Shown one piece after another: positions 1 to 64,000 of a stretch of DNA of 64,000 nucleotides. This DNA is from Stenotrophomonas sp. ZAC14D1_NAIMI4_1 (lineage in GTDB: Bacteria > Pseudomonadota > Gammaproteobacteria > Xanthomonadales > Xanthomonadaceae). Both the position numbers and the translations under genes were made by a program. The stretch covers positions 186,001 to 250,000 of the forward strand of contig NZ_CP026001.1 of assembly GCF_003086775.1 (NCBI RefSeq), written 5' to 3'. The notes under the pieces were generated by a model. That model was not told the DNA's origin. It did not search any database and worked only from the letters and a program-made list of their open reading frames with translations. Within the stretch, counting starts at the first letter, position 1; each line of letters opens with the position of its first letter.

Positions 1-187
1 AGCCGTGGCGGTCGATGGCCTCGACCAGGCGGCCTTGCCCTTCCAGGGCGCGCATGTCGCCTTCGTAGAAGCGCAGCGGCAGGAACATGCCCAGGGTCAG
101 TTCACCCGCGCGGAACATGCGCTGGTAGCCAGCGTGGTTGGTGAACGCAGGCGCAGATGCGCCCGTGGTAGAGATCGTCGATGTCAT
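1..187 (-). CDS. Luciferase-like (LLM class) flavin monooxygenase, N-terminal part
   Basis: Only the first 62 codons are inside the window; the gene continues beyond base 1. The visible N-terminus carries the stretch LTLGMFLPLRFYEGD followed by a region ending in EAIDRHG, which resembles the start of LLM-class oxidoreductases of the BA3436 type, FMN-dependent monooxygenases with a TIM-barrel fold. ATG is at 185-187. It lies 10 bases downstream of the glutathione transferase stop codon, so the two are probably co-transcribed from the promoter region in front of the transferase. The substrate cannot be told from this fragment. Confidence 0.7.
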   Translation of the reverse strand, partial: MTSTISTTGASAPAFTNHAGYQRMFRAGELTLGMFLPLRFYEGDMRALEGQGRLVEAIDRHG

Positions 188-197
188 GGCGTGTCCT

Positions 198-833
198 TCA
201 GGGGCCGGTTGCAGGTTCGGGAATGCGCACGCCGCGTTGCACGGCCGGCCGCTCGCCTACCTGCTGGTACCAGCGCCACAGGTTGCGATGGCGACGGAAG
301 TCGATGTCGATGAGCTCGGCGATGTGCAGCCAGGCGAAGTGGGCGATATCGGCGATCGAGTACTCCGCGCCGGCAAGATAGGCGTGGTCGGCAAGGCGAG
401 CGTCCAGCACGCTGAACGCATCCTCGCAAAGTCGCTGGTAGCGCTGCACGGCGGGCAGGTAGCGCTCTTCGGCGAAGTGCTCGAAGTGCACGCGCTGGCC
501 CAGGATGGGCCCGACGCTGGCGGCATGGAACATCAGCCAGGTGATGGCATCCCAGCGTGCGGTGGGCGCACGCGGCAGCAGTCCCTGCCCGTGCTCGGCC
601 AGGTACAGCAGGATGGCTGCCGACTCGAACACCACCTGGCCGCGTGCGTGGTCCACCAGGACCGGGATGCGGCCGTGCGGGTTGAGGGCAAGGAACCCGG
701 GGCTGCGATGCTCGCCCTGGTCGATGCGGACATGGCTCACCTGGTAGGGCAGGCCAAGTTCTTCAAGCGCGATGCTGGCCTTGAAGCCGTTCGGCGAGCT
801 GTCGGTGTACAGATGCAGGGAAGGTGCGGACAC
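198..833 (-). CDS. Glutathione S-transferase family protein
   Basis: A 211-residue protein with an N-terminal thioredoxin-like half (LHLYTDSSPNGFK, where the Ser/Asn pair sits at the glutathione-activating position, then NPHGRIPVLVD and the FESAAILLYLAE glutathione-gamma-glutamyl site) and an all-helical C-terminal half. The layout resembles Ure2p/YfcG-like bacterial GSTs. The start is taken as GTG at 831-833, because the frame open further upstream encodes non-family sequence. It heads a two-gene operon with the LLM monooxygenase and diverges from a LysR gene, which is the usual arrangement for a LysR-controlled detoxification or redox operon. The substrate is unknown. Confidence 0.88.
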   Translation of the reverse strand: MSAPSLHLYTDSSPNGFKASIALEELGLPYQVSHVRIDQGEHRSPGFLALNPHGRIPVLVDHARGQVVFESAAILLYLAEHGQGLLPRAPTARWDAITWLMFHAASVGPILGQRVHFEHFAEERYLPAVQRYQRLCEDAFSVLDARLADHAYLAGAEYSIADIAHFAWLHIAELIDIDFRRHRNLWRWYQQVGERPAVQRGVRIPEPATGP

Positions 834-1078
834 GTGGGTTTCCGGTGATGGGCGCAGGCACGATGCAGGTGCGCCACCGTTGGTCAGGTGACGCGTGGGG
901 ACGGTGCTGCAGCAACCGGACCAACAGTCTAGGAAGCATGCGCAGGCAGTGGAAACGAGTTGTACTGCGCGTGGAAGTGAGCTGCGCTGAACACTGCGGG
1001 CATGCCACGACAACACGCGCTGCGCTCGCTATGCTGCCGGCGCGTGGCCCATGCATGGCCAGATCGAGGAGAACGTTC

Positions 1079-1996
1079 GTGGGCGCAGTCCTGCCCTTGC
1101 TGGCCTTGCGGGCCTTCGTGGAAACCGGCAGGCATGGCAGCTTGACCGCGGCCGCCAAAGCCATGGGCGTAACCCCGGGGGCGGTGAGCCTGCAGCTCAA
1201 GCAACTGCAGGATCGACTGGGGGTCTCCTTGTTCGATCGCACGCGCCATGGCGTGGTGTTGAGCGCCGCAGGCGCGCGCGTGCATCCACAGCTGCTGCAG
1301 GCCTTCGACCAGATCAGCAGCAGCCTGCAGGTGCTGGAAAGCAGCCGCGCACGCACGACGCTGCGCATCAGCGCGGCGCCCAGTTTTGCCGCGCAGTGGC
1401 TGGCGCCGCGCTTGGCCGGTTTCAGTGCCGCCCATCCTTCCATCGATGTACGGCTGGATGCCAGCCCGCGGCTGATGGATCTGCGTGCCGATGGCGTGGA
1501 CGTCGCCATCCGGCATGGGCTGGGCGTCTACCCCGGGCTGCAGAGCGAGCACCTGCTGGCACCGGTGCTGCTGCCGGTGGCCAGCCCTGCGTTGCTGGCG
1601 ACGGTGGCACCCGCCACCACGCCGCAGGACTGCCTGCGCCTGCCCCTGCTGCAGGACAGCGAGCGCAGTGACTGGCGGCTGTGGTTCCAGGCACTGGGCC
1701 TGGCGGCCGACGACCAGCTGGAACGCGGCCCTGCCTTCGACGATGACCTGCTGCTGGTACGCGCCGCTGTGGCAGGCCAGGGCGTTGCCCTGGTGCGTGA
1801 CATCCACGCGGTGGATGAGCTGGCGGACGGGCGCCTGCAGGTGGTCGTACAGGCGCCGTGGCCGCAGGCGTTTGCCTACTACGCGGTGACCCGCGAGGAC
1901 GTGCCTGCGGAGCGGGTGGAAGGGGTAACGGCGTTCATGGACTGGATGCGCGGCGAACTGCGGACGGCTGGCACCGGTCATGCGCCAGCTTGTTAG
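1079..1996 (+). CDS. LysR-type transcriptional regulator (GcvA-like)
   Basis: A 305-residue protein with the N-terminal winged helix of LysR proteins (RAFVETGRHGSLTAAAKAMGV, then LQLKQLQDRLGVSLFDRT, about residues 9-60) and a C-terminal substrate-binding domain of the GcvA type (DVAIRHGLGVYPGL). GTG at 1079 is preferred because GAGGAGA at 1066-1072 is a strong ribosome site seven bases upstream; ATG codons at 1031 and 1055 lack one. It is divergent from the GST/monooxygenase operon across 245 bases and probably regulates that operon. The inducer cannot be inferred. Confidence 0.9.
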   Translation: MGAVLPLLALRAFVETGRHGSLTAAAKAMGVTPGAVSLQLKQLQDRLGVSLFDRTRHGVVLSAAGARVHPQLLQAFDQISSSLQVLESSRARTTLRISAAPSFAAQWLAPRLAGFSAAHPSIDVRLDASPRLMDLRADGVDVAIRHGLGVYPGLQSEHLLAPVLLPVASPALLATVAPATTPQDCLRLPLLQDSERSDWRLWFQALGLAADDQLERGPAFDDDLLLVRAAVAGQGVALVRDIHAVDELADGRLQVVVQAPWPQAFAYYAVTREDVPAERVEGVTAFMDWMRGELRTAGTGHAPAC

Positions 1997-2091
1997 CCGG
2001 GCCGGGCCACCCTAAGATCACGCTGCATCAAGGGGAAGCCCGCCAATCGCATCGCCGGCGCCAAGGGCCGGATACCAGGTAGCCGAATGCC

Positions 2092-2592
2092 ATGAGAAGA
2101 ATGTCCCTGATGCTGCTCGCTCTGGCGCTTGTGGCGCCGGTGGCGCCGGTGGCTGCCGCTGCTGGAGGCCCTTCGGCACCGGTGCTGCTCAAGCGCATCG
2201 CCAGCGAAGGCGGGCGCAAGGTGCTGTGGGATCTCTGGGACCATCCGCGGCAATTCGACCAGGTCATGTCCGGCATCGAGTCAGGTGATCCTTCGTGGCT
2301 CAAGGTTGCGGCTGCGCTCAGGCCATACTCGGATGCCGGCGCCTCGCTGTCCCTCACCTACGCGGTGGCGCGCGCGCTGCCGAAAGCGCCGGAGAACGTG
2401 TTGGCTTTGATCCAGCAGGGCTTCAAGATCGATGACATCTGCACATCGCCTTTCATCGAGCCGGAACCGGGCGTTGCCGAAGCGTATGAGCGGGAGACGC
2501 TCAAAGCGCTCGCCGCGGTGAAGGGCGCTTCGCTTGCACCTGTTGCAGCAGAGTGCGCCAGGCAGGTCCGGCCTGGCATGGACGCCAGGTAG
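2092..2592 (+). CDS. Exported hypothetical protein
   Basis: A 166-residue protein with a clear Sec signal peptide (basic start MRRMS, then a hydrophobic LMLLALALVAPVAPVAAAA core ending near residue 24). The mature part is soluble-looking and mostly helical (for example LLKRIASEGGRKVLWDLWD), with two cysteines, CTS near residue 120 and AECAR near residue 155, that could form a disulfide. I do not recognise a family. The next gene starts three bases after the stop codon, so the pair is an operon. Confidence 0.75.
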   Translation: MRRMSLMLLALALVAPVAPVAAAAGGPSAPVLLKRIASEGGRKVLWDLWDHPRQFDQVMSGIESGDPSWLKVAAALRPYSDAGASLSLTYAVARALPKAPENVLALIQQGFKIDDICTSPFIEPEPGVAEAYERETLKALAAVKGASLAPVAAECARQVRPGMDAR

Positions 2593-2595
2593 GGC

Positions 2596-2964
2596 ATGGG
2601 CATTTTTCGCCGTCGGCTGATCTACGTTCAAGTACACCAGGACCACTTCCTGGTTCGCGTTGTGGGTGAAGGCAGAACCATTCGCCGGCAGTGCCATGCA
2701 CTGGGTAGTCGTGCGGGTGCGCCGAGAGACTTCTCCGCCATCCGACGTCATCTCAAGGCAGCGTTTTCGGAGATGAAGTCCGGATTCTCACTTCTCAAGC
2801 CGTGGGCGCTGCTGCACTTTGACCCCATCGCGTACCCGGTGACCAAGCAGGAACTTGCAGCGTTCCAGCTCGCTGCCGTGCGCAGCGGGGTGGGCTTCTG
2901 CTGGCTCTCCACGTGGGAAGCGCCGCATGAAGACAAGGATCTGTTGTCCATTTTCAAGCGGTGA
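2596..2964 (+). CDS. Hypothetical protein, possible pilus-assembly/MreB-like fragment
   Basis: A 122-residue protein beginning MGIFRRRLIYVQVHQDHFLVRVV, a pattern seen at the start of small actin-fold-like proteins, but no nucleotide-binding motif is visible, so the family is not certain. The ribosome site AGGTAGGG overlaps the stop codon of the preceding exported protein, which indicates translational coupling. There is no signal peptide or membrane segment. The function is unknown. Confidence 0.65.
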   Translation: MGIFRRRLIYVQVHQDHFLVRVVGEGRTIRRQCHALGSRAGAPRDFSAIRRHLKAAFSEMKSGFSLLKPWALLHFDPIAYPVTKQELAAFQLAAVRSGVGFCWLSTWEAPHEDKDLLSIFKR

Positions 2965-3068
2965 TCCACGCACCGGGCGCGCGCTCACCCACATTCACCC
3001 CGCAGCGGCGAGAATGCATCATCGGGCACGCGTTGATGCGTGCCACTCACTGCCCGCAGGTCGCGAAG

Positions 3069-5642
3069 ATGTCCAACACTCCCTTTGGCGAATCGTCATG
3101 CGCTGCCACCGCCAGTGGCTGCGTCGACGTTCGCGGTGCGCGCGAGCACAATCTCAAGAACATTGATGTCTCCATTCCGCGAAACGCGCTGGTGGTGTTC
3201 TCCGGCGTCTCCGGCTCCGGCAAGTCATCGCTGGCCTTCGGAACCGTGTATGCGGAAGCGCAGCGACGCTACTTCGAGTCCGTCGCGCCTTACGCGCGGC
3301 GCCTGATCGACCAGGCGGGCGTGCCCGACGTGGATGCCATCGACGGGCTGCCGCCGGCGGTAGCACTGCAGCAGCAGCGTGGTGCCAGCAATGCGCGCTC
3401 ATCGGTGGGCAGCGTGACCACGCTGTCCAGCCTGGTACGCATGATGTATTCGCGCGCCGGGTCCTACCCGGCCAACCAGCCCATGCTGTACGCCGAGGAC
3501 TTTTCACCCAATACGCCGCAGGGCGCCTGCAGCACCTGCCACGGCCTTGGCCATGTGTATGAGGTGACCGAGGCGCTGATGGTGCCCGATCCTTCCCTCA
3601 GCATCCGTGAGCGCGCCATCGCCTCCTGGCCACCGGCCTGGCACGGCCAGAACCTGCGCGACATCCTGGTCACGCTGGGCTACGACATCGACGTGCCGTG
3701 GAAGACGCTGCCGAAGAAAGCCCGCGACTGGATCCTGTTCACCGAGGAGGCGCCGAGCGTGCCGGTCTATGCGGGCTTCACCCCCGCAGAGACCCGTGCC
3801 GCGCTCAAGCGCAAGCAGGAGCCCAGCTACATGGGCACCTACACCGGCGCGCGCCGCTACGTGCTGCACACGTTTGCCAATACCCAGAGCGCACTGATGC
3901 GCAAGCGCGTGTCCCGCTACATGGAGGGCAGGCTGTGCCCGGCCTGCGAGGGCAAGCGGCTGAAACCCGAGGCACTCTCGGTCACCTTCGCGGGCGTGGA
4001 CATCGGCGAGTTCATGCGCCTGCCACTGGACCAACTGGCGGAGCTGCTGCAGCCGGTTGCCGAAGGTGATTTCAGCGGCTACGGCACGCGTGCCCGCGCG
4101 GGCCGGAAGGCAGCGCTGTCGGAAGAGAAACAGCTTGCGGCGCAGCGCCTCGCGGGCGGGGTGATGGCGCGCGTGCGCCAGCTGCGTGGCCTGGGCCTGT
4201 GCTACCTGTCACTGGATCGCGCGACGCCGACGCTGTCGGCCGGCGAACTGCAGCGCCTGCGGCTGGCCACGCAGTTGAGCTCGCTGCTGTTTGGTGTGCT
4301 GTACGTGCTCGATGAGCCATCGGCGGGCCTGCACCCGGCCGACAGCCAGGCACTGTACGACGCGCTGGAGCGGCTGCGTGACGGTGGCAACTCGGTGTTC
4401 GTGGTCGAACACGATCTGGAGCTGATGCGCCGCGCGCAATGGCTGGTGGATGTGGGGCCGGAGGCGGGTGAGCACGGCGGGCGCGTCCTCTACAGCGGTG
4501 AGCCGGATGGACTGCGCCAGGTCGAGGATTCCCGGACGGCGCTGTATCTGTTCGATCGGGTGGCGGCGCCTGCCAGCCGGCAGCGCAGTGCCTCGAGCTG
4601 GCTGGAGCTGAAGGACATCCACCGGCACAACCTGAAGGGCGTGGACGCGCAGGTGCCGCTGGGCGTGCTGACCGCAGTGACCGGGATCTCCGGTTCGGGC
4701 AAGTCGAGCCTGATGGCGCAGGCCTTGCCTGAGCTGGTGCTGCTGCACCTGGGCCACGAGCCTGCGGAAGACACTGCAGATGCGCCGCCGACCGATGGCC
4801 CCACGGTGATCGAGGCAACACGCGGCCGGCTGGCCGGTGATGTGGATGCCCTGCAACGCGTCGTGCAGGTGGACCAGAAGCCCATCGGCCGTACGCCGCG
4901 ATCCAACCTGGCGACCTACACCGGGCTGTTCGACCACGTGCGCAAGCTGTTCGCCGCGACGCCCACCGCGCGCCGACGCCGGTTCGACGCCGGTCGCTTC
5001 TCGTTCAACGTGGCCAAGGGCCGCTGCGCAACCTGCGAAGGCGAGGGCTTTGTCAGCGTCGAACTGCTGTTCATGCCCAGCGTCTATGCGCCGTGCCCTA
5101 CCTGCCATGGGGCGCGCTACAACGAGGCCACGCTGAAGGTGCTGTGGAAGGACCGCAACATCGCCGAGGTGCTGCAGATGACGGTGGACGAGGCGCATGC
5201 GTTCTTCAGCGAGGAAGAGGCCATTGCGCGCCCGCTGCACCTGCTGCGGGACATCGGCCTGGGCTACCTGCGGCTGGGCCAGCCCGCCACCGAGCTCTCG
5301 GGTGGCGAGGCACAACGCATCAAGCTGGCCACCGAACTGCAGCGCAGCCAGCGTGGCCGCAGCCTGTACGTGCTGGATGAGCCCACCACGGGCCTGCACG
5401 CATCGGACGCGGACCGGCTGATGGTCCAGCTGCAGCGCCTGGTGGATGCGGGAAACACGGTGGTGATGATCGAGCACGACATGCGCGCGGTCGCGCAGGC
5501 GGACTGGGTGATCGACGTCGGCCCGGGTGCGGGCGGGGCGGGCGGCACCATCGTGGCGAAAGGCACGCCGCACCAGGTCGCTCGGGCCGAGGGCAGCAGG
5601 ACGGCACCCTTCCTTGCGAGCGCGCTGAAGCGAAGCGGCTGA
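3069..5642 (+). CDS. UvrA-like excinuclease ABC ATPase (UvrA2 type)
   Basis: An 857-residue soluble tandem ABC ATPase of the UvrA family. Half 1 has Walker [10 protein letters not shown] near residue 46, a CSTCHG/CPACEG zinc module near 153 and 290, signature [12 protein letters not shown] near 388 and Walker [11 protein letters not shown]. Half 2 has GISGSGKSS near 538, [14 protein letters not shown] near 653-680, [12 protein letters not shown] near 743 and [10 protein letters not shown] near 770. The sequence passes directly from [14 protein letters not shown] to the first zinc module, so the UvrB-binding insertion of canonical UvrA (about 940 residues) is missing. That places it with UvrA2/DrrC-like paralogs linked to tolerance of DNA-binding drugs. 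ATG 3069 is preferred; ATG 3033 is an alternative. Confidence 0.92.
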
Positions 5643-5820
5643 GGCGAGGTCCGCGCGCTGGACGGCGCACATCTCCACAGCGGTATGGCCATCGGCCAAC
5701 AGTACATAACCACTGGGCATTTCAGCATTGGGGCGCGAGCGGGGTTAATGAATGTGCAGTGTCTGGCGCGCCCGTCGTGGCGCGCAGGCAGCGCTTCCCC
5801 CACTACCCGTACGCCCCACG

Positions 5821-8814
5821 ATGACGACAGCTCGTTCCTCACTGCGCCCGCGATTGCTGGCGTTGGCGGTGTTGCTTGCCACCGCGTCCCCCGCACTTCA
5901 TGCGCAGTCCACCACCGGCGCGATCGCCGGCCTGGCCCCTCCCTCCGCGCAGCGCATCTTCGTCCGCAGCGATACCGGCCTCACCCGTGAGGTGACGGTG
6001 GATGCGCGCGGCCGCTACACCATCGGCCAGCTGCCGCTGGGCCGCTATTCCGTGGAGGCGCGCGATGCCGACGGCAAGGTGCTGCAGACCCGCGAGGGCG
6101 TTGCGCTGACGGTGGGCACCAGCACTGAAGTGTCGTTCGGCGAGGTGACCCGCCTGGATGGCGTGCAGGTCAGCGCCGACCGCGCGGCCGCCGCAATCGA
6201 CGTCAGCAGCGTGGATTCGCGCACGGTGATCACCGCCGAGCAGCTGCAGCGCCTGCCGCTGGGCCGCTCGGCCGAGGCCATCGCCCAGCTTGCGCCGGGC
6301 GTGGTCGGCAACGGTGGCAACGGCAGCTACGCCGGCCCGACCGGCGCGCAGCTGGTCAGCTTCGGCGGTTCGTCGGCGGCCGAGAACGCGTACTACATCA
6401 ACGGCTTCAACAGCACCGATCCGCTGCGCGGCCTGGGCGGCCTGACGCTGCCCTATGGCAGCATCGACCAGCAGGAAATCTACACCGGCGGCTACAGCGC
6501 CAAGTACGGCCGTTCCGATGGCGGTGTCATCAATGCCGTGGGCAAGCGCGGCACGAACGACTGGCACTTCGGCGGCCAGTTCACCTGGGAGCCGGCGTCC
6601 ACGCGCTCGGACAAGGATGATGTGCGCTACCCGGGCGACGGCGCGCTGTACTCGCCGGAGAGCAAGGACCGCGAGTGGGTGACCACCCAGAGCATCTACG
6701 CCGGCGGCCCGCTGATCGAAGACAAGCTGTTCTTCTTCGGCTCCTACGAGCTGGAACGCCGCGAAGGCACCGACGTCAAGAACGTCGAGGCGACCAATGC
6801 CTACTCGAAGTATGAGTACAACCGTCCACGCTGGTACGCCAAGCTGGACTGGAACATCACCGACAATCACCTGCTGGAACTGACCGGTGCGTCCAGCCGC
6901 AATGTCTTCCGTGGCGACATCTTCGCCTACGACTACGACACGCTCACCCGTGGCGCGCAGCGCGGCAAGGAAGACACCACCAAGACCGGCGGCGACCTGT
7001 GGACGGCCAAGTACACCGGCTACCTGACCGACCGGCTGACGGTGAGTGCGCAGTACGGCGAGATGAAGACCGATGATTACATCGGCAACCCGGCCTACGA
7101 TGGCAGCCTGACCTACATCAACAGCGCCAACCTGCAGAATCCGGCACTCAATGGTGGCACGCCGATCACCAACGCGCAGACCACCTCGCTGCTGGTCGAT
7201 CCTGCGCGTGGCAACCGCAGCAACAACCTGCGCCTGGATGCGAACTATGTCCTGGGCGACCACAGCATCACGGTGGGCATCGACAACCAGAACGCACGCG
7301 CGCTCAACCGTGGCTCGGTGGCCTCGGCCGATGGCTACTACTGGATCTATGGCCAGTCCAACCCGAACGTGCCGATCAACACCGGCCTGGGCGTGCCGGC
7401 CACCGGTGGCATCCGCAATGGTGCAGACGGCTACTACGTGCGCCAGTACATCTACAGTGCGCTGGCCTCGGTTCGTGCTTCGCAGCGGGCACAGTACATC
7501 GAGGACAACTGGCAGGTGAGTGACCGCCTGCTGCTGAACCTTGGCCTGCGCCTGGACCAGTTCACCAACTACAACCGCGACGGCGATGCGTACATCAAGC
7601 AGACCAGCGGGCAGTGGGCGCCGCGGCTGGGCTTCAGCTGGGATGTCGGCGGCGACGGCCGCTTCAAGGTGTTCGGCAACGTGGGCCGCTACTACCTCGC
7701 ACTGCCGCTGAACCCTGCGTTCAACGCAGCCGGTGCAACGCTGGCGACGTCCACCTACTACACCTACGGCGGCATCGACAGCAACGGCTACCCGACCGAC
7801 CTCACCGCGTTCTCCGATGCGGTGTCGTCCAACAACAACTACGGTCTGCTGCCGGACGCGAAGACGGTGGCCACCTCCGGCATCAAGCCCTCCTTCCAGG
7901 ATGAGTTCATCCTCGGCTTCACCAAGGCACTGGGGCAGGACTGGGTGTACGGCGCGAAGGCGACGTACCGCGTGCTGCGCAGTGGCGTGGACGACTACTG
8001 CGATATCGATGCGGTACTCGGCAAGGCCAGCAGCCTTGGCTACAACGTCACCAAGGACAGCAATCCGGTCAGCTGCTGGCTGATCAACCCGGGCCGTGCC
8101 AACACCTTCAACCTGGTCGACACCAGCGGCAATTACGTGAGCGTGCCGCTGACCAATGCCGAGATGGGCTTCCCGAAGTTCAAGCGCAACTACTACGCGG
8201 TGAACCTGTCGCTGGAACACCCGTTCGATGGCCGCTGGTATGGCCGCGCCGACTACACCTGGTCGCGCAGCTACGGCACCACCGAAGGCCAGCTGCTGTC
8301 GGGCATCGGCCAGACCGCGGTGTCGACCACGCAGGCCTGGGATTATGCCCAGCTGATGGAGCACACCAACGGACCGCAGAGCAATGACCACACCCACCAG
8401 TTCAAGCTGCATGGCTACTACCAGCTGACGCCGGAATGGCTGCTCTCGGCCAACGTGCGGGTGATTTCGGGTGCGCCGTTCAGCGCGCTGGGTTCCTATG
8501 GCCCGGATTTCGAAGATCCTTCCGGCTATGGCATCGCCTACCACTTCTACAACGGCCAGCCGGCGCCTCCGGGCAGCCAGGGACGGCTGCCGTGGCTGAA
8601 GCAGCTGGACCTGGGCGTGTCCTACCGCCCGGCCGCGGCCGATGGCCGGCTGGGCTTCAACCTGGATGTGTTCAACGTGTTCAACAGCCAGGTGGCGCTG
8701 TGGAAATCGCCGTACTCCGAGCTGGACCCAGGGCAGCCCGACCCGCTGTACGGGGCGGCGACGGTGCGGCAGGCGCCGCGCTCGCTGCGGGTGAGCGTGA
8801 GCTACGACTACTGA
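5821..8814 (+). CDS. TonB-dependent outer-membrane receptor, Oar-like
   Basis: A 997-residue outer-membrane protein. After a signal peptide (hydrophobic LLALAVLLATASPALHA, cleavage near residue 27) comes a carboxypeptidase-regulatory-like fold (TTGAIAGLAPPSAQRIFVRS to VTVDARGRYTIGQLPLGRYSVEA), then a plug region (AIAQLAPGVVGNGG, YYINGFNSTDPLRGLGG) and a long barrel rich in alternating aromatic residues that ends in aromatic SVSYDY. This order is typical of Oar-like receptors, which are abundant in xanthomonads. ATG 5821 puts the signal peptide at the N-terminus; the frame upstream is unrelated. No neighbour reveals the ligand. Confidence 0.92.
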   Translation: MTTARSSLRPRLLALAVLLATASPALHAQSTTGAIAGLAPPSAQRIFVRSDTGLTREVTVDARGRYTIGQLPLGRYSVEARDADGKVLQTREGVALTVGTSTEVSFGEVTRLDGVQVSADRAAAAIDVSSVDSRTVITAEQLQRLPLGRSAEAIAQLAPGVVGNGGNGSYAGPTGAQLVSFGGSSAAENAYYINGFNSTDPLRGLGGLTLPYGSIDQQEIYTGGYSAKYGRSDGGVINAVGKRGTNDWHFGGQFTWEPASTRSDKDDVRYPGDGALYSPESKDREWVTTQSIYAGGPLIEDKLFFFGSYELERREGTDVKNVEATNAYSKYEYNRPRWYAKLDWNITDNHLLELTGASSRNVFRGDIFAYDYDTLTRGAQRGKEDTTKTGGDLWTAKYTGYLTDRLTVSAQYGEMKTDDYIGNPAYDGSLTYINSANLQNPALNGGTPITNAQTTSLLVDPARGNRSNNLRLDANYVLGDHSITVGIDNQNARALNRGSVASADGYYWIYGQSNPNVPINTGLGVPATGGIRNGADGYYVRQYIYSALASVRASQRAQYIEDNWQVSDRLLLNLGLRLDQFTNYNRDGDAYIKQTSGQWAPRLGFSWDVGGDGRFKVFGNVGRYYLALPLNPAFNAAGATLATSTYYTYGGIDSNGYPTDLTAFSDAVSSNNNYGLLPDAKTVATSGIKPSFQDEFILGFTKALGQDWVYGAKATYRVLRSGVDDYCDIDAVLGKASSLGYNVTKDSNPVSCWLINPGRANTFNLVDTSGNYVSVPLTNAEMGFPKFKRNYYAVNLSLEHPFDGRWYGRADYTWSRSYGTTEGQLLSGIGQTAVSTTQAWDYAQLMEHTNGPQSNDHTHQFKLHGYYQLTPEWLLSANVRVISGAPFSALGSYGPDFEDPSGYGIAYHFYNGQPAPPGSQGRLPWLKQLDLGVSYRPAAADGRLGFNLDVFNVFNSQVALWKSPYSELDPGQPDPLYGAATVRQAPRSLRVSVSYDY

Positions 8815-8828
8815 GGGAGAAATGCGGA

Positions 8829-8856
8829 GCGGGTAGGGGAAGGATCCCCTGCCCGC
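8829..8856 (+). terminator. Stem-loop after the Oar-like receptor gene
   Basis: GCGGGTAGGGG and CCCCTGCCCGC form an 11-base stem with one G-U pair around a six-base loop, 14 bases past the receptor stop codon. There is no T-run, so it may be a Rho-assisted or weak terminator. Confidence 0.4.
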
Positions 8857-8979
8857 ACGGGAAGCAAGAGACCCGGTGCAGGCCCTGTGCGGGCATGGCA
8901 GTATCCGAAGAACGGCAGGCACGATCCTGGTGCGTGGTGAACGCAGCCATCTGCCCATCTTCGAGTGGAAGGAACCCCG

Positions 8980-9309
8980 GTGCGCGAGAGAGTCATCCGC
9001 TTCAATGAAGCCCAGGCGAAACGATTCTGTACCCGGTTGTGGCTTGAGCTGACCGTGGCAGGCCGAAGTCTCTGGTCGGACCCAGACCTCTCCCCGGCAA
9101 CGCAGCTCAACGGCCTGAAATGGGTGAATGAGATCCAGCACCGCGTCTGGGGTGCGTATTCCTGCCCTGGCGAGGGAAAGCTGGCTGTCCTGCTCGAGCA
9201 GATCGTCGCAGCCTGTGAGCAGGCCCCCAAACTGGGAGCGGCGCTGCGGAGTGCACTGGATCGGGCGGTGGACGCTGCGAATGACGTCGCCGATGCCCAG
9301 CATCCGTAA
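8980..9309 (+). CDS. Hypothetical protein
   Basis: A 109-residue soluble helical protein (starts RERVIRFNEAQAKRFCTRLW; Trp-rich middle with KWVNEIQHRVWGAY). GTG 8980 is chosen because AAGGAA at 8969-8974 is well spaced before it; GTG 8965 is a less likely alternative. The last 29 bases overlap the start of the next gene in a different frame, which suggests coupled translation. No family is recognised. The overlapping partner is membrane-anchored, so a two-protein unit is possible. Confidence 0.65.
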   Translation: MRERVIRFNEAQAKRFCTRLWLELTVAGRSLWSDPDLSPATQLNGLKWVNEIQHRVWGAYSCPGEGKLAVLLEQIVAACEQAPKLGAALRSALDRAVDAANDVADAQHP

Positions 9310-9958
9310 ATCGACCGTACTCCGCCTGAGCATTGCAGGCGCCATCCTTCTGGCCGGCGTGGTCGCGTATCCGTTCGCCCGGGACAGCTGGCAGGACCTG
9401 CAGTCCCGACGTGCCCAGGAGCGCGAATTCGTCGCTGCGGATGACCTCGACCAGCAGGCCATCGTGAGGGCGCTGCTGATCCGGGAGCTTGCCATGGTGG
9501 TGCCCTGTGCACCGTCAGTGGCCTGTCCTGCGCCGGTCATCCACTTTGACCGGAATACGGCAACGCTTCGCCCGCTCAGCGGCGCCGGGCCATGGACGGC
9601 GTACGAGGTGCGATCTGCGCTACCGATGAGGTCCCTGGTCGATACCGGGGATGCATCACTGCCGCCACCCCTGCGGGAACTGCTGCAGCGGCTGGTGCAG
9701 CGCTCAGCAGTGAACGCAGACCCGGCATTGCCGGGCATCATCTATGTGAGCGACCCCACACTCCTGCCGCCGCTGGGCACGCCCCATGCCTGTGACGGGC
9801 CGAGGGGGCCGATGCTGGTGAGGATCAGCAGGGCGGCCGTGCAGGCCTCACAGGGGATGGCACTGGCGCTTGTGGTGCCGACCTACTGTGATCGAAGTGG
9901 GAACACGTGGGTGGCGAGGCTGCAGCGAAATGGCACGCAGTGGCAGGTTGTCGAGTAG
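9281..9958 (+). CDS. Membrane-anchored hypothetical protein
   Basis: About 225 residues. One N-terminal membrane segment (LRLSIAGAILLAGVVAYPFA, about residues 14-33) is followed by a periplasmic domain of about 190 residues with two Cys pairs (VPCAPSVACPAP and later HACDG/TYCDRSG). ATG 9281 or 9293 are possible starts; both overlap the previous gene. The C-terminal part ends WVARLQRNGTQWQVVE, reminiscent of a small beta-sandwich, but I do not recognise a family. Confidence 0.65.
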   Translation: MTSPMPSIRKSTVLRLSIAGAILLAGVVAYPFARDSWQDLQSRRAQEREFVAADDLDQQAIVRALLIRELAMVVPCAPSVACPAPVIHFDRNTATLRPLSGAGPWTAYEVRSALPMRSLVDTGDASLPPPLRELLQRLVQRSAVNADPALPGIIYVSDPTLLPPLGTPHACDGPRGPMLVRISRAAVQASQGMALALVVPTYCDRSGNTWVARLQRNGTQWQVVE

Positions 9959-9973
9959 CCCAGCGGTGATGCA

Positions 9974-9998
9974 GCCGCCGGGCGTGGCCCGGCGCTAC
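9974..9998 (-). repeat. SMAG-type GTAG stem-loop
   Basis: CGCCGGGC-GTG-GCCCGGCG (9976-9994) is a perfect eight-base stem followed by CTAC, that is, a GTAG tip on the minus strand. This is the form of the SMAG palindromic repeats reported in S. maltophilia genomes. It lies between two convergent genes and may end transcription of mesD. Confidence 0.65.
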
Positions 9999-10017
9999 CG
10001 TGGTTGGAAGCGATGCA

Positions 10018-11049
10018 TCACCGCCCGGCCAGCTCCTCGCGCACGATCTGTGCGCCGGCACTGAGCGCCCGCAGCTTGCCGCGCGCCACCTCACGCGACA
10101 GCGGCGCCATGCCGCAGTTGGTGCAGGGGTAGAGCTTGTCGGCATCGACGAACTGCAGCGCCTTGCGCAGGGTGTTGGCCACTTCTTCCGGTGTTTCCAC
10201 CGTGCTGGACGCCACGTCGATGGCACCCACCATCACCTTCTTGCCGCGCACCAGCTCGATCAGGTCGATGGGCACGTGCGAGTTGTGGCATTCCAGCGAG
10301 ATGAGGTCGATGCTGGACTGCTGCAGCTTGGGGAAGGACTCTTCGTACTGGCGCCACTCCGAGCCCAGCGTCTGCTTCCAGTCGGTGTTGGCCTTGATGC
10401 CATAGCCGTAGCAGATGTGCACGGCGGTTTCGCACTTCAGCCCTTCGATCGCGCGCTCCAGGGTCGCCACGCCCCAGTCGTTCACCTCGTCGAAGAACAC
10501 GTTGAAGGCGGGTTCGTCGAACTGGATGATGTCCACGCCTGCGGCTTCCAGCTCCTTCGCTTCCTCGTTGAGGATCTTCGCGAATTCACAGGCCAGCTTT
10601 TCGCGGCTCTTGTAGTGCGCGTCGTACAGCGTGTCGATCATGGTCATCGGGCCGGGCAGCGCCCACTTGATCGGCTGTGCGGTCTGCCGCCGCAGGAACT
10701 TTGCATCCTCGACGAATACGGATTTCGGACGGCTGACCGCACCGACCACGGTCGGCACGCTGGCGTCGTAGCGGTTGCGGATGCGCACGGTCTCGCGCTT
10801 GTCGAAGTCGACGCCGTCGAGGTGTTCGATGAAGGTGGTGACGAAATGCTGCCGTGTCTGCTCGCCGTCGCTGACGATGTCGATGCCGGCGTGCTGCTGT
10901 TCCTGCAGGGACAGGCGCAGCGCGTCGTGCTTGCCTTCGGTCAGTGCTTCATCCTGCAGCTTCCAGGGCGACCAGAGCTTTTCGGGCTCGGCGAGCCAGG
11001 AGGGCTTGGGCAGGCTGCCGGCGGTGGAGGTGGGCAGTAGTTTCTTCAT
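10018..11049 (-). CDS. mesD: Core-MetE type methionine synthase (MesD family)
   Basis: A 343-residue cytoplasmic protein equivalent to the catalytic C-terminal half of MetE, without the folate-binding N-terminal half. The zinc-site residues are visible in order: His and Cys in AVHICYGYG, Glu in LECHNSH and Cys in YPCTNCGMAPLS; IIQFDEPAF is the homocysteine-side motif. The adjacent DUF1852 gene matches the MesD/MesX pair described by Price and colleagues as a folate-independent, oxygen-requiring methionine synthase. It is the third gene of an operon with the FMN reductase and mesX, 42 bases after mesX. The methyl donor cannot be read from sequence. Confidence 0.85.
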   Translation of the reverse strand: MKKLLPTSTAGSLPKPSWLAEPEKLWSPWKLQDEALTEGKHDALRLSLQEQQHAGIDIVSDGEQTRQHFVTTFIEHLDGVDFDKRETVRIRNRYDASVPTVVGAVSRPKSVFVEDAKFLRRQTAQPIKWALPGPMTMIDTLYDAHYKSREKLACEFAKILNEEAKELEAAGVDIIQFDEPAFNVFFDEVNDWGVATLERAIEGLKCETAVHICYGYGIKANTDWKQTLGSEWRQYEESFPKLQQSSIDLISLECHNSHVPIDLIELVRGKKVMVGAIDVASSTVETPEEVANTLRKALQFVDADKLYPCTNCGMAPLSREVARGKLRALSAGAQIVREELAGR

Positions 11050-11091
11050 CGTGTATGGGGTCTTTGTCCTGGGGGAGGGAGATGCGATGGA

Positions 11092-12069
11092 TCAGCGGGC
11101 AGCCCACTGCTCGAGCACGGCGCGGTAGGGCTTGATGAAGTGCTCTTCGGTGAACCTGCCCTGCTTGACCGCCAGCTGGCTGCGCTCTTCGCGGTCGTAG
11201 ACGATGCGGGTGGACGAATAGTCCTGGTGCTTCAGGCTGGGCTGGTAGACCTTGCCGGCCACCGAATTGGCGTTGTAGATCTCCGGGCGGTAGATCTTCT
11301 GGAACGCTTCCATGGTGCTGATGGTGCCGATCAGTTCCAGGTTCGAGTAATCGCCCAGCAGGTCGCCCTGGAAATAGAACGCCAGCGGCGCGACGCTGCC
11401 CGGCGGCATGAAGTAGCGCACCTGCAGGCCCATCTTGTCGAAGTACTGGTCGGTGGGCGAGAACTCGCCCTGGCGGTACTCCACGCCCAGGATGGGATGG
11501 TGGTTCTCGGTGCGGTGGTAGGTCTTGCTGCTGGACACGCTGATGCAGATCACCGGTGCCTTGCTGAAGTTGGCGCGGTAGGCGTCGGACTCCAGGAAGT
11601 GCTTGAACAGCTTGCCGTGCAGATCGCCGAAGCCTTCGGGGATGCCGAACGTCGCCTTGCCCTCGTTGCTGGCCGGCAGCACGACGCTGAAATCGTAGTC
11701 GCGCACGTAGGACGAGAAATTGTTGCCGACGATGCCGTCGATGCGCGTGCCGGTGTGCGTGTCGACGATGGTCGGGCGCAGCACTTCGATCAGCGGGAAC
11801 GGATCGCTGCCTTCATCGCCATCGACGTGCATCTCCACCGAGATGATGTCCAGCTCGACCGCGTAGCGATCCGCGCTGGGGTTGTCCCAGTGCGCCAGAT
11901 CGTTGAAGCGGTTGTTGATCATGCCGATCGTGTTGCGCAGGTTTTCCTGCCGCGAGGCGCCGCGGGCCAGGTTGGCGAAGTTGGTGGTGATGCGCGTGCC
12001 GTCGGCCGGCTGGTAATCCTCGTTGAAGGGGATGCGGGTGATGCGGAAGGTGAAGGCGTCGGTGGTCAT
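11092..12069 (-). CDS. mesX: DUF1852 protein, MesX-type partner of MesD
   Basis: A 325-residue soluble protein (starts TTDAFTFRITRIPFNEDYQP, with the conserved GIVGNNFSSYVRDYDFSVVLP and HRTENHHPILGVEY stretches). From memory the whole length matches DUF1852, the family named MesX because MesD needs it together with oxygen. The several His and Tyr residues in the central part could bind a metal, but that is a guess. It sits between the FMN reductase (18 bases upstream) and mesD (42 bases downstream), so all three are one transcript. Confidence 0.85.
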   Translation of the reverse strand: MTTDAFTFRITRIPFNEDYQPADGTRITTNFANLARGASRQENLRNTIGMINNRFNDLAHWDNPSADRYAVELDIISVEMHVDGDEGSDPFPLIEVLRPTIVDTHTGTRIDGIVGNNFSSYVRDYDFSVVLPASNEGKATFGIPEGFGDLHGKLFKHFLESDAYRANFSKAPVICISVSSSKTYHRTENHHPILGVEYRQGEFSPTDQYFDKMGLQVRYFMPPGSVAPLAFYFQGDLLGDYSNLELIGTISTMEAFQKIYRPEIYNANSVAGKVYQPSLKHQDYSSTRIVYDREERSQLAVKQGRFTEEHFIKPYRAVLEQWAAR

Positions 12070-12087
12070 GGGCGGCGTTCCGGTTGC

Positions 12088-12678
12088 TTAGAGGGCGTCA
12101 GCGGTTTCGGCGGGCACGGGCGCTGGGCGGTGGGACAGCGCCAGCAGGGGCAGGGCCCGCTGCACGGCCAGGTGCGCCCGCTGCAGCAGGGCCTCGTCGT
12201 GCACGCGGCCGTCGGCGAAATCCTTGTCGGTGGCGTAGACGCCCAGCGGCAGGGTGCGTGCCTGGAAGAAGCTGAAGAGCGGCCGCAGCTGGTGGTCGAT
12301 CATCAGCGCGTGGCGCTCGCTGCCGCCGGTGGCGGCCAGCAGGGTGGGGGTGTCGACCAGCGCGTCCTGGTGGATGAAATCGAAGAAGTGCTTGAACAGG
12401 CCGGTGTACGAACCGCGATAGACCGGCGTGGCGACCACCAGCACGTCGGCCTGCTCGACCGTGGCCAGGGCCTGCTCGGCGGCGGCGGGAAGCTGCGAGC
12501 GCCACAGGGCACCGGCCAGCTGCGGGGCCAAATCACCCAGTTCGACCAGGTGCGGTTCGCTGGGCACGTGCTCGCCGATCAGGTCCAGCAGGTGCTCGCA
12601 CAGGGTGGCGGCGCGCGAGGGGCGCTGCAGGCCACCGGAGACGGCGACGATACGGAGGGGGCGGTGGGGAGAAAGCAT
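12088..12678 (-). CDS. msuE: NAD(P)H-dependent FMN reductase, MsuE-like
   Basis: A 196-residue flavodoxin-fold reductase. The phosphate-binding loop is VAVSGGLQRPSRAATL near residue 11, and the TPVYRGSYTGLFKHFFDF motif near residue 84 binds the flavin ring, as in SsuE/MsuE proteins that feed reduced FMN to two-component monooxygenases. No FMNH2-dependent monooxygenase of the SsuD/MsuD type is next to it. Its partners in the operon are mesX and mesD, which suggests that reduced flavin or flavin-linked oxygen chemistry serves methionine synthesis here. The start codon faces the LysR gene across a palindrome. Confidence 0.85.
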   Translation of the reverse strand: MLSPHRPLRIVAVSGGLQRPSRAATLCEHLLDLIGEHVPSEPHLVELGDLAPQLAGALWRSQLPAAAEQALATVEQADVLVVATPVYRGSYTGLFKHFFDFIHQDALVDTPTLLAATGGSERHALMIDHQLRPLFSFFQARTLPLGVYATDKDFADGRVHDEALLQRAHLAVQRALPLLALSHRPAPVPAETADAL

Positions 12679-12704
12679 GTCCCGATGCTAGTCAGCCCTT
12701 CCCA

Positions 12705-12727
12705 TGACGTAAAATGGTTTTACTTCA
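12705..12727. promoter_or_regulatory. Palindromic operator between msuE-mesX-mesD and the LysR gene
   Basis: The only intergenic sequence between the divergent units is 75 bases long and contains TGA-N-GTAAAA-N3-TTTTAC-N-TCA, a 23-base inverted repeat with one mismatched pair outside the 3-base centre. The ends TGA and TTCA recall the TGAA/TTCA arms of MetR sites. It is the best candidate binding site for the adjacent LysR protein. Confidence 0.65.
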
Positions 12728-12753
12728 CACATCCATGAGTGGGATTCATCGAC

Positions 12754-13665
12754 ATGCTGGAACGAATCCACCTGAGCATCGTCCAGCAGGTCGAACTGCA
12801 GGGCTCGCTGACCGCCGCCGCCGGCGTGCTGAACCTGACCCAGTCGGCGCTGAGCCACAGCATGAAGAAGCTGGAGCAGCAGCTGGGCACCGATGTCTGG
12901 CTGCGCGAGGGCCGCAGCCTGCGCCTGACCCAGGCCGGCCAGTACCTGCTGGCGGTGGCCAACCGGGTGCTGCCGCAGCTGGACCTGGCCGAGGAACGGC
13001 TGGGCCAGTTCGCACAGGGCGAACGCGGTTCACTGCGCATCGGCATGGAATGCCACCCCTGCTACCAGTGGCTGCTGAAGATCGTCTCGCCGTACCTGGC
13101 ATCGTGGCCGGACGTGGATGTGGACGTGAAGCAGAAGTTCCAGTTCGGTGGCATCGGTGCCCTGTTCGGCTACGAGATCGACCTGCTGGTAACCCCCGAC
13201 CCGCTGTTGAAGCCGGGCCTGAAGTTCGTTCCCGTGTTCGATTACGAGCAGGTGCTGGTGGTGGCCAAGGACCACGCGCTGGCCAAGGTGGAGTACGTGA
13301 AGCCACGGCAGCTGACCCAGGAAGTGCTGATCAGCTACCCGGTGCCGTTCGAACGCCTGGACATCTACAACCAGTTCCTGCTGCCGGCCGGGGTCACCCC
13401 GCGCCGCCACAAGGCCATCGAAACCACCGACATCATGATGCAGATGGTCGCCAGCGGCCGCGGCGTGGCCGCCATGCCGCGCTGGCTGGTGGAGGAGTAC
13501 GCGGCGCGCATGGACGTGGTGCCGGTGCGCCTGGGTGCCAAAGGCATCCCCAAGCAGATCTACCTGGGTGCGCGCGAGGCGGACACCGGCATCGACTACC
13601 TGCAGGCCTTCGTTGAACTGGCGCGGGGCAGCTCGATCGCCGGCACGCTGCGCGGGGCCACGTGA
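12754..13665 (+). CDS. LysR-type regulator, MetR-like
   Basis: A 303-residue protein. The N-terminal helix-turn-helix (VELQGSLTAAAGVLNLTQSALSHSMKKLEQQLG, quoted in two parts: residues 13-28 and 29-45) is followed by a sensor domain with IGMECHPCYQWLLK, a segment characteristic of MetR, whose co-effector is homocysteine. ATG 12754 gives the usual LysR N-terminus; GTG 12739 in frame is an alternative. It is divergent from msuE-mesX-mesD and its stop codon overlaps the MTHFR-like start (TGATG), so it probably controls both arms of the locus in response to methionine or homocysteine status. Confidence 0.85.
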   Translation: MLERIHLSIVQQVELQGSLTAAAGVLNLTQSALSHSMKKLEQQLGTDVWLREGRSLRLTQAGQYLLAVANRVLPQLDLAEERLGQFAQGERGSLRIGMECHPCYQWLLKIVSPYLASWPDVDVDVKQKFQFGGIGALFGYEIDLLVTPDPLLKPGLKFVPVFDYEQVLVVAKDHALAKVEYVKPRQLTQEVLISYPVPFERLDIYNQFLLPAGVTPRRHKAIETTDIMMQMVASGRGVAAMPRWLVEEYAARMDVVPVRLGAKGIPKQIYLGAREADTGIDYLQAFVELARGSSIAGTLRGAT

Positions 13666-14534
13666 TGCCTGCGGCACCCACGCACGCCGCTCGCGCCTTC
13701 ATCGATGCCTGTTCGCTGGAGGTGAGTGCAAAGGCCATGCCCGCGTTGCACGCCGAAGCGGCCCGCATCGCACCCGGCACGACCATTTCCATTCCTTACC
13801 TGGCCAGCGAGGACGACGACGCGCGGATTGCTGCCGCGCGCCGCGTGCGCGAGCTGGGGCTGCAGCCGATGCCGCACCTGTCGGCACGCCGCATCGGGTC
13901 GCTGGCAGCGCTCGAGCGGTTCATCGCGCGCGCGGTGGGCGAGGCCGGTGTCGAGCAGTGCCTGCTGGTTGCCGGTGATCTGGCCACGCCCGCCGGCCCG
14001 TTTGCCGACAGCGCGTCCCTCATCGACACCGGCCTGCTGGAACGCGCAGGCATCAAGGTGGTTGCCGTCGGCGGGCACCCGGAAGGCCATCCGGTGATGG
14101 GCGCTGACGAGCGCTGGCAGGTGCTGGAGCGCAAGTGCCATGCCATCCAGGCGCGTGGCATGGCGCCGAAGATCATCACCCAGTTCGCCTTCGATGCCGA
14201 CATCGTGCTGGCCTGGCTGGATGCACTGCGCGCCCGTGGCATCGGCCACCCGGTGCTGGTGGGTGTGCCCGGGCCGGCCAGCGTCAGCCGCTTTCTGCGC
14301 TATGCGGCGATGTGCGGCGTGGGTGCCAGCGCATCGATGCTGGCGCGGTATGGCATCTCGATCGGCCGGTTGCTGGGTACCGCCGGGCCGGATGTGTTCG
14401 TGGATCGCCTGGTGGGAGGCCTGACCGAAGCGCATGGGCAGGTCAGCCCGCACCTGTTCCCGTTCGGTGGCATCGCGCCGTCGCTGGACTGGGTGGCGCA
14501 GTACCGCCTGCGCGTGGGTGCTGGGCGGCGTTGA
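13665..14534 (+). CDS. Methylenetetrahydrofolate reductase-like protein
   Basis: A 289-residue TIM-barrel protein related to MetF, the flavoprotein that reduces 5,10-methylene-THF to 5-methyl-THF. MTHFR-like features include QCLLVAGDLATPAGPF (the Asp that contacts flavin N1), VVAVGGHPEGHP, KIITQFAFDAD and a C-terminal HLFPFGGIAPSLDW. The usual N-terminal EFFPPK is replaced by SLEVSAK, so the protein is divergent although the Glu may be kept. It overlaps the LysR stop codon by one base and belongs with the methionine locus. Whether it makes methyl-THF or another methyl carrier is open. Confidence 0.78.
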   Translation: MPAAPTHAARAFIDACSLEVSAKAMPALHAEAARIAPGTTISIPYLASEDDDARIAAARRVRELGLQPMPHLSARRIGSLAALERFIARAVGEAGVEQCLLVAGDLATPAGPFADSASLIDTGLLERAGIKVVAVGGHPEGHPVMGADERWQVLERKCHAIQARGMAPKIITQFAFDADIVLAWLDALRARGIGHPVLVGVPGPASVSRFLRYAAMCGVGASASMLARYGISIGRLLGTAGPDVFVDRLVGGLTEAHGQVSPHLFPFGGIAPSLDWVAQYRLRVGAGRR

Positions 14535-14558
14535 CCTTTGGACCGCCTCGCTCATCAG

Positions 14559-15188
14559 CTACAGGTTGGGATAGATCACTGTCCACTGGATGATGCTCAG
14601 GTTGATCAGACCGTGCACAACCGCCCGTTGCCACGTGTCCAGCGAAAATGTGTAGATGCACGCGCAGATGATGATTGAGAACAGGAAGGCCAAAATCCTC
14701 GCATCGGGGTGGACCCATGCGAAGAGAAGGCTGACAGCAACCGACGCAACGATCCTGCCAAGGTAGTGCGCAGCGCCGGTGAGAAGGAGGTGTCGTACCA
14801 CTTTCTCTTCGAACAGCGGAGCCGCAACACAGCTCGTAAACACGCCCAGCAGGTAGTAAGCGAGTGGGATCTGATCCCAGGTCAGGAACTGCGAAGTATT
14901 GCGGCTGGGGTACCCGATAAAAGCAATCCATAGCGCGCCACCGAGCAGGCCAAGCAGCACGACAAGTGCTGACGTCCTTGCGGTCCAGCGTGCCCTTGGC
15001 TCGTTCGGGAACATCCATAAGCACACGAGAAAAGCAGCCAATTCCGTCAGTGCTTTTGAGCCGAATACGTCGAGCGCCTCGAGGACGAAATGGCCCAGGC
15101 CCACTGCAAGGGTCGCCATCCCCGCGGCGAAAACCCTGTTCTCAGGCTTATCTGCGGGTCTCCATGACAAGGCTTGGAGGAAGGTCAT
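14559..15188 (-). CDS. CPBP-family intramembrane metalloprotease (CAAX protease-like)
   Basis: About 209 residues with six or so hydrophobic segments. The three conserved sites of the CPBP family are present: EEKVVRHLLLT (EExxxR motif), SLLFAWVH and RAVVHGLINLS, whose Glu and His residues would bind zinc inside the membrane. ATG 15188 is used; ATG 15218 (ten residues longer) is possible. The gene stands alone on the minus strand, so its target, which in other bacteria may be a bacteriocin or signalling peptide, cannot be inferred. Confidence 0.8.
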   Translation of the reverse strand: MTFLQALSWRPADKPENRVFAAGMATLAVGLGHFVLEALDVFGSKALTELAAFLVCLWMFPNEPRARWTARTSALVVLLGLLGGALWIAFIGYPSRNTSQFLTWDQIPLAYYLLGVFTSCVAAPLFEEKVVRHLLLTGAAHYLGRIVASVAVSLLFAWVHPDARILAFLFSIIICACIYTFSLDTWQRAVVHGLINLSIIQWTVIYPNL

Positions 15189-15396
15189 GCCGATTTCTCG
15201 TTGAAGACGTTGACCCATGATGTGCCAACGCTCACCGTGCCTGCCTAAGCTGGACGCTTGGCGGCTGCACGGTGATAAACGAGCAACACGAAAACCACCC
15301 CGGGAAATCCAGAAATGGCTGCTTGAGCCGCTTCCCGCCAGATCGACCACCGATACATCAAGAGCAAGCGTTTCATCGCTTGCCCTGTCCGCGAAC

Positions 15397-16170
15397 CTAC
15401 TTGCCTGCGTGCTGGGCTTGGGTCATTTCAGCGCCCTTCTCCGCACCACGGCTCTGCGCAAACGCAGGGAACGTCTTCTCGATCGAATCCTTGTCCGGCA
15501 GCACGTAGAACACGCCGCCCTTATCGAACGTCGACTGCACCACCTGCTCATAGAAACCGGGGCTGACATTGATGCAGCCATGGGTCACGCGGTTGTCGTC
15601 CGGCGTCGGCGTTGCCAGCCGCTCGGCGCGCTTTTCCTTCGGGGTGCCCGGCGGCAGCGGGTGCATCGAGACGGCGGAATCGTAGTCCACCCACAGCACG
15701 CGGCCGGCGTCGTCGGACGGGCCGTAGCCACCAATGAAGCGGCCTGCAGGGGTCGTGCGGTCGTGGCCGGGAATCGCGCTCAGCGCGACCTTGGCCACGT
15801 TCGGGGCGGAGTGATCGCCCTTGGCCGAACCAAACAGTGCGGGTGCAGCGCCGCGCAGCTTGCCGTCGCTGCCAAAGACCAGCACCTGTGCGGCGGCCTT
15901 GTCCATGATCGCGAACGGATAGCCCTGGCTGTCCTTGCTGGCGACCACCCAGCCGGCGAGTTCGATCACCGTCTCGGACACCTCCTGTCCTTCCGGCAGC
16001 TCATCGACGGCGGCCGTGGGTTGCGTAGCGGCATCCTTGGCGCCCTTGGCGCTGGCCACGCCGGTACCGGCCAGTGCCAGCGCAAGGGTCAGCGCGACGC
16101 AGGCGGTGCGGATTGCGGGGGATGTGTACGTACGGATGGCGCGGTTCCTCGGATGAATACGGTGATTCAA
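15397..16170 (-). CDS. L,D-transpeptidase (YkuD family), exported
   Basis: Up to 257 residues with a signal peptide (TACVALTLALALAGTGVASA) and a YkuD catalytic motif, HGCINVSPGFYE, near residue 198, where Cys is the nucleophile and the upstream His/Gly complete the site. Such enzymes make 3-3 cross-links or attach lipoproteins to peptidoglycan in the periplasm. The frame has no ATG or GTG before the signal peptide. TTG at 16168-16170 is the annotated start but abuts a terminator hairpin and lacks a ribosome site; ATC at 16135-16137 is preceded seven bases away by GAGGAA and would give a tidy signal peptide. The upstream lpp-like gene is a plausible functional partner. Confidence 0.85.
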   Translation of the reverse strand: MNHRIHPRNRAIRTYTSPAIRTACVALTLALALAGTGVASAKGAKDAATQPTAAVDELPEGQEVSETVIELAGWVVASKDSQGYPFAIMDKAAAQVLVFGSDGKLRGAAPALFGSAKGDHSAPNVAKVALSAIPGHDRTTPAGRFIGGYGPSDDAGRVLWVDYDSAVSMHPLPPGTPKEKRAERLATPTPDDNRVTHGCINVSPGFYEQVVQSTFDKGGVFYVLPDKDSIEKTFPAFAQSRGAEKGAEMTQAQHAGK

Positions 16171-16204
16171 GGGAACCAGTGGCCGGGGGAGACCACTGGT
16201 TCCC
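16171..16204 (-). terminator. Terminator-like hairpin after the alanine-zipper lipoprotein gene
   Basis: GGGAACCAGTGG and CCACTGGTTCCC form a perfect 12-base stem around a 10-base loop, eight bases past the lipoprotein stop codon. On the minus strand it is followed only by TTGAAT, so the T-run is poor. It ends exactly at the first base of the next open frame. Confidence 0.6.
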
Positions 16205-16212
16205 GGTTCAGC

Positions 16213-16479
16213 TTAGCCGCGCGGGGTGCGGCGGGGAGCGGATTCGAGCTGCTGCACGCGACCTTCGATCTGGTCCAGGCGCTGGTTGGCCTGCTGGGCG
16301 GACTGGTTGGCGGACTCGGCGCTCTGCGCCGCGCCCTGGACCTTCACGTCAAGCGCGTCGAGGCGCGTGTTGACCTTCGCGAAGTCTTCTTTGTAGCTGG
16401 CGCACGCGCCGAGGCTGAGGGCAAGGATTGCCACGCCGAGGGGACGAGCGATCTTCAGGTGCTGCGTGGAAAGGGTCAT
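16213..16479 (-). CDS. Alanine-zipper outer-membrane lipoprotein (Lpp/OprI-like)
   Basis: An 88-residue protein with a lipobox (ALSLGACAS, acylated Cys near residue 26) and then a coiled coil made of heptads with Ala and small residues (GAAQSAESANQSAQQANQRLDQIEGR), the alanine-zipper pattern of OprI-like lipoproteins. It would form trimers under the outer membrane. The C-terminus is APRRTPRG rather than the Lys of E. coli Lpp, so covalent attachment to peptidoglycan is not assured. A strong ribosome site (GGAGGG) and a nearby TATATT box suggest high expression. Confidence 0.85.
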   Translation of the reverse strand: MTLSTQHLKIARPLGVAILALSLGACASYKEDFAKVNTRLDALDVKVQGAAQSAESANQSAQQANQRLDQIEGRVQQLESAPRRTPRG

Positions 16480-16793
16480 TGCATTCCCTCCTTCGTCTGG
16501 GGAGTCTGGAATATAGCGGGCTTTTTGTTAGTTCCATGAATGCCTTTTCAGCTGCAGTTCGCGGACGTGCAGACACTGTGAAGAGCGCGCAGTCATGTTC
16601 GATTTGCCGCGAATTCAGCTGTCTGCGATGCACATGTGCTAACGCCGATGACGCCTGAATGAGTGGAGTGTTCGCTGCGCGATGCGATCGCATGGCGCAG
16701 GTGCATCGCCACGTGCGTGCTGCACAGCCGTTGTGCATTTGTGGCGAGCAGAGGCCGCTGATAGCCTGATCAACTGCACGTGATGTTGCTGCA
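16480..16793. other. Gene-free interval with the lipoprotein promoter
   Basis: There is no convincing coding sequence here. Reading leftward, TATATT (complement of 16510-16515) is a good -10 box that puts the start of transcription about 20 bases before the lipoprotein ATG; no clear -35 was found. ATGCGATCGCAT at 16682-16693 is a perfect 12-base palindrome of unknown meaning. Base composition is less GC-rich than in the neighbouring genes. Confidence 0.5.
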
Positions 16794-17150
16794 TCAATCA
16801 ACGCGTCGAACGTATCGCCAGCACACTGCCAGTGCGATCAGGAATGTCATCGGCAGCGACCACGCAATCCACGTTGACAGCTGCCGGAACAGTGCCGGTC
16901 CGTGCAGGATGCGATCGTAGTACGAGGCGTCGAACAGCACGAATCCATGCGGCAGCAACACGGTGATGATCGGCGTAGGCACCGGCGCTGCCAGCAGGGC
17001 GAACACGAAGGCGAGCAGCACGACGACAGCGGCCGAGCGGATGCCCCTGCGACGCAGGGCGCGAAGCGCGATATGGAGCGCAAGCGCAAACGGTGAAGCG
17101 AGTGCTGCCCAGAGCAGCAGCACACCGGCAAAGGCGAGGATGTGCGGCAT
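16794..17150 (-). CDS. Small integral membrane protein, unknown
   Basis: A 118-residue protein with three or four hydrophobic helices (AFAGVLLLWAALASPFALAL, AVVVLLAFVFALLAAP, WSLPMTFLIALAVCW) and an extra-membrane loop FDASYYDRILHGPALF. ATG 17150 has a ribosome site (GGGAGCAGG). No family is recognised and the gene has no same-strand partner. Confidence 0.6.
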   Translation of the reverse strand: MPHILAFAGVLLLWAALASPFALALHIALRALRRRGIRSAAVVVLLAFVFALLAAPVPTPIITVLLPHGFVLFDASYYDRILHGPALFRQLSTWIAWSLPMTFLIALAVCWRYVRRVD

Positions 17151-17362
17151 GCCTGCTCCCAGGTGGTGTGACCGATCAGCGGGGTGGCGGTGCGACGGGG
17201 CAGGCGACAGTGGCTTCAAGCCGGTAGTCGCCAGGGAAATCCTCAGGCAGCGGCCGTCCCGACAGAAGGCGCAGCGTAGCGTGGAGGCTGGCGGCGGTAC
17301 AGCAGCCGGCCCGCTTCCACTCGCCTGCTAGACTGTCCGCCCCCTGCCTCATGGATGGATGC

Positions 17363-18112
17363 ATGGCTGTCCAGCGCCTCAAGCCCCTGCCGAAGAAGGA
17401 CATTGCTGCGTTGCGCGCGCGCTGGACCCCGGACCTCGTGCCGAACCTGTCCCATCCACGGCGCAAGCATGACTGGCGCGACAAGACCATCAGCAACCGC
17501 CACTGGGAACCGTCGCCGTTCGGCACAACGGCCGATGGCCGGCTGGACTATCGCGGGTTTCCTTATCCGGTTCCGCACTACCAGAACCTGCAGTCCGTTG
17601 ATCTTTCCCATGCCCAGGAGGGCGGCGGGGCGACCTTCCTGACCTACGCCGTCATGCAGGACTGCGATTTCACCGGTGCAGCGCTGGGGAACGTTTCGGA
17701 AACGCTCATCCGTTGCTGCTTCAATCTGTGCGAGTTCATCCAGGTCACACTCGGCGGTGCGTTCGATGGATGCAGCTTCGTGCAGGCAAAGCTGCGCAAG
17801 TGTGGTTCAACGGCCACGTTCACTGATTGCGATTTCCGCGATGCCAACCTGTCAGGCACGGATTTCTCGCGAGCGCGCTTCGTGCGCTGCACTTTCGATG
17901 GCGCCAGCTTCAAGGGGTGCGACCTGCACAAGGCGGTGTTCGTCGGGTGCCGGCCCAGCGAGGAGCAGCTGGCCGCCTGCTACGAGAACGGGGGCATCCG
18001 CTTCGAGGATGACAGTGGCCGGCAGGTAAGCGTGGAGAGGCCACCGGCAGCGGAAGATCCGGTGATCGAGGCGTGGGACCGGCTTGCGCAGCGGCCGGCG
18101 GGCCAATCCTAG
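17363..18112 (+). CDS. Pentapeptide-repeat protein
   Basis: About 249 residues. From residue 75 on, five-residue units of the A(D/N)LXX type can be followed (CDFTGAALGNV, CDFRDANLSGTDFSRARF, CTFDGASFKGCDLHKAVF), which should fold as a right-handed quadrilateral beta-helix. Many units have Cys at the first position. ATG 17363 is chosen; ATG 17351 (four residues longer) is equally open. Some such proteins mimic DNA and protect gyrase (Qnr, abundant in this genus), but the low repeat regularity and a 70-residue N-terminal region argue against calling it Qnr. Confidence 0.8.
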   Translation: MAVQRLKPLPKKDIAALRARWTPDLVPNLSHPRRKHDWRDKTISNRHWEPSPFGTTADGRLDYRGFPYPVPHYQNLQSVDLSHAQEGGGATFLTYAVMQDCDFTGAALGNVSETLIRCCFNLCEFIQVTLGGAFDGCSFVQAKLRKCGSTATFTDCDFRDANLSGTDFSRARFVRCTFDGASFKGCDLHKAVFVGCRPSEEQLAACYENGGIRFEDDSGRQVSVERPPAAEDPVIEAWDRLAQRPAGQS

Positions 18113-18332
18113 GCATCACGTCCTGGACATCGCTGCCCGGGCCGTTGGCACGCGGGCGTTCCAGGGCCACGGCCCACGTTTGCTATCATGCGCGCCAATG
18201 GCCGCCCGCCCGATGCTGATCGTGCGCCTGCGCATCCTCCTTCCTCGAAAGGGGACGCATCTGCGGCCATTCACAGCGAAACCTTGCCCGGCCAGGCGCC
18301 GCCTGCCACCCGGGCCCCCGTACTGATCGAAT

Positions 18333-18367
18333 AAGGAAGGCCGGCCGCATGCCTGCGGCCGTAATAC
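18333..18367 (+). promoter_or_regulatory. Ribosome site separated from its start codon by a hairpin
   Basis: AAGGAAGG at 18333-18340 is the only good ribosome site in front of the MFS gene, but the ATG is 27 bases further on. Between them GGCCGCA-TGCC-TGCGGCC (18343-18360) is a perfect seven-base stem with a four-base loop. If folded, the gap shrinks to about nine bases. An in-frame TAA at 18362 excludes any earlier start. This could set or tune translation. Confidence 0.5.
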
Positions 18368-19564
18368 ATGAAATCACCTGCAACTTCGCGTCCCGGGTTG
18401 ATCCCGGTGCTGGCCCTTCTGCTGGTCGGCCTCAACCTGCGCCCGGTGCTGGCCGTGGTCAGCCTGCTCACCGATTCCATCCGTGCCAGCAACGGCATGA
18501 GTTTCGAACAGATCGGCTGGCTCACCAGCCTGCCGATGATGGCCATGGGCCTGATCGCCATGGCCGGTGGCCTGGTCTATCGGCTGGGTTATCGGCGCGG
18601 CGTGGCCATTGGCCTGGCGCTCACTGCGGCTTCGGCACTGGCCAAGCTGGCCTCGCATGAACCGCTGTGGCTGATGGGCTCCAGCGTGGCCGCAGGCCTG
18701 GGCATCGGCATCGTGCAGTCGCTCATTCCCGGCTACATCAAGACCCGCTTCCCGCACCGCGTCGACCTGCTGATGGGCCTGTACGTGAGCATGATCATGG
18801 GCGGCGCGGCGTTGGCGGCCGCCAGCGCGTCGGCCCTGCTGCACTGGCTGGACTGGCAGGGCACGATGGCGTTCTGGGCGGTGCTGGCCATCGCCGGCAT
18901 CGCGCTGTGGCTGCCCAACAGCGGGCATGCCGACGCACCGGCCGCCAGCGCGTCTGCCACCGCCGGCAAGCCCGCCGCCTTCCGGCCCTGGCAGCATGGA
19001 CGCACCTGGTTGCTGGTCGCCCTGTTCTGCGTGTCCAGCAGCTGCTACACGCTGTGCCTGGCGTGGATCGCGCCGTACATGATGGAAGCGGGCGTGCGCG
19101 CGAACGAGGCCGGCTTCATGCTGGCGGCGTTGAGCCTGTCCGAGGTGGCCGGTGGCTTCCTCGTCTCCTGGCTGGCGCCGCGCTTCCGCGACCGCCGCGT
19201 GCTGCTGGCGCTGTTCCTGGCGGCCACCGCACTGACCTACGTGCTGATCGGCGTGGCGCCGATGTATGCGCCGTGGCTGATGATGTGCCTGCTCGGCCTG
19301 TCGATCGGCGGCCTGTTCCCGATGACCCTGATCCTGGTGATGGACCACTGCAGCCAGCCGGCCAAGGCGGGCATTCTGGTGTCGTTCGTGCAGGGCGTGG
19401 GCTATCTGGTCGGCGGCGTGCTGCCCTTCGTGGCCGGTTCGATCCGCGACACCGTGGGCGACCTCAGCGTGGCGTGGGTGGCGATGGCCTGCGTGACGGC
19501 CGCGGCGCTGGTGCTGGCGGCACGGGCAACCCCGGCCAGTGCGGAGCGCTTTGACGCGCGTTGA
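18368..19564 (+). CDS. MFS transporter, CynX/NimT family
   Basis: A 398-residue inner-membrane protein with 12 predicted helices. The LLLVGLNLRPVLAVVSLL first helix with the NLRP signature is characteristic of the cyanate/nitroimidazole (CynX/NimT) branch, and VYRLGYRRGVAIGL is the A-motif-like loop between helices 2 and 3. The substrate is not evident because no enzyme gene accompanies it. The 255-base leader in front is longer than usual, with several GC hairpins, and may be regulatory. Confidence 0.88.
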   Translation: MKSPATSRPGLIPVLALLLVGLNLRPVLAVVSLLTDSIRASNGMSFEQIGWLTSLPMMAMGLIAMAGGLVYRLGYRRGVAIGLALTAASALAKLASHEPLWLMGSSVAAGLGIGIVQSLIPGYIKTRFPHRVDLLMGLYVSMIMGGAALAAASASALLHWLDWQGTMAFWAVLAIAGIALWLPNSGHADAPAASASATAGKPAAFRPWQHGRTWLLVALFCVSSSCYTLCLAWIAPYMMEAGVRANEAGFMLAALSLSEVAGGFLVSWLAPRFRDRRVLLALFLAATALTYVLIGVAPMYAPWLMMCLLGLSIGGLFPMTLILVMDHCSQPAKAGILVSFVQGVGYLVGGVLPFVAGSIRDTVGDLSVAWVAMACVTAAALVLAARATPASAERFDAR

Positions 19565-19621
19565 TCGTGCATGATGCAGCGGCGTGGCGTCTGGCCACCC
19601 GCTGCCAGGGAAGGTGAATCA

Positions 19622-20191
19622 ATGGATGGGATGCCGGCGCGGCAGATCCGCGCGCACTACGATGACCGCGTGATCCGCGTGTACCAGGCCTACTCCGATG
19701 CCATCGCCGACAGCGCGCTGGAGCGGCAGACCTTTGTCTCTCCGCCGTTCAAGATGGAGCGGATGACGTGGATAAAGCCGTCCTTCCTCTGGATGATGTA
19801 TCGCGCCGGATGGGGCGGGAAAGAGGAAGGCCAGAAGCGGATCCTGGCAATCGACATCCGTCGCGAAGGCTTCGAGTGGGCGCTGAGCCATGGCTGCGAC
19901 AGCCGTGCCGAGCCCGGGATGGATGCGGCGGCGTGGGAGCAGCTCAAGGCTCGCTCCCCGGTGCGCATCCAATGGGATCCCGAACGCGATCTGCTGCTGC
20001 GGCCGTTGCCCCACCGCGCGATCCAGATAGGTCTCGGCAGGGAGGCGGTGCGTGCCTATGTCGATGAATGGATTCAAGGCATCACCGATGTGACGGCGCA
20101 GGCACACGCCATCCATGCGCTGGTGGAGGCGGGAAGGATGGAGGAAGCGCAGTCTGCGCTGCCTCGCGAGCGGGCCTATCCCTGGGGTTAG
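19622..20191 (+). CDS. DUF4291 family protein
   Basis: A 189-residue protein. The N-terminal RQIRAHYDDRVIRVYQAYSDAIADSAL and the MTWIKPSFLWMMYRAGWG motif match the DUF4291 family as I remember it; its function is unknown. ATG 19622 follows a good ribosome site (AGGGAAGGTG). It has no signal peptide or membrane segment. Conserved Arg, Tyr, Lys and Trp residues suggest nucleotide or nucleic-acid handling, but this is only a guess. Confidence 0.8.
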   Translation: MDGMPARQIRAHYDDRVIRVYQAYSDAIADSALERQTFVSPPFKMERMTWIKPSFLWMMYRAGWGGKEEGQKRILAIDIRREGFEWALSHGCDSRAEPGMDAAAWEQLKARSPVRIQWDPERDLLLRPLPHRAIQIGLGREAVRAYVDEWIQGITDVTAQAHAIHALVEAGRMEEAQSALPRERAYPWG

Positions 20192-20201
20192 GCGCAGCCG
20201 C

Positions 20202-20630
20202 TCAGCCTTCGTAGAAGTAACGGCGGCGATCACGCGACCACTGCTCGATCTCCGCCTGTGAATCCTCGGGCAGGCACTCTTCGATGTAGTCAGCGGCTTC
20301 GTCGGCGCCTTGCTGTCGCAGGTACTCGATGGTCTGCCCGGCACCGGCACCCACCATGTTCTCGACATCGAAGCCGCAGCCGGTATCCATGTTCAGATGC
20401 TTGGCGACCCACATCGACTCGACGTCGCGCAGGTCCGCAACATGGAACAGCAGATAGGCGCACCAGTAGAGGTTCTCGAAGTACGCCTGGTCGCCTTCGC
20501 TTTTCCTGTACTCCATCTCCCGGCGAAAGATCTCCTGCAGAAGTGGCTGATGCTGCTTCGCATCCTCCGGGAGGATGTTGCGAAGTGCCTGTTCCCGCGA
20601 GGAAGGGGAGTGGATATCAGCTTCTGTCAT
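20202..20630 (-). CDS. Hypothetical protein
   Basis: A 142-residue acidic, helix-rich soluble protein (SSREQALRNILPEDAKQHQP, then FENLYWCAYLLFHVADLRDVESMWVAKHLNMDTGCGFD and a C-terminal SRDRRRYFYEG). The pattern of an aromatic helix with a conserved DVE/K/D patch recalls proteins found next to toxins, but I cannot place it. ATG 20628-20630 gives this length; the open frame further upstream is not protein-like. Confidence 0.6.
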   Translation of the reverse strand: MTEADIHSPSSREQALRNILPEDAKQHQPLLQEIFRREMEYRKSEGDQAYFENLYWCAYLLFHVADLRDVESMWVAKHLNMDTGCGFDVENMVGAGAGQTIEYLRQQGADEAADYIEECLPEDSQAEIEQWSRDRRRYFYEG

Positions 20631-20892
20631 GGATCGAACCGGGCGGGAGACGGACCAGCAGTGGATGCTAGCAGCGCGACCGGTGCTTTTCCCGAGGGCA
20701 TGGGGGCATGGCGTCGTAGCTGCGCAACCATAGGTTTTCACTTTTGCTGCACCTATGGTTGCGCGAGGGCAGAGAACCTTTGGTTGCATTGGTCAAGGAG
20801 AACGACTGGCACCCAAGGAGATCGCGCACACGACTCCCTTCAAGCTTGTCCAACTGCGAAGGGTTTCCCGTTAGAGTCTGCTACCTGCCCAA

Positions 20893-21101
20893 TCAGCCGA
20901 GAAGGTGGCATCGGCTCCGCCTCCGTCGGGACGTTGGCCAGCAGCACTCGGGGCCCAGCAGATCAATCTCGGCCAGGTCGAACAGGCTGGCTATGAAGTG
21001 GGGCAGGGTGCGCGCAGTGGGACCGGGCCAGTGTTCGAGCTCACCGACCAGTAGGGCAGTAGTTCTTGGAGGTATCGAGCAGCGGCGTCGAGGTCGCTCA
21101 T
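20893..21101 (-). pseudogene. Frameshifted remnant of a small gene
   Basis: Reading leftward from ATG at 21099-21101, one frame gives MSDLDAAARYLQELLPYW and then loses protein character. An adjacent frame in the same direction continues with VGELEHWPGPTARTLPHF and IASLFDLAEIDLLGPE before ending in an Arg/Ser-rich tail. The two parts look like one protein broken by a frameshift, with a decayed C-terminus. The family is unknown. Confidence 0.4.
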
Positions 21102-21404
21102 ACAAGCGACCGCAACATCGATATTTAGCCGTAACACGTGCCGGTTACGGTCAAATCTATCTGTTACAGCTCCGCGCACGAACGTGTTAAGGGCTCGCCT
21201 GGTGCTACTGCAATAGCCAACAATCGCCATTGAGGGGCCCTAGACCAGCTGGATGCGTCCGGATCAAGATGATTCGCCCCCAGACGTAATGCGCTACTCG
21301 CAATCGACGTCCGCTTTCGGCCAGAAGCGGTCATCGGTCCAAGGCTCATGCAATGAGATGACCGGGATTTCATCTCTGGATCCCATCGAGCAAGCGACTG
21401 GAGC

Positions 21405-21416
21405 TTTAGCCCTAAA
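21405..21416. promoter_or_regulatory. LacI-type operator candidate before the exported GH3 gene
   Basis: TTTAGCCCTAAA differs at one base from the perfect palindrome TTTAGCGCTAAA found before the lacI gene (27069-27080), and the flanks match too (GAGC before, T after). It is 76 bases upstream of the GH3 start. Confidence 0.55.
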
Positions 21417-21492
21417 TCGCTCATATCACAGTCGGACTCAACCATCCGCCATTTGCGAGGGTTGGGCGGACAACCAAGGTGAGGGAGTGGTT

Positions 21493-23718
21493 TTGAAGAG
21501 ATTTCAGATTGGAGCGTCCCGTTCGCTGAGCAAGCGCGTGCTGGGACTCTCGATGGCTATTGCTCTGGGACTGCCGCTGGCTGTTGCGGCAGAGCCAGCG
21601 ACGACTGATGGTGCCTCGGCTGACAGCCGGGCACATGAGCTGGTCTCGCGGATGACCCTGGACGAGAAGATCCAGATGGTCCACAGCTACTTCGGTATGG
21701 ACAGCGAGAAGCTCAAGCAGCCGAAGGGAGCACTGGGGTCAGCTGGGTACATCGCTCCCATCAAGCGACTGGGGATCCCTGCACAGCAGCTCGTTGACGC
21801 CGGCATGGGCGTGACCAACCCAGGTGGCATTCGTAAGGGTGATTTCGCGACGGCCATGCCCTCAGGCCCTGCCAACGCGTCGACCTGGAACCCGGAACTG
21901 GCATTCGCCAACGGTGCCACCATGGGCCGCGAGGCTTGGCAGCAAGGCTTCAACGTGCTGCTGGGAGGCGGCGCGAATCTGCATCGGGACCCGCGTAACG
22001 GCCGCAACTTTGAGTACGCCGGTGAAGATCCGCTGCTGGCCGGCATCATGGCTGGCAACGTCATCAAGGGCGTGCAGAGCGAGAAGGTCATTTCCACCCT
22101 CAAGCACTTTGCCCTGAATGACATGGAGACCCGTCGCAACTTCCATGACGCCCTGCTGGGTGAGAAGGAACTGCACGAGTCGGATCTGCTTGCATTCAAG
22201 ATCGCGATCCAGACTGGCCAGCCCGGCTCTGTCATGTGCTCTTACCAGAAGACCAATGGTACGTACGGCTGCGAGCACGAGTACCTGTTGGGCGACGTTC
22301 TGAAGAAGGAGTGGTCATATCCCGGCTATGTCATGACCGACTGGGGTGGTGGGCACAGTTCCGCCAAAGCGGCCATGGCTGGCCTGGACCAGCAGTCAGC
22401 AGGTGAAGTGTTCGATCCCGATGTCTTCTTCGACAAGCCGCTGCGTGCTGATCTGAAGGCCGGGCGTGTACCGATGTCCCAGCTGGATGACATGGTCAAG
22501 CGCATCCTGCGCAGCTTCATCGCGGTGGGAGCTTTGGATCATCCTCCGCAGCGCCAGGCTATTGATGGTCCTGCAGGCATTGCCACAGCACAGCGCATCA
22601 TTGAGGAAGGTGCGGTTCTGCTGAAAAACGACCGCGCATTGCTTCCGCTGCAGAAGCCCAAGCGCGTAGTCGTGATTGGTGGGTACGCCGACAAGGGCGT
22701 TCTGTCCGGCGGCGGATCTTCGCGCATCGATTTCACGATGTTCGGTGGCAACGCGGTGCCTGGCCTGACCCCGACGTCTTGGCCGGGTCCGGTTGTCTAT
22801 CTGGCCTCAGCCCCATTGGCTGGCTTGAAGCAGGCAATGCCCCAGGCACAGATCGAGTACGTAGACGGCACCGATCCGAAGAAGGCTGCAGACATGGCAG
22901 CTAAGGCCGATGTGGCCATCGTCTTTGCAACCCAGTGGGCGGCGGAGTCAGTGGATTTGCCGGACATGGATCTGCCCGATGGGCAGGACCAGTTGATCAC
23001 GGCCGTAGCGAAGGCCAACGCCAAGACCGTGGTGGTGCTTGAAACCAACTCCGCGGTCCGGATGCCCTGGTTGAACGACGTGGGTGCAGTGCTTCAGGCC
23101 TGGTACCCGGGCATTGGCGGCGGTGTGGGTATCGCGCGTCTGATCACCGGTGAGGTCTCTCCTTCCGGCCGCCTGCCGATCACCTGGCCAACGGGTCTGG
23201 ACCAGTTGCCTCGCCCGAATGTTCCGGGCCTCGGCTTCAAGCCGGCAGTGCCCTCAGACGACGTCTTCGACTACCGCATCGAGGGCGCCAACGTGGGCTA
23301 CAAGTGGTTCGAGGTTAAGGGCATGAAGCCGCTGTATCCCTTTGGCTACGGCTTGAGTTACACGACCTTCGCCTATGACGCCCTGAAGGTGTCGTCTGAT
23401 GGCGCCCAGGTAACGGCGACGTTCCGCGTGCGGAATACCGGTAAGCGTGAGGGTGCAGCAGTGCCGCAGATCTACGTGCGGATGCCGAATGGTCACGCGA
23501 CGCCGGTTCGCCTGGCAGGCTGGTCCAAGGTAAAGCTCGCCGCCGGTGAGGCATCTACTGTAACGGTGAAGGCCGAACCGCTGACCCTCGCCGACTACGA
23601 CGTGGCAACCAGGAAGTGGATCGTCCCCGCAGGCGAGTACACCGTTGAGCTTGCAGACTCGGCAACGGCTGTTACTCAGAAGGCCAAGGTTGTTTTGAAG
23701 CAGTCCACTCTGGACTGA
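21493..23718 (+). CDS. Glycoside hydrolase family 3 beta-glucosidase, exported
   Basis: About 741 residues. A signal peptide (VLGLSMAIALGLPLAVAAEP) is followed by the GH3 (alpha/beta)8 domain with KHFALNDMETRRNFHD near residue 205 and nucleophile region GYVMTDWGGGHSS (Asp near residue 281), then the GH3 C-terminal sandwich (GAVLLKNDRALLPL) and a fibronectin-III-like domain ending VVLKQSTLD. It should release glucose from beta-glucosides in the periplasm or outside. TTG 21493 is preferred because GAGGGAG lies five bases before it; GTG 21487 is close by. It converges on the second GH3 gene across a shared terminator. Confidence 0.88.
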   Translation: MKRFQIGASRSLSKRVLGLSMAIALGLPLAVAAEPATTDGASADSRAHELVSRMTLDEKIQMVHSYFGMDSEKLKQPKGALGSAGYIAPIKRLGIPAQQLVDAGMGVTNPGGIRKGDFATAMPSGPANASTWNPELAFANGATMGREAWQQGFNVLLGGGANLHRDPRNGRNFEYAGEDPLLAGIMAGNVIKGVQSEKVISTLKHFALNDMETRRNFHDALLGEKELHESDLLAFKIAIQTGQPGSVMCSYQKTNGTYGCEHEYLLGDVLKKEWSYPGYVMTDWGGGHSSAKAAMAGLDQQSAGEVFDPDVFFDKPLRADLKAGRVPMSQLDDMVKRILRSFIAVGALDHPPQRQAIDGPAGIATAQRIIEEGAVLLKNDRALLPLQKPKRVVVIGGYADKGVLSGGGSSRIDFTMFGGNAVPGLTPTSWPGPVVYLASAPLAGLKQAMPQAQIEYVDGTDPKKAADMAAKADVAIVFATQWAAESVDLPDMDLPDGQDQLITAVAKANAKTVVVLETNSAVRMPWLNDVGAVLQAWYPGIGGGVGIARLITGEVSPSGRLPITWPTGLDQLPRPNVPGLGFKPAVPSDDVFDYRIEGANVGYKWFEVKGMKPLYPFGYGLSYTTFAYDALKVSSDGAQVTATFRVRNTGKREGAAVPQIYVRMPNGHATPVRLAGWSKVKLAAGEASTVTVKAEPLTLADYDVATRKWIVPAGEYTVELADSATAVTQKAKVVLKQSTLD

Positions 23719-23730
23719 TGATGCAAATGG

Positions 23731-23756
23731 AGAGGGGCGCAGTTGCGCCCCTCTTT
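23731..23756. terminator. Bidirectional terminator between the two GH3 genes
   Basis: AGAGGGGCGCA-GT-TGCGCCCCTCT is a perfect stem of 11 bases with T residues on the plus-strand side and A-rich sequence (ATGCAAATGG) on the other, centred between stop codons at 23718 and 23764. Confidence 0.85.
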
Positions 23757-23763
23757 CATTCGG

Positions 23764-25926
23764 TTAGGACAACACGAATCGAGCCGGTGTCCCGGTCGTG
23801 CAGGACGGCGCAATCCATACATCGAATGCGCCAGGCTCAGCGCGGCGGACCCCATCAACATCGGTGAACTCGAGCATCGATTCATTGATCAGGAAGGCCA
23901 CTTCAACGGTCTCACCAGGTTTGATGGCGATCTTGTCAAAGCCTTTGAGCTCGCGAACAGGGCGCACTCGGCTGGCCACGCGATCATGGATGTACAGCTG
24001 CACGACTTCCTCGATCAGCCGCTCACCTTCGTTGCTTACGTTGGCACTGACCCGAATCGAACTACCGTGTTCCAGAACGCTGGAACTGACCTCCGTTTCG
24101 GCGTAGCGGACCTTGCCGTAGGTCAGGCCGTGACCGAAGGGATAGAGCGCTTCGTGAGTGATCTCGCGCCAGCGTGTCTTGAACTCCTTCATGTCAGGGA
24201 GTTCCGGGCGTCCTGTCCGCGGATGGTTGTAGTAGTACGGCTGCTGTCCGGACTCCTGGGGGAAGGAGATGGGCAGACGACCCGACGGGCTGTAGTCGCC
24301 GAACAGGACATCGGCAGTCGCATGGCCCGTCTGCGAACCCAGGAACCAGGTGATAAGCAGAGCGTCGGCGTTGCGGACTCCGCCATGGAGCGCCAAGGCA
24401 CGACCATTGCGAATCAGTGCAACAACGGGCTTGCCAACCGCGCTGATTGCATCAGCGAGCTTCTGCTGTGCGACGGGCAGGGTGATCTCGATGCGGGACT
24501 GGGCCTCGCCCGAGTAACGCTGCGGTTCGCCCAGAGCCAAGATAACGACGTCCGCTGCCTTGGCCGCCTCAATCGCGGCCTCAATGCCACCTGCAAGATC
24601 CTCTTCAAGACCGCAGCCATCAACGAACTGCAGGTTGTCTGCATTGTCCACCGCATCACGCAGGCCATCCTCAAGGGAGACGTAGCGATTGGCGTCACCG
24701 AACAGCGTCCAGCAGCCTTCGATGTTTTCACGATCCCGACCAAATGGGCCGATGACGGCGATGCGCTGACCGGACTTCTTCAGGGGCAGAACGTCGCCTT
24801 CATTCTTCAGCATGACAATCGAACGCTTGGCCGATTCGCGGGCCAAGGCTTCATGCTCTGCAACCTGCTCAGCAGAGATGTCGTCCATGCGAAGCGAGCG
24901 ATAGGGGTCGTCCAGCAGGCCAATTCGCTCCTTGAGCTCCAGCATCCGGCGGACTGCCTGGTCCAGGCGCCACATTGGAACGGCGCCCTCCCTGACCAGG
25001 TCGGGGAGGTGCTCGAGATACAAGCCACTCTGCAGGCTCAGATCCAGACCGGCCATGAAGGCCTTCAGGACGGCATCCTTCATGTCCTCCGCGTAGCCGT
25101 GCGCCACCAGCTCCATCTCAGAGGTGTAGTCAGAGATGGTTATCCCATTGAACTTCCATTCCCCGCGGAGGACGTCGACCAGCAGCGGCTTGTTAGCGCT
25201 GGCCGGAACGCCGTTGATGTCGTTGAACGAGCTCATCAGGCTGGCCACGCCGGCATCCACTGCCGCCTTGAACGGAGGCAAATGGACGTCGCGCAGTGTC
25301 TGCGGTGCAATATCGACGGTGTTGTAGTCCAAGCCGGCCAGGCTGGCGCCATAAGCAACATAGTGCTTCGCCGTTGCCAGCATGGCGTTCTCAGCTGTCA
25401 GGTCGGGCCCCTGGAAACCCTCCACTCGGGCAGCGCCAAATCGGCAAGCCATCAGGGTGTCTTCGCCCGTACCTTCGGCGCCACGGCTCCAGCGCTGATC
25501 GCGAGTGACGTCGATCGCCGGCGCATAGGTCCAGTGGATGGCTGCCGCAGTCGCTTCGATGGCGGTGGCACGTGCAGTGCGACGCGCGAGGTCAGGTTCA
25601 AAGCTGGCGGTCTCGCCCAACGGAATCGGAAACACCGTGCTCATGCCATGAATGACGTCGGCAGCCAGGATCACCGGGATACCGAGGCGACTTTCTTCCA
25701 ACGCCACACGCTGCAGCTCGACAGCGCCTTCCTTGCCTTTGCCATTGAACAGGGAGCCAACCTTGCCTTGGCGAATCTGCTGCAGGACTTGGTCCGCGTT
25801 CTGCTCGTTGGCTACAGGGTTGATGTCCGGTGCGAACGGGCGAACCATGTCAGCGGTGACGTTGAGCTGTCCGACCTTCTCTTCCAACGTCATCTGCGCC
25901 ATTAGCGCGTCAATCCGATTACTCAT
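23764..25926 (-). CDS. bglX: Glycoside hydrolase family 3 beta-glucosidase, BglX-like, without signal peptide
   Basis: A 720-residue protein very like E. coli BglX in domain order: GH3 barrel (MTLEEKVGQL; GIPVILAADVIHGMSTVFPI; DQRWSRGAEGTGEDT; KHYVAYG), nucleophile region GITISDYTSEMEL (Asp near residue 264), GH3 C-terminal domain (SIVMLKNEGDVLPLKKSG) and a fibronectin-III-like end. BglX is periplasmic, but this copy starts MSNRIDALMAQMTLEEK with no signal sequence, so it should act in the cytoplasm on imported beta-glucosides. The ribosome site GAGGA precedes ATG 25926. Two operator-like palindromes sit directly upstream. Confidence 0.9.
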   Translation of the reverse strand: MSNRIDALMAQMTLEEKVGQLNVTADMVRPFAPDINPVANEQNADQVLQQIRQGKVGSLFNGKGKEGAVELQRVALEESRLGIPVILAADVIHGMSTVFPIPLGETASFEPDLARRTARATAIEATAAAIHWTYAPAIDVTRDQRWSRGAEGTGEDTLMACRFGAARVEGFQGPDLTAENAMLATAKHYVAYGASLAGLDYNTVDIAPQTLRDVHLPPFKAAVDAGVASLMSSFNDINGVPASANKPLLVDVLRGEWKFNGITISDYTSEMELVAHGYAEDMKDAVLKAFMAGLDLSLQSGLYLEHLPDLVREGAVPMWRLDQAVRRMLELKERIGLLDDPYRSLRMDDISAEQVAEHEALARESAKRSIVMLKNEGDVLPLKKSGQRIAVIGPFGRDRENIEGCWTLFGDANRYVSLEDGLRDAVDNADNLQFVDGCGLEEDLAGGIEAAIEAAKAADVVILALGEPQRYSGEAQSRIEITLPVAQQKLADAISAVGKPVVALIRNGRALALHGGVRNADALLITWFLGSQTGHATADVLFGDYSPSGRLPISFPQESGQQPYYYNHPRTGRPELPDMKEFKTRWREITHEALYPFGHGLTYGKVRYAETEVSSSVLEHGSSIRVSANVSNEGERLIEEVVQLYIHDRVASRVRPVRELKGFDKIAIKPGETVEVAFLINESMLEFTDVDGVRRAEPGAFDVWIAPSCTTGTPARFVLS

Positions 25927-25936
25927 TGCATCCTCG

Positions 25937-25950
25937 TGTAAACGATTACA
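25937..25950. promoter_or_regulatory. Operator candidate TGTAA-N4-TTACA before the cytoplasmic GH3 gene
   Basis: TGTAAACGATTACA, 11 bases upstream of the ATG. The same pattern (TGTAATCGGTTACA) occurs at 27112-27125 between lacI and deoR. The central CG is typical for LacI-family sites. Confidence 0.55.
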
Positions 25951-25968
25951 TTCGGGCAATGAGAGCGG

Positions 25969-25982
25969 GTGTAGCGCTAAAC
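25969..25982. promoter_or_regulatory. Second operator candidate (GCGCTAAA half) before the cytoplasmic GH3 gene
   Basis: GTGTAGCGCTAAAC shares AGCGCTAAA with the perfect palindrome TTTAGCGCTAAA at 27069-27080. It is 43 bases upstream of the GH3 start and also just beyond the stop codon of lacI. Confidence 0.5.
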
Positions 25983-25999
25983 CTCCACCCTGACGATAG

Positions 26000-27046
26000 T
26001 CAGGGTCGGGGTGGGCCAGATGAGGTGCGGATGAGAAGTTCGTGGGGAAGCACCATCTCCCCCTCTGGCAAGTCACCCTTTCCAACCAGGCAACTCACAA
26101 TCGAGGCCACAGCAGCATCTGCCATCTTCGCCATAGGCTGGGCCGCGACGGTAAGTGGGGGCCAAGCCCTGCGGGAAGCGGCTGTATCGTCGAATGCGGC
26201 TACGGAGAGATCTTCAGGAACGCGAAGCCCCGCTCGTTGTGCGACCCACAGCACCCCCAGCGCCATGTCATCGTTGCTCGCCAGCACAGCGGTTGGCTGC
26301 GCCTGCAGAGCCAGTAGTGCCTCAGTTGCCTCGCATCCGGACTGGAAAGAGAAGCGCCCATTGCGAATGAAGGCTCGTTCCACCACCAGACCGTGCCTGG
26401 CCATAGCATCCTGGAAGCCAAGAAGGCGCTCATGGCTGTCCCCATGATCCATGGGGCCGGCGATGAAGGCGATCTGCCGGTGGCCTGATTGGATCAGGTG
26501 GCTAGTGAGCTGATCGGCGGCCAACCGATTGTCGATCCGTACGGTCTGCATGCCCGCCAAGGGCTCAGCACCCGCAATGGCGGCGGCCGGAATTCCAAGC
26601 CGCTGGAAGTACTCCGACCCTGACAGCAACTCCGCATACGGAGGGACGAGCAGCAGCCCCTCGGCACCGGCTTCGATTGCCTCCATGACCAGTTGCTCGG
26701 CATGGTCGGCGTTGGGTAAGCGACCTTCTCTGACGACCAACTGGGCCCCCACCGCATTGGCACTGGCCAGTGCGGTGAGCAGCACATCCGTCAGAAAGGG
26801 AGAGCGCACGTCCGGATAGAGAAGTCCGAGCCGAGTGCCTGCGGCGCCGGCCAAGCGCCGAGCCGCAACGTTTGGCACGTAGCCGGTGAGCCTGATGGCT
26901 TCTTTGACCCGTGCACGGGTTTCCGCACTGACCTTCCCGCGTCCGTTGATGACATTGGACACGGTCATCGTGGACACGCCGACCCGCTCAGCCACGGTCT
27001 GGAGCGTCACTGGCATGCGGACTCTACTGCTAGGGCGAACCGGCAT
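26000..27046 (-). CDS. LacI-family transcriptional repressor
   Basis: A 348-residue protein. The helix-turn-helix plus hinge is VTLQTVAERVGVSTMTVSNVINGRGKVS continuing to VKEAIRLTGYVPNVAARRLAG, read in two parts near residues 12-60; the rest is a sugar-binding periplasmic-binding-protein fold (GLLYPDVRSPF; FIAGPMDHGDSHERLLGF; ASNDDMALGVL). ATG 27046 has AAGG six bases upstream; ATG 27016 would give the more usual short N-terminus. It stands in the same direction as the cytoplasmic GH3 gene, which begins 74 bases past its stop. The palindrome TTTAGCGCTAAA before it suggests autoregulation and control of both GH3 genes. Confidence 0.9.
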   Translation of the reverse strand: MPVRPSSRVRMPVTLQTVAERVGVSTMTVSNVINGRGKVSAETRARVKEAIRLTGYVPNVAARRLAGAAGTRLGLLYPDVRSPFLTDVLLTALASANAVGAQLVVREGRLPNADHAEQLVMEAIEAGAEGLLLVPPYAELLSGSEYFQRLGIPAAAIAGAEPLAGMQTVRIDNRLAADQLTSHLIQSGHRQIAFIAGPMDHGDSHERLLGFQDAMARHGLVVERAFIRNGRFSFQSGCEATEALLALQAQPTAVLASNDDMALGVLWVAQRAGLRVPEDLSVAAFDDTAASRRAWPPLTVAAQPMAKMADAAVASIVSCLVGKGDLPEGEMVLPHELLIRTSSGPPRP

Positions 27047-27068
27047 CTTGGGCCTTGGGCGGATGAGC

Positions 27069-27080
27069 TTTAGCGCTAAA
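27069..27080. promoter_or_regulatory. Perfect palindromic operator TTTAGCGCTAAA before lacI
   Basis: A perfect 12-base palindrome, 22 bases upstream of the preferred lacI start codon. Near copies lie before both GH3 genes. Confidence 0.6.
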
Positions 27081-27111
27081 TGCGGCCAAATGTACGCCAA
27101 TTCGCCCTGAA

Positions 27112-27125
27112 TGTAATCGGTTACA
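27112..27125. promoter_or_regulatory. Operator candidate TGTAA-N4-TTACA between lacI and deoR
   Basis: TGTAATCGGTTACA, the second copy of the pattern at 25937-25950. It sits in the middle of the divergent lacI/deoR region and could serve either gene. Confidence 0.55.
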
Positions 27126-27150
27126 TACTTGGGCCCATCACTTCTGCGAA

Positions 27151-27190
27151 TGCACGTTCATGCACGATTGCGCCTGATAATGCATGATTG
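27151..27190. repeat. Ten-base phased direct repeats before deoR
   Basis: TGCACGTTCA (27151), TGCACGATTG (27161) and TGCATGATTG (27181) are direct repeats spaced by 10 and 20 bases, on one face of the helix, just before the DeoR start. Regulators of this family often bind such repeated sites. Confidence 0.45.
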
Positions 27191-27217
27191 TCGTACTCTG
27201 ATCCGAGGTACTTCGCC

Positions 27218-27994
27218 GTGTCCGATGACAACCGATTCCCCGCAGAGCGCGCTCAAGTGGTCTTGGAGCTTCTCCGCGAGCACGGTCGAGTCTCCTCTGG
27301 CGACCTGGCTGTTCGCTTTGGGGTTTCAGAGGACTCGATTCGCCGTGACCTGCGAGAGCTGGCCAGCCAAGGGCTGTGTAAGCGCGTCTATGGCGGAGCC
27401 GTCCGGTCCGGCGTGGATGTGCCGAGCTTCGATGAGCGCGCACAGCAAGGCTCGGCGAACAAGGCGGGCCTGGCGTTTGGCGTTTGTGCTCTGTTGCAGC
27501 CGGGGCAAACCGTTTTTCTCGATGCGGGAACCACCAACCTGGCTGTTGCTCAGATCCTGCCGGAGCACAGCGACCTGAGGATCATCACCAACTCTCCCCA
27601 GATTGCCATTGCTGCCAGCCAGCGCAGCGGCATCCAGGTCCAGCTGATCGGCGGCCTCTTCTTCCCGGAGACGGGCGGCATCCTCGGCGCCGAAGCTCTG
27701 GCGCAATTGCAGCGTCTGCGCATGGATGTCTGCGTTCCAGGTGCCTGCGCCTTGGACTCGCTGACTGGCGTATGGGCCACCAATGCTGAAGAGGCTGCCC
27801 TGAAGCGCCAAGTGGTTGCAAGCAGCTCGCGCGTCATCGTCGCGGCATCTCCGGAGAAGCTCGGCACCGAAGGTAGCTATCACGTCGCGGAGCTATCGGA
27901 TGTCGATGACCTGGTGATCAACGCCGGTACGTCTGCGGGCCATCTGCAGGCGTTCGCCAACGCTGGCATCCGCGTTCATCAGCTGCCCCATTAA
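27218..27994 (+). CDS. DeoR/GlpR-family transcriptional regulator
   Basis: A 258-residue protein with the DeoR helix-turn-helix (RAQVVLELLREHGRVSSGDLAVRFGVSEDSIRRDL, near residues 8-43) and a DeoR C-terminal sensor domain with the phosphosugar-site motif DAGTTNLAVAQIL and the ITNSPQIA loop. GTG 27218 has GAGGT eight bases upstream. It is followed closely by an MFS transporter and an inositol-monophosphatase-family gene in the same direction. Regulators of this family usually respond to a sugar phosphate, which suits a pathway with a phosphatase. Confidence 0.88.
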   Translation: MSDDNRFPAERAQVVLELLREHGRVSSGDLAVRFGVSEDSIRRDLRELASQGLCKRVYGGAVRSGVDVPSFDERAQQGSANKAGLAFGVCALLQPGQTVFLDAGTTNLAVAQILPEHSDLRIITNSPQIAIAASQRSGIQVQLIGGLFFPETGGILGAEALAQLQRLRMDVCVPGACALDSLTGVWATNAEEAALKRQVVASSSRVIVAASPEKLGTEGSYHVAELSDVDDLVINAGTSAGHLQAFANAGIRVHQLPH

Positions 27995-28024
27995 CACTTC
28001 GACACTCCCTAGACGGTTGCCCGA

Positions 28025-29164
28025 ATGTCCACATCCATTACATCCAGCGCCCGCGCGCAGCAGTACGCCACCCGCGCTGCATTCTTCATTCCGGGATTTG
28101 CCACGGCCATCTGGGCCGTGCTCGTTCCGTTCGCCAAGAACCGAACCGGAGTCGATGACGGCGTTCTTGGCCTGATTCTGCTTTGCTTGGGTGCAGGCTC
28201 GCTTCTGGCCATGCCGGCTTCCGGCGCACTGGCCGCCAGGTTTGGCTGTCGCAACGTGATGATCGCTACGACCGCCATCATCTGTATCAGCCTGCCGTTG
28301 CTGGCCATAGCATCCAATGCGTGGCTTCTGGGCGGCGCATTGTTCGTCTTCGGCGCGGGCGTTGGCGCGATGGACTGCACGATGAACATGCAGGCCGTGG
28401 TCGTGGAGCGGGAGGCTGACCGGGCGATGATGTCGGGCTTCCATGCGTTCTTCAGCATCGGTGGCTTCATTGGCGCTGCAGCAATGACTGCATTGCTGTC
28501 CTCGCACGTTGGGCCGGTAACCGCGGCACTGGCAGGCATTGTCGCCATGGCGCTGATCGCCGTCGTATCCCTCAAGCACTGGCGTGGCGAAGCTCTGCAT
28601 CAGGATGGCCCTCTTCTGGCCTGGCCCAAGGGTATTGTTCTGTTCCTGGGCATTCTCGCGTTCGTGGTGTTCTTGGCCGAAGGCTCGATGCTGGACTGGA
28701 GCGCAGTCTTCTTGGCTGATGTCCGCGAAGTAAAGCCGGCCATGGCCGGCCTTGGCTATGTCACCTTCGCCTTGACCATGACGGTAACTCGCCTGTTCGG
28801 TGACTCGGTGGTCGAACGGCTGGGCCGTATTCGGTCCATCGTGGTGGGTGCGCTGCTCGCAAGCGTTGGCTTCCTGGTTCTGACTTGGGTAACGCCGTGG
28901 CAGGCCTCTCTGGCCGGCTACGTGCTGTTGGGCCTGGGCTGCGCAAACATCGTGCCGGCAGTCTTTTCCTTGGCCGGCAATCAGAAGCGCATGCCCGAGA
29001 GCATTGCCATCACGGCCGTGACCACACTTGGCTACTCCGGTGTACTCGCCGGCCCTGCGCTGATCGGGTTCGCTGCACACGGCATCGGTCTGGTGGGCGC
29101 CTTCATGGGTGTGGCGATCCTGCTGGTCGGCGTGGCTCTCTCCACCCGTTGGCTCAAGGTCTGA
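28025..29164 (+). CDS. MFS transporter, YbjJ-like
   Basis: A 379-residue inner-membrane protein with 12 helices. The first helix region AAFFIPGFATAIWAVLVPFAKN, loop AARFGCRNVMIA and the DRAMMSGFHAFFSIGGFIGAAA segment resemble the YbjJ-type branch of the major facilitator superfamily; several relatives carry sugars. It lies 30 bases after deoR and 10 before the phosphatase gene, so all three form one operon. A monosaccharide substrate is an inference from this company. Confidence 0.85.
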   Translation: MSTSITSSARAQQYATRAAFFIPGFATAIWAVLVPFAKNRTGVDDGVLGLILLCLGAGSLLAMPASGALAARFGCRNVMIATTAIICISLPLLAIASNAWLLGGALFVFGAGVGAMDCTMNMQAVVVEREADRAMMSGFHAFFSIGGFIGAAAMTALLSSHVGPVTAALAGIVAMALIAVVSLKHWRGEALHQDGPLLAWPKGIVLFLGILAFVVFLAEGSMLDWSAVFLADVREVKPAMAGLGYVTFALTMTVTRLFGDSVVERLGRIRSIVVGALLASVGFLVLTWVTPWQASLAGYVLLGLGCANIVPAVFSLAGNQKRMPESIAITAVTTLGYSGVLAGPALIGFAAHGIGLVGAFMGVAILLVGVALSTRWLKV

Positions 29165-29174
29165 GGAAGCCTCC

Positions 29175-29963
29175 ATGAGCAGCAATATCAGTGGAGCGAT
29201 CGACATCTCGTTTCTTCATCAGCTTGCCGATCTCGCTGACGCGCAGACGCTGTCCCGTTTCCGCACGCCGATTGATGTAGATGCCAAGTACAAGGAAGGC
29301 GACAAGTTCGACCCGGTTACTGATGCCGATCGCCAAGCTGAAGTTGCCATGCGCGCGCTCATCAGAGAGCGTTTCCCTGAGCATGCAATCCTGGGCGAAG
29401 AGTTCGGTTCTGAGGGCGACGGTGACTTCTGCTGGGTGCTCGATCCGGTCGACGGTACCAAGCCCTTCATCTGTGGGATCCCGGTATGGGGAACGCTCAT
29501 CGGTCTGACGCACAAAGGCGTGGCCACGCGCGGCATGATGAGTCAGCCATTCACGGGTGAGCGCTTTTGGGCTGACGCGGATGGCGCCTGGCATCAGCGT
29601 GGTTCATCCGTGGAACGTATGCACACTCGTCGTGTCGATCTGTCCGAGGCAATCCTGCATACGACCAGCCCGCAGGGATACCAAGGCGCTCTCGCAGAGG
29701 GCTTCGCCCGCTTGAAGGACCAGGTTCGAATGACCCGCTATGGTGGAGAGTGCTACGCCATGGTCATGGTCGCAGCCGGCCATATCGATCTCGCCCTTGA
29801 GCCCTCTCTGCAGCCTTACGACATCGTGGCGCTGATTCCCATCATTGAGAAGGCCGGTGGGGTTGTCACTCGCCTTGATGGCGGGCGCCCCGAGATCGGC
29901 GGGCCTGTCCTGATCTCCGGTAGCGCCGTGCTGCACGAGCACGCGCTGGAGATCCTGCGATGA
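29175..29963 (+). CDS. Inositol monophosphatase-family phosphatase (HisN-like)
   Basis: A 262-residue protein with the metal-site motifs of the family: GDKFDPVTDADRQAE near residue 38, GEEFGSEGD, then WVLDPVDGTKPFICGIPVWGTLIG and LQPYDIVALIPIIEKAGG near the end. The KPFICG form is seen in bacterial histidinol-phosphatase HisN enzymes. In this setting (DeoR, MFS) it may instead dephosphorylate a sugar phosphate. The ribosome site GAGGAAG is strong. Its stop overlaps the start of a 15-codon truncated frame (ATGA). Confidence 0.87.
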   Translation: MSSNISGAIDISFLHQLADLADAQTLSRFRTPIDVDAKYKEGDKFDPVTDADRQAEVAMRALIRERFPEHAILGEEFGSEGDGDFCWVLDPVDGTKPFICGIPVWGTLIGLTHKGVATRGMMSQPFTGERFWADADGAWHQRGSSVERMHTRRVDLSEAILHTTSPQGYQGALAEGFARLKDQVRMTRYGGECYAMVMVAAGHIDLALEPSLQPYDIVALIPIIEKAGGVVTRLDGGRPEIGGPVLISGSAVLHEHALEILR

Positions 29964-30007
29964 GCGATGCCAAGCAGTCCAACGCACAGCTGGGTATCTT
30001 CCTGTGA
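29960..30007 (+). pseudogene. Truncated start of a lost gene in the carbohydrate operon
   Basis: ATG at 29960 overlaps the phosphatase stop as ATGA and opens MSDAKQSNAQLGIFL before a stop at 30005. Such tight coupling followed by an immediate stop suggests that the next operon gene was cut off here by a deletion or insertion, with foreign lower-GC sequence joined at about 30000. A designed short leader peptide is less likely. Confidence 0.45.
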
Positions 30008-30417
30008 CCAGTCTATTTAGGAACCTGCTCATCTGTGTAGACGATCCCGCCAAGTATTGGGACTTGCTCCGGAGTGAGGTGGCCAACGCCCTGGCATATC
30101 GCGCAAAAGCGCGCATCCTGCTCGTCCGTCCACGTCCGGTTCTAGCCGTGTACTCGGCATCAAACGCTCTAGGCCTGCGCTATGCAGCAAATGCGCTCCA
30201 GCGGAAGGCTGCTACCGCAGAGTCCTCACTGAGAGAGCTTGTTCAGTGCTCCTCGTCGGATGAGCAAAACCAAGCCTCTCTGCATGTGCTCGACGAGCAG
30301 CCAAGTGCGGAATACATTGCAAACGTCGCCCTGCCTGAGCGCAGCGATCGAGTAGTCATTGCGCTCGATCGAAGGGGTCCATCGCGGCATCCTGATCAAG
30401 AGGTAGCGCTCAAGTAG
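30004..30417 (+). CDS. Universal-stress-protein-like hypothetical protein
   Basis: A 137-residue protein (GTG start) whose beginning, SLFRNLLICVDDPAKYW, and ARILLVRPRP strand resemble the first beta-alpha-beta of the UspA fold, followed by a C-terminal DRVVIALDRRGPS that matches the position of the usual GxxG nucleotide loop but without its glycines. Composition is lower in GC than in the genes around it. The gene starts exactly where the truncated frame ends, so it may be part of a rearranged segment. Family assignment is tentative. Confidence 0.5.
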   Translation: MTSLFRNLLICVDDPAKYWDLLRSEVANALAYRAKARILLVRPRPVLAVYSASNALGLRYAANALQRKAATAESSLRELVQCSSSDEQNQASLHVLDEQPSAEYIANVALPERSDRVVIALDRRGPSRHPDQEVALK

Positions 30418-31013
30418 AAAAGGCCTCCACTTCGGCCGATTCCGCAATATCATCAGCTCAAGCTTAGCTCTTGGGCGGGCAGAAATGTGCACTTCAAATG
30501 ATGTGTTTGAGGTGCAACCGGAGGGCTTCTGCGGGCGCTATAGATGCAATCTGCGGGCAGCGTAGCTGCATTGCTGGCATCCTCAGTTTGACGTTATGGA
30601 TCGAGCTTAACCCTGTTGAGGGACCCACTTTTCAGATAGCTCTGGTGACTCGGTCAGCCGATCAGCGATGTCGTGCGCACGGCGCGTTACCATTAGGCCT
30701 CGCTAGTCAGCCTGCCAAGTCAGGCAAGCGGTGGAGGAGTGAGCAGCGACTCCAATCCAGCTCGCATTTGTCCCGATAGTTTGTGTAGATGATTGTTCCC
30801 ATAGTTTGGGCAATCGGCAGGAACTCTGGGGACATGGCTACACGGCCTAGACAGAGTTCCCTGAACAGCAACTTCATTCATGTACTGGTCAGTTCAATAT
30901 TCAGGGTCGATTTCATCAGCAAACGGATAATTCACACCTGTCGACCGCCTCTTCTCTCTCCCTCTCCCGGGGAGGCGGCCGGCGAAACCAAAAATAATTA
31001 AAGGTGTGTCCCG
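30418..31013. other. Gene-free lower-GC interval, possible IS21-type end remnant
   Basis: There is no credible gene in about 600 bases. Near the right part, TCCCGATAGTTTG (30771-30783) and TCCCATAGTTTG (30797-30808) are imperfect direct repeats about 26 bases apart, and an ATG at 30834 opens MATRPRQSSLNSNF before the reading decays. Repeated terminal motifs ahead of a transposase start are typical of IS21-family left ends, so this may be a remnant. The last 60 bases are the Ax21 leader with a good ribosome site AAAGGTG. Confidence 0.4.
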
Positions 31014-31589
31014 ATGAACAAGAATTCGCTGCTTGCCCTGGGTCTGCTGGCTGCCCTGCCGTTCGCTGCATCGGCTGCCGATGGCCTGTCGTACAACTAC
31101 GTTGAAGGCGGTTACGTGAACACCGATGCCAAGGGCGGCGACGCCGATGGCTGGGGCGTCAAGGGCTCGGTTGCCGTGCACCCGAACTTCTCGGTCTTCG
31201 CTGATTACAGCAAGCAGGAAACCGACACCTTCAAGAACGACGTCGACCAGTGGCGCATCGGCGCCGGCTACAACTACGGCATCGCACCGAACACCGACCT
31301 GGTGGCTCGTGTTGCGTACCAGAAGTTCGACATGAAGCACGGCCTGGACTTCAACGGCTACTCCACCGAAGTGGGCCTGCGCACTGCCTTTACCCCGAAC
31401 CTGGAAGGCTACGCGCTGGCCGGCTACGAGGATTACAGCAAGAAGCACGGCATCAACCCGGAAGGCGAGTTCTACGGCCGCGTCGGCGCCACCGCCAAGT
31501 TCACCCCGAACTGGGGCCTGAGTGGCGAAGTGAAGCTGGCCAAGGCCGGCGACCGCGAGTGGTTCGTGGGCCCGCGCTTCACCTGGTAA
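31014..31589 (+). CDS. ax21: Outer-membrane protein Ax21
   Basis: A 191-residue protein. Signal peptide MNKNSLLALGLLAALPFAASA is followed by ADGLSYNYVEGGYVNTDA, the hallmark N-terminus of mature Ax21, then an eight-stranded-barrel pattern of alternating residues ending VGPRFTW with the C-terminal aromatic needed for outer-membrane insertion. It is a major outer-membrane and vesicle protein of Xanthomonas and Stenotrophomonas; an earlier claim that it is a secreted quorum-sensing or immune-elicitor signal was withdrawn. The very strong ribosome site and terminator fit high expression. Confidence 0.93.
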   Translation: MNKNSLLALGLLAALPFAASAADGLSYNYVEGGYVNTDAKGGDADGWGVKGSVAVHPNFSVFADYSKQETDTFKNDVDQWRIGAGYNYGIAPNTDLVARVAYQKFDMKHGLDFNGYSTEVGLRTAFTPNLEGYALAGYEDYSKKHGINPEGEFYGRVGATAKFTPNWGLSGEVKLAKAGDREWFVGPRFTW

Positions 31590-31651
31590 GAACAGCAATG
31601 CAGTAAAAGCGTGTTACCGGCGTGTGCTCTCTCTCTCTCCCACACGCCACC

Positions 31652-31683
31652 GAAGCCCGGCCTTGCGCCGGGCTTCTTTTTTT
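31652..31683 (+). terminator. Rho-independent terminator of ax21
   Basis: GAAGCCCGGC and GCCGGGCTTC form a perfect ten-base stem around a five-base loop, followed by seven T residues, 63 bases past the ax21 stop codon. Confidence 0.92.
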
Positions 31684-31688
31684 GTGGA

Positions 31689-32720
31689 TTACGGTTGGGC
31701 TTCCACCAGGCCCAGCCGCAGCAGGCTCTCGGCGGTGGCCACGATGGCGTCCTCGCGCGAACGCGGTGCCCAGCCCAGCAGGCGCTGCGCCTTTTCGCTG
31801 GTGGCGTTCATCGTGCGGCCCAGCAGCGGCACCGAACCACGCAGCGCCGGGTCCTTCAGCGCACCCAGGCGTACCACCCAGTTGGGGATGACCCGCGTGC
31901 TGACCTTGTCGGCGGCCGCGCCCAGGCGCTGCTTCAGGACCTGCGCGACTTCACCCAGCCACAGGCTGTCGCCGGCGATGGCGATGAAGCGCTCGCCATT
32001 GGCGGCCGGGTGGGTCATTGCGCGCAGGTGCAGGTCGGCTACGTCGCGGACATCGACGAAGCCGCAGTTGATCTTCGGCGACCCCTTCTGGCCCTGCAGC
32101 AGGTTGCGCACCAGGCGGATGGAATGTGAGTAGTCGCCGCCCAGCACCGGGCCGAGCACGGCGGTGGGATTGACCACCGACAGCTGCAGGCCATTGCCCT
32201 CACGTGCAATGAAGTCCCACGCAGCGCGCTCGGACAGGGTCTTGGACTTCTGGTACAGCCAGACATCGCCGGACAGATCGCTCCAGTCGGTTTCATTGAA
32301 GGGCCGGCCGATGTCGCCGTGGCCGGCGCAGATGGCACCGAAGGCCGAGGTCAGCACCACCCGCTGCATGCCGGCATCGCGCGCGGCACGCAGCACGCGC
32401 AGGTTGCCGTCCACGGCCGGGCGCACCCATTGCTCCTCGCGGGTCTGTTCGCCGGTGGGCGTGGGCGAGGCGCCATGCATCACATGGCTGCAACCCGCAA
32501 CGGCTTCGGCCCAGCCCTCGTCGCGGCCGAGGTCGGCCACCACGAAGCAGAGGCGATCGCCCGGCTCGGCGCCGCCGACCTTCAGCTGCTGGCGCACCTC
32601 CGCCTCGCGCGACAGTGAGCGCACCGTGGTGCGGACGTCATAGCCGGCCGCGAGCAGGGCCAGGATGCAGTGCTGGGCGATGAAGCCGGTACCACCGGTC
32701 ACCAGGACGGTCGTTTTCAT
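31689..32720 (-). CDS. NAD(P)-dependent epimerase/dihydroflavonol-reductase-like protein
   Basis: A 343-residue extended short-chain dehydrogenase. The Rossmann motif is VLVTGGTGFIAQHCI at residue 5; the catalytic YQKSK (YxxxK) lies near residue 165, and VVLTSAFGAI holds the Ser. Overall it resembles the dihydroflavonol-4-reductase-like/aldehyde-reductase branch; the substrate is unknown. ATG 32720 starts right at the glycine motif. It is divergent from a TetR gene, with two matching operator palindromes in between, so it is probably derepressed by an aldehyde, ketone or other small molecule sensed by that repressor. Confidence 0.88.
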   Translation of the reverse strand: MKTTVLVTGGTGFIAQHCILALLAAGYDVRTTVRSLSREAEVRQQLKVGGAEPGDRLCFVVADLGRDEGWAEAVAGCSHVMHGASPTPTGEQTREEQWVRPAVDGNLRVLRAARDAGMQRVVLTSAFGAICAGHGDIGRPFNETDWSDLSGDVWLYQKSKTLSERAAWDFIAREGNGLQLSVVNPTAVLGPVLGGDYSHSIRLVRNLLQGQKGSPKINCGFVDVRDVADLHLRAMTHPAANGERFIAIAGDSLWLGEVAQVLKQRLGAAADKVSTRVIPNWVVRLGALKDPALRGSVPLLGRTMNATSEKAQRLLGWAPRSREDAIVATAESLLRLGLVEAQP

Positions 32721-32788
32721 GGGAACTCTCCAGATACGTGGGGGGATTGGCGGACCACCCCGGCGCGGATCCGGCGGCAGGGCGGCTA

Positions 32789-32806
32789 TGTCTACAGCTG
32801 TATACA
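32789..32806. promoter_or_regulatory. TetR operator candidate 1
   Basis: TGTCTACAGCTGTATACA, a palindrome with one mismatched pair (GTCTACAG/CTGTATAC). It is repeated 33 bases later, which places both sites on the same face of the helix. Confidence 0.7.
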
Positions 32807-32810
32807 TGCG

Positions 32811-32846
32811 TTGCCCGCCATTGTCTACAACTGTATACTTAACGCA
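32811..32846 (+). promoter_or_regulatory. Promoter of the TetR gene, apparently leaderless
   Basis: TTGCCC (32811-32816) and TATACT (32834-32839) are separated by 17 bases. Transcription would begin about seven bases after the -10 box, at or next to the A of the ATG at 32846, so the mRNA would have little or no leader. No ribosome site precedes the ATG, which agrees. Operator 2 covers the -10 box, consistent with autorepression. Confidence 0.6.
32822..32839. promoter_or_regulatory. TetR operator candidate 2
   Basis: TGTCTACAACTGTATACT, differing from operator 1 at two positions and overlapping the -10 box of the TetR promoter. Confidence 0.7.
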
Positions 32847-33457
32847 TGAACACGCCCGCCGCACCGTCTGCCAGCAAGCCCCGCCAACGTGATGCCGAAG
32901 CCACCCGTGAGGCGATCCTGGCGTCCGCCCGCCGCGCCTTCGCCCAGTCCGGCTATGACGGCGCCGGCGTGCGTGAAATCGCCGCCGGGGCCGGGGTGAC
33001 GGCGATGATGGTCAACCGCTACTTCGGCTCAAAGGAGCAGCTGTTCGCGGAGGTGGTGGAGGACACCATGACCCAGGGCAGCCTGATTGCCGGCGGCATC
33101 ATGGACCAGCCGGAACCGGGCAAGGCGCTGGCGCGCGCGCTGGTGAAGATGACCCGCGCCGACGCCACGCCCATGGATGGCTTCCTGATCACTTTCCATT
33201 CCGCATCGAGCCCGCTGGCAGCGGAGATCGGCCGCGACAAGATCGCCGCGCACCACCTGAAGACGGTGGCCGCCTCGCTGCAGGGCACGCAGCGGGCCGA
33301 GCGCGCCGCGCTCATCCTGGCGATGATTTCCGGCTTCCAGGTGATGCGGCAGATGATCGCGTTGCCGGCCCTCGCCCATGCCGACGAGGACGAGCTGGCC
33401 GAGCTGCTGGGCACGGTGTTCGAGCGCCTGATCCAGCGGCCCGCATCCGGGCCGTAG
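32846..33457 (+). CDS. TetR-family transcriptional regulator
   Basis: A 203-residue protein with a TetR helix-turn-helix (TREAILASARRAFAQSGYDGAGVREIAAGAGVTAMMVNRYFGSKEQLFAEVV, residues 20-71, read in parts) and a helical ligand domain of about 130 residues (GFLITFHSASSPLAAEIGRD; a Met-rich MISGFQVMRQMIALP helix). It faces the reductase gene over 125 bases containing two matching palindromes, so autorepression and control of the reductase are likely. The start codon seems to be the first transcribed codon. Confidence 0.9.
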   Translation: MNTPAAPSASKPRQRDAEATREAILASARRAFAQSGYDGAGVREIAAGAGVTAMMVNRYFGSKEQLFAEVVEDTMTQGSLIAGGIMDQPEPGKALARALVKMTRADATPMDGFLITFHSASSPLAAEIGRDKIAAHHLKTVAASLQGTQRAERAALILAMISGFQVMRQMIALPALAHADEDELAELLGTVFERLIQRPASGP

Positions 33458-33459
33458 GA

Positions 33460-34377
33460 TCAGTTCACCGGCTTGCCGTAACTTTCGGCGAGGATGGCCT
33501 TGTACTCGGCCAGTGACGGCAGGCCCATGGCGCTGCGCCGCGCGTCCAGGCCGGGCATGTCCTCGGTAGGGCGCAACTGCATCGCGCCGTCGTCGCCCTG
33601 CACGAACTGGCTGCCGTAGCGCTGCGGCTTGCCCTGCGCCACCAGCACGCGGTCGGTGAGCAGGGCCACGTCGGCACGGTCGGCCTCATCTGCCTTGGCG
33701 GCGTGTTCGATCAATGGCAGCACCTGGGCCTGGAATCCAGGGTCCTGGTCGGCGTGCTGCACCAGCAGCCAGGCTGCCTTGGCGCCATCGCGGCCGACCT
33801 TTGAACGGGTTGGCCAGCCCTTCTCGGCGATCACGGTCTTCAGCCACTCCGCATTGGCCTTGGCCACGGGCAGGGTGCTCTTGAAGGCCTCGCCGCCGCC
33901 AGCCGCAATTGCCGCATGCTGCGCGGCCTGGTCACGCGCTTCGCGGTCGAGCAGTTCCTTGCGCAACGGTTCGTCCATCTGTGCGGCACGCTGCTTCTGC
34001 ATCGCTTCGGCACGCGCCAGCATCTGTGGCCACGCCGGTTCGGCACGCAGGGCATTCAGGCCGGGGCGATCCTTGTGCAGCAGGTCGTCGAGGGGCAGAC
34101 GGTCCTGGCCCAGCAGCGCGACGACGTAGGCCATCGCTGCGGCGTGGTCGCCGGCGGCGGCAGTGCATTCGACCAGCAACAATTCGCCGCCGTCCGGGAA
34201 GCGTTCGCCCTTGTGGTACATCGCGCCGAGCGTATCGGCGCAGCCTTTCACGTCGTCGTCCTGATAGCGCTGCAGAGCCTCGAAGAACGAACCGGCTTCG
34301 GCCGCGTGGGCGCTGCCGGCCGCAGCCAGCAGTGCAAGCAGTGCCGGTGCCAGGCGGAATGCGTGGATGGATGCCAT
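33460..34377 (-). CDS. DUF6624 family protein, exported
   Basis: A 305-residue protein with a signal peptide (FRLAPALLALLAAAGSAHA). The N-terminal half is a helical repeat-like region with Cys pairs (KGCADTLGAMYHKGE, LLVECTAAAGDHAAAM); the C-terminal half holds the DUF6624 pattern GWPTRSKVGRDGAKAAWLLVQHADQDPGFQ through LTDRVLVAQGKPQRYGSQF. ATG 34377 has a strong ribosome site (GGAGGAAG). Its stop lies two bases from the TetR stop on the other strand. The function of the family is unknown. Confidence 0.8.
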   Translation of the reverse strand: MASIHAFRLAPALLALLAAAGSAHAAEAGSFFEALQRYQDDDVKGCADTLGAMYHKGERFPDGGELLLVECTAAAGDHAAAMAYVVALLGQDRLPLDDLLHKDRPGLNALRAEPAWPQMLARAEAMQKQRAAQMDEPLRKELLDREARDQAAQHAAIAAGGGEAFKSTLPVAKANAEWLKTVIAEKGWPTRSKVGRDGAKAAWLLVQHADQDPGFQAQVLPLIEHAAKADEADRADVALLTDRVLVAQGKPQRYGSQFVQGDDGAMQLRPTEDMPGLDARRSAMGLPSLAEYKAILAESYGKPVN

Positions 34378-34497
34378 CGGGTCTTCCTCCATGAAGGGCG
34401 TTGCACGGGCAAGGCCATGCCGCCGGAGCCTGCAGTGTGCCAGTGTTCGCGCCTAGTGGCGGGCGGCATACTGGCGCGGAGCCCGGGAGACGCCCAC

Positions 34498-34821
34498 ATG
34501 GAACCGCCTGTATCCGCTTATGTGCAACGCGCCGATGGCAACGCCGTGCAGGTCAGCCTGCTGGATGAAACCCCGCGCGCCGCGCTGCTGGCACTGGGCT
34601 TCCGTGGGCAGGGCGGGACGCTGCAGCGCGGGGTTGGCGACGATGACGAGAAGGCACGGCTGTTCATCGCACTGCGTGACTGCGGCATCGCCTTTTCGGA
34701 CGGCCGCGAATGGTGCCCGGCCGAAGTCTTTGCCTGGCTGCGCGAGCGCGGCTTGTTGGCAGGCGCTTTCCTGCGTATCGCGTGGCAGGGGCCGGACCGG
34801 TTCGAGATCACCCGCGGATAG
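34498..34821 (+). CDS. Hypothetical protein
   Basis: A 107-residue protein (MEPPVSAYVQRADGNAVQVS; ALRDCGIAFSDGREWCPAEVFAWLRERGLL; ends RFEITRG) with no signal peptide. The start codon follows GGAGACGCCC. No family is recognised. It stands alone between the DUF6624 gene on the other strand and the peroxidase promoter. Confidence 0.65.
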   Translation: MEPPVSAYVQRADGNAVQVSLLDETPRAALLALGFRGQGGTLQRGVGDDDEKARLFIALRDCGIAFSDGREWCPAEVFAWLRERGLLAGAFLRIAWQGPDRFEITRG

Positions 34822-34903
34822 TCGCGCGGCACCTGCGCGCGCGAGGCCGCATCCATGCAGTGGCGAACTGAGAACCGCTCCGTCGCTGGCAGGGGTGTTC
34901 CGC

Positions 34904-34909
34904 TAGAAT
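34904..34909 (+). promoter_or_regulatory. Probable -10 box of the DyP gene
   Basis: TAGAAT in the context GCTAGAATCGC, the form seen repeatedly in this window 30-50 bases before plus-strand genes. No clear -35 box was found. Confidence 0.4.
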
Positions 34910-34962
34910 CGCCCGCACTTCGCCGCGCGCGATGCGCCCGCCCCACGCCAGCAGGATGTACC

Positions 34963-35937
34963 GTGAATTCCCAGCCCGCACCGATCACCGCCCTCAACCA
35001 CACCCTCGACAACGAGCCGCAGCAGATCACCGCGCCGTTGACCCACTCGGCCGCGTTCCTGGTGCTGAAGGTGAAGGACGATGCCGGTTCCATCGCCAGG
35101 GTGCGCGAGGTGCTGGGCAGCAGCGATGACCTGATCAAGAACACCGCCATCCGCGATATCGAGCGCACCTTCACCTGCAACGTGGCCATCGGCCACCGCG
35201 TGTGGGAGCCGTTGGTGGGCACCGCGCCGCCGCGCGAGCTGAAGCCGTTCCGCGAGATCAAGGGCGCCACGCATACCGCCGTGTCCACCCCGGGTGACCT
35301 GCTGTACCACGTGCGTGCGCGCACGATGGACCTGATCGTGGCCTTCGAGCGCAACCTGCTGATGGCGTTCGGTGATGCCGTGGAAACGGTCGATGACGTG
35401 GCCGGCTTCCGCTACTTCGATGGCCGTGACCTGCTGGACTTCGTCGATGGCACGGCCAACCCGGAAGGGCTGTCGCTGCCCGAAGCCACGATCGTCGGCG
35501 ACGAAGATCCCGAGCACGCCGGCGGCAGTTACGTGGTGGTGCAGAAGTACCTGCACAACCTCGATGCCTGGCGCGCCCAGAAGACCGAGGCGCAGGAGGC
35601 CATCATCGGCCGCACCAAGCACGACAACATCGAACTGGACGATGCCCCGGCCGACGCGCAGAAATCGCACAAGACGCTCTGCACCATCGAGGATGCCGAC
35701 GGCGAACACGAGATCCTGCGCGACAACATGCCCTTCGCCAACCCGGGCCGCGGCGAGTACGGCACCTACTTCATCGGTTACACGCGCCGCCTGTGGGTGA
35801 TCGAGCAGATGCTCGAGCGCATGTTCATCGGCAACCCCGCGCCGCTGCACGACCGCATCCTCGATTTCTCCACCGCCACCACCGGTGTCACCTTCTTCGC
35901 ACCCTCGCGCAAGGTGCTGGCCGACCTGGGCGACTGA
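34963..35937 (+). CDS. DyP-type heme peroxidase
   Basis: A 324-residue protein of the YfeX-like (class B) DyP branch. The distal GxxDG motif appears as LDFVDGTANPEG with the catalytic Asp; HNLDAW and IIGRTKHDNIE follow, and the proximal heme His is probably in QKSHKTL, aligned with His215 of YfeX. ILRDNMPFANPGRGEYGTYFIGYTR contains the heme-pocket Arg. No export signal or encapsulin gene is present, so it acts in the cytoplasm. GTG 34963 is chosen because AGGA lies six bases before it. Confidence 0.9.
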   Translation: MNSQPAPITALNHTLDNEPQQITAPLTHSAAFLVLKVKDDAGSIARVREVLGSSDDLIKNTAIRDIERTFTCNVAIGHRVWEPLVGTAPPRELKPFREIKGATHTAVSTPGDLLYHVRARTMDLIVAFERNLLMAFGDAVETVDDVAGFRYFDGRDLLDFVDGTANPEGLSLPEATIVGDEDPEHAGGSYVVVQKYLHNLDAWRAQKTEAQEAIIGRTKHDNIELDDAPADAQKSHKTLCTIEDADGEHEILRDNMPFANPGRGEYGTYFIGYTRRLWVIEQMLERMFIGNPAPLHDRILDFSTATTGVTFFAPSRKVLADLGD

Positions 35938-35967
35938 CCCTCACGCCACGCGTGAAGGCCATGTCCA

Positions 35968-36053
35968 GTAGAGCCACGCCATGCGTGGATGGCCGCCCGG
36001 TAGATGCCAACCTTGGTTGGCAGAAGCACGCCAACCCAGGTTGGCGGCTACCG
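35968..36053. repeat. SMAG-type GTAG repeats after the DyP gene
   Basis: GTAG at 35968 leads a stem-loop (CCACGC-CAT-GCGTGG). A second unit, GGTAG-ATGCCAACC-TT-GGTTGGCA (35999-36022), is followed by an inverted copy GCCAACC-CA-GGTTGGC ending GGCTACC (36030-36053). The last CTAC contains, on the minus strand, the TAG stop codon of the pnuC-family gene. Confidence 0.75.
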
Positions 36054-36623
36054 AAGCTCCTGCTCGCGCGCCGCAGCGCTCCACGCGCGCAGGCCGAACG
36101 CGGCCAGGCCCAGGAAGAACACGTACAGCGCCGCGGTCACGTGCAACGACTTGAACAGGTACGCGCCCACATAGACCACGTCCACCGCGATCCACACCCA
36201 CCAGCACGCCACATGGCGGCGCGCCTGCCACCACTGGCCGACCAGGCTGAGCGCGGTCAGCATCGCATCCAGCCACGGCAGCGCCGCATCGGTGAAGGTG
36301 TGCATGGCGGTGCCCAGGGCGATGCCACCGCACAGGCCGAGGGCCAGGTCGCGCAGCGCCTTGCCGCGCGCCAGCGGCACGATGCGGATGCTGCCCTCGT
36401 CGGCGGCATGCTGGCGCCAGTTGATCCAGCCATAGACCAGGAAGCCACCGAAGGCGACCTGCAGCAGCGTGTCCGAGTACAGCTTGGCCTCGGCGAACAC
36501 CAGGCCATACAGCGCCACCGACAGCAGGCCCACCGGCCACGCCACCAGCCGGCGCCGGGCCATCAGCCAGACGCCGAGCACGCTGCACAGCGCTGCGGTC
36601 CACTCGAGCAGGACGCCGCTCAC
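36048..36623 (-). CDS. pnuT: PnuC-family vitamin transporter, probably PnuT (thiamine)
   Basis: A 191-residue inner-membrane protein with about seven helices. The PnuC pattern is clear: ARRRLVAWPVGLLSVALYG, FGGFLVYGWINW (WxxW), VACWWVWIAVDVVYVGAYLFK. PnuC homologs carry vitamins without phosphate by facilitated diffusion; those behind TPP riboswitches are PnuT, for thiamine. Its GTG start overlaps the stop codon of the TonB receptor (GTGA) and that operon begins with a TPP riboswitch, so thiamine is the likely cargo. The stop codon lies inside a SMAG repeat. Confidence 0.85.
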   Translation of the reverse strand: MSGVLLEWTAALCSVLGVWLMARRRLVAWPVGLLSVALYGLVFAEAKLYSDTLLQVAFGGFLVYGWINWRQHAADEGSIRIVPLARGKALRDLALGLCGGIALGTAMHTFTDAALPWLDAMLTALSLVGQWWQARRHVACWWVWIAVDVVYVGAYLFKSLHVTAALYVFFLGLAAFGLRAWSAAAREQELR

Positions 36624-38809
36624 AGTGCGAACGTCACCGACAGGCGGGCCTGCCGCGGTGCGCCGGGGAACAGGTAGTAATCACCACCGCTGCTGCCGGT
36701 ATCGCGCCAGTAGAAGCGGTTGAAGACGTTGTCCACCGACAGGTTCCAGGTCACCGCACGTTCGTGCAGGCGGTGCTGGAAGCGCAGGCCGGCGTCGAAC
36801 ACCGAGTAGTCCGGCGCGCGCACGCCACCATCGGCGCGGGCGACGTTGGAGGAGGCATAGCGCCAGCCGCCGGTCACGTCCAGGCCCTGCACGAAGGGCA
36901 GCGCATAGGCCAGGTGCACGCTGGCGCGCACCTTGGGCACGTTCACCAGCTGGTGGCCTTCATAGGCCGGCGTGCCGGTATCGCGCGCACGCGCCTGCAG
37001 CACGCTGGCACTGGCCACGATCTGCAGGGCATCGGTCAGCTGGCCGTTGGCGGTCAGCTCCAGGCCGGTGTGGGTCTGCGTGCCCTGCTGCACGAAGGTG
37101 TAACCGGCCTCGCTGTCGTCCGGCTGGGCGAACTGGTACGGCTGGGAGATGCGGAACAGTGCCGCGCCCACGGTCAGTGTGTCGGCCGGCACGTACTTCA
37201 CGCCCACTTCCAGCTGCCGCGACTGCACCGACGGCAGGAATTCATCGGCATTGGAGGTCCAGAACGGGGCCTCCTGGCCCAGCGAGATGCCGCGCACATA
37301 GCTGCCGTAGACGTTGAGCTGGTCGTTGGCCTTCCACACCAGCGCGGTCTGCGGCAGGAAGCGCGACAGGCGGCTCTGCCGCTGCGGGGTGCCGCGCTTG
37401 TCATAGGCACGCTCGTCCAGGCGCACGAAGCGACCACCGGCCAGCCACTGCCAGTCATCGCCGAGGCTGATGCGGTCCAGCGCGAACACGGACGTCTGGC
37501 GGCTGTCGAGGCGGCGCGCGGACGGGCCGGGCTGCAGCGGCGAGGGCGCGTAGACCGGCACCTGTGCATCGTGGATGTTGGCGCTGCCCACGTACTCGTT
37601 GACGCTGGGGCGGCGGTCGACGGTGCGGCGGAAATGGTCGGCGCCGATGGTCAGTTCGTTGCTGATGCTGTCGGTATCGAAGCGGCCGCGCAGTTCGGCG
37701 CGCGCCTGCTGGTTGCGGCGGGTGTCGTCCGGGCTGCGGTAGTCGTAGATGTCGTAGTCGCCATTGGGCGCGAAGTAATTGCCCGGCGTGCTGCCATCGG
37801 CGCACTGCGCGGTGTAGTAGCAGCCATAAGCGAAGGCCACGTTGTCATCGATGACCGAGCGGCTGTAGCCCACCGACACGCGCGACTGCCAGCGCTCGTT
37901 GAAATCGTAGGTGTGCAGCGCGGTGATGTTGGTGCTGGCGATATCCACCGGCCGCTGCCACGGCTGGTAGCCCAGCAGGTGCTTGCGGTCGACGCCGCGC
38001 GGCAGTTCGCTGGCGCCCAGCAGCTGGTAGCCGGACACCGAGCGCTGCGTGCTGGTCTGGTAGTTGGCATCCACTTCCAGCTTGCCGCGTTCGCCGATCA
38101 GCCAGTCCGCCGCCAGCGAGTAGAAATTGCGGTTGCCATCGGCGTGCTCGACGTAGGAATTGCTGGCATCCCAGGCGGCATTGAGGCGCACGCCAAAACG
38201 CGGCGTGATCCAATGGCCGATATCGGCGGCGACATAGCGCGAGCCTTCCGAATCGGTGCCCAGCGTGACGGTGCGCACTTCGGCCGGGCGCTTGCCCACG
38301 TAGTTGATGATGCCGCCCGGAGCCATCACGCCGGCGGCGAGGCCCGCTTCACCCTTGAGGATCTGCACTTCCTGCACGTTCTCCAGCGCCAGGCGCTGTT
38401 CGCCGGCGATGGCCAGGCCGTTGAAGCGGTAGCCGGTGGCGGCATCCAGGGCGAAGCCGCGGATGGCGATGTTCTGGTAGTAGCCGACCGGCGCGTAGGC
38501 ATCGCCCAGCGACGCATCGTTGCTGGCCAGCTCGGACAGCGAGCGCACCTGGCGGCGGTCGAGATAGTCGCGGTCCAGCACGTTCACCGAGGCCGGCGTG
38601 TCCTGCCAGCTGCCGCCACCGAAGGCATTGGCGCGCGAGGTATCGCCGGCGGGTTTGCCGGCCTGCACGCGCACGGCGGCCAGTTCGGTCGGCGTGCGTT
38701 CGGCGCCGGGGGCGGCCACGTCGGGCGACGCCTCGGCTGCGCTGGCGTGCAGCGGCAGGGCGGCGCAGAGGGCAAGGGCGAGCAGGGTGGGGCGCAGGCA
38801 GCGGTTCAT
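36620..38809 (-). CDS. TonB-dependent receptor, probable thiamine uptake
   Basis: A 729-residue outer-membrane protein: signal peptide LRPTLLALALCAALPLHASA, a short TonB-box-bearing stretch (TELAAVRVQAG), a siderophore-receptor-like plug (PASVNVLDRDYLDRRQ, NIAIRGFALDAATGYRFNG, VQILKGEAGLAAGVMAPGGIINYVGKR quoted in part) and a barrel ending LSVTFAL. By sequence it groups with FhuA/FepA-like siderophore receptors, but the TPP riboswitch upstream and the coupled PnuT-type gene point to thiamine or a thiamine precursor. Loss of thiamine would raise expression. Confidence 0.88.
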   Translation of the reverse strand: MNRCLRPTLLALALCAALPLHASAAEASPDVAAPGAERTPTELAAVRVQAGKPAGDTSRANAFGGGSWQDTPASVNVLDRDYLDRRQVRSLSELASNDASLGDAYAPVGYYQNIAIRGFALDAATGYRFNGLAIAGEQRLALENVQEVQILKGEAGLAAGVMAPGGIINYVGKRPAEVRTVTLGTDSEGSRYVAADIGHWITPRFGVRLNAAWDASNSYVEHADGNRNFYSLAADWLIGERGKLEVDANYQTSTQRSVSGYQLLGASELPRGVDRKHLLGYQPWQRPVDIASTNITALHTYDFNERWQSRVSVGYSRSVIDDNVAFAYGCYYTAQCADGSTPGNYFAPNGDYDIYDYRSPDDTRRNQQARAELRGRFDTDSISNELTIGADHFRRTVDRRPSVNEYVGSANIHDAQVPVYAPSPLQPGPSARRLDSRQTSVFALDRISLGDDWQWLAGGRFVRLDERAYDKRGTPQRQSRLSRFLPQTALVWKANDQLNVYGSYVRGISLGQEAPFWTSNADEFLPSVQSRQLEVGVKYVPADTLTVGAALFRISQPYQFAQPDDSEAGYTFVQQGTQTHTGLELTANGQLTDALQIVASASVLQARARDTGTPAYEGHQLVNVPKVRASVHLAYALPFVQGLDVTGGWRYASSNVARADGGVRAPDYSVFDAGLRFQHRLHERAVTWNLSVDNVFNRFYWRDTGSSGGDYYLFPGAPRQARLSVTFAL

Positions 38810-38889
38810 TCGGTTCGTCTTCTGACAGCAAGGGAGACGAAGCGACGGCGCACGGACGCACCTGCCCGGACCGGGGGTGCGACTGCTGC

Positions 38890-38968
38890 TCAAAGCTCCC
38901 TACGCCGGTGCAAACCGGATCAGGTTCCAAGGGACTCTCTCAGCCTGGCAATCCAGGCACCCCCGCTT
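38890..38968 (-). ncRNA. TPP riboswitch (THI element)
   Basis: Read on the minus strand, the conserved parts occur in order: GGGGGTGCC, the CTGAGA loop, a GTCCCTT arm, GAACCTGATC, GGTTTGCACCGG and the closing GTAGGGA. The element ends about 80 bases before the ATG of the TonB receptor, so it most likely represses the receptor/pnuT operon when thiamine pyrophosphate is plentiful. Confidence 0.93.
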
Positions 38969-39026
38969 CAGGTGACCATTTCACTACAAATGCCGGCGAT
39001 TTGCGAGCCAGGGGCCCCCGATGCCC

Positions 39027-40154
39027 TCACGCCGCCGCGCGCAGTGCCTGCAGCAGCCCTTGCCCTGCCTCGCTATGGAACCATGCCGGATGCCCCAGCA
39101 TGAACGGCTGCCACGCCACGTCGGCATTGGCGGTGGAGCCGGTGATGCCTTCGAAATACTCCACTTCGGACAGTGCGAAGTCGAAATGGACCATCGGCAG
39201 CAGGTCGGCCAGCAGCTGCACGCGCGCGGCCGACAGCGGCAGCACCTCGCGGTAGCCCTGCAGCAGGGCCAGGGCGATGTCGATGCGCACGGCGTCGGCA
39301 CCACGCTCCAGTTCCAGCCAGGCCACCGCATTGCGCTCGATGGCCGTAGCCAGGTCGAACAGCGCGCTGGTGGGCGAGGCCAGGCCGAAATCCAGCACGG
39401 TGGCCACCGCGCCGTCGGCATCCCACAGCAGGTTGGAGACGTGCCAGTCGTTGTGGGCCCACAGCCGTGGCTCATCACGCAGGCGCGCCGCCAGGCCCGC
39501 ATGCCAGGGCAGCACGTCGGCGCGCAGCTGCGCCTGCCAGGGAATGCACGCCAGGTAGCGGGCCAGCCCAGGCCGGTTTGGCAGGTCGGCCTGCAGCGCG
39601 GCAATGGGGTCATCGGCGCGGATCAGGTCATCGCGCGCCACCAGGATGTGGGTGCTGCGCTGCGGCGCCGCGTAGCTGGCCGACGCCTGGTGCAGGCGTG
39701 CCAGCATGCGCCCGGCCTGCCGCGCCTGCGCGCTGTCGGTCAGCAGCGACCACGACACCGCGTCGCGGTACAGGTCCGCGCCGGCACCGGCCGCATGCAG
39801 TTCATAGGTCCACGACCCGTGTTCGACCGCCGTGGCACCGTCGGCGGCGGCCAGGACCTGCACCACCGGCACGCCGTGTGCGGCCAGGTGGGCGATGAAA
39901 TGGTGTTCTTCCTGCAGGCAGGCGGCGCTGCGCACGCTGTGGTGGTGGCGCTTGATGAATACCCGGCCCATTGCGCCTTCGATGATCGCCGCTGCCGACA
40001 GCGGGCGCGGGCTGTGCCAGTGCAGCGTGCTGTCCGCTGCCAGCGCCGGGTACCGCGTGCGCAGCCACGCGACTTCGTCGGCGCTGATCGCCGGCCAGTC
40101 GGCAGCGACCTCGTCGTTGTTGAGGCCCTGCACGCGATGGGGGGAAGAAGTCAT
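39027..40154 (-). CDS. APH-type phosphotransferase, possible vitamin or small-molecule kinase
   Basis: A 375-residue protein-kinase-like enzyme of the aminoglycoside-phosphotransferase superfamily: an N-lobe Lys in GRVFIKRHHHS, catalytic loop LWAHNDWHVSNLLWD (HxDxxxxN near residue 240) and metal site ATVLDFGLASP. Relatives include homoserine, choline and thiamine kinases and Srk-type stress kinases. It lies on the same strand immediately upstream of the TPP riboswitch, not under its control, so a role in thiamine phosphorylation is suggestive only. ATG 40154 is used; ATG 40196 would add 14 residues. Confidence 0.8.
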   Translation of the reverse strand: MTSSPHRVQGLNNDEVAADWPAISADEVAWLRTRYPALAADSTLHWHSPRPLSAAAIIEGAMGRVFIKRHHHSVRSAACLQEEHHFIAHLAAHGVPVVQVLAAADGATAVEHGSWTYELHAAGAGADLYRDAVSWSLLTDSAQARQAGRMLARLHQASASYAAPQRSTHILVARDDLIRADDPIAALQADLPNRPGLARYLACIPWQAQLRADVLPWHAGLAARLRDEPRLWAHNDWHVSNLLWDADGAVATVLDFGLASPTSALFDLATAIERNAVAWLELERGADAVRIDIALALLQGYREVLPLSAARVQLLADLLPMVHFDFALSEVEYFEGITGSTANADVAWQPFMLGHPAWFHSEAGQGLLQALRAAA

Positions 40155-40241
40155 GCCGCAGCCGCTGCCCGGAAAGGAATCACCAAGGCTGCGCATTCAA
40201 CGCCATGGGCGCGGCGGACGCAACCGGCGGGCGGGAACGAA

Positions 40242-40268
40242 AACGGGCAGGTCAGCGACCTGCCCGTT
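40242..40268 (-). terminator. Terminator of the glycine-zipper gene
   Basis: AACGGGCAGGTC and GACCTGCCCGTT form a perfect 12-base stem with a three-base loop; on the minus strand it is followed by TTCG after GTT, giving a short T-run. It separates the glycine-zipper gene from the kinase. Confidence 0.75.
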
Positions 40269-40294
40269 GCCTGGATCACCAGGGAATGCTGCGC

Positions 40295-40666
40295 TTACCA
40301 GCCGCGATGACGGCCACGGTCGTGGTAATGGCGGCGGTCATGGCCACGGTCGTGGTAGCCGCGGCTGTAACCACGGTTGTAGCCGCGGTCGTAACGACGG
40401 TTGTCATAGCGACGGTCGTAGCGGCGGTCGTGGTGGTCCTTGGTGGTCAGGTTACCGATCGCACCACCGGCCACGGCGCCGCCGACGGTCGCGGTCGGGT
40501 CGCCGTTGGAGATCAGATGGCCGGCCACGCCGCCCACCACCGCACCGACCACGGTGCGCTTGTCCTTCCTCGACATCGCGCTGGCATCGCTGACCACGGC
40601 CACGCCGGCCAGCAGGGCAAGCGCCATCGCCAGGCCACGGAAGCTGATTGCGGACGTACTGATCAT
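40295..40666 (-). CDS. Glycine-zipper 2TM envelope protein with Arg/Tyr/His-rich tail
   Basis: A 123-residue protein with a signal peptide (FRGLAMALALLAGVAVVSDASA), a glycine-zipper hairpin (RTVVGAVVGGVAGHLISNGDPTATVGGAVAGGAIGNL, residues 37-73, read in parts) and a low-complexity tail of about 45 residues built from RRYD, RGYNRGYSRGYHDRGHDRRHY-like units. The zipper type is common in small outer-membrane or periplasmic proteins of stress responses. ATG 40666 has a strong ribosome site (AGGAGAACC). The tail is strongly positively charged and His-rich, so metal or anionic surface binding is possible. Confidence 0.8.
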   Translation of the reverse strand: MISTSAISFRGLAMALALLAGVAVVSDASAMSRKDKRTVVGAVVGGVAGHLISNGDPTATVGGAVAGGAIGNLTTKDHHDRRYDRRYDNRRYDRGYNRGYSRGYHDRGHDRRHYHDRGRHRGW

Positions 40667-40855
40667 GTTCGGTTCTCCTGTCTGGGCATGCCACGGTGGG
40701 CAGGGAGGGCGGGGGCGCCCCGGCTGCCGTGATGTCCACGCTGGGCTTCCAACATTGTCGGAACATTGCGCGTGGACACCGTGCGGCGTGCGCATTCATC
40801 TAGCGTCAAACGGCATGAAGCCTGCCTGAAAGTTCAATCGCCAGAGGGGAAGGAT

Positions 40856-41488
40856 TCAGATTTTGCCGTCACGCAGGTAGTCGAACAGCTCGGCGTCGCC
40901 CTTCAGCCCCAGCTTGAGCATCGCATCGCCCTTCTGCCGGCTGATGGTGCTGACGCTCTTGTGCAGCTGCACGGAAATTTCCTTCACCGTCATCCCGGTG
41001 CCCAGCAGGCGCAGCACTTCCACTTCACGTGGCGACAGCGGCTTGCCATCGCCCTCGCGCATGCGCCAGCTGCCCGCTTCCTCCACCCGCTCGCGCAGGC
41101 TGCGGCTGATGTAGGGCTGGCCGCGATACACCGTCTGGATGGCCTGCGGCAGTTCGTCCATCGACGAGCCCTTGTCGACCAGGCCGAGCACGCCGCTGTC
41201 CAGCACCATGCGCAGGATGGCCAGGTTGTTGGACACGCTCAGCATCAGCACCGGCAGGTCGGGGTAGCGCCGGCGGATCATGCCGATCATCGCGAAGCCA
41301 TCGGCCTGCGCGCTGCCGGGCATCGAGTAGTCGGTCACCAGCATGTCGCAGGGCTGGCTGGCCAGCACGGCCATCAGGGCCTGCACGCTTTCCGCTTCGC
41401 CGACGACCCGGCCCACGCCGCTGGATTCGATCACGGCACGGGTGCCGATGCGTACTACCGGGTGGTCGTCTGCGATGATGATGCGCAA
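40856..41488 (-). CDS. Two-component response regulator, NarL/LuxR type
   Basis: A 210-residue protein: receiver domain with acidic pocket IIIADDHP, phospho-Asp in LVTDYSMPG and Lys in LVDKGSS, then a LuxR-type helix-turn-helix (LSPREVEVLRLLGTGMTVKEISVQLHKSVSTISRQK, residues 148-183, read in parts). The start codon is TTG (41486-41488); no ATG or GTG lies before it in frame. It diverges from the hybrid kinase gene with 16 bases between start codons and is the obvious partner, an EvgA/BvgA-like arrangement. Confidence 0.9.
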   Translation of the reverse strand: MRIIIADDHPVVRIGTRAVIESSGVGRVVGEAESVQALMAVLASQPCDMLVTDYSMPGSAQADGFAMIGMIRRRYPDLPVLMLSVSNNLAILRMVLDSGVLGLVDKGSSMDELPQAIQTVYRGQPYISRSLRERVEEAGSWRMREGDGKPLSPREVEVLRLLGTGMTVKEISVQLHKSVSTISRQKGDAMLKLGLKGDAELFDYLRDGKI

Positions 41489-41504
41489 GGGGAGAACATC
41501 ACAG

Positions 41505-44500
41505 ATGCGGAACCGGGCAGTACGTGGATGGGCCTTCCTGCTGGGGCTGCTGGGCCTGTGCGCGCTGGCGCAGGCGGCACCCGGGGCATTGCTGCTCAGT
41601 CCGCAGGATCGCGCCTACCTTGCCGCACATCCGGTCATCGTCGTCGGCCAGTATGACAGTGGCTGGCCCCCGTTCGAATCACTCAAGGACGGTCAACAGG
41701 TAGGACTGGGCCCAGATTATCTGTCGCTTTTCGCACGTCAACTAGGCGTGAAGGTTGAAGCGCGCCAGTACCCGGACTGGAGTGCCGTGCTGGACGCGGC
41801 CTGTCGCGGCGAAATCGACGTGGTGATGAACGTCGCCCTCAACGCCGACCGCGCGAACTGCCTGGTCTCGACCGCCGCCTATGCCGAAGCACCCTTGGCG
41901 CTGGTAGGCCGCGCGGGGGATCTGCGTTCGTCGAGCAACCCCGACCTGGACGATCTGCGCGTGGTGATCGAGCGCGATTTCCTCACCGGGCCGCAGATCC
42001 GCGCCCGGTACCCGCGGGCGCGGCAGATCGTCGCGGACGATACATCTGCGGCCCTCCAGATGGTCAAAGACGACAAGGCCGATGTCTTCATCGGCAATGC
42101 CTACGTCGCGACGGCGTTGATTGCGCGCTCGTCGCTGCAGGGCGTGGTGCTGCTGCGCCCCAGCGATCTGCCGCCGGAGCGGCTGCACTTCGCCGTCCCC
42201 GCGGTGAAGCAGCCCTTGGCCGACGCACTGGATGTGGCCCTGGCCGGTACCAGCCAGGCGCAGCGCGATGCCTTTGCACGGCACTGGCTGCCCACGCCGC
42301 AATGGTCCGCGTCGGCGCAGCTGGCCCTTAGCCAGGCCGAGAAGCTGGTCCTCCAGCAGCGGGTGAAGATCGCCTACCCGCCCAATGCGCCGCCGCTGTC
42401 GTTCGCCGACCGGTACCGGAAGCCGGGCGGGCTGGCAGGCCAGTTCCTGCAGCGCCTTGAGGCGGCGGGTGCCACGCTGGACATCGAGGACAGCCACGAT
42501 TGGTACGACGCCCGCGAGAAGGCCCGTCGCGGCGAGCTCAATGCGGTGATGGGCATTCCCAACGACTCGCATTACCTGGGGCCGGACTGGATCTTCAGCC
42601 AGCCCTATCTCACGGTTCCCAATGTGATCGTGTCAGCCATCAACGGGCCGCCGGTGCTGGGCCTGGGGGATCTGCGCGGCAAGCGCGTGCTGTTGTCCGA
42701 CCCGGACAGGCTGCGGGCGCGGGTGCTGCAGGAAGCCCCCGATGCCAGGATCATCGCTGCGCGCAGCACCGAACAGGCCCTGCAGCGCCTGGAGGCCGGC
42801 GATGCTGACGTCTATGTCGGCAATCTTTCGCTGGTCGATCACCTGCTGCGCAGCCGCTTCAGCGGGCACCTGCAGATTGCGGCGCCGGCCGGCTTCAACG
42901 ACCAGATGGCGCTGGCGGTGGATCGCGACCATGCCGCCCTGGCCACGGTCTTCGACCGCCTGCTGTTGCAGATGGAGGAGGGCGAGAAGCAGGCGCTGCG
43001 CGATCAGCTGCTTGCCACCGATGCCCGGCACGGCTTCGCACTGCATGGTGGCATGGGCTGGAGCCTGCCCATCCTGCTGGTGCTGCTGACCGGTGCACTG
43101 GTGCATGCGATCGGCTACGTGCGCCTGCGCCGTGAAGTGGCCGTCCGCCGTGACGTCGAGCAGCGCCTGGCGGAGGTGAGTGACAACCTGCCGGCGGTGG
43201 TCTACCAGGCCCGCCATGACGCCCAGGGCCGGCTCAGTTTTCCGTTCATCGCGGGCGACATGCAGCCCCTGTTCGGCATCACCGGCGACATGGCGATGGC
43301 CGATGCCGGCGCGTTGCTGGCCTGCATCGATGAAGCGGACCGCGAGCACCTGATGCGCACGATCGAGGTCGCCAAGCGCAACTTCGCCCCGCTCGCGCTG
43401 GAATTCCGCGTGCAGCCCGTTGGCCTGCCACCCTGCTGGGTGCGCACCGAAGCCCACCCCTATTCGGCCGAGGCCGGCGCGGTGACCTGGAGCGGCTACT
43501 GGGTGGATGTGAGCGAGGCACGCGCGCAGGCCGATGCGCTGGCCGCGGCCACCCGCGAGGCGGAACAGGCGGTGGAAGCCAAGTCGCGCTTCCTGGCCAC
43601 CATGAGCCACGAGATCCGCACACCGATGAGCGGCGTGCTGGGCATGCTGGAAGTGCTCTCGCATTCGCCGCTGGACCAGGAACAGAAGCGCATCATCGGG
43701 GTGATCGAGGATTCGGCGCAGATGCTGCGGCAGATCCTCGATGACATCCTCGACTACTCGCGCATGGAGGCCGATGCGCTGCCGCTGGCGCCGGTACCGA
43801 CGCCGCTGCGGCCGCTGCTGGAAAGCGTGTGCAGCCTGCTGTCGGCGCAGGCCACCGCGCGCGGCCTGGACCTGCAGGTGGAGATCGATCCGCGGCTGGC
43901 ACAGGCGCACGAGGTCGATGGCGTGCGCCTGCGCCAGATCATCTTCAACCTGCTCAGCAACGCCATCAAGTTCACCGCGCAGGGCAGCGTGCGCCTGCAG
44001 GTGGATGTCCTCGGGGCCACCACCGCAGAGGGCGGCCAGCCGCTGCGGCTGAGCGTGTCGGACACCGGCATCGGCATCGCCGAGGAGCAGATCCCGCATC
44101 TGTTCGCGCCGTTTGCCCAGGCCGGCGCGCACATCCAGCGCGAACACGGCGGTACCGGCCTTGGCCTGAGCATCTGCCACCGGCTGGTGCAGAAGATGGG
44201 CGGCGACATTTCCCTGCAGAGCGTGCTGGGCCAGGGCACGCGGGTGGACGTGCTGCTGTCGCTGGTGGAGGCGCGTGCCGATGACGTGCAGGCGCTGCTG
44301 TCCGAACAGGAACAGACCGCGCTGCTGCCACAGGCGCTGCGCGAGGCGCGCGTGCTGGTGGTGGAGGACCACCCCACCAACCAGGCGATGATGGCCTGGC
44401 GCCTGCAGCAGCTGGGCGTACCGCATGCGCTGGTGGACGACGGCCAGCAGGCGCTGGACCGCCTGTCGGCCGAGCCCTTCGACCTGGTCATCACCGATTG

Positions 44501-45119
44501 CCGCATGCCGGTGCTGGATGGCTTTGCCTTCGCCCGCCTGCTGCGCGAGCGCGAAAGCCGCAACGGCCAGCCGCGCCTGCCGATCCTGGCATTGACCGCC
44601 AGCGTGGTCAGCGATGATGCACGGCGCTGCCGTGAGTCCGGCATGGACGACGTGCTGGCCAAGCCGCTGTCGCTGGCCACGCTGCGGCAGGCGCTGCTGC
44701 GCTGGCTGCCACAGGCGGCGGCACTGCAGGTGGAGGTGGCGGAGCCCGCGCCGGCGCCGGCGCCCGCTGCAGAGGTGCCGGAGACAGCGGAACTGCCTGA
44801 CCTGGCCGCCCTGCAGCAGCGCTTCGGCTCACTGCAGGTGGCCACCCAGCTGCGCGACAGCCTGCTGCAGGCCAGTACGGCCGACATCGCGCAGCTGCAG
44901 CGCGCGCTGGGCGAAGCGGACCGCGCCGGTGCGATTCAGCAGCTGCACCGCATGGCCGGCGCGCTGGGTGCGGTGGGCGCACGTGGCCTGGCCGAGCGCG
45001 CGGCGGCGCTGGAACAGCAGCTGCAGCAGGCCAGCGATGCCGACGCGGCACCGGCGCTGCAGCAGGTGGGCGCGTTCGTGCAGCACCTGCAGCAGCAGCT
45101 GCAGCGCCTGGCACCCTGA
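41505..45119 (+). CDS. Hybrid sensor histidine kinase, EvgS/BvgS-like
   Basis: A 1204-residue inner-membrane protein. Domains in order: signal peptide (1-27), two periplasmic venus-flytrap domains (about 35-250 and 280-505), one membrane helix (about 519-541, WSLPILLVLLTGALVHAIGY), a PAS domain (about 555-680), a histidine kinase core with MSHEIRTPMSG (His near 700), N box NAIKF, DTGIGI and GGTGLGLSI, a receiver (VLVVEDHPTN; Asp in VITDCRMP near 996) and a C-terminal Hpt domain (QLHRMAGALG, His near 1146). This is the BvgS/EvgS phosphorelay layout. The signal is unknown. The stop codon is eight bases from the convergent cytochrome gene. Confidence 0.92.
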   Translation: MRNRAVRGWAFLLGLLGLCALAQAAPGALLLSPQDRAYLAAHPVIVVGQYDSGWPPFESLKDGQQVGLGPDYLSLFARQLGVKVEARQYPDWSAVLDAACRGEIDVVMNVALNADRANCLVSTAAYAEAPLALVGRAGDLRSSSNPDLDDLRVVIERDFLTGPQIRARYPRARQIVADDTSAALQMVKDDKADVFIGNAYVATALIARSSLQGVVLLRPSDLPPERLHFAVPAVKQPLADALDVALAGTSQAQRDAFARHWLPTPQWSASAQLALSQAEKLVLQQRVKIAYPPNAPPLSFADRYRKPGGLAGQFLQRLEAAGATLDIEDSHDWYDAREKARRGELNAVMGIPNDSHYLGPDWIFSQPYLTVPNVIVSAINGPPVLGLGDLRGKRVLLSDPDRLRARVLQEAPDARIIAARSTEQALQRLEAGDADVYVGNLSLVDHLLRSRFSGHLQIAAPAGFNDQMALAVDRDHAALATVFDRLLLQMEEGEKQALRDQLLATDARHGFALHGGMGWSLPILLVLLTGALVHAIGYVRLRREVAVRRDVEQRLAEVSDNLPAVVYQARHDAQGRLSFPFIAGDMQPLFGITGDMAMADAGALLACIDEADREHLMRTIEVAKRNFAPLALEFRVQPVGLPPCWVRTEAHPYSAEAGAVTWSGYWVDVSEARAQADALAAATREAEQAVEAKSRFLATMSHEIRTPMSGVLGMLEVLSHSPLDQEQKRIIGVIEDSAQMLRQILDDILDYSRMEADALPLAPVPTPLRPLLESVCSLLSAQATARGLDLQVEIDPRLAQAHEVDGVRLRQIIFNLLSNAIKFTAQGSVRLQVDVLGATTAEGGQPLRLSVSDTGIGIAEEQIPHLFAPFAQAGAHIQREHGGTGLGLSICHRLVQKMGGDISLQSVLGQGTRVDVLLSLVEARADDVQALLSEQEQTALLPQALREARVLVVEDHPTNQAMMAWRLQQLGVPHALVDDGQQALDRLSAEPFDLVITDCRMPVLDGFAFARLLRERESRNGQPRLPILALTASVVSDDARRCRESGMDDVLAKPLSLATLRQALLRWLPQAAALQVEVAEPAPAPAPAAEVPETAELPDLAALQQRFGSLQVATQLRDSLLQASTADIAQLQRALGEADRAGAIQQLHRMAGALGAVGARGLAERAAALEQQLQQASDADAAPALQQVGAFVQHLQQQLQRLAP

Positions 45120-45127
45120 GCCGCCAG

Positions 45128-45541
45128 TTACCGCGGGGCCGGTGGCTGCGCGGCCTGCTCCTGCAGGAAGGCAATCACCAACGCGCGGCGTTCGGGGCTG
45201 GGGAAGGCGTTGTACATGCGCGTGCCCGGCACCACGTGGGTGGGCGACTGCAGGAAGGTATCCAGCGTCTGCGCGCTCCACACGAAACCGGCGCGGCGCA
45301 TGCCATCGGAATAGGCGTAATCGGGCAGGCTGCCGGCGCGGCGGCCGATGACCCCGTGCAGGTTGGGGCCGAAGCGGTGGATGCCGCCGGCGTTGACCGT
45401 GTGGCAGCCCGCACAGATCTCGAAGGCCTGCTGCTGGGCCTGCAGGCGTAGCTGTTCGGGCGTCAGCGGTGCCGACGGCGTGCGCTGGCAGGCCGTGGTG
45501 GCCAGGGCGAGGGTCAGCAGCAGGGGCAGGCAGGCGCGCAT
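45128..45541 (-). CDS. Cytochrome c lipoprotein, class I
   Basis: A 137-residue protein. It has a lipoprotein signal (LLLTLALATTACQR, Cys near residue 18), a heme-binding CAGCH motif near residue 44, a NLHGVIGRRAG stretch and an axial Met in GTRMYNAFPS. The overall pattern (GPNLHGVIGR, YSDGMRRAG, TFLQSPTHVVPGTRM) matches soluble cytochrome c of the c550/c2 type attached to a membrane by lipid. It should shuttle electrons in the periplasm. It shares its direction with the ETF-QO gene but lies downstream, with 65 bases between. Confidence 0.9.
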   Translation of the reverse strand: MRACLPLLLTLALATTACQRTPSAPLTPEQLRLQAQQQAFEICAGCHTVNAGGIHRFGPNLHGVIGRRAGSLPDYAYSDGMRRAGFVWSAQTLDTFLQSPTHVVPGTRMYNAFPSPERRALVIAFLQEQAAQPPAPR

Positions 45542-45606
45542 GGGCGGGCAGGATAACGGTGTGCCCGCGGCAGCGGGCTGCGACATGCGGTCGCAGCCCG
45601 GCAGCC

Positions 45607-47283
45607 TCACATGCCCGAGTAGTTCGGGCCGCCGCCGCCCTGCGGGGTCACCCAGACGATGTTCTGGGTGGGGTCCTTGATGTCGCAGGTCTTGCAGTGC
45701 ACGCAGTTCTGCGCGTTGATCTGCAGCCGCGCGCCATCGCCTTCGCCGACGAACTCGTAGACACCGGCCGGGCAGTAGCGCGCTTCCGGGCCGGCGTACT
45801 CGGCCAGGTTCACCTTCACCGGGATGCTGGCGTCCTTCAGCGTCAGGTGGCTGGGCTGGTTCTCGTCGTGGTTGGTGCTGCTCAGGAACACCGAGCTGAG
45901 GCGATCGAAGGTCAGCACGCCATCGGGCTTGGGGTAGGCGATGCGCGCGTGCCTGGCCGCCGGTTCCAGGCAGGCGTGGTCCGGGGTGCTGTGGCGCAGG
46001 GTCCACGGCGGGTTGCGCACACCCAGCTTGGGCAGCAGCCACTGCTCGATGCCGGTCATCAGCGTGGCCACGGTCTGGCCCTTCTTGAACCACTGCTTGA
46101 AGTTCTTGGCCTGCTGCAGCTCGGCGTGCAGCCAGCTGGCTTCGAAGGCCTTCGGGTAGGCATCCAGTTCATCGTGCTGGCGGTCGGCGGCCAGGGCATC
46201 GAAGGCCGCATCGGCGCACAGCATGCCGGTCTTGATCGCGGCATGGCTGCCCTTGATGCGGCTGACGTTGAGGTAGCCGGCCTCGCAGCCGACCAGCGCG
46301 CCACCGGGGAACACCGTCTTCGGCAGCGACATCAGGCCACCGGCGGTGATGGCGCGGGCGCCGTAGCCGATGCGGGTGCCGCCTTCCAGGTGCTTGCGGA
46401 TGGACGGGTGGGTCTTGAAGCGCTGGAATTCCTCGAACGGGCTCAGCCACGGGTTCTTGTAGTCCAGGCCGACCACGTAGCCGATGGCGACCTTGCCGCC
46501 GTCGGCGTGGTACAGGAACGCGCCGCCATAGGTGTCGTTGTCCAGCGGCCAGCCGGCGGCATGCACCACCAGGCCCGGCTCATGCTTGGCCGGGTCGATC
46601 TGCCACAGCTCCTTGATGCCGATGCCGTAGGCCTGCGGGTCCTTGCCTTCATCGAGCTTGAAGCGGGCGATCAGCTGGCGGCCGAGGTGGCCGCGCGCGC
46701 CTTCGCCGAAGATCGTGTACTTCGCATGCAGGGCCATGCCGCGTTCAAAGGCCGGACCGATGGTGCCGTCCTTCTCGATGCCCATGTCGCCGGTGGCCAC
46801 GCCGATCACTTCGCCGTTGTCGCCATACAGCACTTCGGCGGCGGCGAAGCCGGGGAAGATCGCCACTTCCAGCGCTTCGGCCTGCTGCGCCAGCCAGCGG
46901 GTCACTTCGCCCAGGCTGATGATGTAGTTGCCGTCGTTGTGGAAGCACTCCGGCAGCAGTGCATGCGGCGTGCTGCGCGCGCCGGTCTCGCTGAGGAACA
47001 GGAATTCGTCGCGGGTGACCTTCTGCTTCAGCGGCGCACCGCGCTCGGCCCAGTCGGGGAACAGCTCGGTCAGCGCGCGCGGGTCCATCACCGCACCGGA
47101 CAGCACGTGCGCGCCCGGCTCGGAGCCCTTCTCCAGCACGCACACCGACAGCTCGCGGCCGGCTTCCACCGCGCGCTGGCGCAGGCGGATCGCGGTGGCC
47201 AGGCCGGCCGGGCCGGCACCGACGATCACCACGTCGAATTCCATTACTTCACGCGGGGGCAGGGCGTTGGCTTCAGCGCTCAT
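45607..47283 (-). CDS. etfD: Electron-transfer flavoprotein-ubiquinone oxidoreductase
   Basis: A 558-residue enzyme that passes electrons from acyl-CoA dehydrogenases, via ETF, to ubiquinone. FAD-binding motif FDVVIVGAGPAGLATAIRL lies near residue 17; the C-terminus carries the 4Fe-4S ligands (ARYCPAGVYEF, then CVHCKTCDIKDPTQNI) and ends GGGGPNYSGM, as in the family. ATG 47283 is used; ATG 47292 is possible. It is divergent from glutaryl-CoA dehydrogenase, an ETF-dependent enzyme, which makes a functional pair. Confidence 0.95.
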   Translation of the reverse strand: MSAEANALPPREVMEFDVVIVGAGPAGLATAIRLRQRAVEAGRELSVCVLEKGSEPGAHVLSGAVMDPRALTELFPDWAERGAPLKQKVTRDEFLFLSETGARSTPHALLPECFHNDGNYIISLGEVTRWLAQQAEALEVAIFPGFAAAEVLYGDNGEVIGVATGDMGIEKDGTIGPAFERGMALHAKYTIFGEGARGHLGRQLIARFKLDEGKDPQAYGIGIKELWQIDPAKHEPGLVVHAAGWPLDNDTYGGAFLYHADGGKVAIGYVVGLDYKNPWLSPFEEFQRFKTHPSIRKHLEGGTRIGYGARAITAGGLMSLPKTVFPGGALVGCEAGYLNVSRIKGSHAAIKTGMLCADAAFDALAADRQHDELDAYPKAFEASWLHAELQQAKNFKQWFKKGQTVATLMTGIEQWLLPKLGVRNPPWTLRHSTPDHACLEPAARHARIAYPKPDGVLTFDRLSSVFLSSTNHDENQPSHLTLKDASIPVKVNLAEYAGPEARYCPAGVYEFVGEGDGARLQINAQNCVHCKTCDIKDPTQNIVWVTPQGGGGPNYSGM

Positions 47284-47506
47284 CGATTGCATGACTCGTG
47301 GGTAGGGCCGGCATCGGGGCCACCGGCGGTGCCTGGGAATCGCGCGTGCGGCCACGAGCGAAACGGTTGTTTGAATGTGTCAGGGTACCGGGCCGCGCGT
47401 GATCGAGCTAGATAGACGCCGTTCACCGCACGATTGCTGCAGCGCAGCGTAATGTCCCGGCCCCGAATGACCGACAATGGCCGGGTCCTGACTGCGCGTG
47501 AGTGCC

Positions 47507-48670
47507 ATGGCTTTGCATCCGTACGATCTGTTCGATGTCCGTTCCCTGCTCAGCGAGGAAGAGCGCGCGGTGCAGGACAGCGTGGCCCGCTTCACCAACG
47601 AGCGCGTGTTGCCCATCATCGGCGATGCCTTCGACCAGGCCCGCTTCCCCGAGGAGCTGGTGCCGGAAGTGGCGGCGCTGGGCCTGCTCGGCGCGACGCT
47701 GCCGGCCGAGTACGGCGGCGGCGACCTCGGCGCGGTCAGCTATGGCCTGATCTGCCAGGAGCTTGAGCGCGGCGATTCCGGCCTGCGCAGCTTCGTGTCG
47801 GTGCAGAGCTCGCTGTGCATGTACCCCATCTACGCCTACGGCAGCGAGGAACAGCGCCGCCAGTGGCTGCCGGCGATGGCCCGCGGCGAACTGATCGGCT
47901 GCTTCGGCCTGACCGAGGCCCACGGTGGCTCCGACCCGGCCAGCATGAAGACCCGTGCGGTGCGCGATGGCAGTGACTGGCGCATCAGCGGCAGCAAGAT
48001 GTGGATCACCAGCGGCCCGGTGGCCGACCTGGCCATCGTCTGGGCGCAGACCGAGGACGGCATCCAGGGCTTCGTGCTGGAAAAGGGCATGGCCGGCTTC
48101 ACCACCCAGGAAATCAAGCACAAGATGAGCCTGCGCGCCTCGCTCACCGGCGCTCTGTACTTCGACGACGTGCGCGTGCCCGACAGCCACCGCCTGCCGA
48201 ACGTGAAGGGGTTGAAGGGGCCGCTGGGCTGCCTGACCCAGGCCCGCTTCGGCATCAGCTGGGGCCCGATCGGTTCGGCCATCGCCTGCCTGGACGAAGC
48301 ACTGGGCTATGCCAAGGAGCGCGTGCTGTTCGGCCGCCCGCTGGCCGCCACCCAGAGTGCGCAGATCAAGCTGGCTGAAATGGCCCGCCGGATCACCACC
48401 GCGCAGCTGCTGGCGCTGCAGCTGGGCCGGCTGAAGGAAGCGGGGCAGCTGCAGCCGCAGCAGGTCAGCCTGGCCAAGTGGAACAACTGCCGCATGGCCA
48501 TTGATATCGCCCGCGAATGCCGTGACCTGCTGGGTGGCGCCGGCATCACCACCGAACACGTGGCGATACGGCATGCGCTGAACCTGGAATCGGTGATCAC
48601 CTATGAAGGCACCGAGACCGTGCACCAGCTGGTGATCGGCCGCGAGCTGACCGGGATCAGCGCGTTCTGA
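47507..48670 (+). CDS. gcdH: Glutaryl-CoA dehydrogenase
   Basis: A 387-residue acyl-CoA dehydrogenase. IGCFGLTEAHGGSDPASMKTRA and KMWITSGP form the FAD/substrate region; KHKMSLRASLTG carries the Arg typical of glutaryl-CoA dehydrogenases; the catalytic base is Glu in ITYEGTETVHQL near residue 367. It oxidises and decarboxylates glutaryl-CoA to crotonyl-CoA in lysine and tryptophan breakdown. Electrons go to ETF and then to the oxidoreductase encoded divergently next to it. ATG 47507 is preferred over GTG 47498. Confidence 0.92.
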   Translation: MALHPYDLFDVRSLLSEEERAVQDSVARFTNERVLPIIGDAFDQARFPEELVPEVAALGLLGATLPAEYGGGDLGAVSYGLICQELERGDSGLRSFVSVQSSLCMYPIYAYGSEEQRRQWLPAMARGELIGCFGLTEAHGGSDPASMKTRAVRDGSDWRISGSKMWITSGPVADLAIVWAQTEDGIQGFVLEKGMAGFTTQEIKHKMSLRASLTGALYFDDVRVPDSHRLPNVKGLKGPLGCLTQARFGISWGPIGSAIACLDEALGYAKERVLFGRPLAATQSAQIKLAEMARRITTAQLLALQLGRLKEAGQLQPQQVSLAKWNNCRMAIDIARECRDLLGGAGITTEHVAIRHALNLESVITYEGTETVHQLVIGRELTGISAF

Positions 48671-48675
48671 CCGCC

Positions 48676-48751
48676 ATCCACGCATGGCGTGGATCTAGTG
48701 TGACGCACGCATGGCGTGGACCTACGGGTAGATGCCAACCTTGGTTGGCAT
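48676..48751. repeat. SMAG-type GTAG repeats after gcdH
   Basis: ATCCACGC-ATG-GCGTGGAT (48676-48694), an imperfect second unit ACGC-ATG-GCGT ending CCTAC (48707-48725), and GTAG-ATGCCAACC-TT-GGTTGGCAT (48728-48751). They lie between convergent gcdH and trmL. Confidence 0.75.
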
Positions 48752-48778
48752 GCCGTGGGCACCGCGGTTGAGCGCGCC

Positions 48779-49258
48779 TTACGCGCCGCCGGCAAACCCG
48801 TGCTGGCGCCAGGCCTCGTACATCACCACGGCCACGGTGTTGGACAGATTGAGGCTGCGGTTGTCCGGGCGCATCGGCAGGCGCAGGCGCCGGCCTTCGG
48901 GCAGGGCATCGAGCAGGTCCTGCGGCAGGCCGCGGCTTTCCGGCCCGAACAGGAAGGCATCGCCTTCTTCGAACGCCACGCTGTCATAGCGCACGCTGGC
49001 CCGGGTACTCAGGGCGAACAGCCGCTTGGGCGCGATGCGCGCCAGCGCGGTGTCCAGGTCGGGATGCACCTGCAGGCGCGAATACTCGTGGTAGTCCAGC
49101 CCGGCGCGCTTGAGCTGCTTGTCTTCCAGTGCGAACCCGAGCGGTTCGACCAGGTGCAGCTGCGCGCCGGTGTTGGCGCAGAGCCGGATCACATTGCCCG
49201 TGTTGGGCGGGATTTCCGGTTGGAACAGGATCACGTGGAACAGGGGCGCGGCATTCAT
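48779..49258 (-). CDS. trmL: tRNA (cytidine(34)-2'-O)-methyltransferase
   Basis: A 159-residue SPOUT methyltransferase. The family motifs are present: FHVILFQPEIPPNTGNVIRLCANTGA at the N-terminus (with the catalytic-site Arg), FLFGPESRGLP and LPMRPDNRSLNLSNTVAVVMYEAWRQ forming the deep trefoil knot that binds S-adenosylmethionine. The size equals E. coli TrmL. It methylates the wobble base of tRNA-Leu isoacceptors. Confidence 0.94.
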   Translation of the reverse strand: MNAAPLFHVILFQPEIPPNTGNVIRLCANTGAQLHLVEPLGFALEDKQLKRAGLDYHEYSRLQVHPDLDTALARIAPKRLFALSTRASVRYDSVAFEEGDAFLFGPESRGLPQDLLDALPEGRRLRLPMRPDNRSLNLSNTVAVVMYEAWRQHGFAGGA

Positions 49259-49328
49259 CGCTGCAGTGTACCTGCGACCGATGCCGCCTTTACGGCGCAC
49301 GCCCTGCACGGGGCAGGGCGGACGCCGC

Positions 49329-49805
49329 TTACGGGCGCAGCAGGACCTGGGCGGTTTCGGTGGCCAGGGCCTGCAGGTCGGCAGCACTCGGGCGCACCTG
49401 CAGGGCCGGCAGGTTGGTGATGACCTGGTTGGCGACGCTGGTGGCGGCGGCGGCCAGGGTGGCGGCGTAGCGCTCGGCTTCCAGCTCGGCGGCCAGGGCC
49501 ACGCGCTGTTCCAGGCTCGGGCGCACTTCGACGGCCGCCAGGGTGGTGATCGGCAGGGCGGCGGCGACCGGGGCGGCGATGAAGCCGCCGCGCTCGGCCA
49601 GCTGGTCGGCGCTGGGGCGCACTTCCACGGTGGCGAGGGTGACGATGCCGCTGGCCTGTTCCCAGGCCTGCTGGGCCAGCTGGTCGGCGGCCGGGCGGAC
49701 CTGCACGGTGGACAGGGTCTTGATGGATTCGGAGGCCTGCACCGACGAAACAACCGCGGTGCCGGCAATCAGGGCGATGGCGATGGCAATGGTCTTGGCG
49801 TTCAT
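49329..49805 (-). CDS. Exported protein with four VRPSADQLA-type repeats
   Basis: A 158-residue protein: signal peptide AIAIALIAGTAVVSSVQA, then four copies of a motif of about 12 residues, STVQVRPAADQLAQ, ATVEVRPSADQLAE, AAVEVRPSLEQRVA and PALQVRPSAADLQA, separated by Ala-rich spacers of 15-30 residues. No Cys is present. I do not know the family. It has its own start site 405 bases from the next gene on the other strand and no same-strand partner apart from trmL, 70 bases downstream. The repeats may bind a repeating ligand or fold as short helices. Confidence 0.75.
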   Translation of the reverse strand: MNAKTIAIAIALIAGTAVVSSVQASESIKTLSTVQVRPAADQLAQQAWEQASGIVTLATVEVRPSADQLAERGGFIAAPVAAALPITTLAAVEVRPSLEQRVALAAELEAERYAATLAAAATSVANQVITNLPALQVRPSAADLQALATETAQVLLRP

Positions 49806-50210
49806 GACGGGGCCTGTTTAGTGTTGGTGAGCGGTGGTGTGGTAGTAAGGTAGAACACCAATTAGGGGCTTGCAAGGAAAATTTTCAATTTCCTTCTTTT
49901 GTTCAGCATCCAGTCATTTTGGATCTGAAGCCCTTCCTGGCGCAGGAACAACAGAGCAATCCCCGTGCCAACTTCACATCATTGATTTAAAAGGGTTTTG
50001 TAGGCGGCCTGGAGTGTCCGCGGGGCGGACACCTGTCCGTTCGAACTTCCGTGGACACTGTCCGGACGATGAATCTGGCCGCACGTGACCGTGTGGAAGG
50101 CAGGCCTGACGGTGCTGGGCGGCGGATACCCCCAGTGACTGGTGGCCGATACCCGGCCCCGCGCCCGCGCGCTAGGATCGCGATTCACCAACGTGACCAA
50201 GGACCCGGAA
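49806..50210. other. AT-richer gene-free interval with TGTCCG repeats
   Basis: There is no gene in about 400 bases. The left half (49850-50000) is strikingly AT-rich for this genome. GTGTCCGC-GGG-GCGGACAC (50014-50032) is a perfect eight-base inverted repeat; TGTCCG recurs at 50015, 50034 and 50059 with an inverted copy inside the hairpin. A TAGGAT box near 50174 could be the M16 gene promoter. Confidence 0.5.
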
Positions 50211-53060
50211 ATGTCTCTCGCCCTGCGCCCGCGCACCGCGCTGCTGGCCGTCGCCCTCAGTACCGCCCTCGGCACGCTTGCGCCGACCGCGGCACTGGCG
50301 GCCAAGCCGGCCGCCGCCACCAAGGTCGATATCCCGTTCGAGCAGTTCACCCTGCCCAACGGCCTGCGCGTGATCGTGCATACCGACCGCAAGGCGCCGA
50401 TCGTCGCGGTCAACATCTGGTACCACGTGGGCAGCAAGGACGAGCCGGCCGGCCGCACCGGTTTCGCCCACCTGTTCGAACACCTGATGTTCCAGAGCAG
50501 CGAAAACCACGACGGCGAGTACTTCGAGCCCTTCAAGCAGGTCGGCGCCACCGGCCAGAACGGCACCACCAACACCGACCGCACCAACTACTTCGAGAAC
50601 GTGCCCACCACCGCGCTGGACATGGCGCTGTGGATGGAATCGGACCGCATGGGCCACCTGGTCGGTGCCATCGACCAGGCGGCGCTGGACGAACAGCGCG
50701 GCGTGGTGCAGAACGAAAAGCGCCAGGGCGAGAACCAGCCCTATGGCCAGGTGTGGGAAAAGATCAACCGCTCGCTGTACCCGGTTGGCCACCCGTACCA
50801 CCACAGCGTCATCGGCTCGATGAACGACCTCAACGCCGCCTCGCTGGATGACGTCAAGACCTGGTTCCGCACCTGGTACGGCCCCAACAATGCGGTGCTG
50901 GTGCTGGCCGGCGACATCGACCTGGCCACCGCCAAGGAAAAGGCCGCCAAGTACTTCGGCAGCATCCCGGCCGGCCCGACCATGGCCCAGCCGAAGGTGG
51001 ACGTGGCCAAGCGCGATGCCGACACCCGTGAAGTAATGACCGACAAGGTGCCGCAGGCGCGCATCTACCGCGCCTGGAACGTGGCCCAGGTCGGCACCAC
51101 CGACATCGACCAGCTGCAGCTGCTGGGGCAGATCCTCGGCGGCGCCAAGTCCTCGCGCCTGAGCCAGCGCCTGCAGCACCAGGACAAGCTGGTGGACAAC
51201 ATCAGCGCCGGTGCCTATGGCTCGCAGCTGGGCTCCAACTTCATGGTCATGGCCACGGTGAAGCAGGGCCAGGACCCGGCCCAGGTCGAGAAGATCATCG
51301 ATGAGGAAATCGAGCGCCTGCTGAAGGACGGCCCGACCGCCGACGAACTGTCGCGCGCCAAGACCGGCTTCCGCGCCGGCTTCATCCGCGGCATCGAGCG
51401 CATCGGTGGCTTCGGCGGCAAGGCCGACGCGCTGGCCGAGTGCGCGGTCTACACCGGCGATCCGGGCTGCTTCCGCACCTCGCTGGCCAACATCGACAAG
51501 GCTACCGCCGCCGACCTCAAGCGCGTGGGCGCGCAGTGGCTGGACAAGGGCAGCCACACCCTGGTGGTCGAGCCCGGCGAACGTGTCGCCCTGCAGGAAG
51601 AAGCCTCGGCCACGCCGAAGCCGTTCAACGTGCCGGCCGTGGATACGAAGTACAGCACCCTGCCGGAGCAGGTCGACCGCAAGGCCGGCGTGCCGCAGAC
51701 CCGCGAGTTCCCGGCACTGAAGTTCCCGGCGCTGCAGCGCGCCACCCTGAAGAACGGCACCACCGTGGTGCTGGCCGAGCGCCACGAGATCCCGGTGGTG
51801 CAGTTCAGCTACCAGTTCCCGGGCGGCTTCACCGCCGACCAGGGCCGCAAGCCGGGCACCGCCAACTTCACCATGAACCTGATGACCGAAGGCGCCGGCA
51901 AGCTGGGCTCGCTGGCCTTCGCCGATGCCGCCGACGCGCTGGGTGCCAGCCTGGATGCGGGCGCCGGCCTGGACTCGGTGACTGTCGACCTGTCGGCGCT
52001 GAAGGAAAACCTGGTGCCGTCGCTGGCGCTGTACCGCGACCTGCTGCGCGAACCGCGCTTCGAGCAGGGCGAGATCGACCGGGTGAAGGCTTCGTGGATC
52101 GCCGGTATCAAGCAGGAGAAGGTCAATCCGAACGCCGTGGCCATGCGCGTGCTGCCGCCGCTGCTGTACGGCAAGGGCCACCCGTACGCCATTCCGTTCA
52201 CCGGCAGCGGTGACGAAGCGGCGATCACCAGCCTGGGCCGCGAAGACCTGGTCGACTTCCACCGCGACTGGCTGCGCCCGCAGGACGGCACCCTGATCGT
52301 GGTCGGTGACACCACCCTGGCCGAGATCGTGCCGCTGCTGGACAAGCAGCTGGGCGACTGGAAGGCCAGCGGCGATGCCCCGGTGATCAAGGCCAGTACC
52401 GCCGTGGCCGTGCCCAAGGCCGCGCGCGTGTTCCTGATCGACCAGCCCGGTGCGGTGCAGGCCAACCTGTTCGCCGGCCAGGTCGTGCCGCCGTCCAGTG
52501 ATGCCGGCTCGACCCGCTTCGACATCGCCAACGGCGTGCTCGGCGGCGACTTCACTTCGCGCCTGAACATGAACCTGCGCGAGGACAAGCACTGGTCCTA
52601 CGGTGCCCGTACCAGCGCCAGCAGCACCGTGGGCCAGCGCCCGTGGATGGCCATGGCACCGGTGCAGATCGACAAGACCGGCCCGGCCCTGGCGGAAATG
52701 CGCAAGGAGATCGCCGAGTTCGCCGATGGCAGCAAGCCGGCCACCGAGGCCGAGGTCAACCGCATCCGCAACATCCAGACCCTGAGCCTGCCCGGCGCCT
52801 ACGAGACCGCCGCCGCGGTGGCCTCGACCATCGGCGCCATCGTGCAGTTCAAGCGCCCGGATGACTACGTGGTGCGCCGCAAGGCCGAAATCGAGGCGAT
52901 GACCCCGGCGCAGGTGCAGCAGGCCGCGACCGAGATCAAGCCGCAGGGCCTGACCTGGGTGGTGGTGGGTGACCTCAAGCAGACCGAAGCGGCCGTGCGC
53001 GCGCTGAAGCTGGGCGAAGTGACCGTGATCGATGCCGAAGGCAACCCGGTCAAGAAATAA
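50211..53060 (+). CDS. M16 family metallopeptidase, two-domain fused form, exported
   Basis: A 949-residue protein: signal peptide ALLAVALSTALGTLAPTAALA, an active M16 half with the inverted zinc motif HLFEHLMF (HxxEH near residue 87) and the distant Glu in EQRGVVQNEKR, and a second M16 half (about residues 500-940) lacking the zinc motif. Such fusions degrade peptides in the periplasm or process small substrates; pitrilysin-like insulinases are relatives. ATG 50211 follows AAGGA seven bases before. A GC hairpin follows the stop. Confidence 0.92.
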   Translation: MSLALRPRTALLAVALSTALGTLAPTAALAAKPAAATKVDIPFEQFTLPNGLRVIVHTDRKAPIVAVNIWYHVGSKDEPAGRTGFAHLFEHLMFQSSENHDGEYFEPFKQVGATGQNGTTNTDRTNYFENVPTTALDMALWMESDRMGHLVGAIDQAALDEQRGVVQNEKRQGENQPYGQVWEKINRSLYPVGHPYHHSVIGSMNDLNAASLDDVKTWFRTWYGPNNAVLVLAGDIDLATAKEKAAKYFGSIPAGPTMAQPKVDVAKRDADTREVMTDKVPQARIYRAWNVAQVGTTDIDQLQLLGQILGGAKSSRLSQRLQHQDKLVDNISAGAYGSQLGSNFMVMATVKQGQDPAQVEKIIDEEIERLLKDGPTADELSRAKTGFRAGFIRGIERIGGFGGKADALAECAVYTGDPGCFRTSLANIDKATAADLKRVGAQWLDKGSHTLVVEPGERVALQEEASATPKPFNVPAVDTKYSTLPEQVDRKAGVPQTREFPALKFPALQRATLKNGTTVVLAERHEIPVVQFSYQFPGGFTADQGRKPGTANFTMNLMTEGAGKLGSLAFADAADALGASLDAGAGLDSVTVDLSALKENLVPSLALYRDLLREPRFEQGEIDRVKASWIAGIKQEKVNPNAVAMRVLPPLLYGKGHPYAIPFTGSGDEAAITSLGREDLVDFHRDWLRPQDGTLIVVGDTTLAEIVPLLDKQLGDWKASGDAPVIKASTAVAVPKAARVFLIDQPGAVQANLFAGQVVPPSSDAGSTRFDIANGVLGGDFTSRLNMNLREDKHWSYGARTSASSTVGQRPWMAMAPVQIDKTGPALAEMRKEIAEFADGSKPATEAEVNRIRNIQTLSLPGAYETAAAVASTIGAIVQFKRPDDYVVRRKAEIEAMTPAQVQQAATEIKPQGLTWVVVGDLKQTEAAVRALKLGEVTVIDAEGNPVKK

Positions 53061-53069
53061 GGCAGAACC

Positions 53070-53206
53070 CCGGCCCGCCACCTGGCGGGCCGGCTCCCCG
53101 GTAGTGCCGGCCGCTGGCCGGCAACCCCGTCGTGCATCTGGGGTCAGAGCCCCCTGCGGGGGATCTGACCCCGGCTCCGAGGGGATCCGACCCCGGCCCC
53201 GGCTAC
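53070..53206. repeat. Hairpin and SMAG-type repeats after the M16 gene
   Basis: CCGGCCCGCCA-CC-TGGCGGGCCGG (53070-53093) may terminate the M16 transcript. GTAG at 53101 leads TGCCGGCC-GCT-GGCCGGCA (53105-53123). A GGGGTCAGA/TCTGACCCC inverted repeat follows around 53140-53172, and CTAC at 53203-53206 closes the block, so the unit has GTAG tips at both ends. Confidence 0.65.
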
Positions 53207-53260
53207 CCCCGATTCAGGCGGTTCAGGCAGAATCGCCCCATACCCTTCCAGGATCTACCC

Positions 53261-53578
53261 ATGCGCTTTCTGCTGCTGTCGTCCCTGCTGCTCACCGTCA
53301 CCGCCTGCACCTGGGTGCCGATGGAACCGGCCGGCAAGACCGTGCGCGTGCTCCCGGCAGGCCCGCTGCCCGCCGGCTGCATCACCAAGGGCGAGGTCGT
53401 GGTCACCGTGAAGAGCAAGGTCGGCTTCTACAACCGCAACCCCCTGCGCGTGCAGGAAGAGCTGGAAACCCTGGCCCGCAACGAGGCCCCCAGCGCCGGC
53501 GCCAACGCCGTCCAGGCCGCTGCGCCGCCCGCCGATGGCAGCCAGCGCTTCGCCGCCTTCCAGTGCCCGCCGCGCTGA
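53261..53578 (+). CDS. DUF4156-type lipoprotein
   Basis: A 105-residue protein with a lipobox (LLLTVTACTW, Cys near residue 17). The remainder, with PAGCITKGEVVVTVKSKVG and EELETLARNEAPSAGANAV, matches the small DUF4156 lipoproteins of gamma-proteobacteria, which have two conserved Cys residues (GC near residue 46 and FQCPPR at the end). The function is unknown. Ribosome site AGGA lies eight bases before ATG 53261. Confidence 0.8.
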   Translation: MRFLLLSSLLLTVTACTWVPMEPAGKTVRVLPAGPLPAGCITKGEVVVTVKSKVGFYNRNPLRVQEELETLARNEAPSAGANAVQAAAPPADGSQRFAAFQCPPR

Positions 53579-53634
53579 ACAGGGACCATACGGCCAAGGC
53601 TGAATTCGTAAAGATGCGGTGAAAGCCCGGGGGT

Positions 53635-53642
53635 TATAGAAT
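53635..53642 (+). promoter_or_regulatory. Probable -10 region of oleA
   Basis: TATAGAAT, 38 bases before the oleA ATG, in the same GC-rich context as the TAGAAT boxes before other genes here. No convincing -35 box. Confidence 0.45.
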
Positions 53643-53679
53643 AGCGCCCCCTTTTGCCTGAGCCTTGGCGCTAACTTCG

Positions 53680-54696
53680 ATGCTCTTCAAGAATGTCTCG
53701 ATCGCCGGCCTGGCACACGTCGACGCGCCGCATACGCTGACGACCAAGGAAATCAACGAGCGGCTGCAGCCGACGCTGGATCGCCTGGGCATCCGCACCG
53801 ACGTGCTCGGCGATATCGCCGGCATCCACGCCCGCCGCCTGTGGGACAACGGCGTGCTCGCCTCCGACGCCGCCACCATGGCCGGCCGCAAGGCGCTGGA
53901 AGATGCCGGCATCACCGCGGGCCAGGTGGGCCTGCTGGTCAACACCTCGGTCAGCCGCGACTACCTGGAGCCGTCCACGGCCTCCATCGTCTCCGGCAAC
54001 CTCGGCGTCAGCGACGAGTGCATGACCTTCGACGTCGCCAATGCCTGCCTGGCCTTCATCAACGGCATGGATATCGCCGCACGCATGCTCGAGCGCGGTG
54101 ACATCGACTACGCGCTGGTGGTGGACGGCGAGACCGCCAACCTGGTGTACGAAAAGACCCTGGAGCGCATGACCGCCCCGGACGTCACCGCCGACGACTT
54201 CCGCAACGAGCTGGCCGCCCTGACCACCGGTTCGGGTGCCGCCGCCATGGTCATGGCGCGCTCGGAGCTGGTGCCCGACGCCCCGCGCTACAAGGGTGGC
54301 GTGACCCGCTCGGCCACCGAGTGGAACCAGCTGTGCCTGGGCAACCTGGACCGCATGGTCACCGATACCCGCCTGCTGCTGATCGAAGGCATCAAGCTGG
54401 CGCAGAAGACCTTTGCCGCCGCCAAGATCGCCCTCGGCTGGGCCGTGGAGGAACTGGACCAGTTCGTCATCCACCAGGTCAGCCAGCCGCACACCGCCGC
54501 GTTCATCAAGAACTTCGGCATCGACCCGAAGAAGGTCATGACCATCTTCGGCGAGCACGGCAACATCGGCCCGGCCTCGGTGCCGATCGTGCTGAGCAAG
54601 CTCAAGCAGCTGGGCAAGCTGAAGAAGGGCGATCGCATCGCGCTGCTCGGCATCGGCTCGGGCCTGAACTGCTCGATGGCTGAAGTGGTCTGGTAA
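53680..54696 (+). CDS. oleA: OleA, thiolase-family condensing enzyme of olefin synthesis
   Basis: A 338-residue thiolase-superfamily protein, the length of Xanthomonas OleA. It joins two long-chain acyl-CoAs head to head to a 2-alkyl-3-ketoacid. The catalytic Cys is in NACLAFINGM (residue 123) and the Glu of VSRDYLEPS (residue 97) matches the OleA-specific base; FVIHQVSQPH holds the active-site His and EHGNIGPASVP the Asn. ATG 53680 is used. oleB follows after 192 bases with a terminator-like hairpin between, and oleC and oleD complete the cluster. Confidence 0.94.
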   Translation: MLFKNVSIAGLAHVDAPHTLTTKEINERLQPTLDRLGIRTDVLGDIAGIHARRLWDNGVLASDAATMAGRKALEDAGITAGQVGLLVNTSVSRDYLEPSTASIVSGNLGVSDECMTFDVANACLAFINGMDIAARMLERGDIDYALVVDGETANLVYEKTLERMTAPDVTADDFRNELAALTTGSGAAAMVMARSELVPDAPRYKGGVTRSATEWNQLCLGNLDRMVTDTRLLLIEGIKLAQKTFAAAKIALGWAVEELDQFVIHQVSQPHTAAFIKNFGIDPKKVMTIFGEHGNIGPASVPIVLSKLKQLGKLKKGDRIALLGIGSGLNCSMAEVVW

Positions 54697-54848
54697 AAAA
54701 GTCACCGCTGACCTGCTGCGCGATTGCCTGGCAGGCGCGGCCGGTGCTCGGAATCCTCATGTACCCACGTACACTCCGGTTCCTGCGCGCCGTCCGCACC
54801 CGCCAGCCAATCGCTCGCGACGGGCAGCGATGATTTTTCCAAGTGTCC

Positions 54849-54874
54849 AAGGGCCGGTTCTACCGGCCCTTTCT
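54849..54874 (+). terminator. Terminator-like hairpin between oleA and oleB
   Basis: AAGGGCCGGT-TCT-ACCGGCCCTT followed by TCT; a perfect ten-base stem that ends 17 bases before the oleB ATG. It could end oleA transcripts or act as an attenuator for oleB. Confidence 0.6.
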
Positions 54875-54888
54875 ACAGGTGCGATCCG

Positions 54889-55779
54889 ATGTCCCAGCTT
54901 CCCGGTTACCCCGCCCACCCGCAGCGCTTCGAGGTCCGTCCCGGCCTGTCGATGAGCTATCTCGACGAAGGCCCGCGCGATGGCGAGGTGGTGGTGATGG
55001 TGCACGGCAACCCGTCGTGGAGCTATTACTGGCGCACGCTGGTGGCCGGCCTGTCGGACAAATACCGCTGCATCGTGCCGGACCACATCGGCATGGGCCT
55101 GTCGGACAAGCCCGATGACCGCCGCTACGAATACACCCTGCAGTCGCGCGTGGATGACCTGGACGCGCTGCTGCAGCACCTGGGCATCACCGGCCCGGTC
55201 ACCCTGGCCGTGCACGACTGGGGCGGCATGATCGGCTTCGGCTGGGCGCTGTCGCACCATGCGCAGGTCAAGCGCCTGGTGGTGCTCAACACCGCCGCCT
55301 TCCCGATGCCGGCGGCCAAGAAGATGCCGTGGCAGATCGCGCTGGGCCGCCACTGGAAGATCGGCGAGTGGATCATCCGCAGCTTCAACGCCTTCTCGTC
55401 CGGGGCTTCGTGGCTGGGCGTGGAGCGGAAGATGCCGGCCGACGTGCGCCGCGCCTACGTGTCGCCGTACAACAGCTACGCCAACCGCATCAGCACCATC
55501 CGCTTCATGCAGGACATCCCGCTGTCGCCGGCCGACAAGGCCTGGTCGCTGCTGGAGCGCGCCGGCCAGGCGCTGCCGTCCTTCGCGGATCGCCCGGCCT
55601 TCATCGGCTGGGGCCTGCGTGACTTCGTGTTCGACCACCACTTCCTGAAGGGCTTCCAGGCGGCGCTGCCGCAGGCGCAGGTGCATGCCTTCGAGGACGC
55701 CGGGCATTACGTGCTGGAAGACAAGCACGAAGTGCTGGTGCCGGAAATCCGCGCCTTCCTGGACGCGAATCCCATCTGA
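54889..55779 (+). CDS. oleB: OleB, alpha/beta-hydrolase beta-lactone decarboxylase
   Basis: A 296-residue alpha/beta-hydrolase of the haloalkane-dehalogenase type. HGNPSWSYYWR forms the oxyanion side, the nucleophile is Asp110 in VHDWGGMIG, and DAGHYVLED carries the catalytic His. In the olefin pathway it removes CO2 from the cis-beta-lactone made by OleC to give a cis-alkene. It sits in the order oleA-oleB-oleC-oleD known for this genus. The start is near a CAGGTG ribosome site. Confidence 0.93.
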   Translation: MSQLPGYPAHPQRFEVRPGLSMSYLDEGPRDGEVVVMVHGNPSWSYYWRTLVAGLSDKYRCIVPDHIGMGLSDKPDDRRYEYTLQSRVDDLDALLQHLGITGPVTLAVHDWGGMIGFGWALSHHAQVKRLVVLNTAAFPMPAAKKMPWQIALGRHWKIGEWIIRSFNAFSSGASWLGVERKMPADVRRAYVSPYNSYANRISTIRFMQDIPLSPADKAWSLLERAGQALPSFADRPAFIGWGLRDFVFDHHFLKGFQAALPQAQVHAFEDAGHYVLEDKHEVLVPEIRAFLDANPI

Positions 55780-55785
55780 AGGATG

Positions 55786-55858
55786 TGCCGACCAACGGTC
55801 GGCACCCACCGGGGATGGCATGGGTGGGTGCCGACCGTTGGTCGGCACGCCGGGCTAC
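55786..55858. repeat. SMAG-type repeats after oleB
   Basis: TGCCGACC-AAC-GGTCGGCA (55786-55804) and an inverted second copy GTGCCGACC-GTT-GGTCGGCAC (55828-55848), then CTAC at 55855-55858. On the minus strand the terminal GTAG supplies the TAG stop codon of the cysteine-cluster gene. Confidence 0.7.
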
Positions 55859-56226
55859 GCCGCGATCGGGTTGTTATCGCCGCCTTCCCAGTCCGCTGCG
55901 GTCAGCGGGTCCAGGCCATAGGCGATGCGGGCCTTGTCGCACTGCGGGCTGGCCTTGCCGTACTCCCACGATGCGTCCACCTCGCGGCATACGCTGGGCC
56001 GGTTGGGGTGGATGGTGCAGCGCGAATACACGCCGATCTGCGCGTCCAGCGCCACGCAGCGCACGGGCTTGGAGTGCGTTCCGCGCATGCACAGGCGGTG
56101 CGGGTCCAGGGTTTCGGTCAGCTGGTGCGGCACGCCGCCGGGGGTGACCTCGTCCGATTCCATCCAGTGGAAGGCCACGCGATATTGGGTGCAGCAGGCG
56201 CCGCAGGTCATGCAGGGGTGTTGCAT
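55855..56226 (-). CDS. YkgJ-family cysteine-cluster protein
   Basis: A 123-residue protein with CMTCGACC near the start and further Cys residues (LCMRG, VRCVAL, SRCTIHPNRPSVCREVD, QCDKA) in the CxxCxxxCC arrangement of the YkgJ family, thought to bind zinc or an iron-sulfur cluster. It lies in the gap between oleB and oleC on the opposite strand, so antisense transcription across the ole operon is possible. The stop codon comes from a SMAG repeat. Confidence 0.85.
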   Translation of the reverse strand: MQHPCMTCGACCTQYRVAFHWMESDEVTPGGVPHQLTETLDPHRLCMRGTHSKPVRCVALDAQIGVYSRCTIHPNRPSVCREVDASWEYGKASPQCDKARIAYGLDPLTAADWEGGDNNPIAA

Positions 56227-56330
56227 GGGCAAGCCGCCTCGGGCGGCAGTGGGAATCGGGAACGAGGCTGCGGATTTTCCACGAAGCGGGCGGCCGCGCA
56301 AGAAATTCCGTAAGCGGCGACAATGAACGG

Positions 56331-57989
56331 ATGAACGGACCCTGCAATATCGCGGCGCGGCTGCCTGAACTGGCCCGCGAGCGCCCTGACCAGATCGCCA
56401 TCCGTTGCCCCGGCCGTCGTGGTGCCGGCAACGGCATGGCCGCCTATGACGTCACCCTGGACTACCGCCAGCTGGACGCCCGCAGCGACGCCATGGCCGC
56501 CGGCCTGGCCGGGTACGGCATCGGCCGCGGCGTGCGCACGGTGGTGATGGTGCGGCCCTCGCCGGAGTTCTTCCTGCTGATGTTCGCCCTGTTCAAGCTG
56601 GGCGCGGTGCCGGTGCTGGTCGACCCGGGCATCGACAAGCGCGCGCTGAAACAGTGCCTGGACGAAGCGCAGCCGGAGGCCTTCATCGGCATCCCGCTGG
56701 CCCACGTCGCGCGGCTGGCGCTGCGCTGGGCGCCGTCGGCCACCCGCCTGGTCACCGTCGGACGCCGCCTGGGCTGGGGCGGCACCACCCTGGCCGCGCT
56801 GGAGCGCGCCGGTGCCAGCGGCGGCCCGATGCTGGCCGCCACCGATGGCGAGGACATGGCGGCGATCCTGTTCACCAGCGGCTCCACCGGCGTGCCCAAG
56901 GGCGTGGTCTACCGCCACCGCCACTTCGTCGGCCAGATCCAGCTGCTGGGCAGCGCCTTCGGCATGGAAGCGGGCGGGGTGGACCTGCCGACCTTCCCGC
57001 CGTTCGCCCTGTTCGATCCGGCGCTGGGCCTGACCTCGGTCATCCCGGACATGGACCCGACCCGGCCGGCGCAGGCCGACCCGGCGCGCCTGCACGATGC
57101 CATCCAGCGCTTCGGCGTCACCCAGCTGTTTGGTTCACCGGCGCTCATGCGCGTGCTGGCCAGGCACGGCCGGCCGCTGCCGACGGTGCGCCGGGTGACC
57201 TCGGCCGGTGCGCCGGTGCCGCCGGACGTGGTGGCCACCATCCGCCGCCTGCTGCCCGCCGATGCGCAGTTCTGGACGCCCTATGGCGCCACCGAGTGCC
57301 TGCCCGTGGCCGTGGTCGAAGGCCGCGAGCTGGAGCGCACCCGCGGCGCCACCGAGGCCGGTGCCGGTACCTGCGTCGGCAGCGTGGTCGCACCCAACGA
57401 GGTGCGCATCATCGCCATCGACGACGCGGCGCTGCCCGACTGGTCGCAGGCGCGCGTGCTGGCCACCGGCGAGGTGGGCGAGATCACCGTGGCCGGGCCG
57501 ACCGCCACCGATACCTACTTCAACCGCCCGCAGGCCACGGCCGCGGCGAAGATCCGCGAAACCCTGGCCGACGGCAGCACCCGCGTGGTGCACCGCATGG
57601 GCGACGTCGGCTACTTCGACGCGCAGGGCCGCCTCTGGTTCTGCGGGCGCAAGACCCAGCGCGTGGAAACCGCGCGCGGGCCGCTGTACACCGAACAGGT
57701 CGAGCCGGTGTTCAACACCGTGCCGGGCGTGGCCCGCACCGCACTGGTCGGCGTAGGTGCCGCCGGCGCGCAGGTGCCGGTGCTGTGCGTGGAGCTGCAG
57801 CGCGGCCAGAGCGACAGCCCGGCGCTGCAGGAGGCCCTGCGCGCGCATGCGGCCGCGCGCGTGGCCGACGCCGGCCTGCAGCACTTCCTGGTGCATCCAG
57901 CGTTCCCCGTCGATATCCGTCACAACGCCAAGATCGGCCGCGAGAAGCTCGCCGTCTGGGCCAGCGCCCAACTGGAGAAGCGCGCATGA
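56331..57989 (+). CDS. oleC: OleC, AMP-dependent beta-lactone synthetase
   Basis: A 552-residue adenylate-forming enzyme (ANL superfamily). The AMP loop [18 protein letters not shown] is near residue 180, [11 protein letters not shown] near 316 and [18 protein letters not shown] near 423; the Lys of [11 protein letters not shown] near 535 completes the site. The S. maltophilia OleC has been studied structurally and turns the beta-hydroxy acid from OleD into a beta-lactone. The oleD ATG overlaps its stop (ATGA). It begins 105 bases after the ykgJ-type start, in opposite orientation. Confidence 0.94.
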
Positions 57990-58972
57990 AGATCCTGGTC
58001 ACCGGCGGCGGTGGTTTCCTTGGCCAGGCGCTGTGCCGCGGCCTGCTTGAACGTGGCCACCAGGTGCTGGCCTTCAACCGCAGCCACTACCCGGAACTGC
58101 AGGCGATGGGCGTGGGCCAGATCCGCGGCGACCTGGCCGATGCGCAGGCCGTGCTGCATGCGGTGGCCGGCGTCGACGCCGTGCTGCACAACGGTGCCAA
58201 GGCCGGTGCCTGGGGCAGCTACGACAGCTACCACCAGGCCAACGTGGTCGGCACCGACAACGTCATCGCCGCCTGCCGCGCGCACGGCATCGGCAGACTG
58301 GTCTACACCTCCACGCCCAGCGTGACCCACCGTGCCACCCACCCGGTGGAAGGACTGGGTGCCGATGAAGTGCCTTACGGCGAGAACTTCCAGGCACCGT
58401 ATGCAGCGACCAAGGCGATTGCCGAACAGCGCGTGCTGGCCGCCAACGACGCCACGCTGGCCACCGTGGCGCTGCGCCCGCGCCTGATCTGGGGCCCGGG
58501 TGACCAGCAGCTGGTGCCGCGCCTGGCCCAGCGTGCCCGCCAGGGCCGCCTGCGCCTGGTCGGTGATGGCAGCAACAAGGTCGACACCACCTACATCGAC
58601 AACGCCGCGCTGGCGCATTTCCTCGCACTGGATGCACTGGCCCCGGGCGCGGCCTGCGCCGGCAAGGCCTACTTCATTTCCAACGGCGAGCCGCTGCCGA
58701 TGCGCGAGCTGCTCAACAAGCTGCTGGCCGCCGTCGGTGCACCGGCCGTGGAAAAGACGCTCAGCTTCAAGACCGCTTACCGCATCGGCGCGATCAGCGA
58801 ACGGCTGTGGCCGCTGCTGCGCCTGCGCGGCGAACCGCCGCTGACCCGTTTCCTGGCCGAACAGCTGTGCACGCCGCACTGGTACAGCATGGAACCGGCG
58901 CGTCGCGATTTCGGCTATGTGCCGCAGGTGAGCATCGAAGAAGGGCTGCGCCGCCTGAAGGCCGCGTCGTGA
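57986..58972 (+). CDS. oleD: OleD, NADPH-dependent 2-alkyl-3-ketoacid reductase
   Basis: A 328-residue extended short-chain dehydrogenase: [20 protein letters not shown] as nucleotide fold, Ser in LVYTSTPSV and catalytic YAATK. It reduces the OleA product to the beta-hydroxy acid used by OleC. Translation is coupled to oleC by the ATGA overlap. Sequence [16 protein letters not shown] is typical for this sterol-dehydrogenase-like branch. Confidence 0.94.
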
Positions 58973-59093
58973 CGGCAGCGTCACGGCGCTGAAGGCTTCA
59001 TCAGCCGCAGAGATCGCCATCACCGGTTGCACACCGGCAGATGCGCAGGATGGACCCAACGCCACACCGGCCGGACCACCCGCGAGGAACGCC

Positions 59094-59249
59094 ATGCTGC
59101 ATTACGCCGTCATCTTTTTCGTCATCGCCATCATTGCCGCCGTGCTCGGTTTCTCCGGCATTGCGGGCGCCGCCAGCAACATCGCCTGGATCCTGTTCGT
59201 GGTGTTCCTGGTGCTCGCCGTGATCTCGATGTTCCGCAAGCGCGGCTAG
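59094..59249 (+). CDS. DUF1328 (YtjA-like) small membrane protein
   Basis: A 51-residue protein of two hydrophobic helices: [19 protein letters not shown] and [17 protein letters not shown], joined by [10 protein letters not shown], with a basic MFRKRG end. This is the DUF1328 pattern almost residue for residue ([20 protein letters not shown]). ATG 59094 follows GAGGAA. The function is unknown; relatives are often induced by stress. Confidence 0.85.
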
Positions 59250-59264
59250 GCGGTACCGCTTTCT

Positions 59265-59349
59265 GTAGAGTCGAGCGTTGCTCGACTGCCTTTGTAGAGT
59301 CGAGCCATGCTCGACTGATGAAAACGCAGTCGAGCAAGCTCGACTCTAC
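59265..59349. repeat. Three SMAG-type repeats before ddl
   Basis: GTAG with AGTCGAGC-GTT-GCTCGACT (59265-59287), GTAG with AGTCGAGC-CAT-GCTCGACT (59294-59316), and an inverted copy AGTCGAGC-AA-GCTCGACT followed by CTAC (59328-59349). Two direct and one inverted unit between convergent genes. Confidence 0.85.
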
Positions 59350-59358
59350 AGAAGCGGG

Positions 59359-60444
59359 TTACACCAGCGCTCGATCGGCCGCGTGCCGCTCCAGCGCCAG
59401 TTCGATCAGCCGCGTGATCAGCGCGGTATAGCCCAACCCGCTGGCACCCCACAGCTTGGGGTACATGCTGATGCGGGTGAAGCCGGGCAGGGTATTGATC
59501 TCGTTGATGACGATCTGCCCCTCAGCGGTGAGGAACACATCCACCCGCGCCATGCCCGCGCATTCCAGCACCTGGTAGGCCTGCAGCGCGATCTGCTGGA
59601 TGCGCGCCTGTGCATCGGCATCGATCACCGCCGGCACCACCACGTCCGCGCCATCGGCGTTGATGTACTTGGTGTCGTAGGCATAGAACTCGTCGTGCAC
59701 CACCACTTCGCCGCAGACACTGGCCTGCGGCTGGTCGTTGCCCAGCACCGCGCACTCGATCTCACGGCCGACTACGGCCGATTCCACCAGCACCTTGTGG
59801 TCATGGCGCAGCGCCAGCTGCAGCGCGTCGGCAAACTCACCGGCGTGCTTGACCTTGCTGACCCCCACCGACGACCCCTGGTTGGCCGGCTTGACGAACA
59901 GCGGCAGCCCCAGCTGTGCGATCAGTGCCTGCACATCCACGCCTGCGGCCTCGTGGCGGCGGATGCACACCCACGGCGCCACCGGCAGGCCCGCGTCGCG
60001 CAGCAGCCGCTTGGCCACGTCCTTGTCCATCGCCGCTGCCGACCCCAGTACCGGCGAACCGACGAAGGGCAGGTTGGCCATGCGCAGCAGCCCCTGCAGC
60101 GCGCCGTCCTCGCCCAGCGGGCCGTGCACGATGGGCAGCACCACGTCGATCTGGCCCAGCGCGGTGGATGCATCCACCGGCTGCAGTTGTGCGTGGCCCG
60201 CCCCCGGCCGCAGCGCCAGCGCCGTGCCCGAGGGGCGCAGCGCGATGCGCGCCGGGTCATCGGCATGGACCAGGAAGGTATCGGGTTGGCTCAGGTGCCA
60301 CTGGCCCTGCTTGTCGATGCCGACCAGTACGGGTTCGAAGCGCTCGCGATCGAGCGCATCGAGGATGTTCTTCGCCGACTGCAGCGAAACTTCGTGCTCG
60401 GAGGACATGCCCCCGAAGATGATGCCGACCCGGGTCCGTGCCAT
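59359..60444 (-). CDS. ddl: D-alanine--D-alanine ligase
   Basis: A 361-residue ATP-grasp enzyme that makes the D-Ala-D-Ala end of peptidoglycan stems. [19 protein letters not shown] at the N-terminus, [31 protein letters not shown] for ATP and [20 protein letters not shown] for Mg/D-Ala are all there. The length and the 'GGxSSEHEVS' start fit the DdlA type; a second ligase is usually found in the cell-division cluster, which is not in this window. Confidence 0.94.
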
Positions 60445-60635
60445 GGGTGTTGTCCTGTGCAACAAGGCCACACAGCATGAACCTTCCGCAGCCGATCAGG
60501 TACGGCCGGGCGCAGGCCACTCAGTCGCCGTTGGGCGCCGCATCGCTCGTGCAGCAGGGTGATCGGCGGAGGGCGGAGCTTTCCCTCGGGGCGTGGTAGG
60601 GCCTACAGTCATCGCTTTTCCACGGGTGGATCCGG

Positions 60636-61661
60636 ATGATGGAGTGGTCAAAAGGCGGCGCCGAGAACGTTGACCGCTGTCCTGCGTGTGGGGCCACTGC
60701 CTTCATGCCTGCCTACACCCGGCGGGACGATCTCCTCAGCATGCCGGACACGTGGGAAATGCCACGCTGCAGCAGCTGTGCGTCGGTCTTTCTTGCGGTC
60801 CGCCCCGACGCCACCTCGATCCACCGCGCCTACGAGGACTACCCGACCCACCATGACGGCGACGCCGATCAGGGGATCCCGTCAGGCGGCATTGTGGGAG
60901 CACTCATCCGCGGCTATCTGCAGCAACGGTTCTGCCTGGAGGTGCCGGGCAGGACGCTGCGCGCCGGCCACCTGCTGTTTTCGCTGATCGAGCCGTTCCG
61001 CCTGAAGCTGGACCGCTTCGGGCGACATGTCCACCTCAAGCGCGGGCGTCGCGCCGACTTGCGGCTGATGGACGTCGGCTGCGGAAACGGTGGCTTTCTC
61101 TCGCTCGCAGGCAGGATGGGCATCCAGGCCAGCGGCATCGATCCGGACCCCAAGGCTGCCGCGCTTGCGCAGCGCAAGGGGCTGGATGTGCGTCTGGGAG
61201 GCTTCGATCTGCTGGCGGCCGAGCACGAGCGCTACGACATCGTCACGATGAACCAGGTGGTGGAGCACGTCTTCGACCAGCGCGAGCTGCTGTCCAGCTG
61301 CTTCGGCGCGCTGAAGAAGGATGGGCTGCTGTGGCTTGCCTACCCGAACCCGGAGGCACTGGGCCTCAAGGTGTTCGGCAGCGCCTGGTGCGCTCTGCAT
61401 CCGCCGTACCACATCTGCCTGACCACCCAGGCGCAGATGTGCCGGCTGCTCGCGGACGCCGGCTTCAAGGACATCAAGGTGCATCGGCGCGGCACCCATG
61501 CCAGGGTCCATTGGCGCGACAGCGCCGCAATCGCGCAGGCCCATGGCATCGCCCTGCCTTCGGCAGGCTTCAGGCATCTCGCGCGGTGGGCCTGCGATGG
61601 CTTGGCCACGCTGACGCCGCGGTGGGCGGAAGAGGTCGTCATCACCGCCGTGAAACCCTGA
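60636..61661 (+). CDS. SAM-dependent methyltransferase with zinc-ribbon-like N-terminus
   Basis: A 341-residue protein. The N-terminus has CPACGAT and CSSCAS (two CxxC pairs, residues 15-48), then a class I methyltransferase core with LMDVGCGNGGFLSLAG near residue 143 and the FDLLAAEHERYDIVTMNQVVEHV segment. This C-pair plus methyltransferase design is frequent in enzymes that modify sugars of cell-surface polysaccharides, but no glycan genes are adjacent. ATG 60636 or 60639 are both possible starts. Confidence 0.8.
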   Translation: MMEWSKGGAENVDRCPACGATAFMPAYTRRDDLLSMPDTWEMPRCSSCASVFLAVRPDATSIHRAYEDYPTHHDGDADQGIPSGGIVGALIRGYLQQRFCLEVPGRTLRAGHLLFSLIEPFRLKLDRFGRHVHLKRGRRADLRLMDVGCGNGGFLSLAGRMGIQASGIDPDPKAAALAQRKGLDVRLGGFDLLAAEHERYDIVTMNQVVEHVFDQRELLSSCFGALKKDGLLWLAYPNPEALGLKVFGSAWCALHPPYHICLTTQAQMCRLLADAGFKDIKVHRRGTHARVHWRDSAAIAQAHGIALPSAGFRHLARWACDGLATLTPRWAEEVVITAVKP

Positions 61662-61725
61662 GCGCCCGGTGATGCAGCGGCGGGTGCCGGGCAGCCGCCC
61701 GGCCCAAGCCCACCACCCACGCAGG

Positions 61726-61731
61726 TAGAAT
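61726..61731 (+). promoter_or_regulatory. Probable -10 box of ubiJ
   Basis: TAGAAT ending six bases before the ubiJ ATG at 61738, so the transcript may start at or near the first codon. No clear -35 box and no well-spaced ribosome site. Confidence 0.4.
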
Positions 61732-61737
61732 GCACGC

Positions 61738-62373
61738 ATGGCTCTCTCCCTGCTCTCGTCCCTCAAGCCGCTCGCCGGCCGCGCCCTGCAGACCGCCCTG
61801 AACCGCGCACTGGCGCTGGATCCGGATACCCGGCATGCCCTGGCCAGCCTCGCCGGCCGCCACATCGACCTGACCCTGGACGCCCCATCGCTGGCGATGC
61901 GCATCAGCGTGGCTGGCGACCAGCTGCGCGTCGGCCCGGTGGATGCACAGGAAGCCGACCTGGCCGTGCGCAGCAGCCTGGCCGGCGTGCTTGCCCAGCT
62001 GCCGCTGCTGGCCAATGCGCGCCGCGGCAGCGACAACGGCAAGGGCCGCGTGCGCGTGGCCGGCGATGCCGAACTCGCGCGCCGCCTGCAGCAGCTGGCC
62101 AAGGGCTTCGACCCCGATTGGCAGCAACCCTTCGTCAGCGTGTTCGGTGACGTGCTGGGCGTGCAGGTGGCCAACACCCTGCGCAGCGCCCTGCAGCACG
62201 CGCGCCAGGGCGCCATCGACCTGGCCCACAGCGCCGCCGAATTCATCACCGAAGAGTCGCGCGACGTGGTGCCACGTGCCGAACTGGATGCCTTCCACGA
62301 CGACGTGGACGTGCTGCGCGACGACGTCGAGCGCCTGGGTGCACGCGTGCAGCGCCTGCGGGGTGCCGCATGA
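61738..62373 (+). CDS. ubiJ: Ubiquinone biosynthesis accessory factor UbiJ
   Basis: A 211-residue protein with an SCP2-type lipid-binding fold ([32 protein letters not shown], then [22 protein letters not shown], read in parts) and a C-terminal coiled coil ([25 protein letters not shown]), as in UbiJ. With UbiK it holds the hydrophobic ubiquinone intermediates in the Ubi complex. The start of ubiB overlaps its stop codon (ATGA), a common ubi-operon order. Confidence 0.88.
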
Positions 62374-64000
62374 AGGCGCTGCTGCGGGCCAACCGCATCG
62401 GCCGCATCATCCTGCGCTACCGCCTCGACGATCTGCTGCAGGGCACGCCGGCCGAGCGCTGGCTGCGCCTGGCCAAGCCCTTCGTGCCGCGCGCCTCGGC
62501 CGGCATCGCCTCGCAGTCGCGCGGTGCGCGCCTGCGCCTGGCGCTGCAGGACCTGGGCCCGATCTTCGTCAAGTTCGGGCAGATCCTGTCCACCCGCCGC
62601 GACCTGGTGCCGCCGGACGTGGCCAACGAACTGACCCTGCTGCAGGACCGGGTCAAGCCCTTCGATGGCGACACCGCGCGCCGCATCGTTGAAGAGGCGC
62701 TGGGCCTGCCGGTCAGCGAAGCGTTCGCCAGCTTCGACACCGAACCGCTGGCCTCGGCGTCGATCGCCCAGGTCCACGCCGCGACCTTGTCCGATGGCCG
62801 CCAGGTGGTGGTGAAGGTGCTGCGCCCGGGCATCGAGAAGCAGATCGATGCTGACATCGCCCTGCTCAATTCGCTGGCCGCGCTGGTCGAGCGCACCCAT
62901 CCGCGCGCCGACAAGATCCGCCCGCGCGAAGTGGTGGCCGAGGTCGAGAACACCCTGGCCGCCGAGCTGGACCTGCAGCGCGAAGGCGCCAATGCCAGCG
63001 TGCTGCGCCGCTTCTGGGAAAACAGCGACGACCTGTACGTGCCGGAAGTGATCTGGAGCCACACCGCCGAGCGCGCGCTGACCCTGGAGCGGGTGTGGGG
63101 CATTCCGTCCGACGACATCGCCGCGCTGGACAAGGCCGGCATCGACCGCAAGGCGCTGGCCGCCAAGGGCGTGCGGGTGTTCTACACCCAGGTGTTCCGC
63201 GACAACTTCTTCCACGCCGATGCGCACGCCGGCAACATCTGGGTCGACACCGATCCGGCGCGCCGCGACAACCCGCGCTTCATCGCGCTGGACTTCGGCA
63301 TCATGGGCCAGCTCTCGCAGGAAGATCAGTACTACCTGGCCGAGAATTTCATGGCCATCTTCAACCGCGATTACCGCCGTATCGCCGAACTGCACGTGCA
63401 GGCGCGCTGGATGCCGGACAACGTGCGCATCGACGATCTGGAAGCGGCGGTGCGTTCGGTGTGCGAACCGTACTTCACCCGCCCGCTGTCGCAGATCTCG
63501 CTGGCCGAGGTGCTGCTGAAGCTGTTCCGGGTGGCCCAGCGCTACCAGCTCACCCTGCAGCCGCAGCTGATCCTGCTGCAGAAGACCCTGCTGAACATCG
63601 AAGGCGTGGGCCGCCAGCTCGACCCGCAGATCGACATCTGGGCGGTGGCCAAGCCGGTCCTGGCCAGGATCCTGCGCGACCGCTACAGCCCGCGCCGGGT
63701 CGTGCGCGAGATCGGCAAGCGCCTGCCGGAAATCATGACCCACGCACCGGACATGCCGCGCCTGGTGCACGCCTGGCTGACCCAGCAGGTGGAAGGCCGC
63801 CACGAACTGGCGATGCGCTCGCGCGACCTGGTCACCCTCGATGCCAGCCTGCAGCGCCTGCAGAAGCGCGCGGTGGGGGCGATCACCGGCGTCGGCCTGC
63901 TGGCCATCGCCACGCTGATGTACGTGCTGCAGCCGCCCGGCTGGTACTGGGGCGACCTGCCGGTGCTGAGCCTGGGCGCCGCCGCGGTAGGGGCCTTCGC
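62370..64000 (+). CDS. ubiB: UbiB, ubiquinone biosynthesis ABC1/ADCK kinase-like protein (cut by the window end)
   Basis: 543 codons are visible without a stop. Family motifs occur in order: the KxGQ motif in [18 protein letters not shown] near residue 64, the Ala-rich loop [11 protein letters not shown] near 130, VVVKVLRPG, catalytic-type [11 protein letters not shown] near 288 and [10 protein letters not shown]. Near the right edge a membrane helix, [20 protein letters not shown], begins the C-terminal pair of helices that anchor UbiB. Only a few codons should be missing. It is translationally coupled to ubiJ. Confidence 0.95.

Follow-up and report, generated by a model that had tools for sequence, protein, structure and literature searches.

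Organization of the locus

The window, which is the whole 64,000-nucleotide stretch of Stenotrophomonas sp. ZAC14D1_NAIMI4_1 DNA that was analysed, contains a methionine locus of five genes arranged as two divergent arms (Table 1). The leftward arm comprises mesD, mesX and the gene for an MsuE-type FMN reductase, and the rightward arm encodes a LysR regulator resembling MetR together with a divergent homologue of MTHFR. Open frames and families were found for all five, and the arms are separated by a 75-bp gap that holds a conserved site. The arrangement is therefore confirmed, as the initial annotation had described it, as a five-gene methionine locus with one divergent control region. That annotation also listed gene overlaps, but only one is present, where the lysR stop meets the MTHFR start (TGATG at 13663-13667); the leftward genes are separated by 42 nt (mesD/mesX) and 18 nt (mesX/FMN reductase). 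The lysR start at ATG 12754 was set by homologues, and that of the MTHFR gene is probably ATG 13665. The gene arrangement is more than chance, since the same genes recur beside mesX in the nearest named loci: among the best 80 of 351, a reductase is present in 77, a LysR regulator in 74 and an MTHFR-like gene in 58 (57 full, 1 fragment). Riboswitch control was rejected, as a search of 9500-15500 against Rfam yielded nothing at gathering score. A search of 12000-13000 revealed no sigma-70-like promoter.

Table 1. Features of the methionine locus, in window coordinates.
Feature	Position	Strand	Basis
mesD, core methionine synthase without folate domain, 343 aa	10018..11049	-	NF006589 703.5 bits, PF01717; PDB relative 3rpd
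mesX (DUF1852, PF08908), putative oxygenase partner of MesD, 325 aa	11092..12069	-	PF08908 604 bits
MsuE-type NAD(P)H:FMN reductase, 196 aa	12088..12678	-	TIGR03566 253.3 bits
Operator-like near-palindrome, 23 bp, between arms	12705..12727	.	conservation across mesX loci
MetR-like LysR-family regulator	12754..13665	+	PF00126/PF03466
SYK-6-type (S6MTHFR-like) methylenetetrahydrofolate reductase homologue	13665..14534	+	PDB 7xg9 226.7 bits

MesD, MesX and the flavin reductase

MesD exceeds the NF006589 cut-off by a wide margin (703.5 bits versus 392), and the catalytic domain is the sole Pfam domain over cut-off in its 343 residues, the N-terminal folate domain of MetE being absent. All seven zinc/homocysteine residues of E. 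coli MetE are kept (S12, E63, D178, H211, C213, E253 and C312), in agreement with the zinc-site motifs read initially. MesX scores 604.4 bits against PF08908 (cut-off 25), with a mean column identity of 78% in an alignment of 36 sequences, and no solved structural relative was found in the PDB at E<=10. The FMN reductase scores 253.3 bits against TIGR03566 (cut-off 212.5).

Homologues of MesD and MesX together produce methionine in a process that needs O2 but neither methyl-THF nor B12, and mesD plus mesX rescue an E. coli metF deletion, according to the available text of Price et al. 2021 (PMC7857596). The earlier suggestion that reduced flavin feeds MesX fits the locus but is not new, as that text proposes it from the same gene neighbourhood. 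In Acinetobacter, mesX is ∼8 log2 lower with B12, which is strong repression. The system described in PMC7857596, as far as its available text goes, shares with the present locus the same two adjacent proteins, a nearby flavin reductase and MetH in the genome, and differs in that there is here a second arm, made up of an SYK-6-type MTHFR and of a MetR-like regulator accompanied by a conserved site; no mention of an MTHFR beside mesD was found in that text. MesD/MesX, the O2 requirement and the flavin-reductase neighbour are thus known from the literature, and the MTHFR is the new element.

The MTHFR homologue

The MTHFR homologue belongs to the PF02219 family, with a score of only 39.6 bits, and retains the PExHP and QF motifs of canonical MetF, the FAD-dependent MTHFR. 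It differs from the latter in lacking the EFFPP motif and in scoring 35.9 bits against TIGR00676, for which the cut-off is 293.7. The same genome has a separate gene for a canonical MetF, outside this locus (G000:C1:831044-831868). In the PDB the best match is 7xg9 (226.7 bits, versus <=45 bits for canonical MTHFRs), a chain 100% identical to the protein of Sphingobium lignivorans SYK-6, whose S6MTHFR was reportedly the subject of work by Yu et al. in 2025. In a quick tree, in which 18 of 39 inner branches are open, 22 sampled mesX-linked MTHFRs and the copy from genome G254 form one clade (SH-aLRT 100) on the SYK-6 side, far from both the E. coli enzyme and the canonical MetF of the same genome. 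By sequence and tree position, the homologue is thus assigned to the Sphingobium SYK-6 branch and is not a canonical MetF.

The loss of FFPP from EFFPPK, noted in the initial annotation, was borne out: SLEVSAK stands where the canonical enzyme has SFEFFPPR. FFPP is also missing in the SYK-6 enzyme, which shares the replacement of RGD by AGD. The remaining Glu may be the counterpart of E. coli Glu28, which we take to be the catalytic residue, with the two left unaligned by MAFFT. Among the 19 PDB matches (E<=1), for which organisms were not given, no mycobacterial flavin-independent chain was recognised. The loss of FFPP was not put down to a flavin-independent MTHFR, because the best match, the SYK-6 enzyme, is described as FAD-reducing in the available sources.

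In the accessible parts of a review (PMC13001107) and of PMC12585457, the SYK-6-type subfamily is reported to prefer CH3-THF over CH2-THF, and the studied SYK-6 member runs from methyl-THF to methylene-THF. As far as the latter source is available, S6MTHFR is coupled to the THF-dependent O-demethylase LigM (PMC12585457), whereas the partners of the MTHFR in the window are mesD/mesX and the regulator resembling MetR. A GCV_T/LigM-type demethylase lies within ∼1.2 kb in four of the six closest outside loci, and the annotated plasmid loci that were opened contain a demethylase (3/3), PurU (3/3) and FolD (2/3), neighbours that point to oxidative C1 routes. No GCV_T was found in the five locus genes or six neighbouring frames, and tblastn with LigM-type/GCV_T proteins gave nothing at E<=1e-5, either across the window or across 80 named mesX loci (up to 21 kb). 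Since no THF-dependent demethylase adjoins the MTHFR homologue, the published partner of the SYK-6 branch is absent here.

Regulator and operator-like site

The best NCBIfam model for the LysR regulator is NF011950 (MetR), and the protein is 40% identical to E. coli MetR over 295 aa (E 6e-71). Its score of 220.3 bits is under the curated cut-off of 382, so we retain the earlier designation of MetR-like and do not call it MetR. As in the E. coli metR-metE pair, a LysR regulator is divergent from a B12-independent methionine synthase operon, but the synthase here is MesD rather than MetE and an MTHFR gene overlaps the end of the regulator gene.

The minus-strand sequence of the operator-like site between the arms is TGAAGTAAAACCATTTTACGTCA (consensus TGAANTAANACCATTTTACNTCA), and the site is conserved across genera. 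Among the 80 named loci, the best of 351, visual inspection places it in the divergent region in 76, and a script allowing <=3 mismatches in a 15-bp core recovers it in 74, that of locus L153 probably by chance. The genome under study has one copy. Pattern matches were obtained in 31 of 32 mesX+ genomes and in none of 11 mesX- genomes, and the reversed pattern gave 0. The E. coli metR-metE stretch contains no such 23-bp site at <=7 mismatches.

Distribution of the MTHFR with mesX

In 61 Stenotrophomonas genomes, the MTHFR is present in 30 of 31 mesX+ and in none of 30 mesX- genomes, always <=3 kb from mesX. The one mesX+ genome without it (G031) has MetE, and a 20-26-residue MTHFR-like match in a mesX- genome (G049), with no other module gene nearby, was scored as absent. 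An even phylum sample of 398 genomes includes 44 with mesX, of which 30 loci were retrieved with 1.5 kb flanks; the MTHFR (>200 bits) occurs in five of the 44 and is absent in 39, one of which (G335) has a weak relative of 143 bits. It is also missing in 22 of the best 80 of 351 named loci. As the best of 351, these 80 are biased to close relatives, and the phylum sample is the fairer count. Hence, the co-occurrence expected initially holds for the reductase in the 80 named loci (77/80) and for the MTHFR in Stenotrophomonas (30/31) but not for the MTHFR across the phylum, and the MTHFR is optional to mesX loci. In Luteibacter and Stenotrophomonas mori it is directly divergent from the mesX operon.

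MetF, MetH, MetE and QueH in carriers

Canonical MetF was found in 79 of 80 genomes checked (77 distinct) and MetH in 77 of 80. For MetE, 10 of the 31 mesX+ and 20 of the 30 mesX- Stenotrophomonas genomes were chosen before the search; it is absent in 8 of the 10 and in 3 of the 20, respectively (Fisher p 0.001). Beyond the genus, the MetE, MetF, MetH and QueH searches covered 50 loci from the set L104-L163, which numbers 60. Those omitted (L118, L123, L132, L133, L138, L139, L145, L146, L149 and L151) are ten MTHFR+ loci, including eight from Xanthomonas. In the MetE count, L105 (=G041), L152 (=G012) and L155 (=G051) were dropped because the genus set contained them already, and L109, a fragment, was scored MTHFR-. 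The simple prediction that MTHFR+ genomes are without MetE failed outside Stenotrophomonas, with MetE in 16 of 24 MTHFR+ and 16 of 23 MTHFR- mesX genomes (Fisher p 1), a raw count that is tilted against an association by the ten omitted MTHFR+ loci, as Xanthomonas is without MetE in 7 of 7 tested. A tree-based pair test of MTHFR versus MetE had too few informative pairs. One genome (G041) contains mesX, the MTHFR and MetE together.

Stenotrophomonas mori (G012) has MetF, mesD, mesX and the MTHFR, with no match to MetH (E<=1e-60) or MetE (E<=1e-10). This gene set is in favour of the valve model proposed below, and the retention of MetF without a methyl-THF user counts against it.

QueH, a B12-independent enzyme of queuosine synthesis, is encoded within the same cluster in Xanthomonas, Burkholderia and Corticibacter relatives. 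Of the 80 named loci, the best of 351, 14 have it <=1 kb from the MTHFR or lysR. The 50 distinct QueH+ genomes include 13 in which it lies <=2.5 kb from metE, the latter distances having been read by hand from search listings. QueH beside module genes in relatives is B12-independent company and is in favour of the module reading set out below.

Discussion

Methyl-THF is regarded as a near dead end unless removed by methionine synthase. We propose that the locus is a MetR-controlled, B12-independent methionine module in which the MTHFR removes methyl-THF during MetH inactivity; we infer the direction and physiology, and give this reading a probability of roughly one half (∼0.48). When B12 is short, MetH would stop, homocysteine would rise and the MetR-like protein would turn on both arms. 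The FMN reductase would give MesX reduced flavin, and MesX with O2 would form a non-folate methyl donor for MesD. Canonical MetF would keep producing methyl-THF, which MesD would leave unused, and the SYK-6-type MTHFR would oxidise it back to methylene-THF, keeping the folate pool from being tied up as methyl-THF. Such a module would thus pair a folate-independent methionine synthase with a valve for the methylfolate trap. We more tentatively suggest a wider regulon in beta- and gamma-proteobacteria, in which MesD/MesX and a dedicated methyl-THF oxidase releasing this trap, joined in several genera by QueH, may share one MetR-like regulator and operator.

The trap itself is documented in the available text of Guzzo et al., in which loss of MetH activity leads to methyl-THF accumulation in sulfa-treated bacteria. 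The same text reports that non-methyl folates fall modestly or not at all in the trapped bacteria, and that, when B12 is absent, MetE prevents the trap in M. tuberculosis. A valve may therefore be needed only mildly, and because MetE should also relieve the trap, the failure of MetE to distinguish MTHFR+ from MTHFR- genomes outside Stenotrophomonas counts against a valve.

The homologue is unlikely to be a second forward MTHFR that supplies methyl-THF to MetH once B12 returns, or where canonical MetF fails. PF02219 membership, the presence of MetH in 77 of the 80 genomes checked and the position of E. coli metR beside metE, a methyl-THF user, would suit such a role; however, canonical MetF in 79 of the 80 makes a second forward enzyme redundant, the studied branch member prefers the reverse direction in the available sources (PMC13001107; PMC12585457), and the gene is tied to a folate-independent synthase. 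It is quite improbable that the MTHFR is part of the MesX route itself, making, carrying or recycling the MesD methyl donor, for example on an unusual pterin. The operator-like site common to both arms, the close association of the gene with mesX in Stenotrophomonas, Xanthomonas and a number of beta-proteobacterial genera, and the directly divergent position in Luteibacter and S. mori argue for such a part. The initial annotation had suggested that it may make or recycle the donor, an idea that finds no support in that form: mesD and mesX suffice in E. coli without metF (PMC7857596, available text), making a methyl-THF maker unnecessary; absence from 39 of 44 mesX genomes of the phylum sample excludes the MTHFR as a general component of MesX chemistry; and the studied branch member runs in reverse. 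Least probable of these alternatives is C1 salvage, in which methyl-THF from an unlinked THF-dependent demethylase of aromatics or betaine-like compounds would be converted to methylene-THF and the gene placed here by shared sulfur/methionine control. The LigM-type demethylases, PurU and FolD beside the nearest outside relatives are consistent with this, but the window and the 80 named mesX loci (<=21 kb) gave no GCV_T/LigM-type match at E<=1e-5, and MTHFR presence tracks mesX in the genus sample.

With folate-free methionine synthesis and a working MetF, methyl-folate should accumulate under B12 shortage. If the proposed valve is real, it would explain why the MTHFR tracks mesX in some lineages, and the 'reverse' MTHFR branch would gain a physiological role beyond lignin degradation. 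The native site, reductase and regulator would offer a handle on when and with what MesX works.

Results

All five genes claimed in the initial annotation are present in the window, each matching its family, and the zinc-site motifs reported there are borne out: MesD conserves each of the seven zinc/homocysteine residues known from E. coli MetE. The window (G000:C1:186001-250000) belongs to a 4.70-Mb single-contig genome placed in Stenotrophomonas by its relatives. Gaps in the minus-strand arm are 42 nt (mesD/mesX) and 18 nt (mesX/reductase), and the divergent start codons of the two arms lie 75 bp apart. Of the flanking frames, some match a pentapeptide-repeat protein, a TonB-dependent receptor and a CAAX-protease-like protein, and the others match nothing. 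MesX resembled no PDB chain at E<=10, and no Rfam family matched at gathering score.

Features of the mesD/mesX locus (window coordinates)
Feature	Position	Strand	Description
mesD		minus	MesD-type core synthase
mesX		minus	MesX/DUF1852
FMN reductase		minus	MsuE-type
Near-palindrome TGAAGTAAAACCATTTTACGTCA	12705-12727	minus-strand reading	within the divergent gap
lysR regulator	ATG 12754	plus	LysR/MetR-like; start set by homologues
MTHFR	probably ATG 13665	plus	PF02219; overlaps the lysR stop

By eye, the near-palindrome is recognisable in 76 of the 80 named mesX loci (the nearest, best 80 of 351), each time in the divergent region. By scripted score, 74 of the 80 carry it with <=3 mismatches in the 15-bp core, although the L153 case looks like chance. 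A whole-genome search of 43 genomes at <=3 mismatches (one assembly, G012=G492, double-counted) recovered the pattern in 31 of 32 mesX-bearing genomes, as a single copy in 27 of the 31; all 11 mesX-free Stenotrophomonas lacked it, and the reversed pattern occurred in none of the 43. In Burkholderia paludis and Achromobacter kerstersii, weaker copies (two in all) sit immediately upstream of metE; the latter has an additional weak copy, the third overall. The two Stenotrophomonas metE loci that were read have no such copy ahead of metE. The conservation at mesX loci, together with the weak copies upstream of metE, points to one MetR-type regulon with a predicted operator.

Among solved structures, the window MTHFR scores 226.7 bits to 7xg9 and 45 bits to the best canonical enzyme; the 7xg9 chain is 100% identical to the Sphingobium sp. 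SYK-6 protein over the 275 residues used. The subfamily exemplified by SYK-6 prefers oxidation of CH3-THF to CH2-THF according to a review (PMC13001107); a short conference abstract from the group behind the SYK-6 work states that the enzyme was assayed and that it runs in that direction together with LigM (PMC12585457). In a quick maximum-likelihood tree (42 rows, 18 of 39 inner branches open, long branches in several rows), 22 sampled mesX-linked MTHFRs and the copy of G254, a genome of the phylum sample, group in a single clade (SH-aLRT 100), which falls on the SYK-6 side, far from E. coli MetF and the window genome's canonical MetF. In G254 (L171 and L172), this copy lies in a lysR-queH-MTHFR group at the end of a contig without mesX; the sole mesX of that genome, on another contig, adjoins a LacI-type gene and a mesD of 57% identity, possibly a second type of mesDX under different regulation.

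Among 61 Stenotrophomonas genomes, mesX occurs in 31 and SYK-6-type MTHFR (>370 bits) in 30, all of them mesX genomes with the two genes on one contig and <3 kb apart; G031 is the sole mesX genome without it, and the search output shows a single in-frame stop in the copy of G051. One mesX-lacking Stenotrophomonas (G049:C116:13922-13996, L186) has an MTHFR-like match of 20-26 residues at 60-70% identity, with no other module gene nearby. The best 80 of 351 named loci carry the reductase in 77, LysR (>=80% identity) in 74 and MTHFR in 58, including a fragment at L109. By genus within these 80, MTHFR is present in Stenotrophomonas 23/23 (counting L101, titled Pseudomonas hibiscicola), Xanthomonas 14/15, Janthinobacterium 7/14, Achromobacter 6/13 (one a fragment), Bordetella 4/5, Luteibacter 2/2, Burkholderia 1/1 and Corticibacter 1/1, and in none of Pseudoxanthomonas (2), Comamonas, Cupriavidus, Corticimicrobacter or Pseudaminobacter (1 each). 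An even sample of 398 genomes across the phylum gave mesX in 44, MTHFR (>200 bits) in 11 and both in five, namely four Stenotrophomonas plus G254, where the two genes lie on different contigs; G335 pairs mesX with a 143-bit relative. On these counts, MTHFR is a strong partner of mesX in a particular set of lineages, without being a general component of the MesD/MesX system. Separately, G142:C1:2175963-2176446 matches MesX partially at two additional places, one of them interrupted by a stop, which may be the decayed remains of a second mesX beside the intact gene elsewhere.

The six closest outside loci (L165-L170) carry MTHFR relatives of 40-53% identity. A GCV_T/LigM-type gene lies about 1.2 kb away or less in four of them; of the remaining two, one carries a PurU-like gene together with AdoHcyase, and the other a gene of the LysR family. 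SYK-6-type relatives also occur on plasmids, in 80 records (Rhizobium 25, Agrobacterium 23, Escherichia listed for two), 44 of them predicted conjugative. The three plasmid loci opened (45-55% identity) all contain an aminomethyltransferase-type gene and PurU, and two contain FolD. These outside neighbourhoods mostly represent oxidative C1 pathways. Whereas the SYK-6 enzyme works with LigM, GCV_T/LigM-type matches are absent from the window and from all 80 named mesX loci.

In 80 genomes (77 distinct), canonical MetF was present in 79 (absent only from the MAG G465), MetH in 77 at E<=1e-60 (76 above the family cut-off; absent from G012/G492, Stenotrophomonas mori, and G494) and MetE in 52. Within Stenotrophomonas, MetE is lacking in 8 of 10 mesX genomes versus 3 of 20 without mesX (p 0.001), the two MetE-bearing mesX genomes being G031 (without MTHFR) and G041 (with it). 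Outside the genus, MetE is not associated with MTHFR (16/24 with, 16/23 without; p 1), a count that leaves out ten MTHFR-bearing loci, eight of them Xanthomonas. The window genome has MesD, canonical MetF, no MetE and a MetH split into two adjacent frames (G000:C1:2932719-2936329), which form a single frame in several other Stenotrophomonas. S. mori (G012:C1, L152) has neither MetH (E<=1e-60) nor a MetE N-domain match (E<=1e-10) and retains canonical MetF alongside mesD, mesX and an MTHFR-like gene; MesD may be its sole methionine synthase.

QueH is an alternative to the cobamide-dependent epoxyqueuosine reductase (PMC6461909). It lies <1 kb from lysR or MTHFR in 14 of the 80 named loci (best 80 of 351): 11 Xanthomonas, Burkholderia, Corticibacter and Pseudoxanthomonas winnipegensis, of which only P. 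winnipegensis lacks MTHFR. In two further loci, Luteibacter and S. mori, it is 9-10 kb away. Counted by hand from match listings, 13 of 50 distinct QueH-bearing genomes (11 Stenotrophomonas, 2 Janthinobacterium) have it within 2.5 kb of metE, another eight inside the mesDX cluster, and 29 beside neither, including the window genome (G000:C1:291761) and both 9-10 kb cases. In Stenotrophomonas G031:C26 (L184) and G002:C39 (L185), queH follows metE by about 100 bp on the same strand, which is likely a metE-queH operon in metE-bearing Stenotrophomonas and another pairing of B12-independent enzymes. Xanthomonas phaseoli (G491:C1:42464 and 5169273) has operator-like site, QueH and MTHFR-like matches twice each, as if the module were duplicated.

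Discussion

MesD/MesX requires O2 and dispenses with methyl-THF and B12, and a flavin reductase nearby was already noted (Price et al., PMC7857596). Two other proteins appear in the same paper: ACIAD1783 of Acinetobacter baylyi, described as a diverged MTHFR, and a relative from Pseudomonas putida, the latter showing no phenotype across 101 fitness experiments. In Acinetobacter, the effect of B12 is a drop of about 8 log2 units for mesX and of 2.5 for the reductase (PMC12892962). Our searches of open-access literature brought up no paper linking SYK-6-type MTHFR to mesD/mesX, although Yu et al. 2025, the SYK-6 primary work, is said to include a large genome survey (PMC12585457) and may mention one.

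With MetH idle, the cell would rely on MesD/MesX for methionine while MetF would continue to make methyl-THF that, lacking MetH activity, would have no outlet; the SYK-6-type MTHFR, under the same regulator, could provide one. This reading combines the methyl-THF-independence of MesD/MesX, the B12 repression of mesX and published data on the methylfolate trap. On loss of MetH or B12 supply, 5-methyl-THF accumulates in E. coli and M. smegmatis under sulfa treatment, and likewise in Pseudomonas aeruginosa (Guzzo et al., PMC5070874). In the same study, sulfa sensitivity of M. smegmatis and S. typhimurium did not change when metE was deleted or overexpressed; in M. tuberculosis lacking B12, however, MetE does prevent the trap, and the drop in non-methyl folates in trapped bacteria is modest or nil. 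Weak points are the missing correlation with MetE outside the genus, the mild trap in published bacteria, and an activity predicted from homology. The data of Guzzo et al. speak against a severe trap, and we put the methyl-THF outlet, within a MetR-controlled B12-independence module, at about 0.48. More tentatively, MesD/MesX and a methyl-THF oxidase, joined by QueH in several genera, may constitute a B12-independence regulon under one MetR-like regulator and operator.
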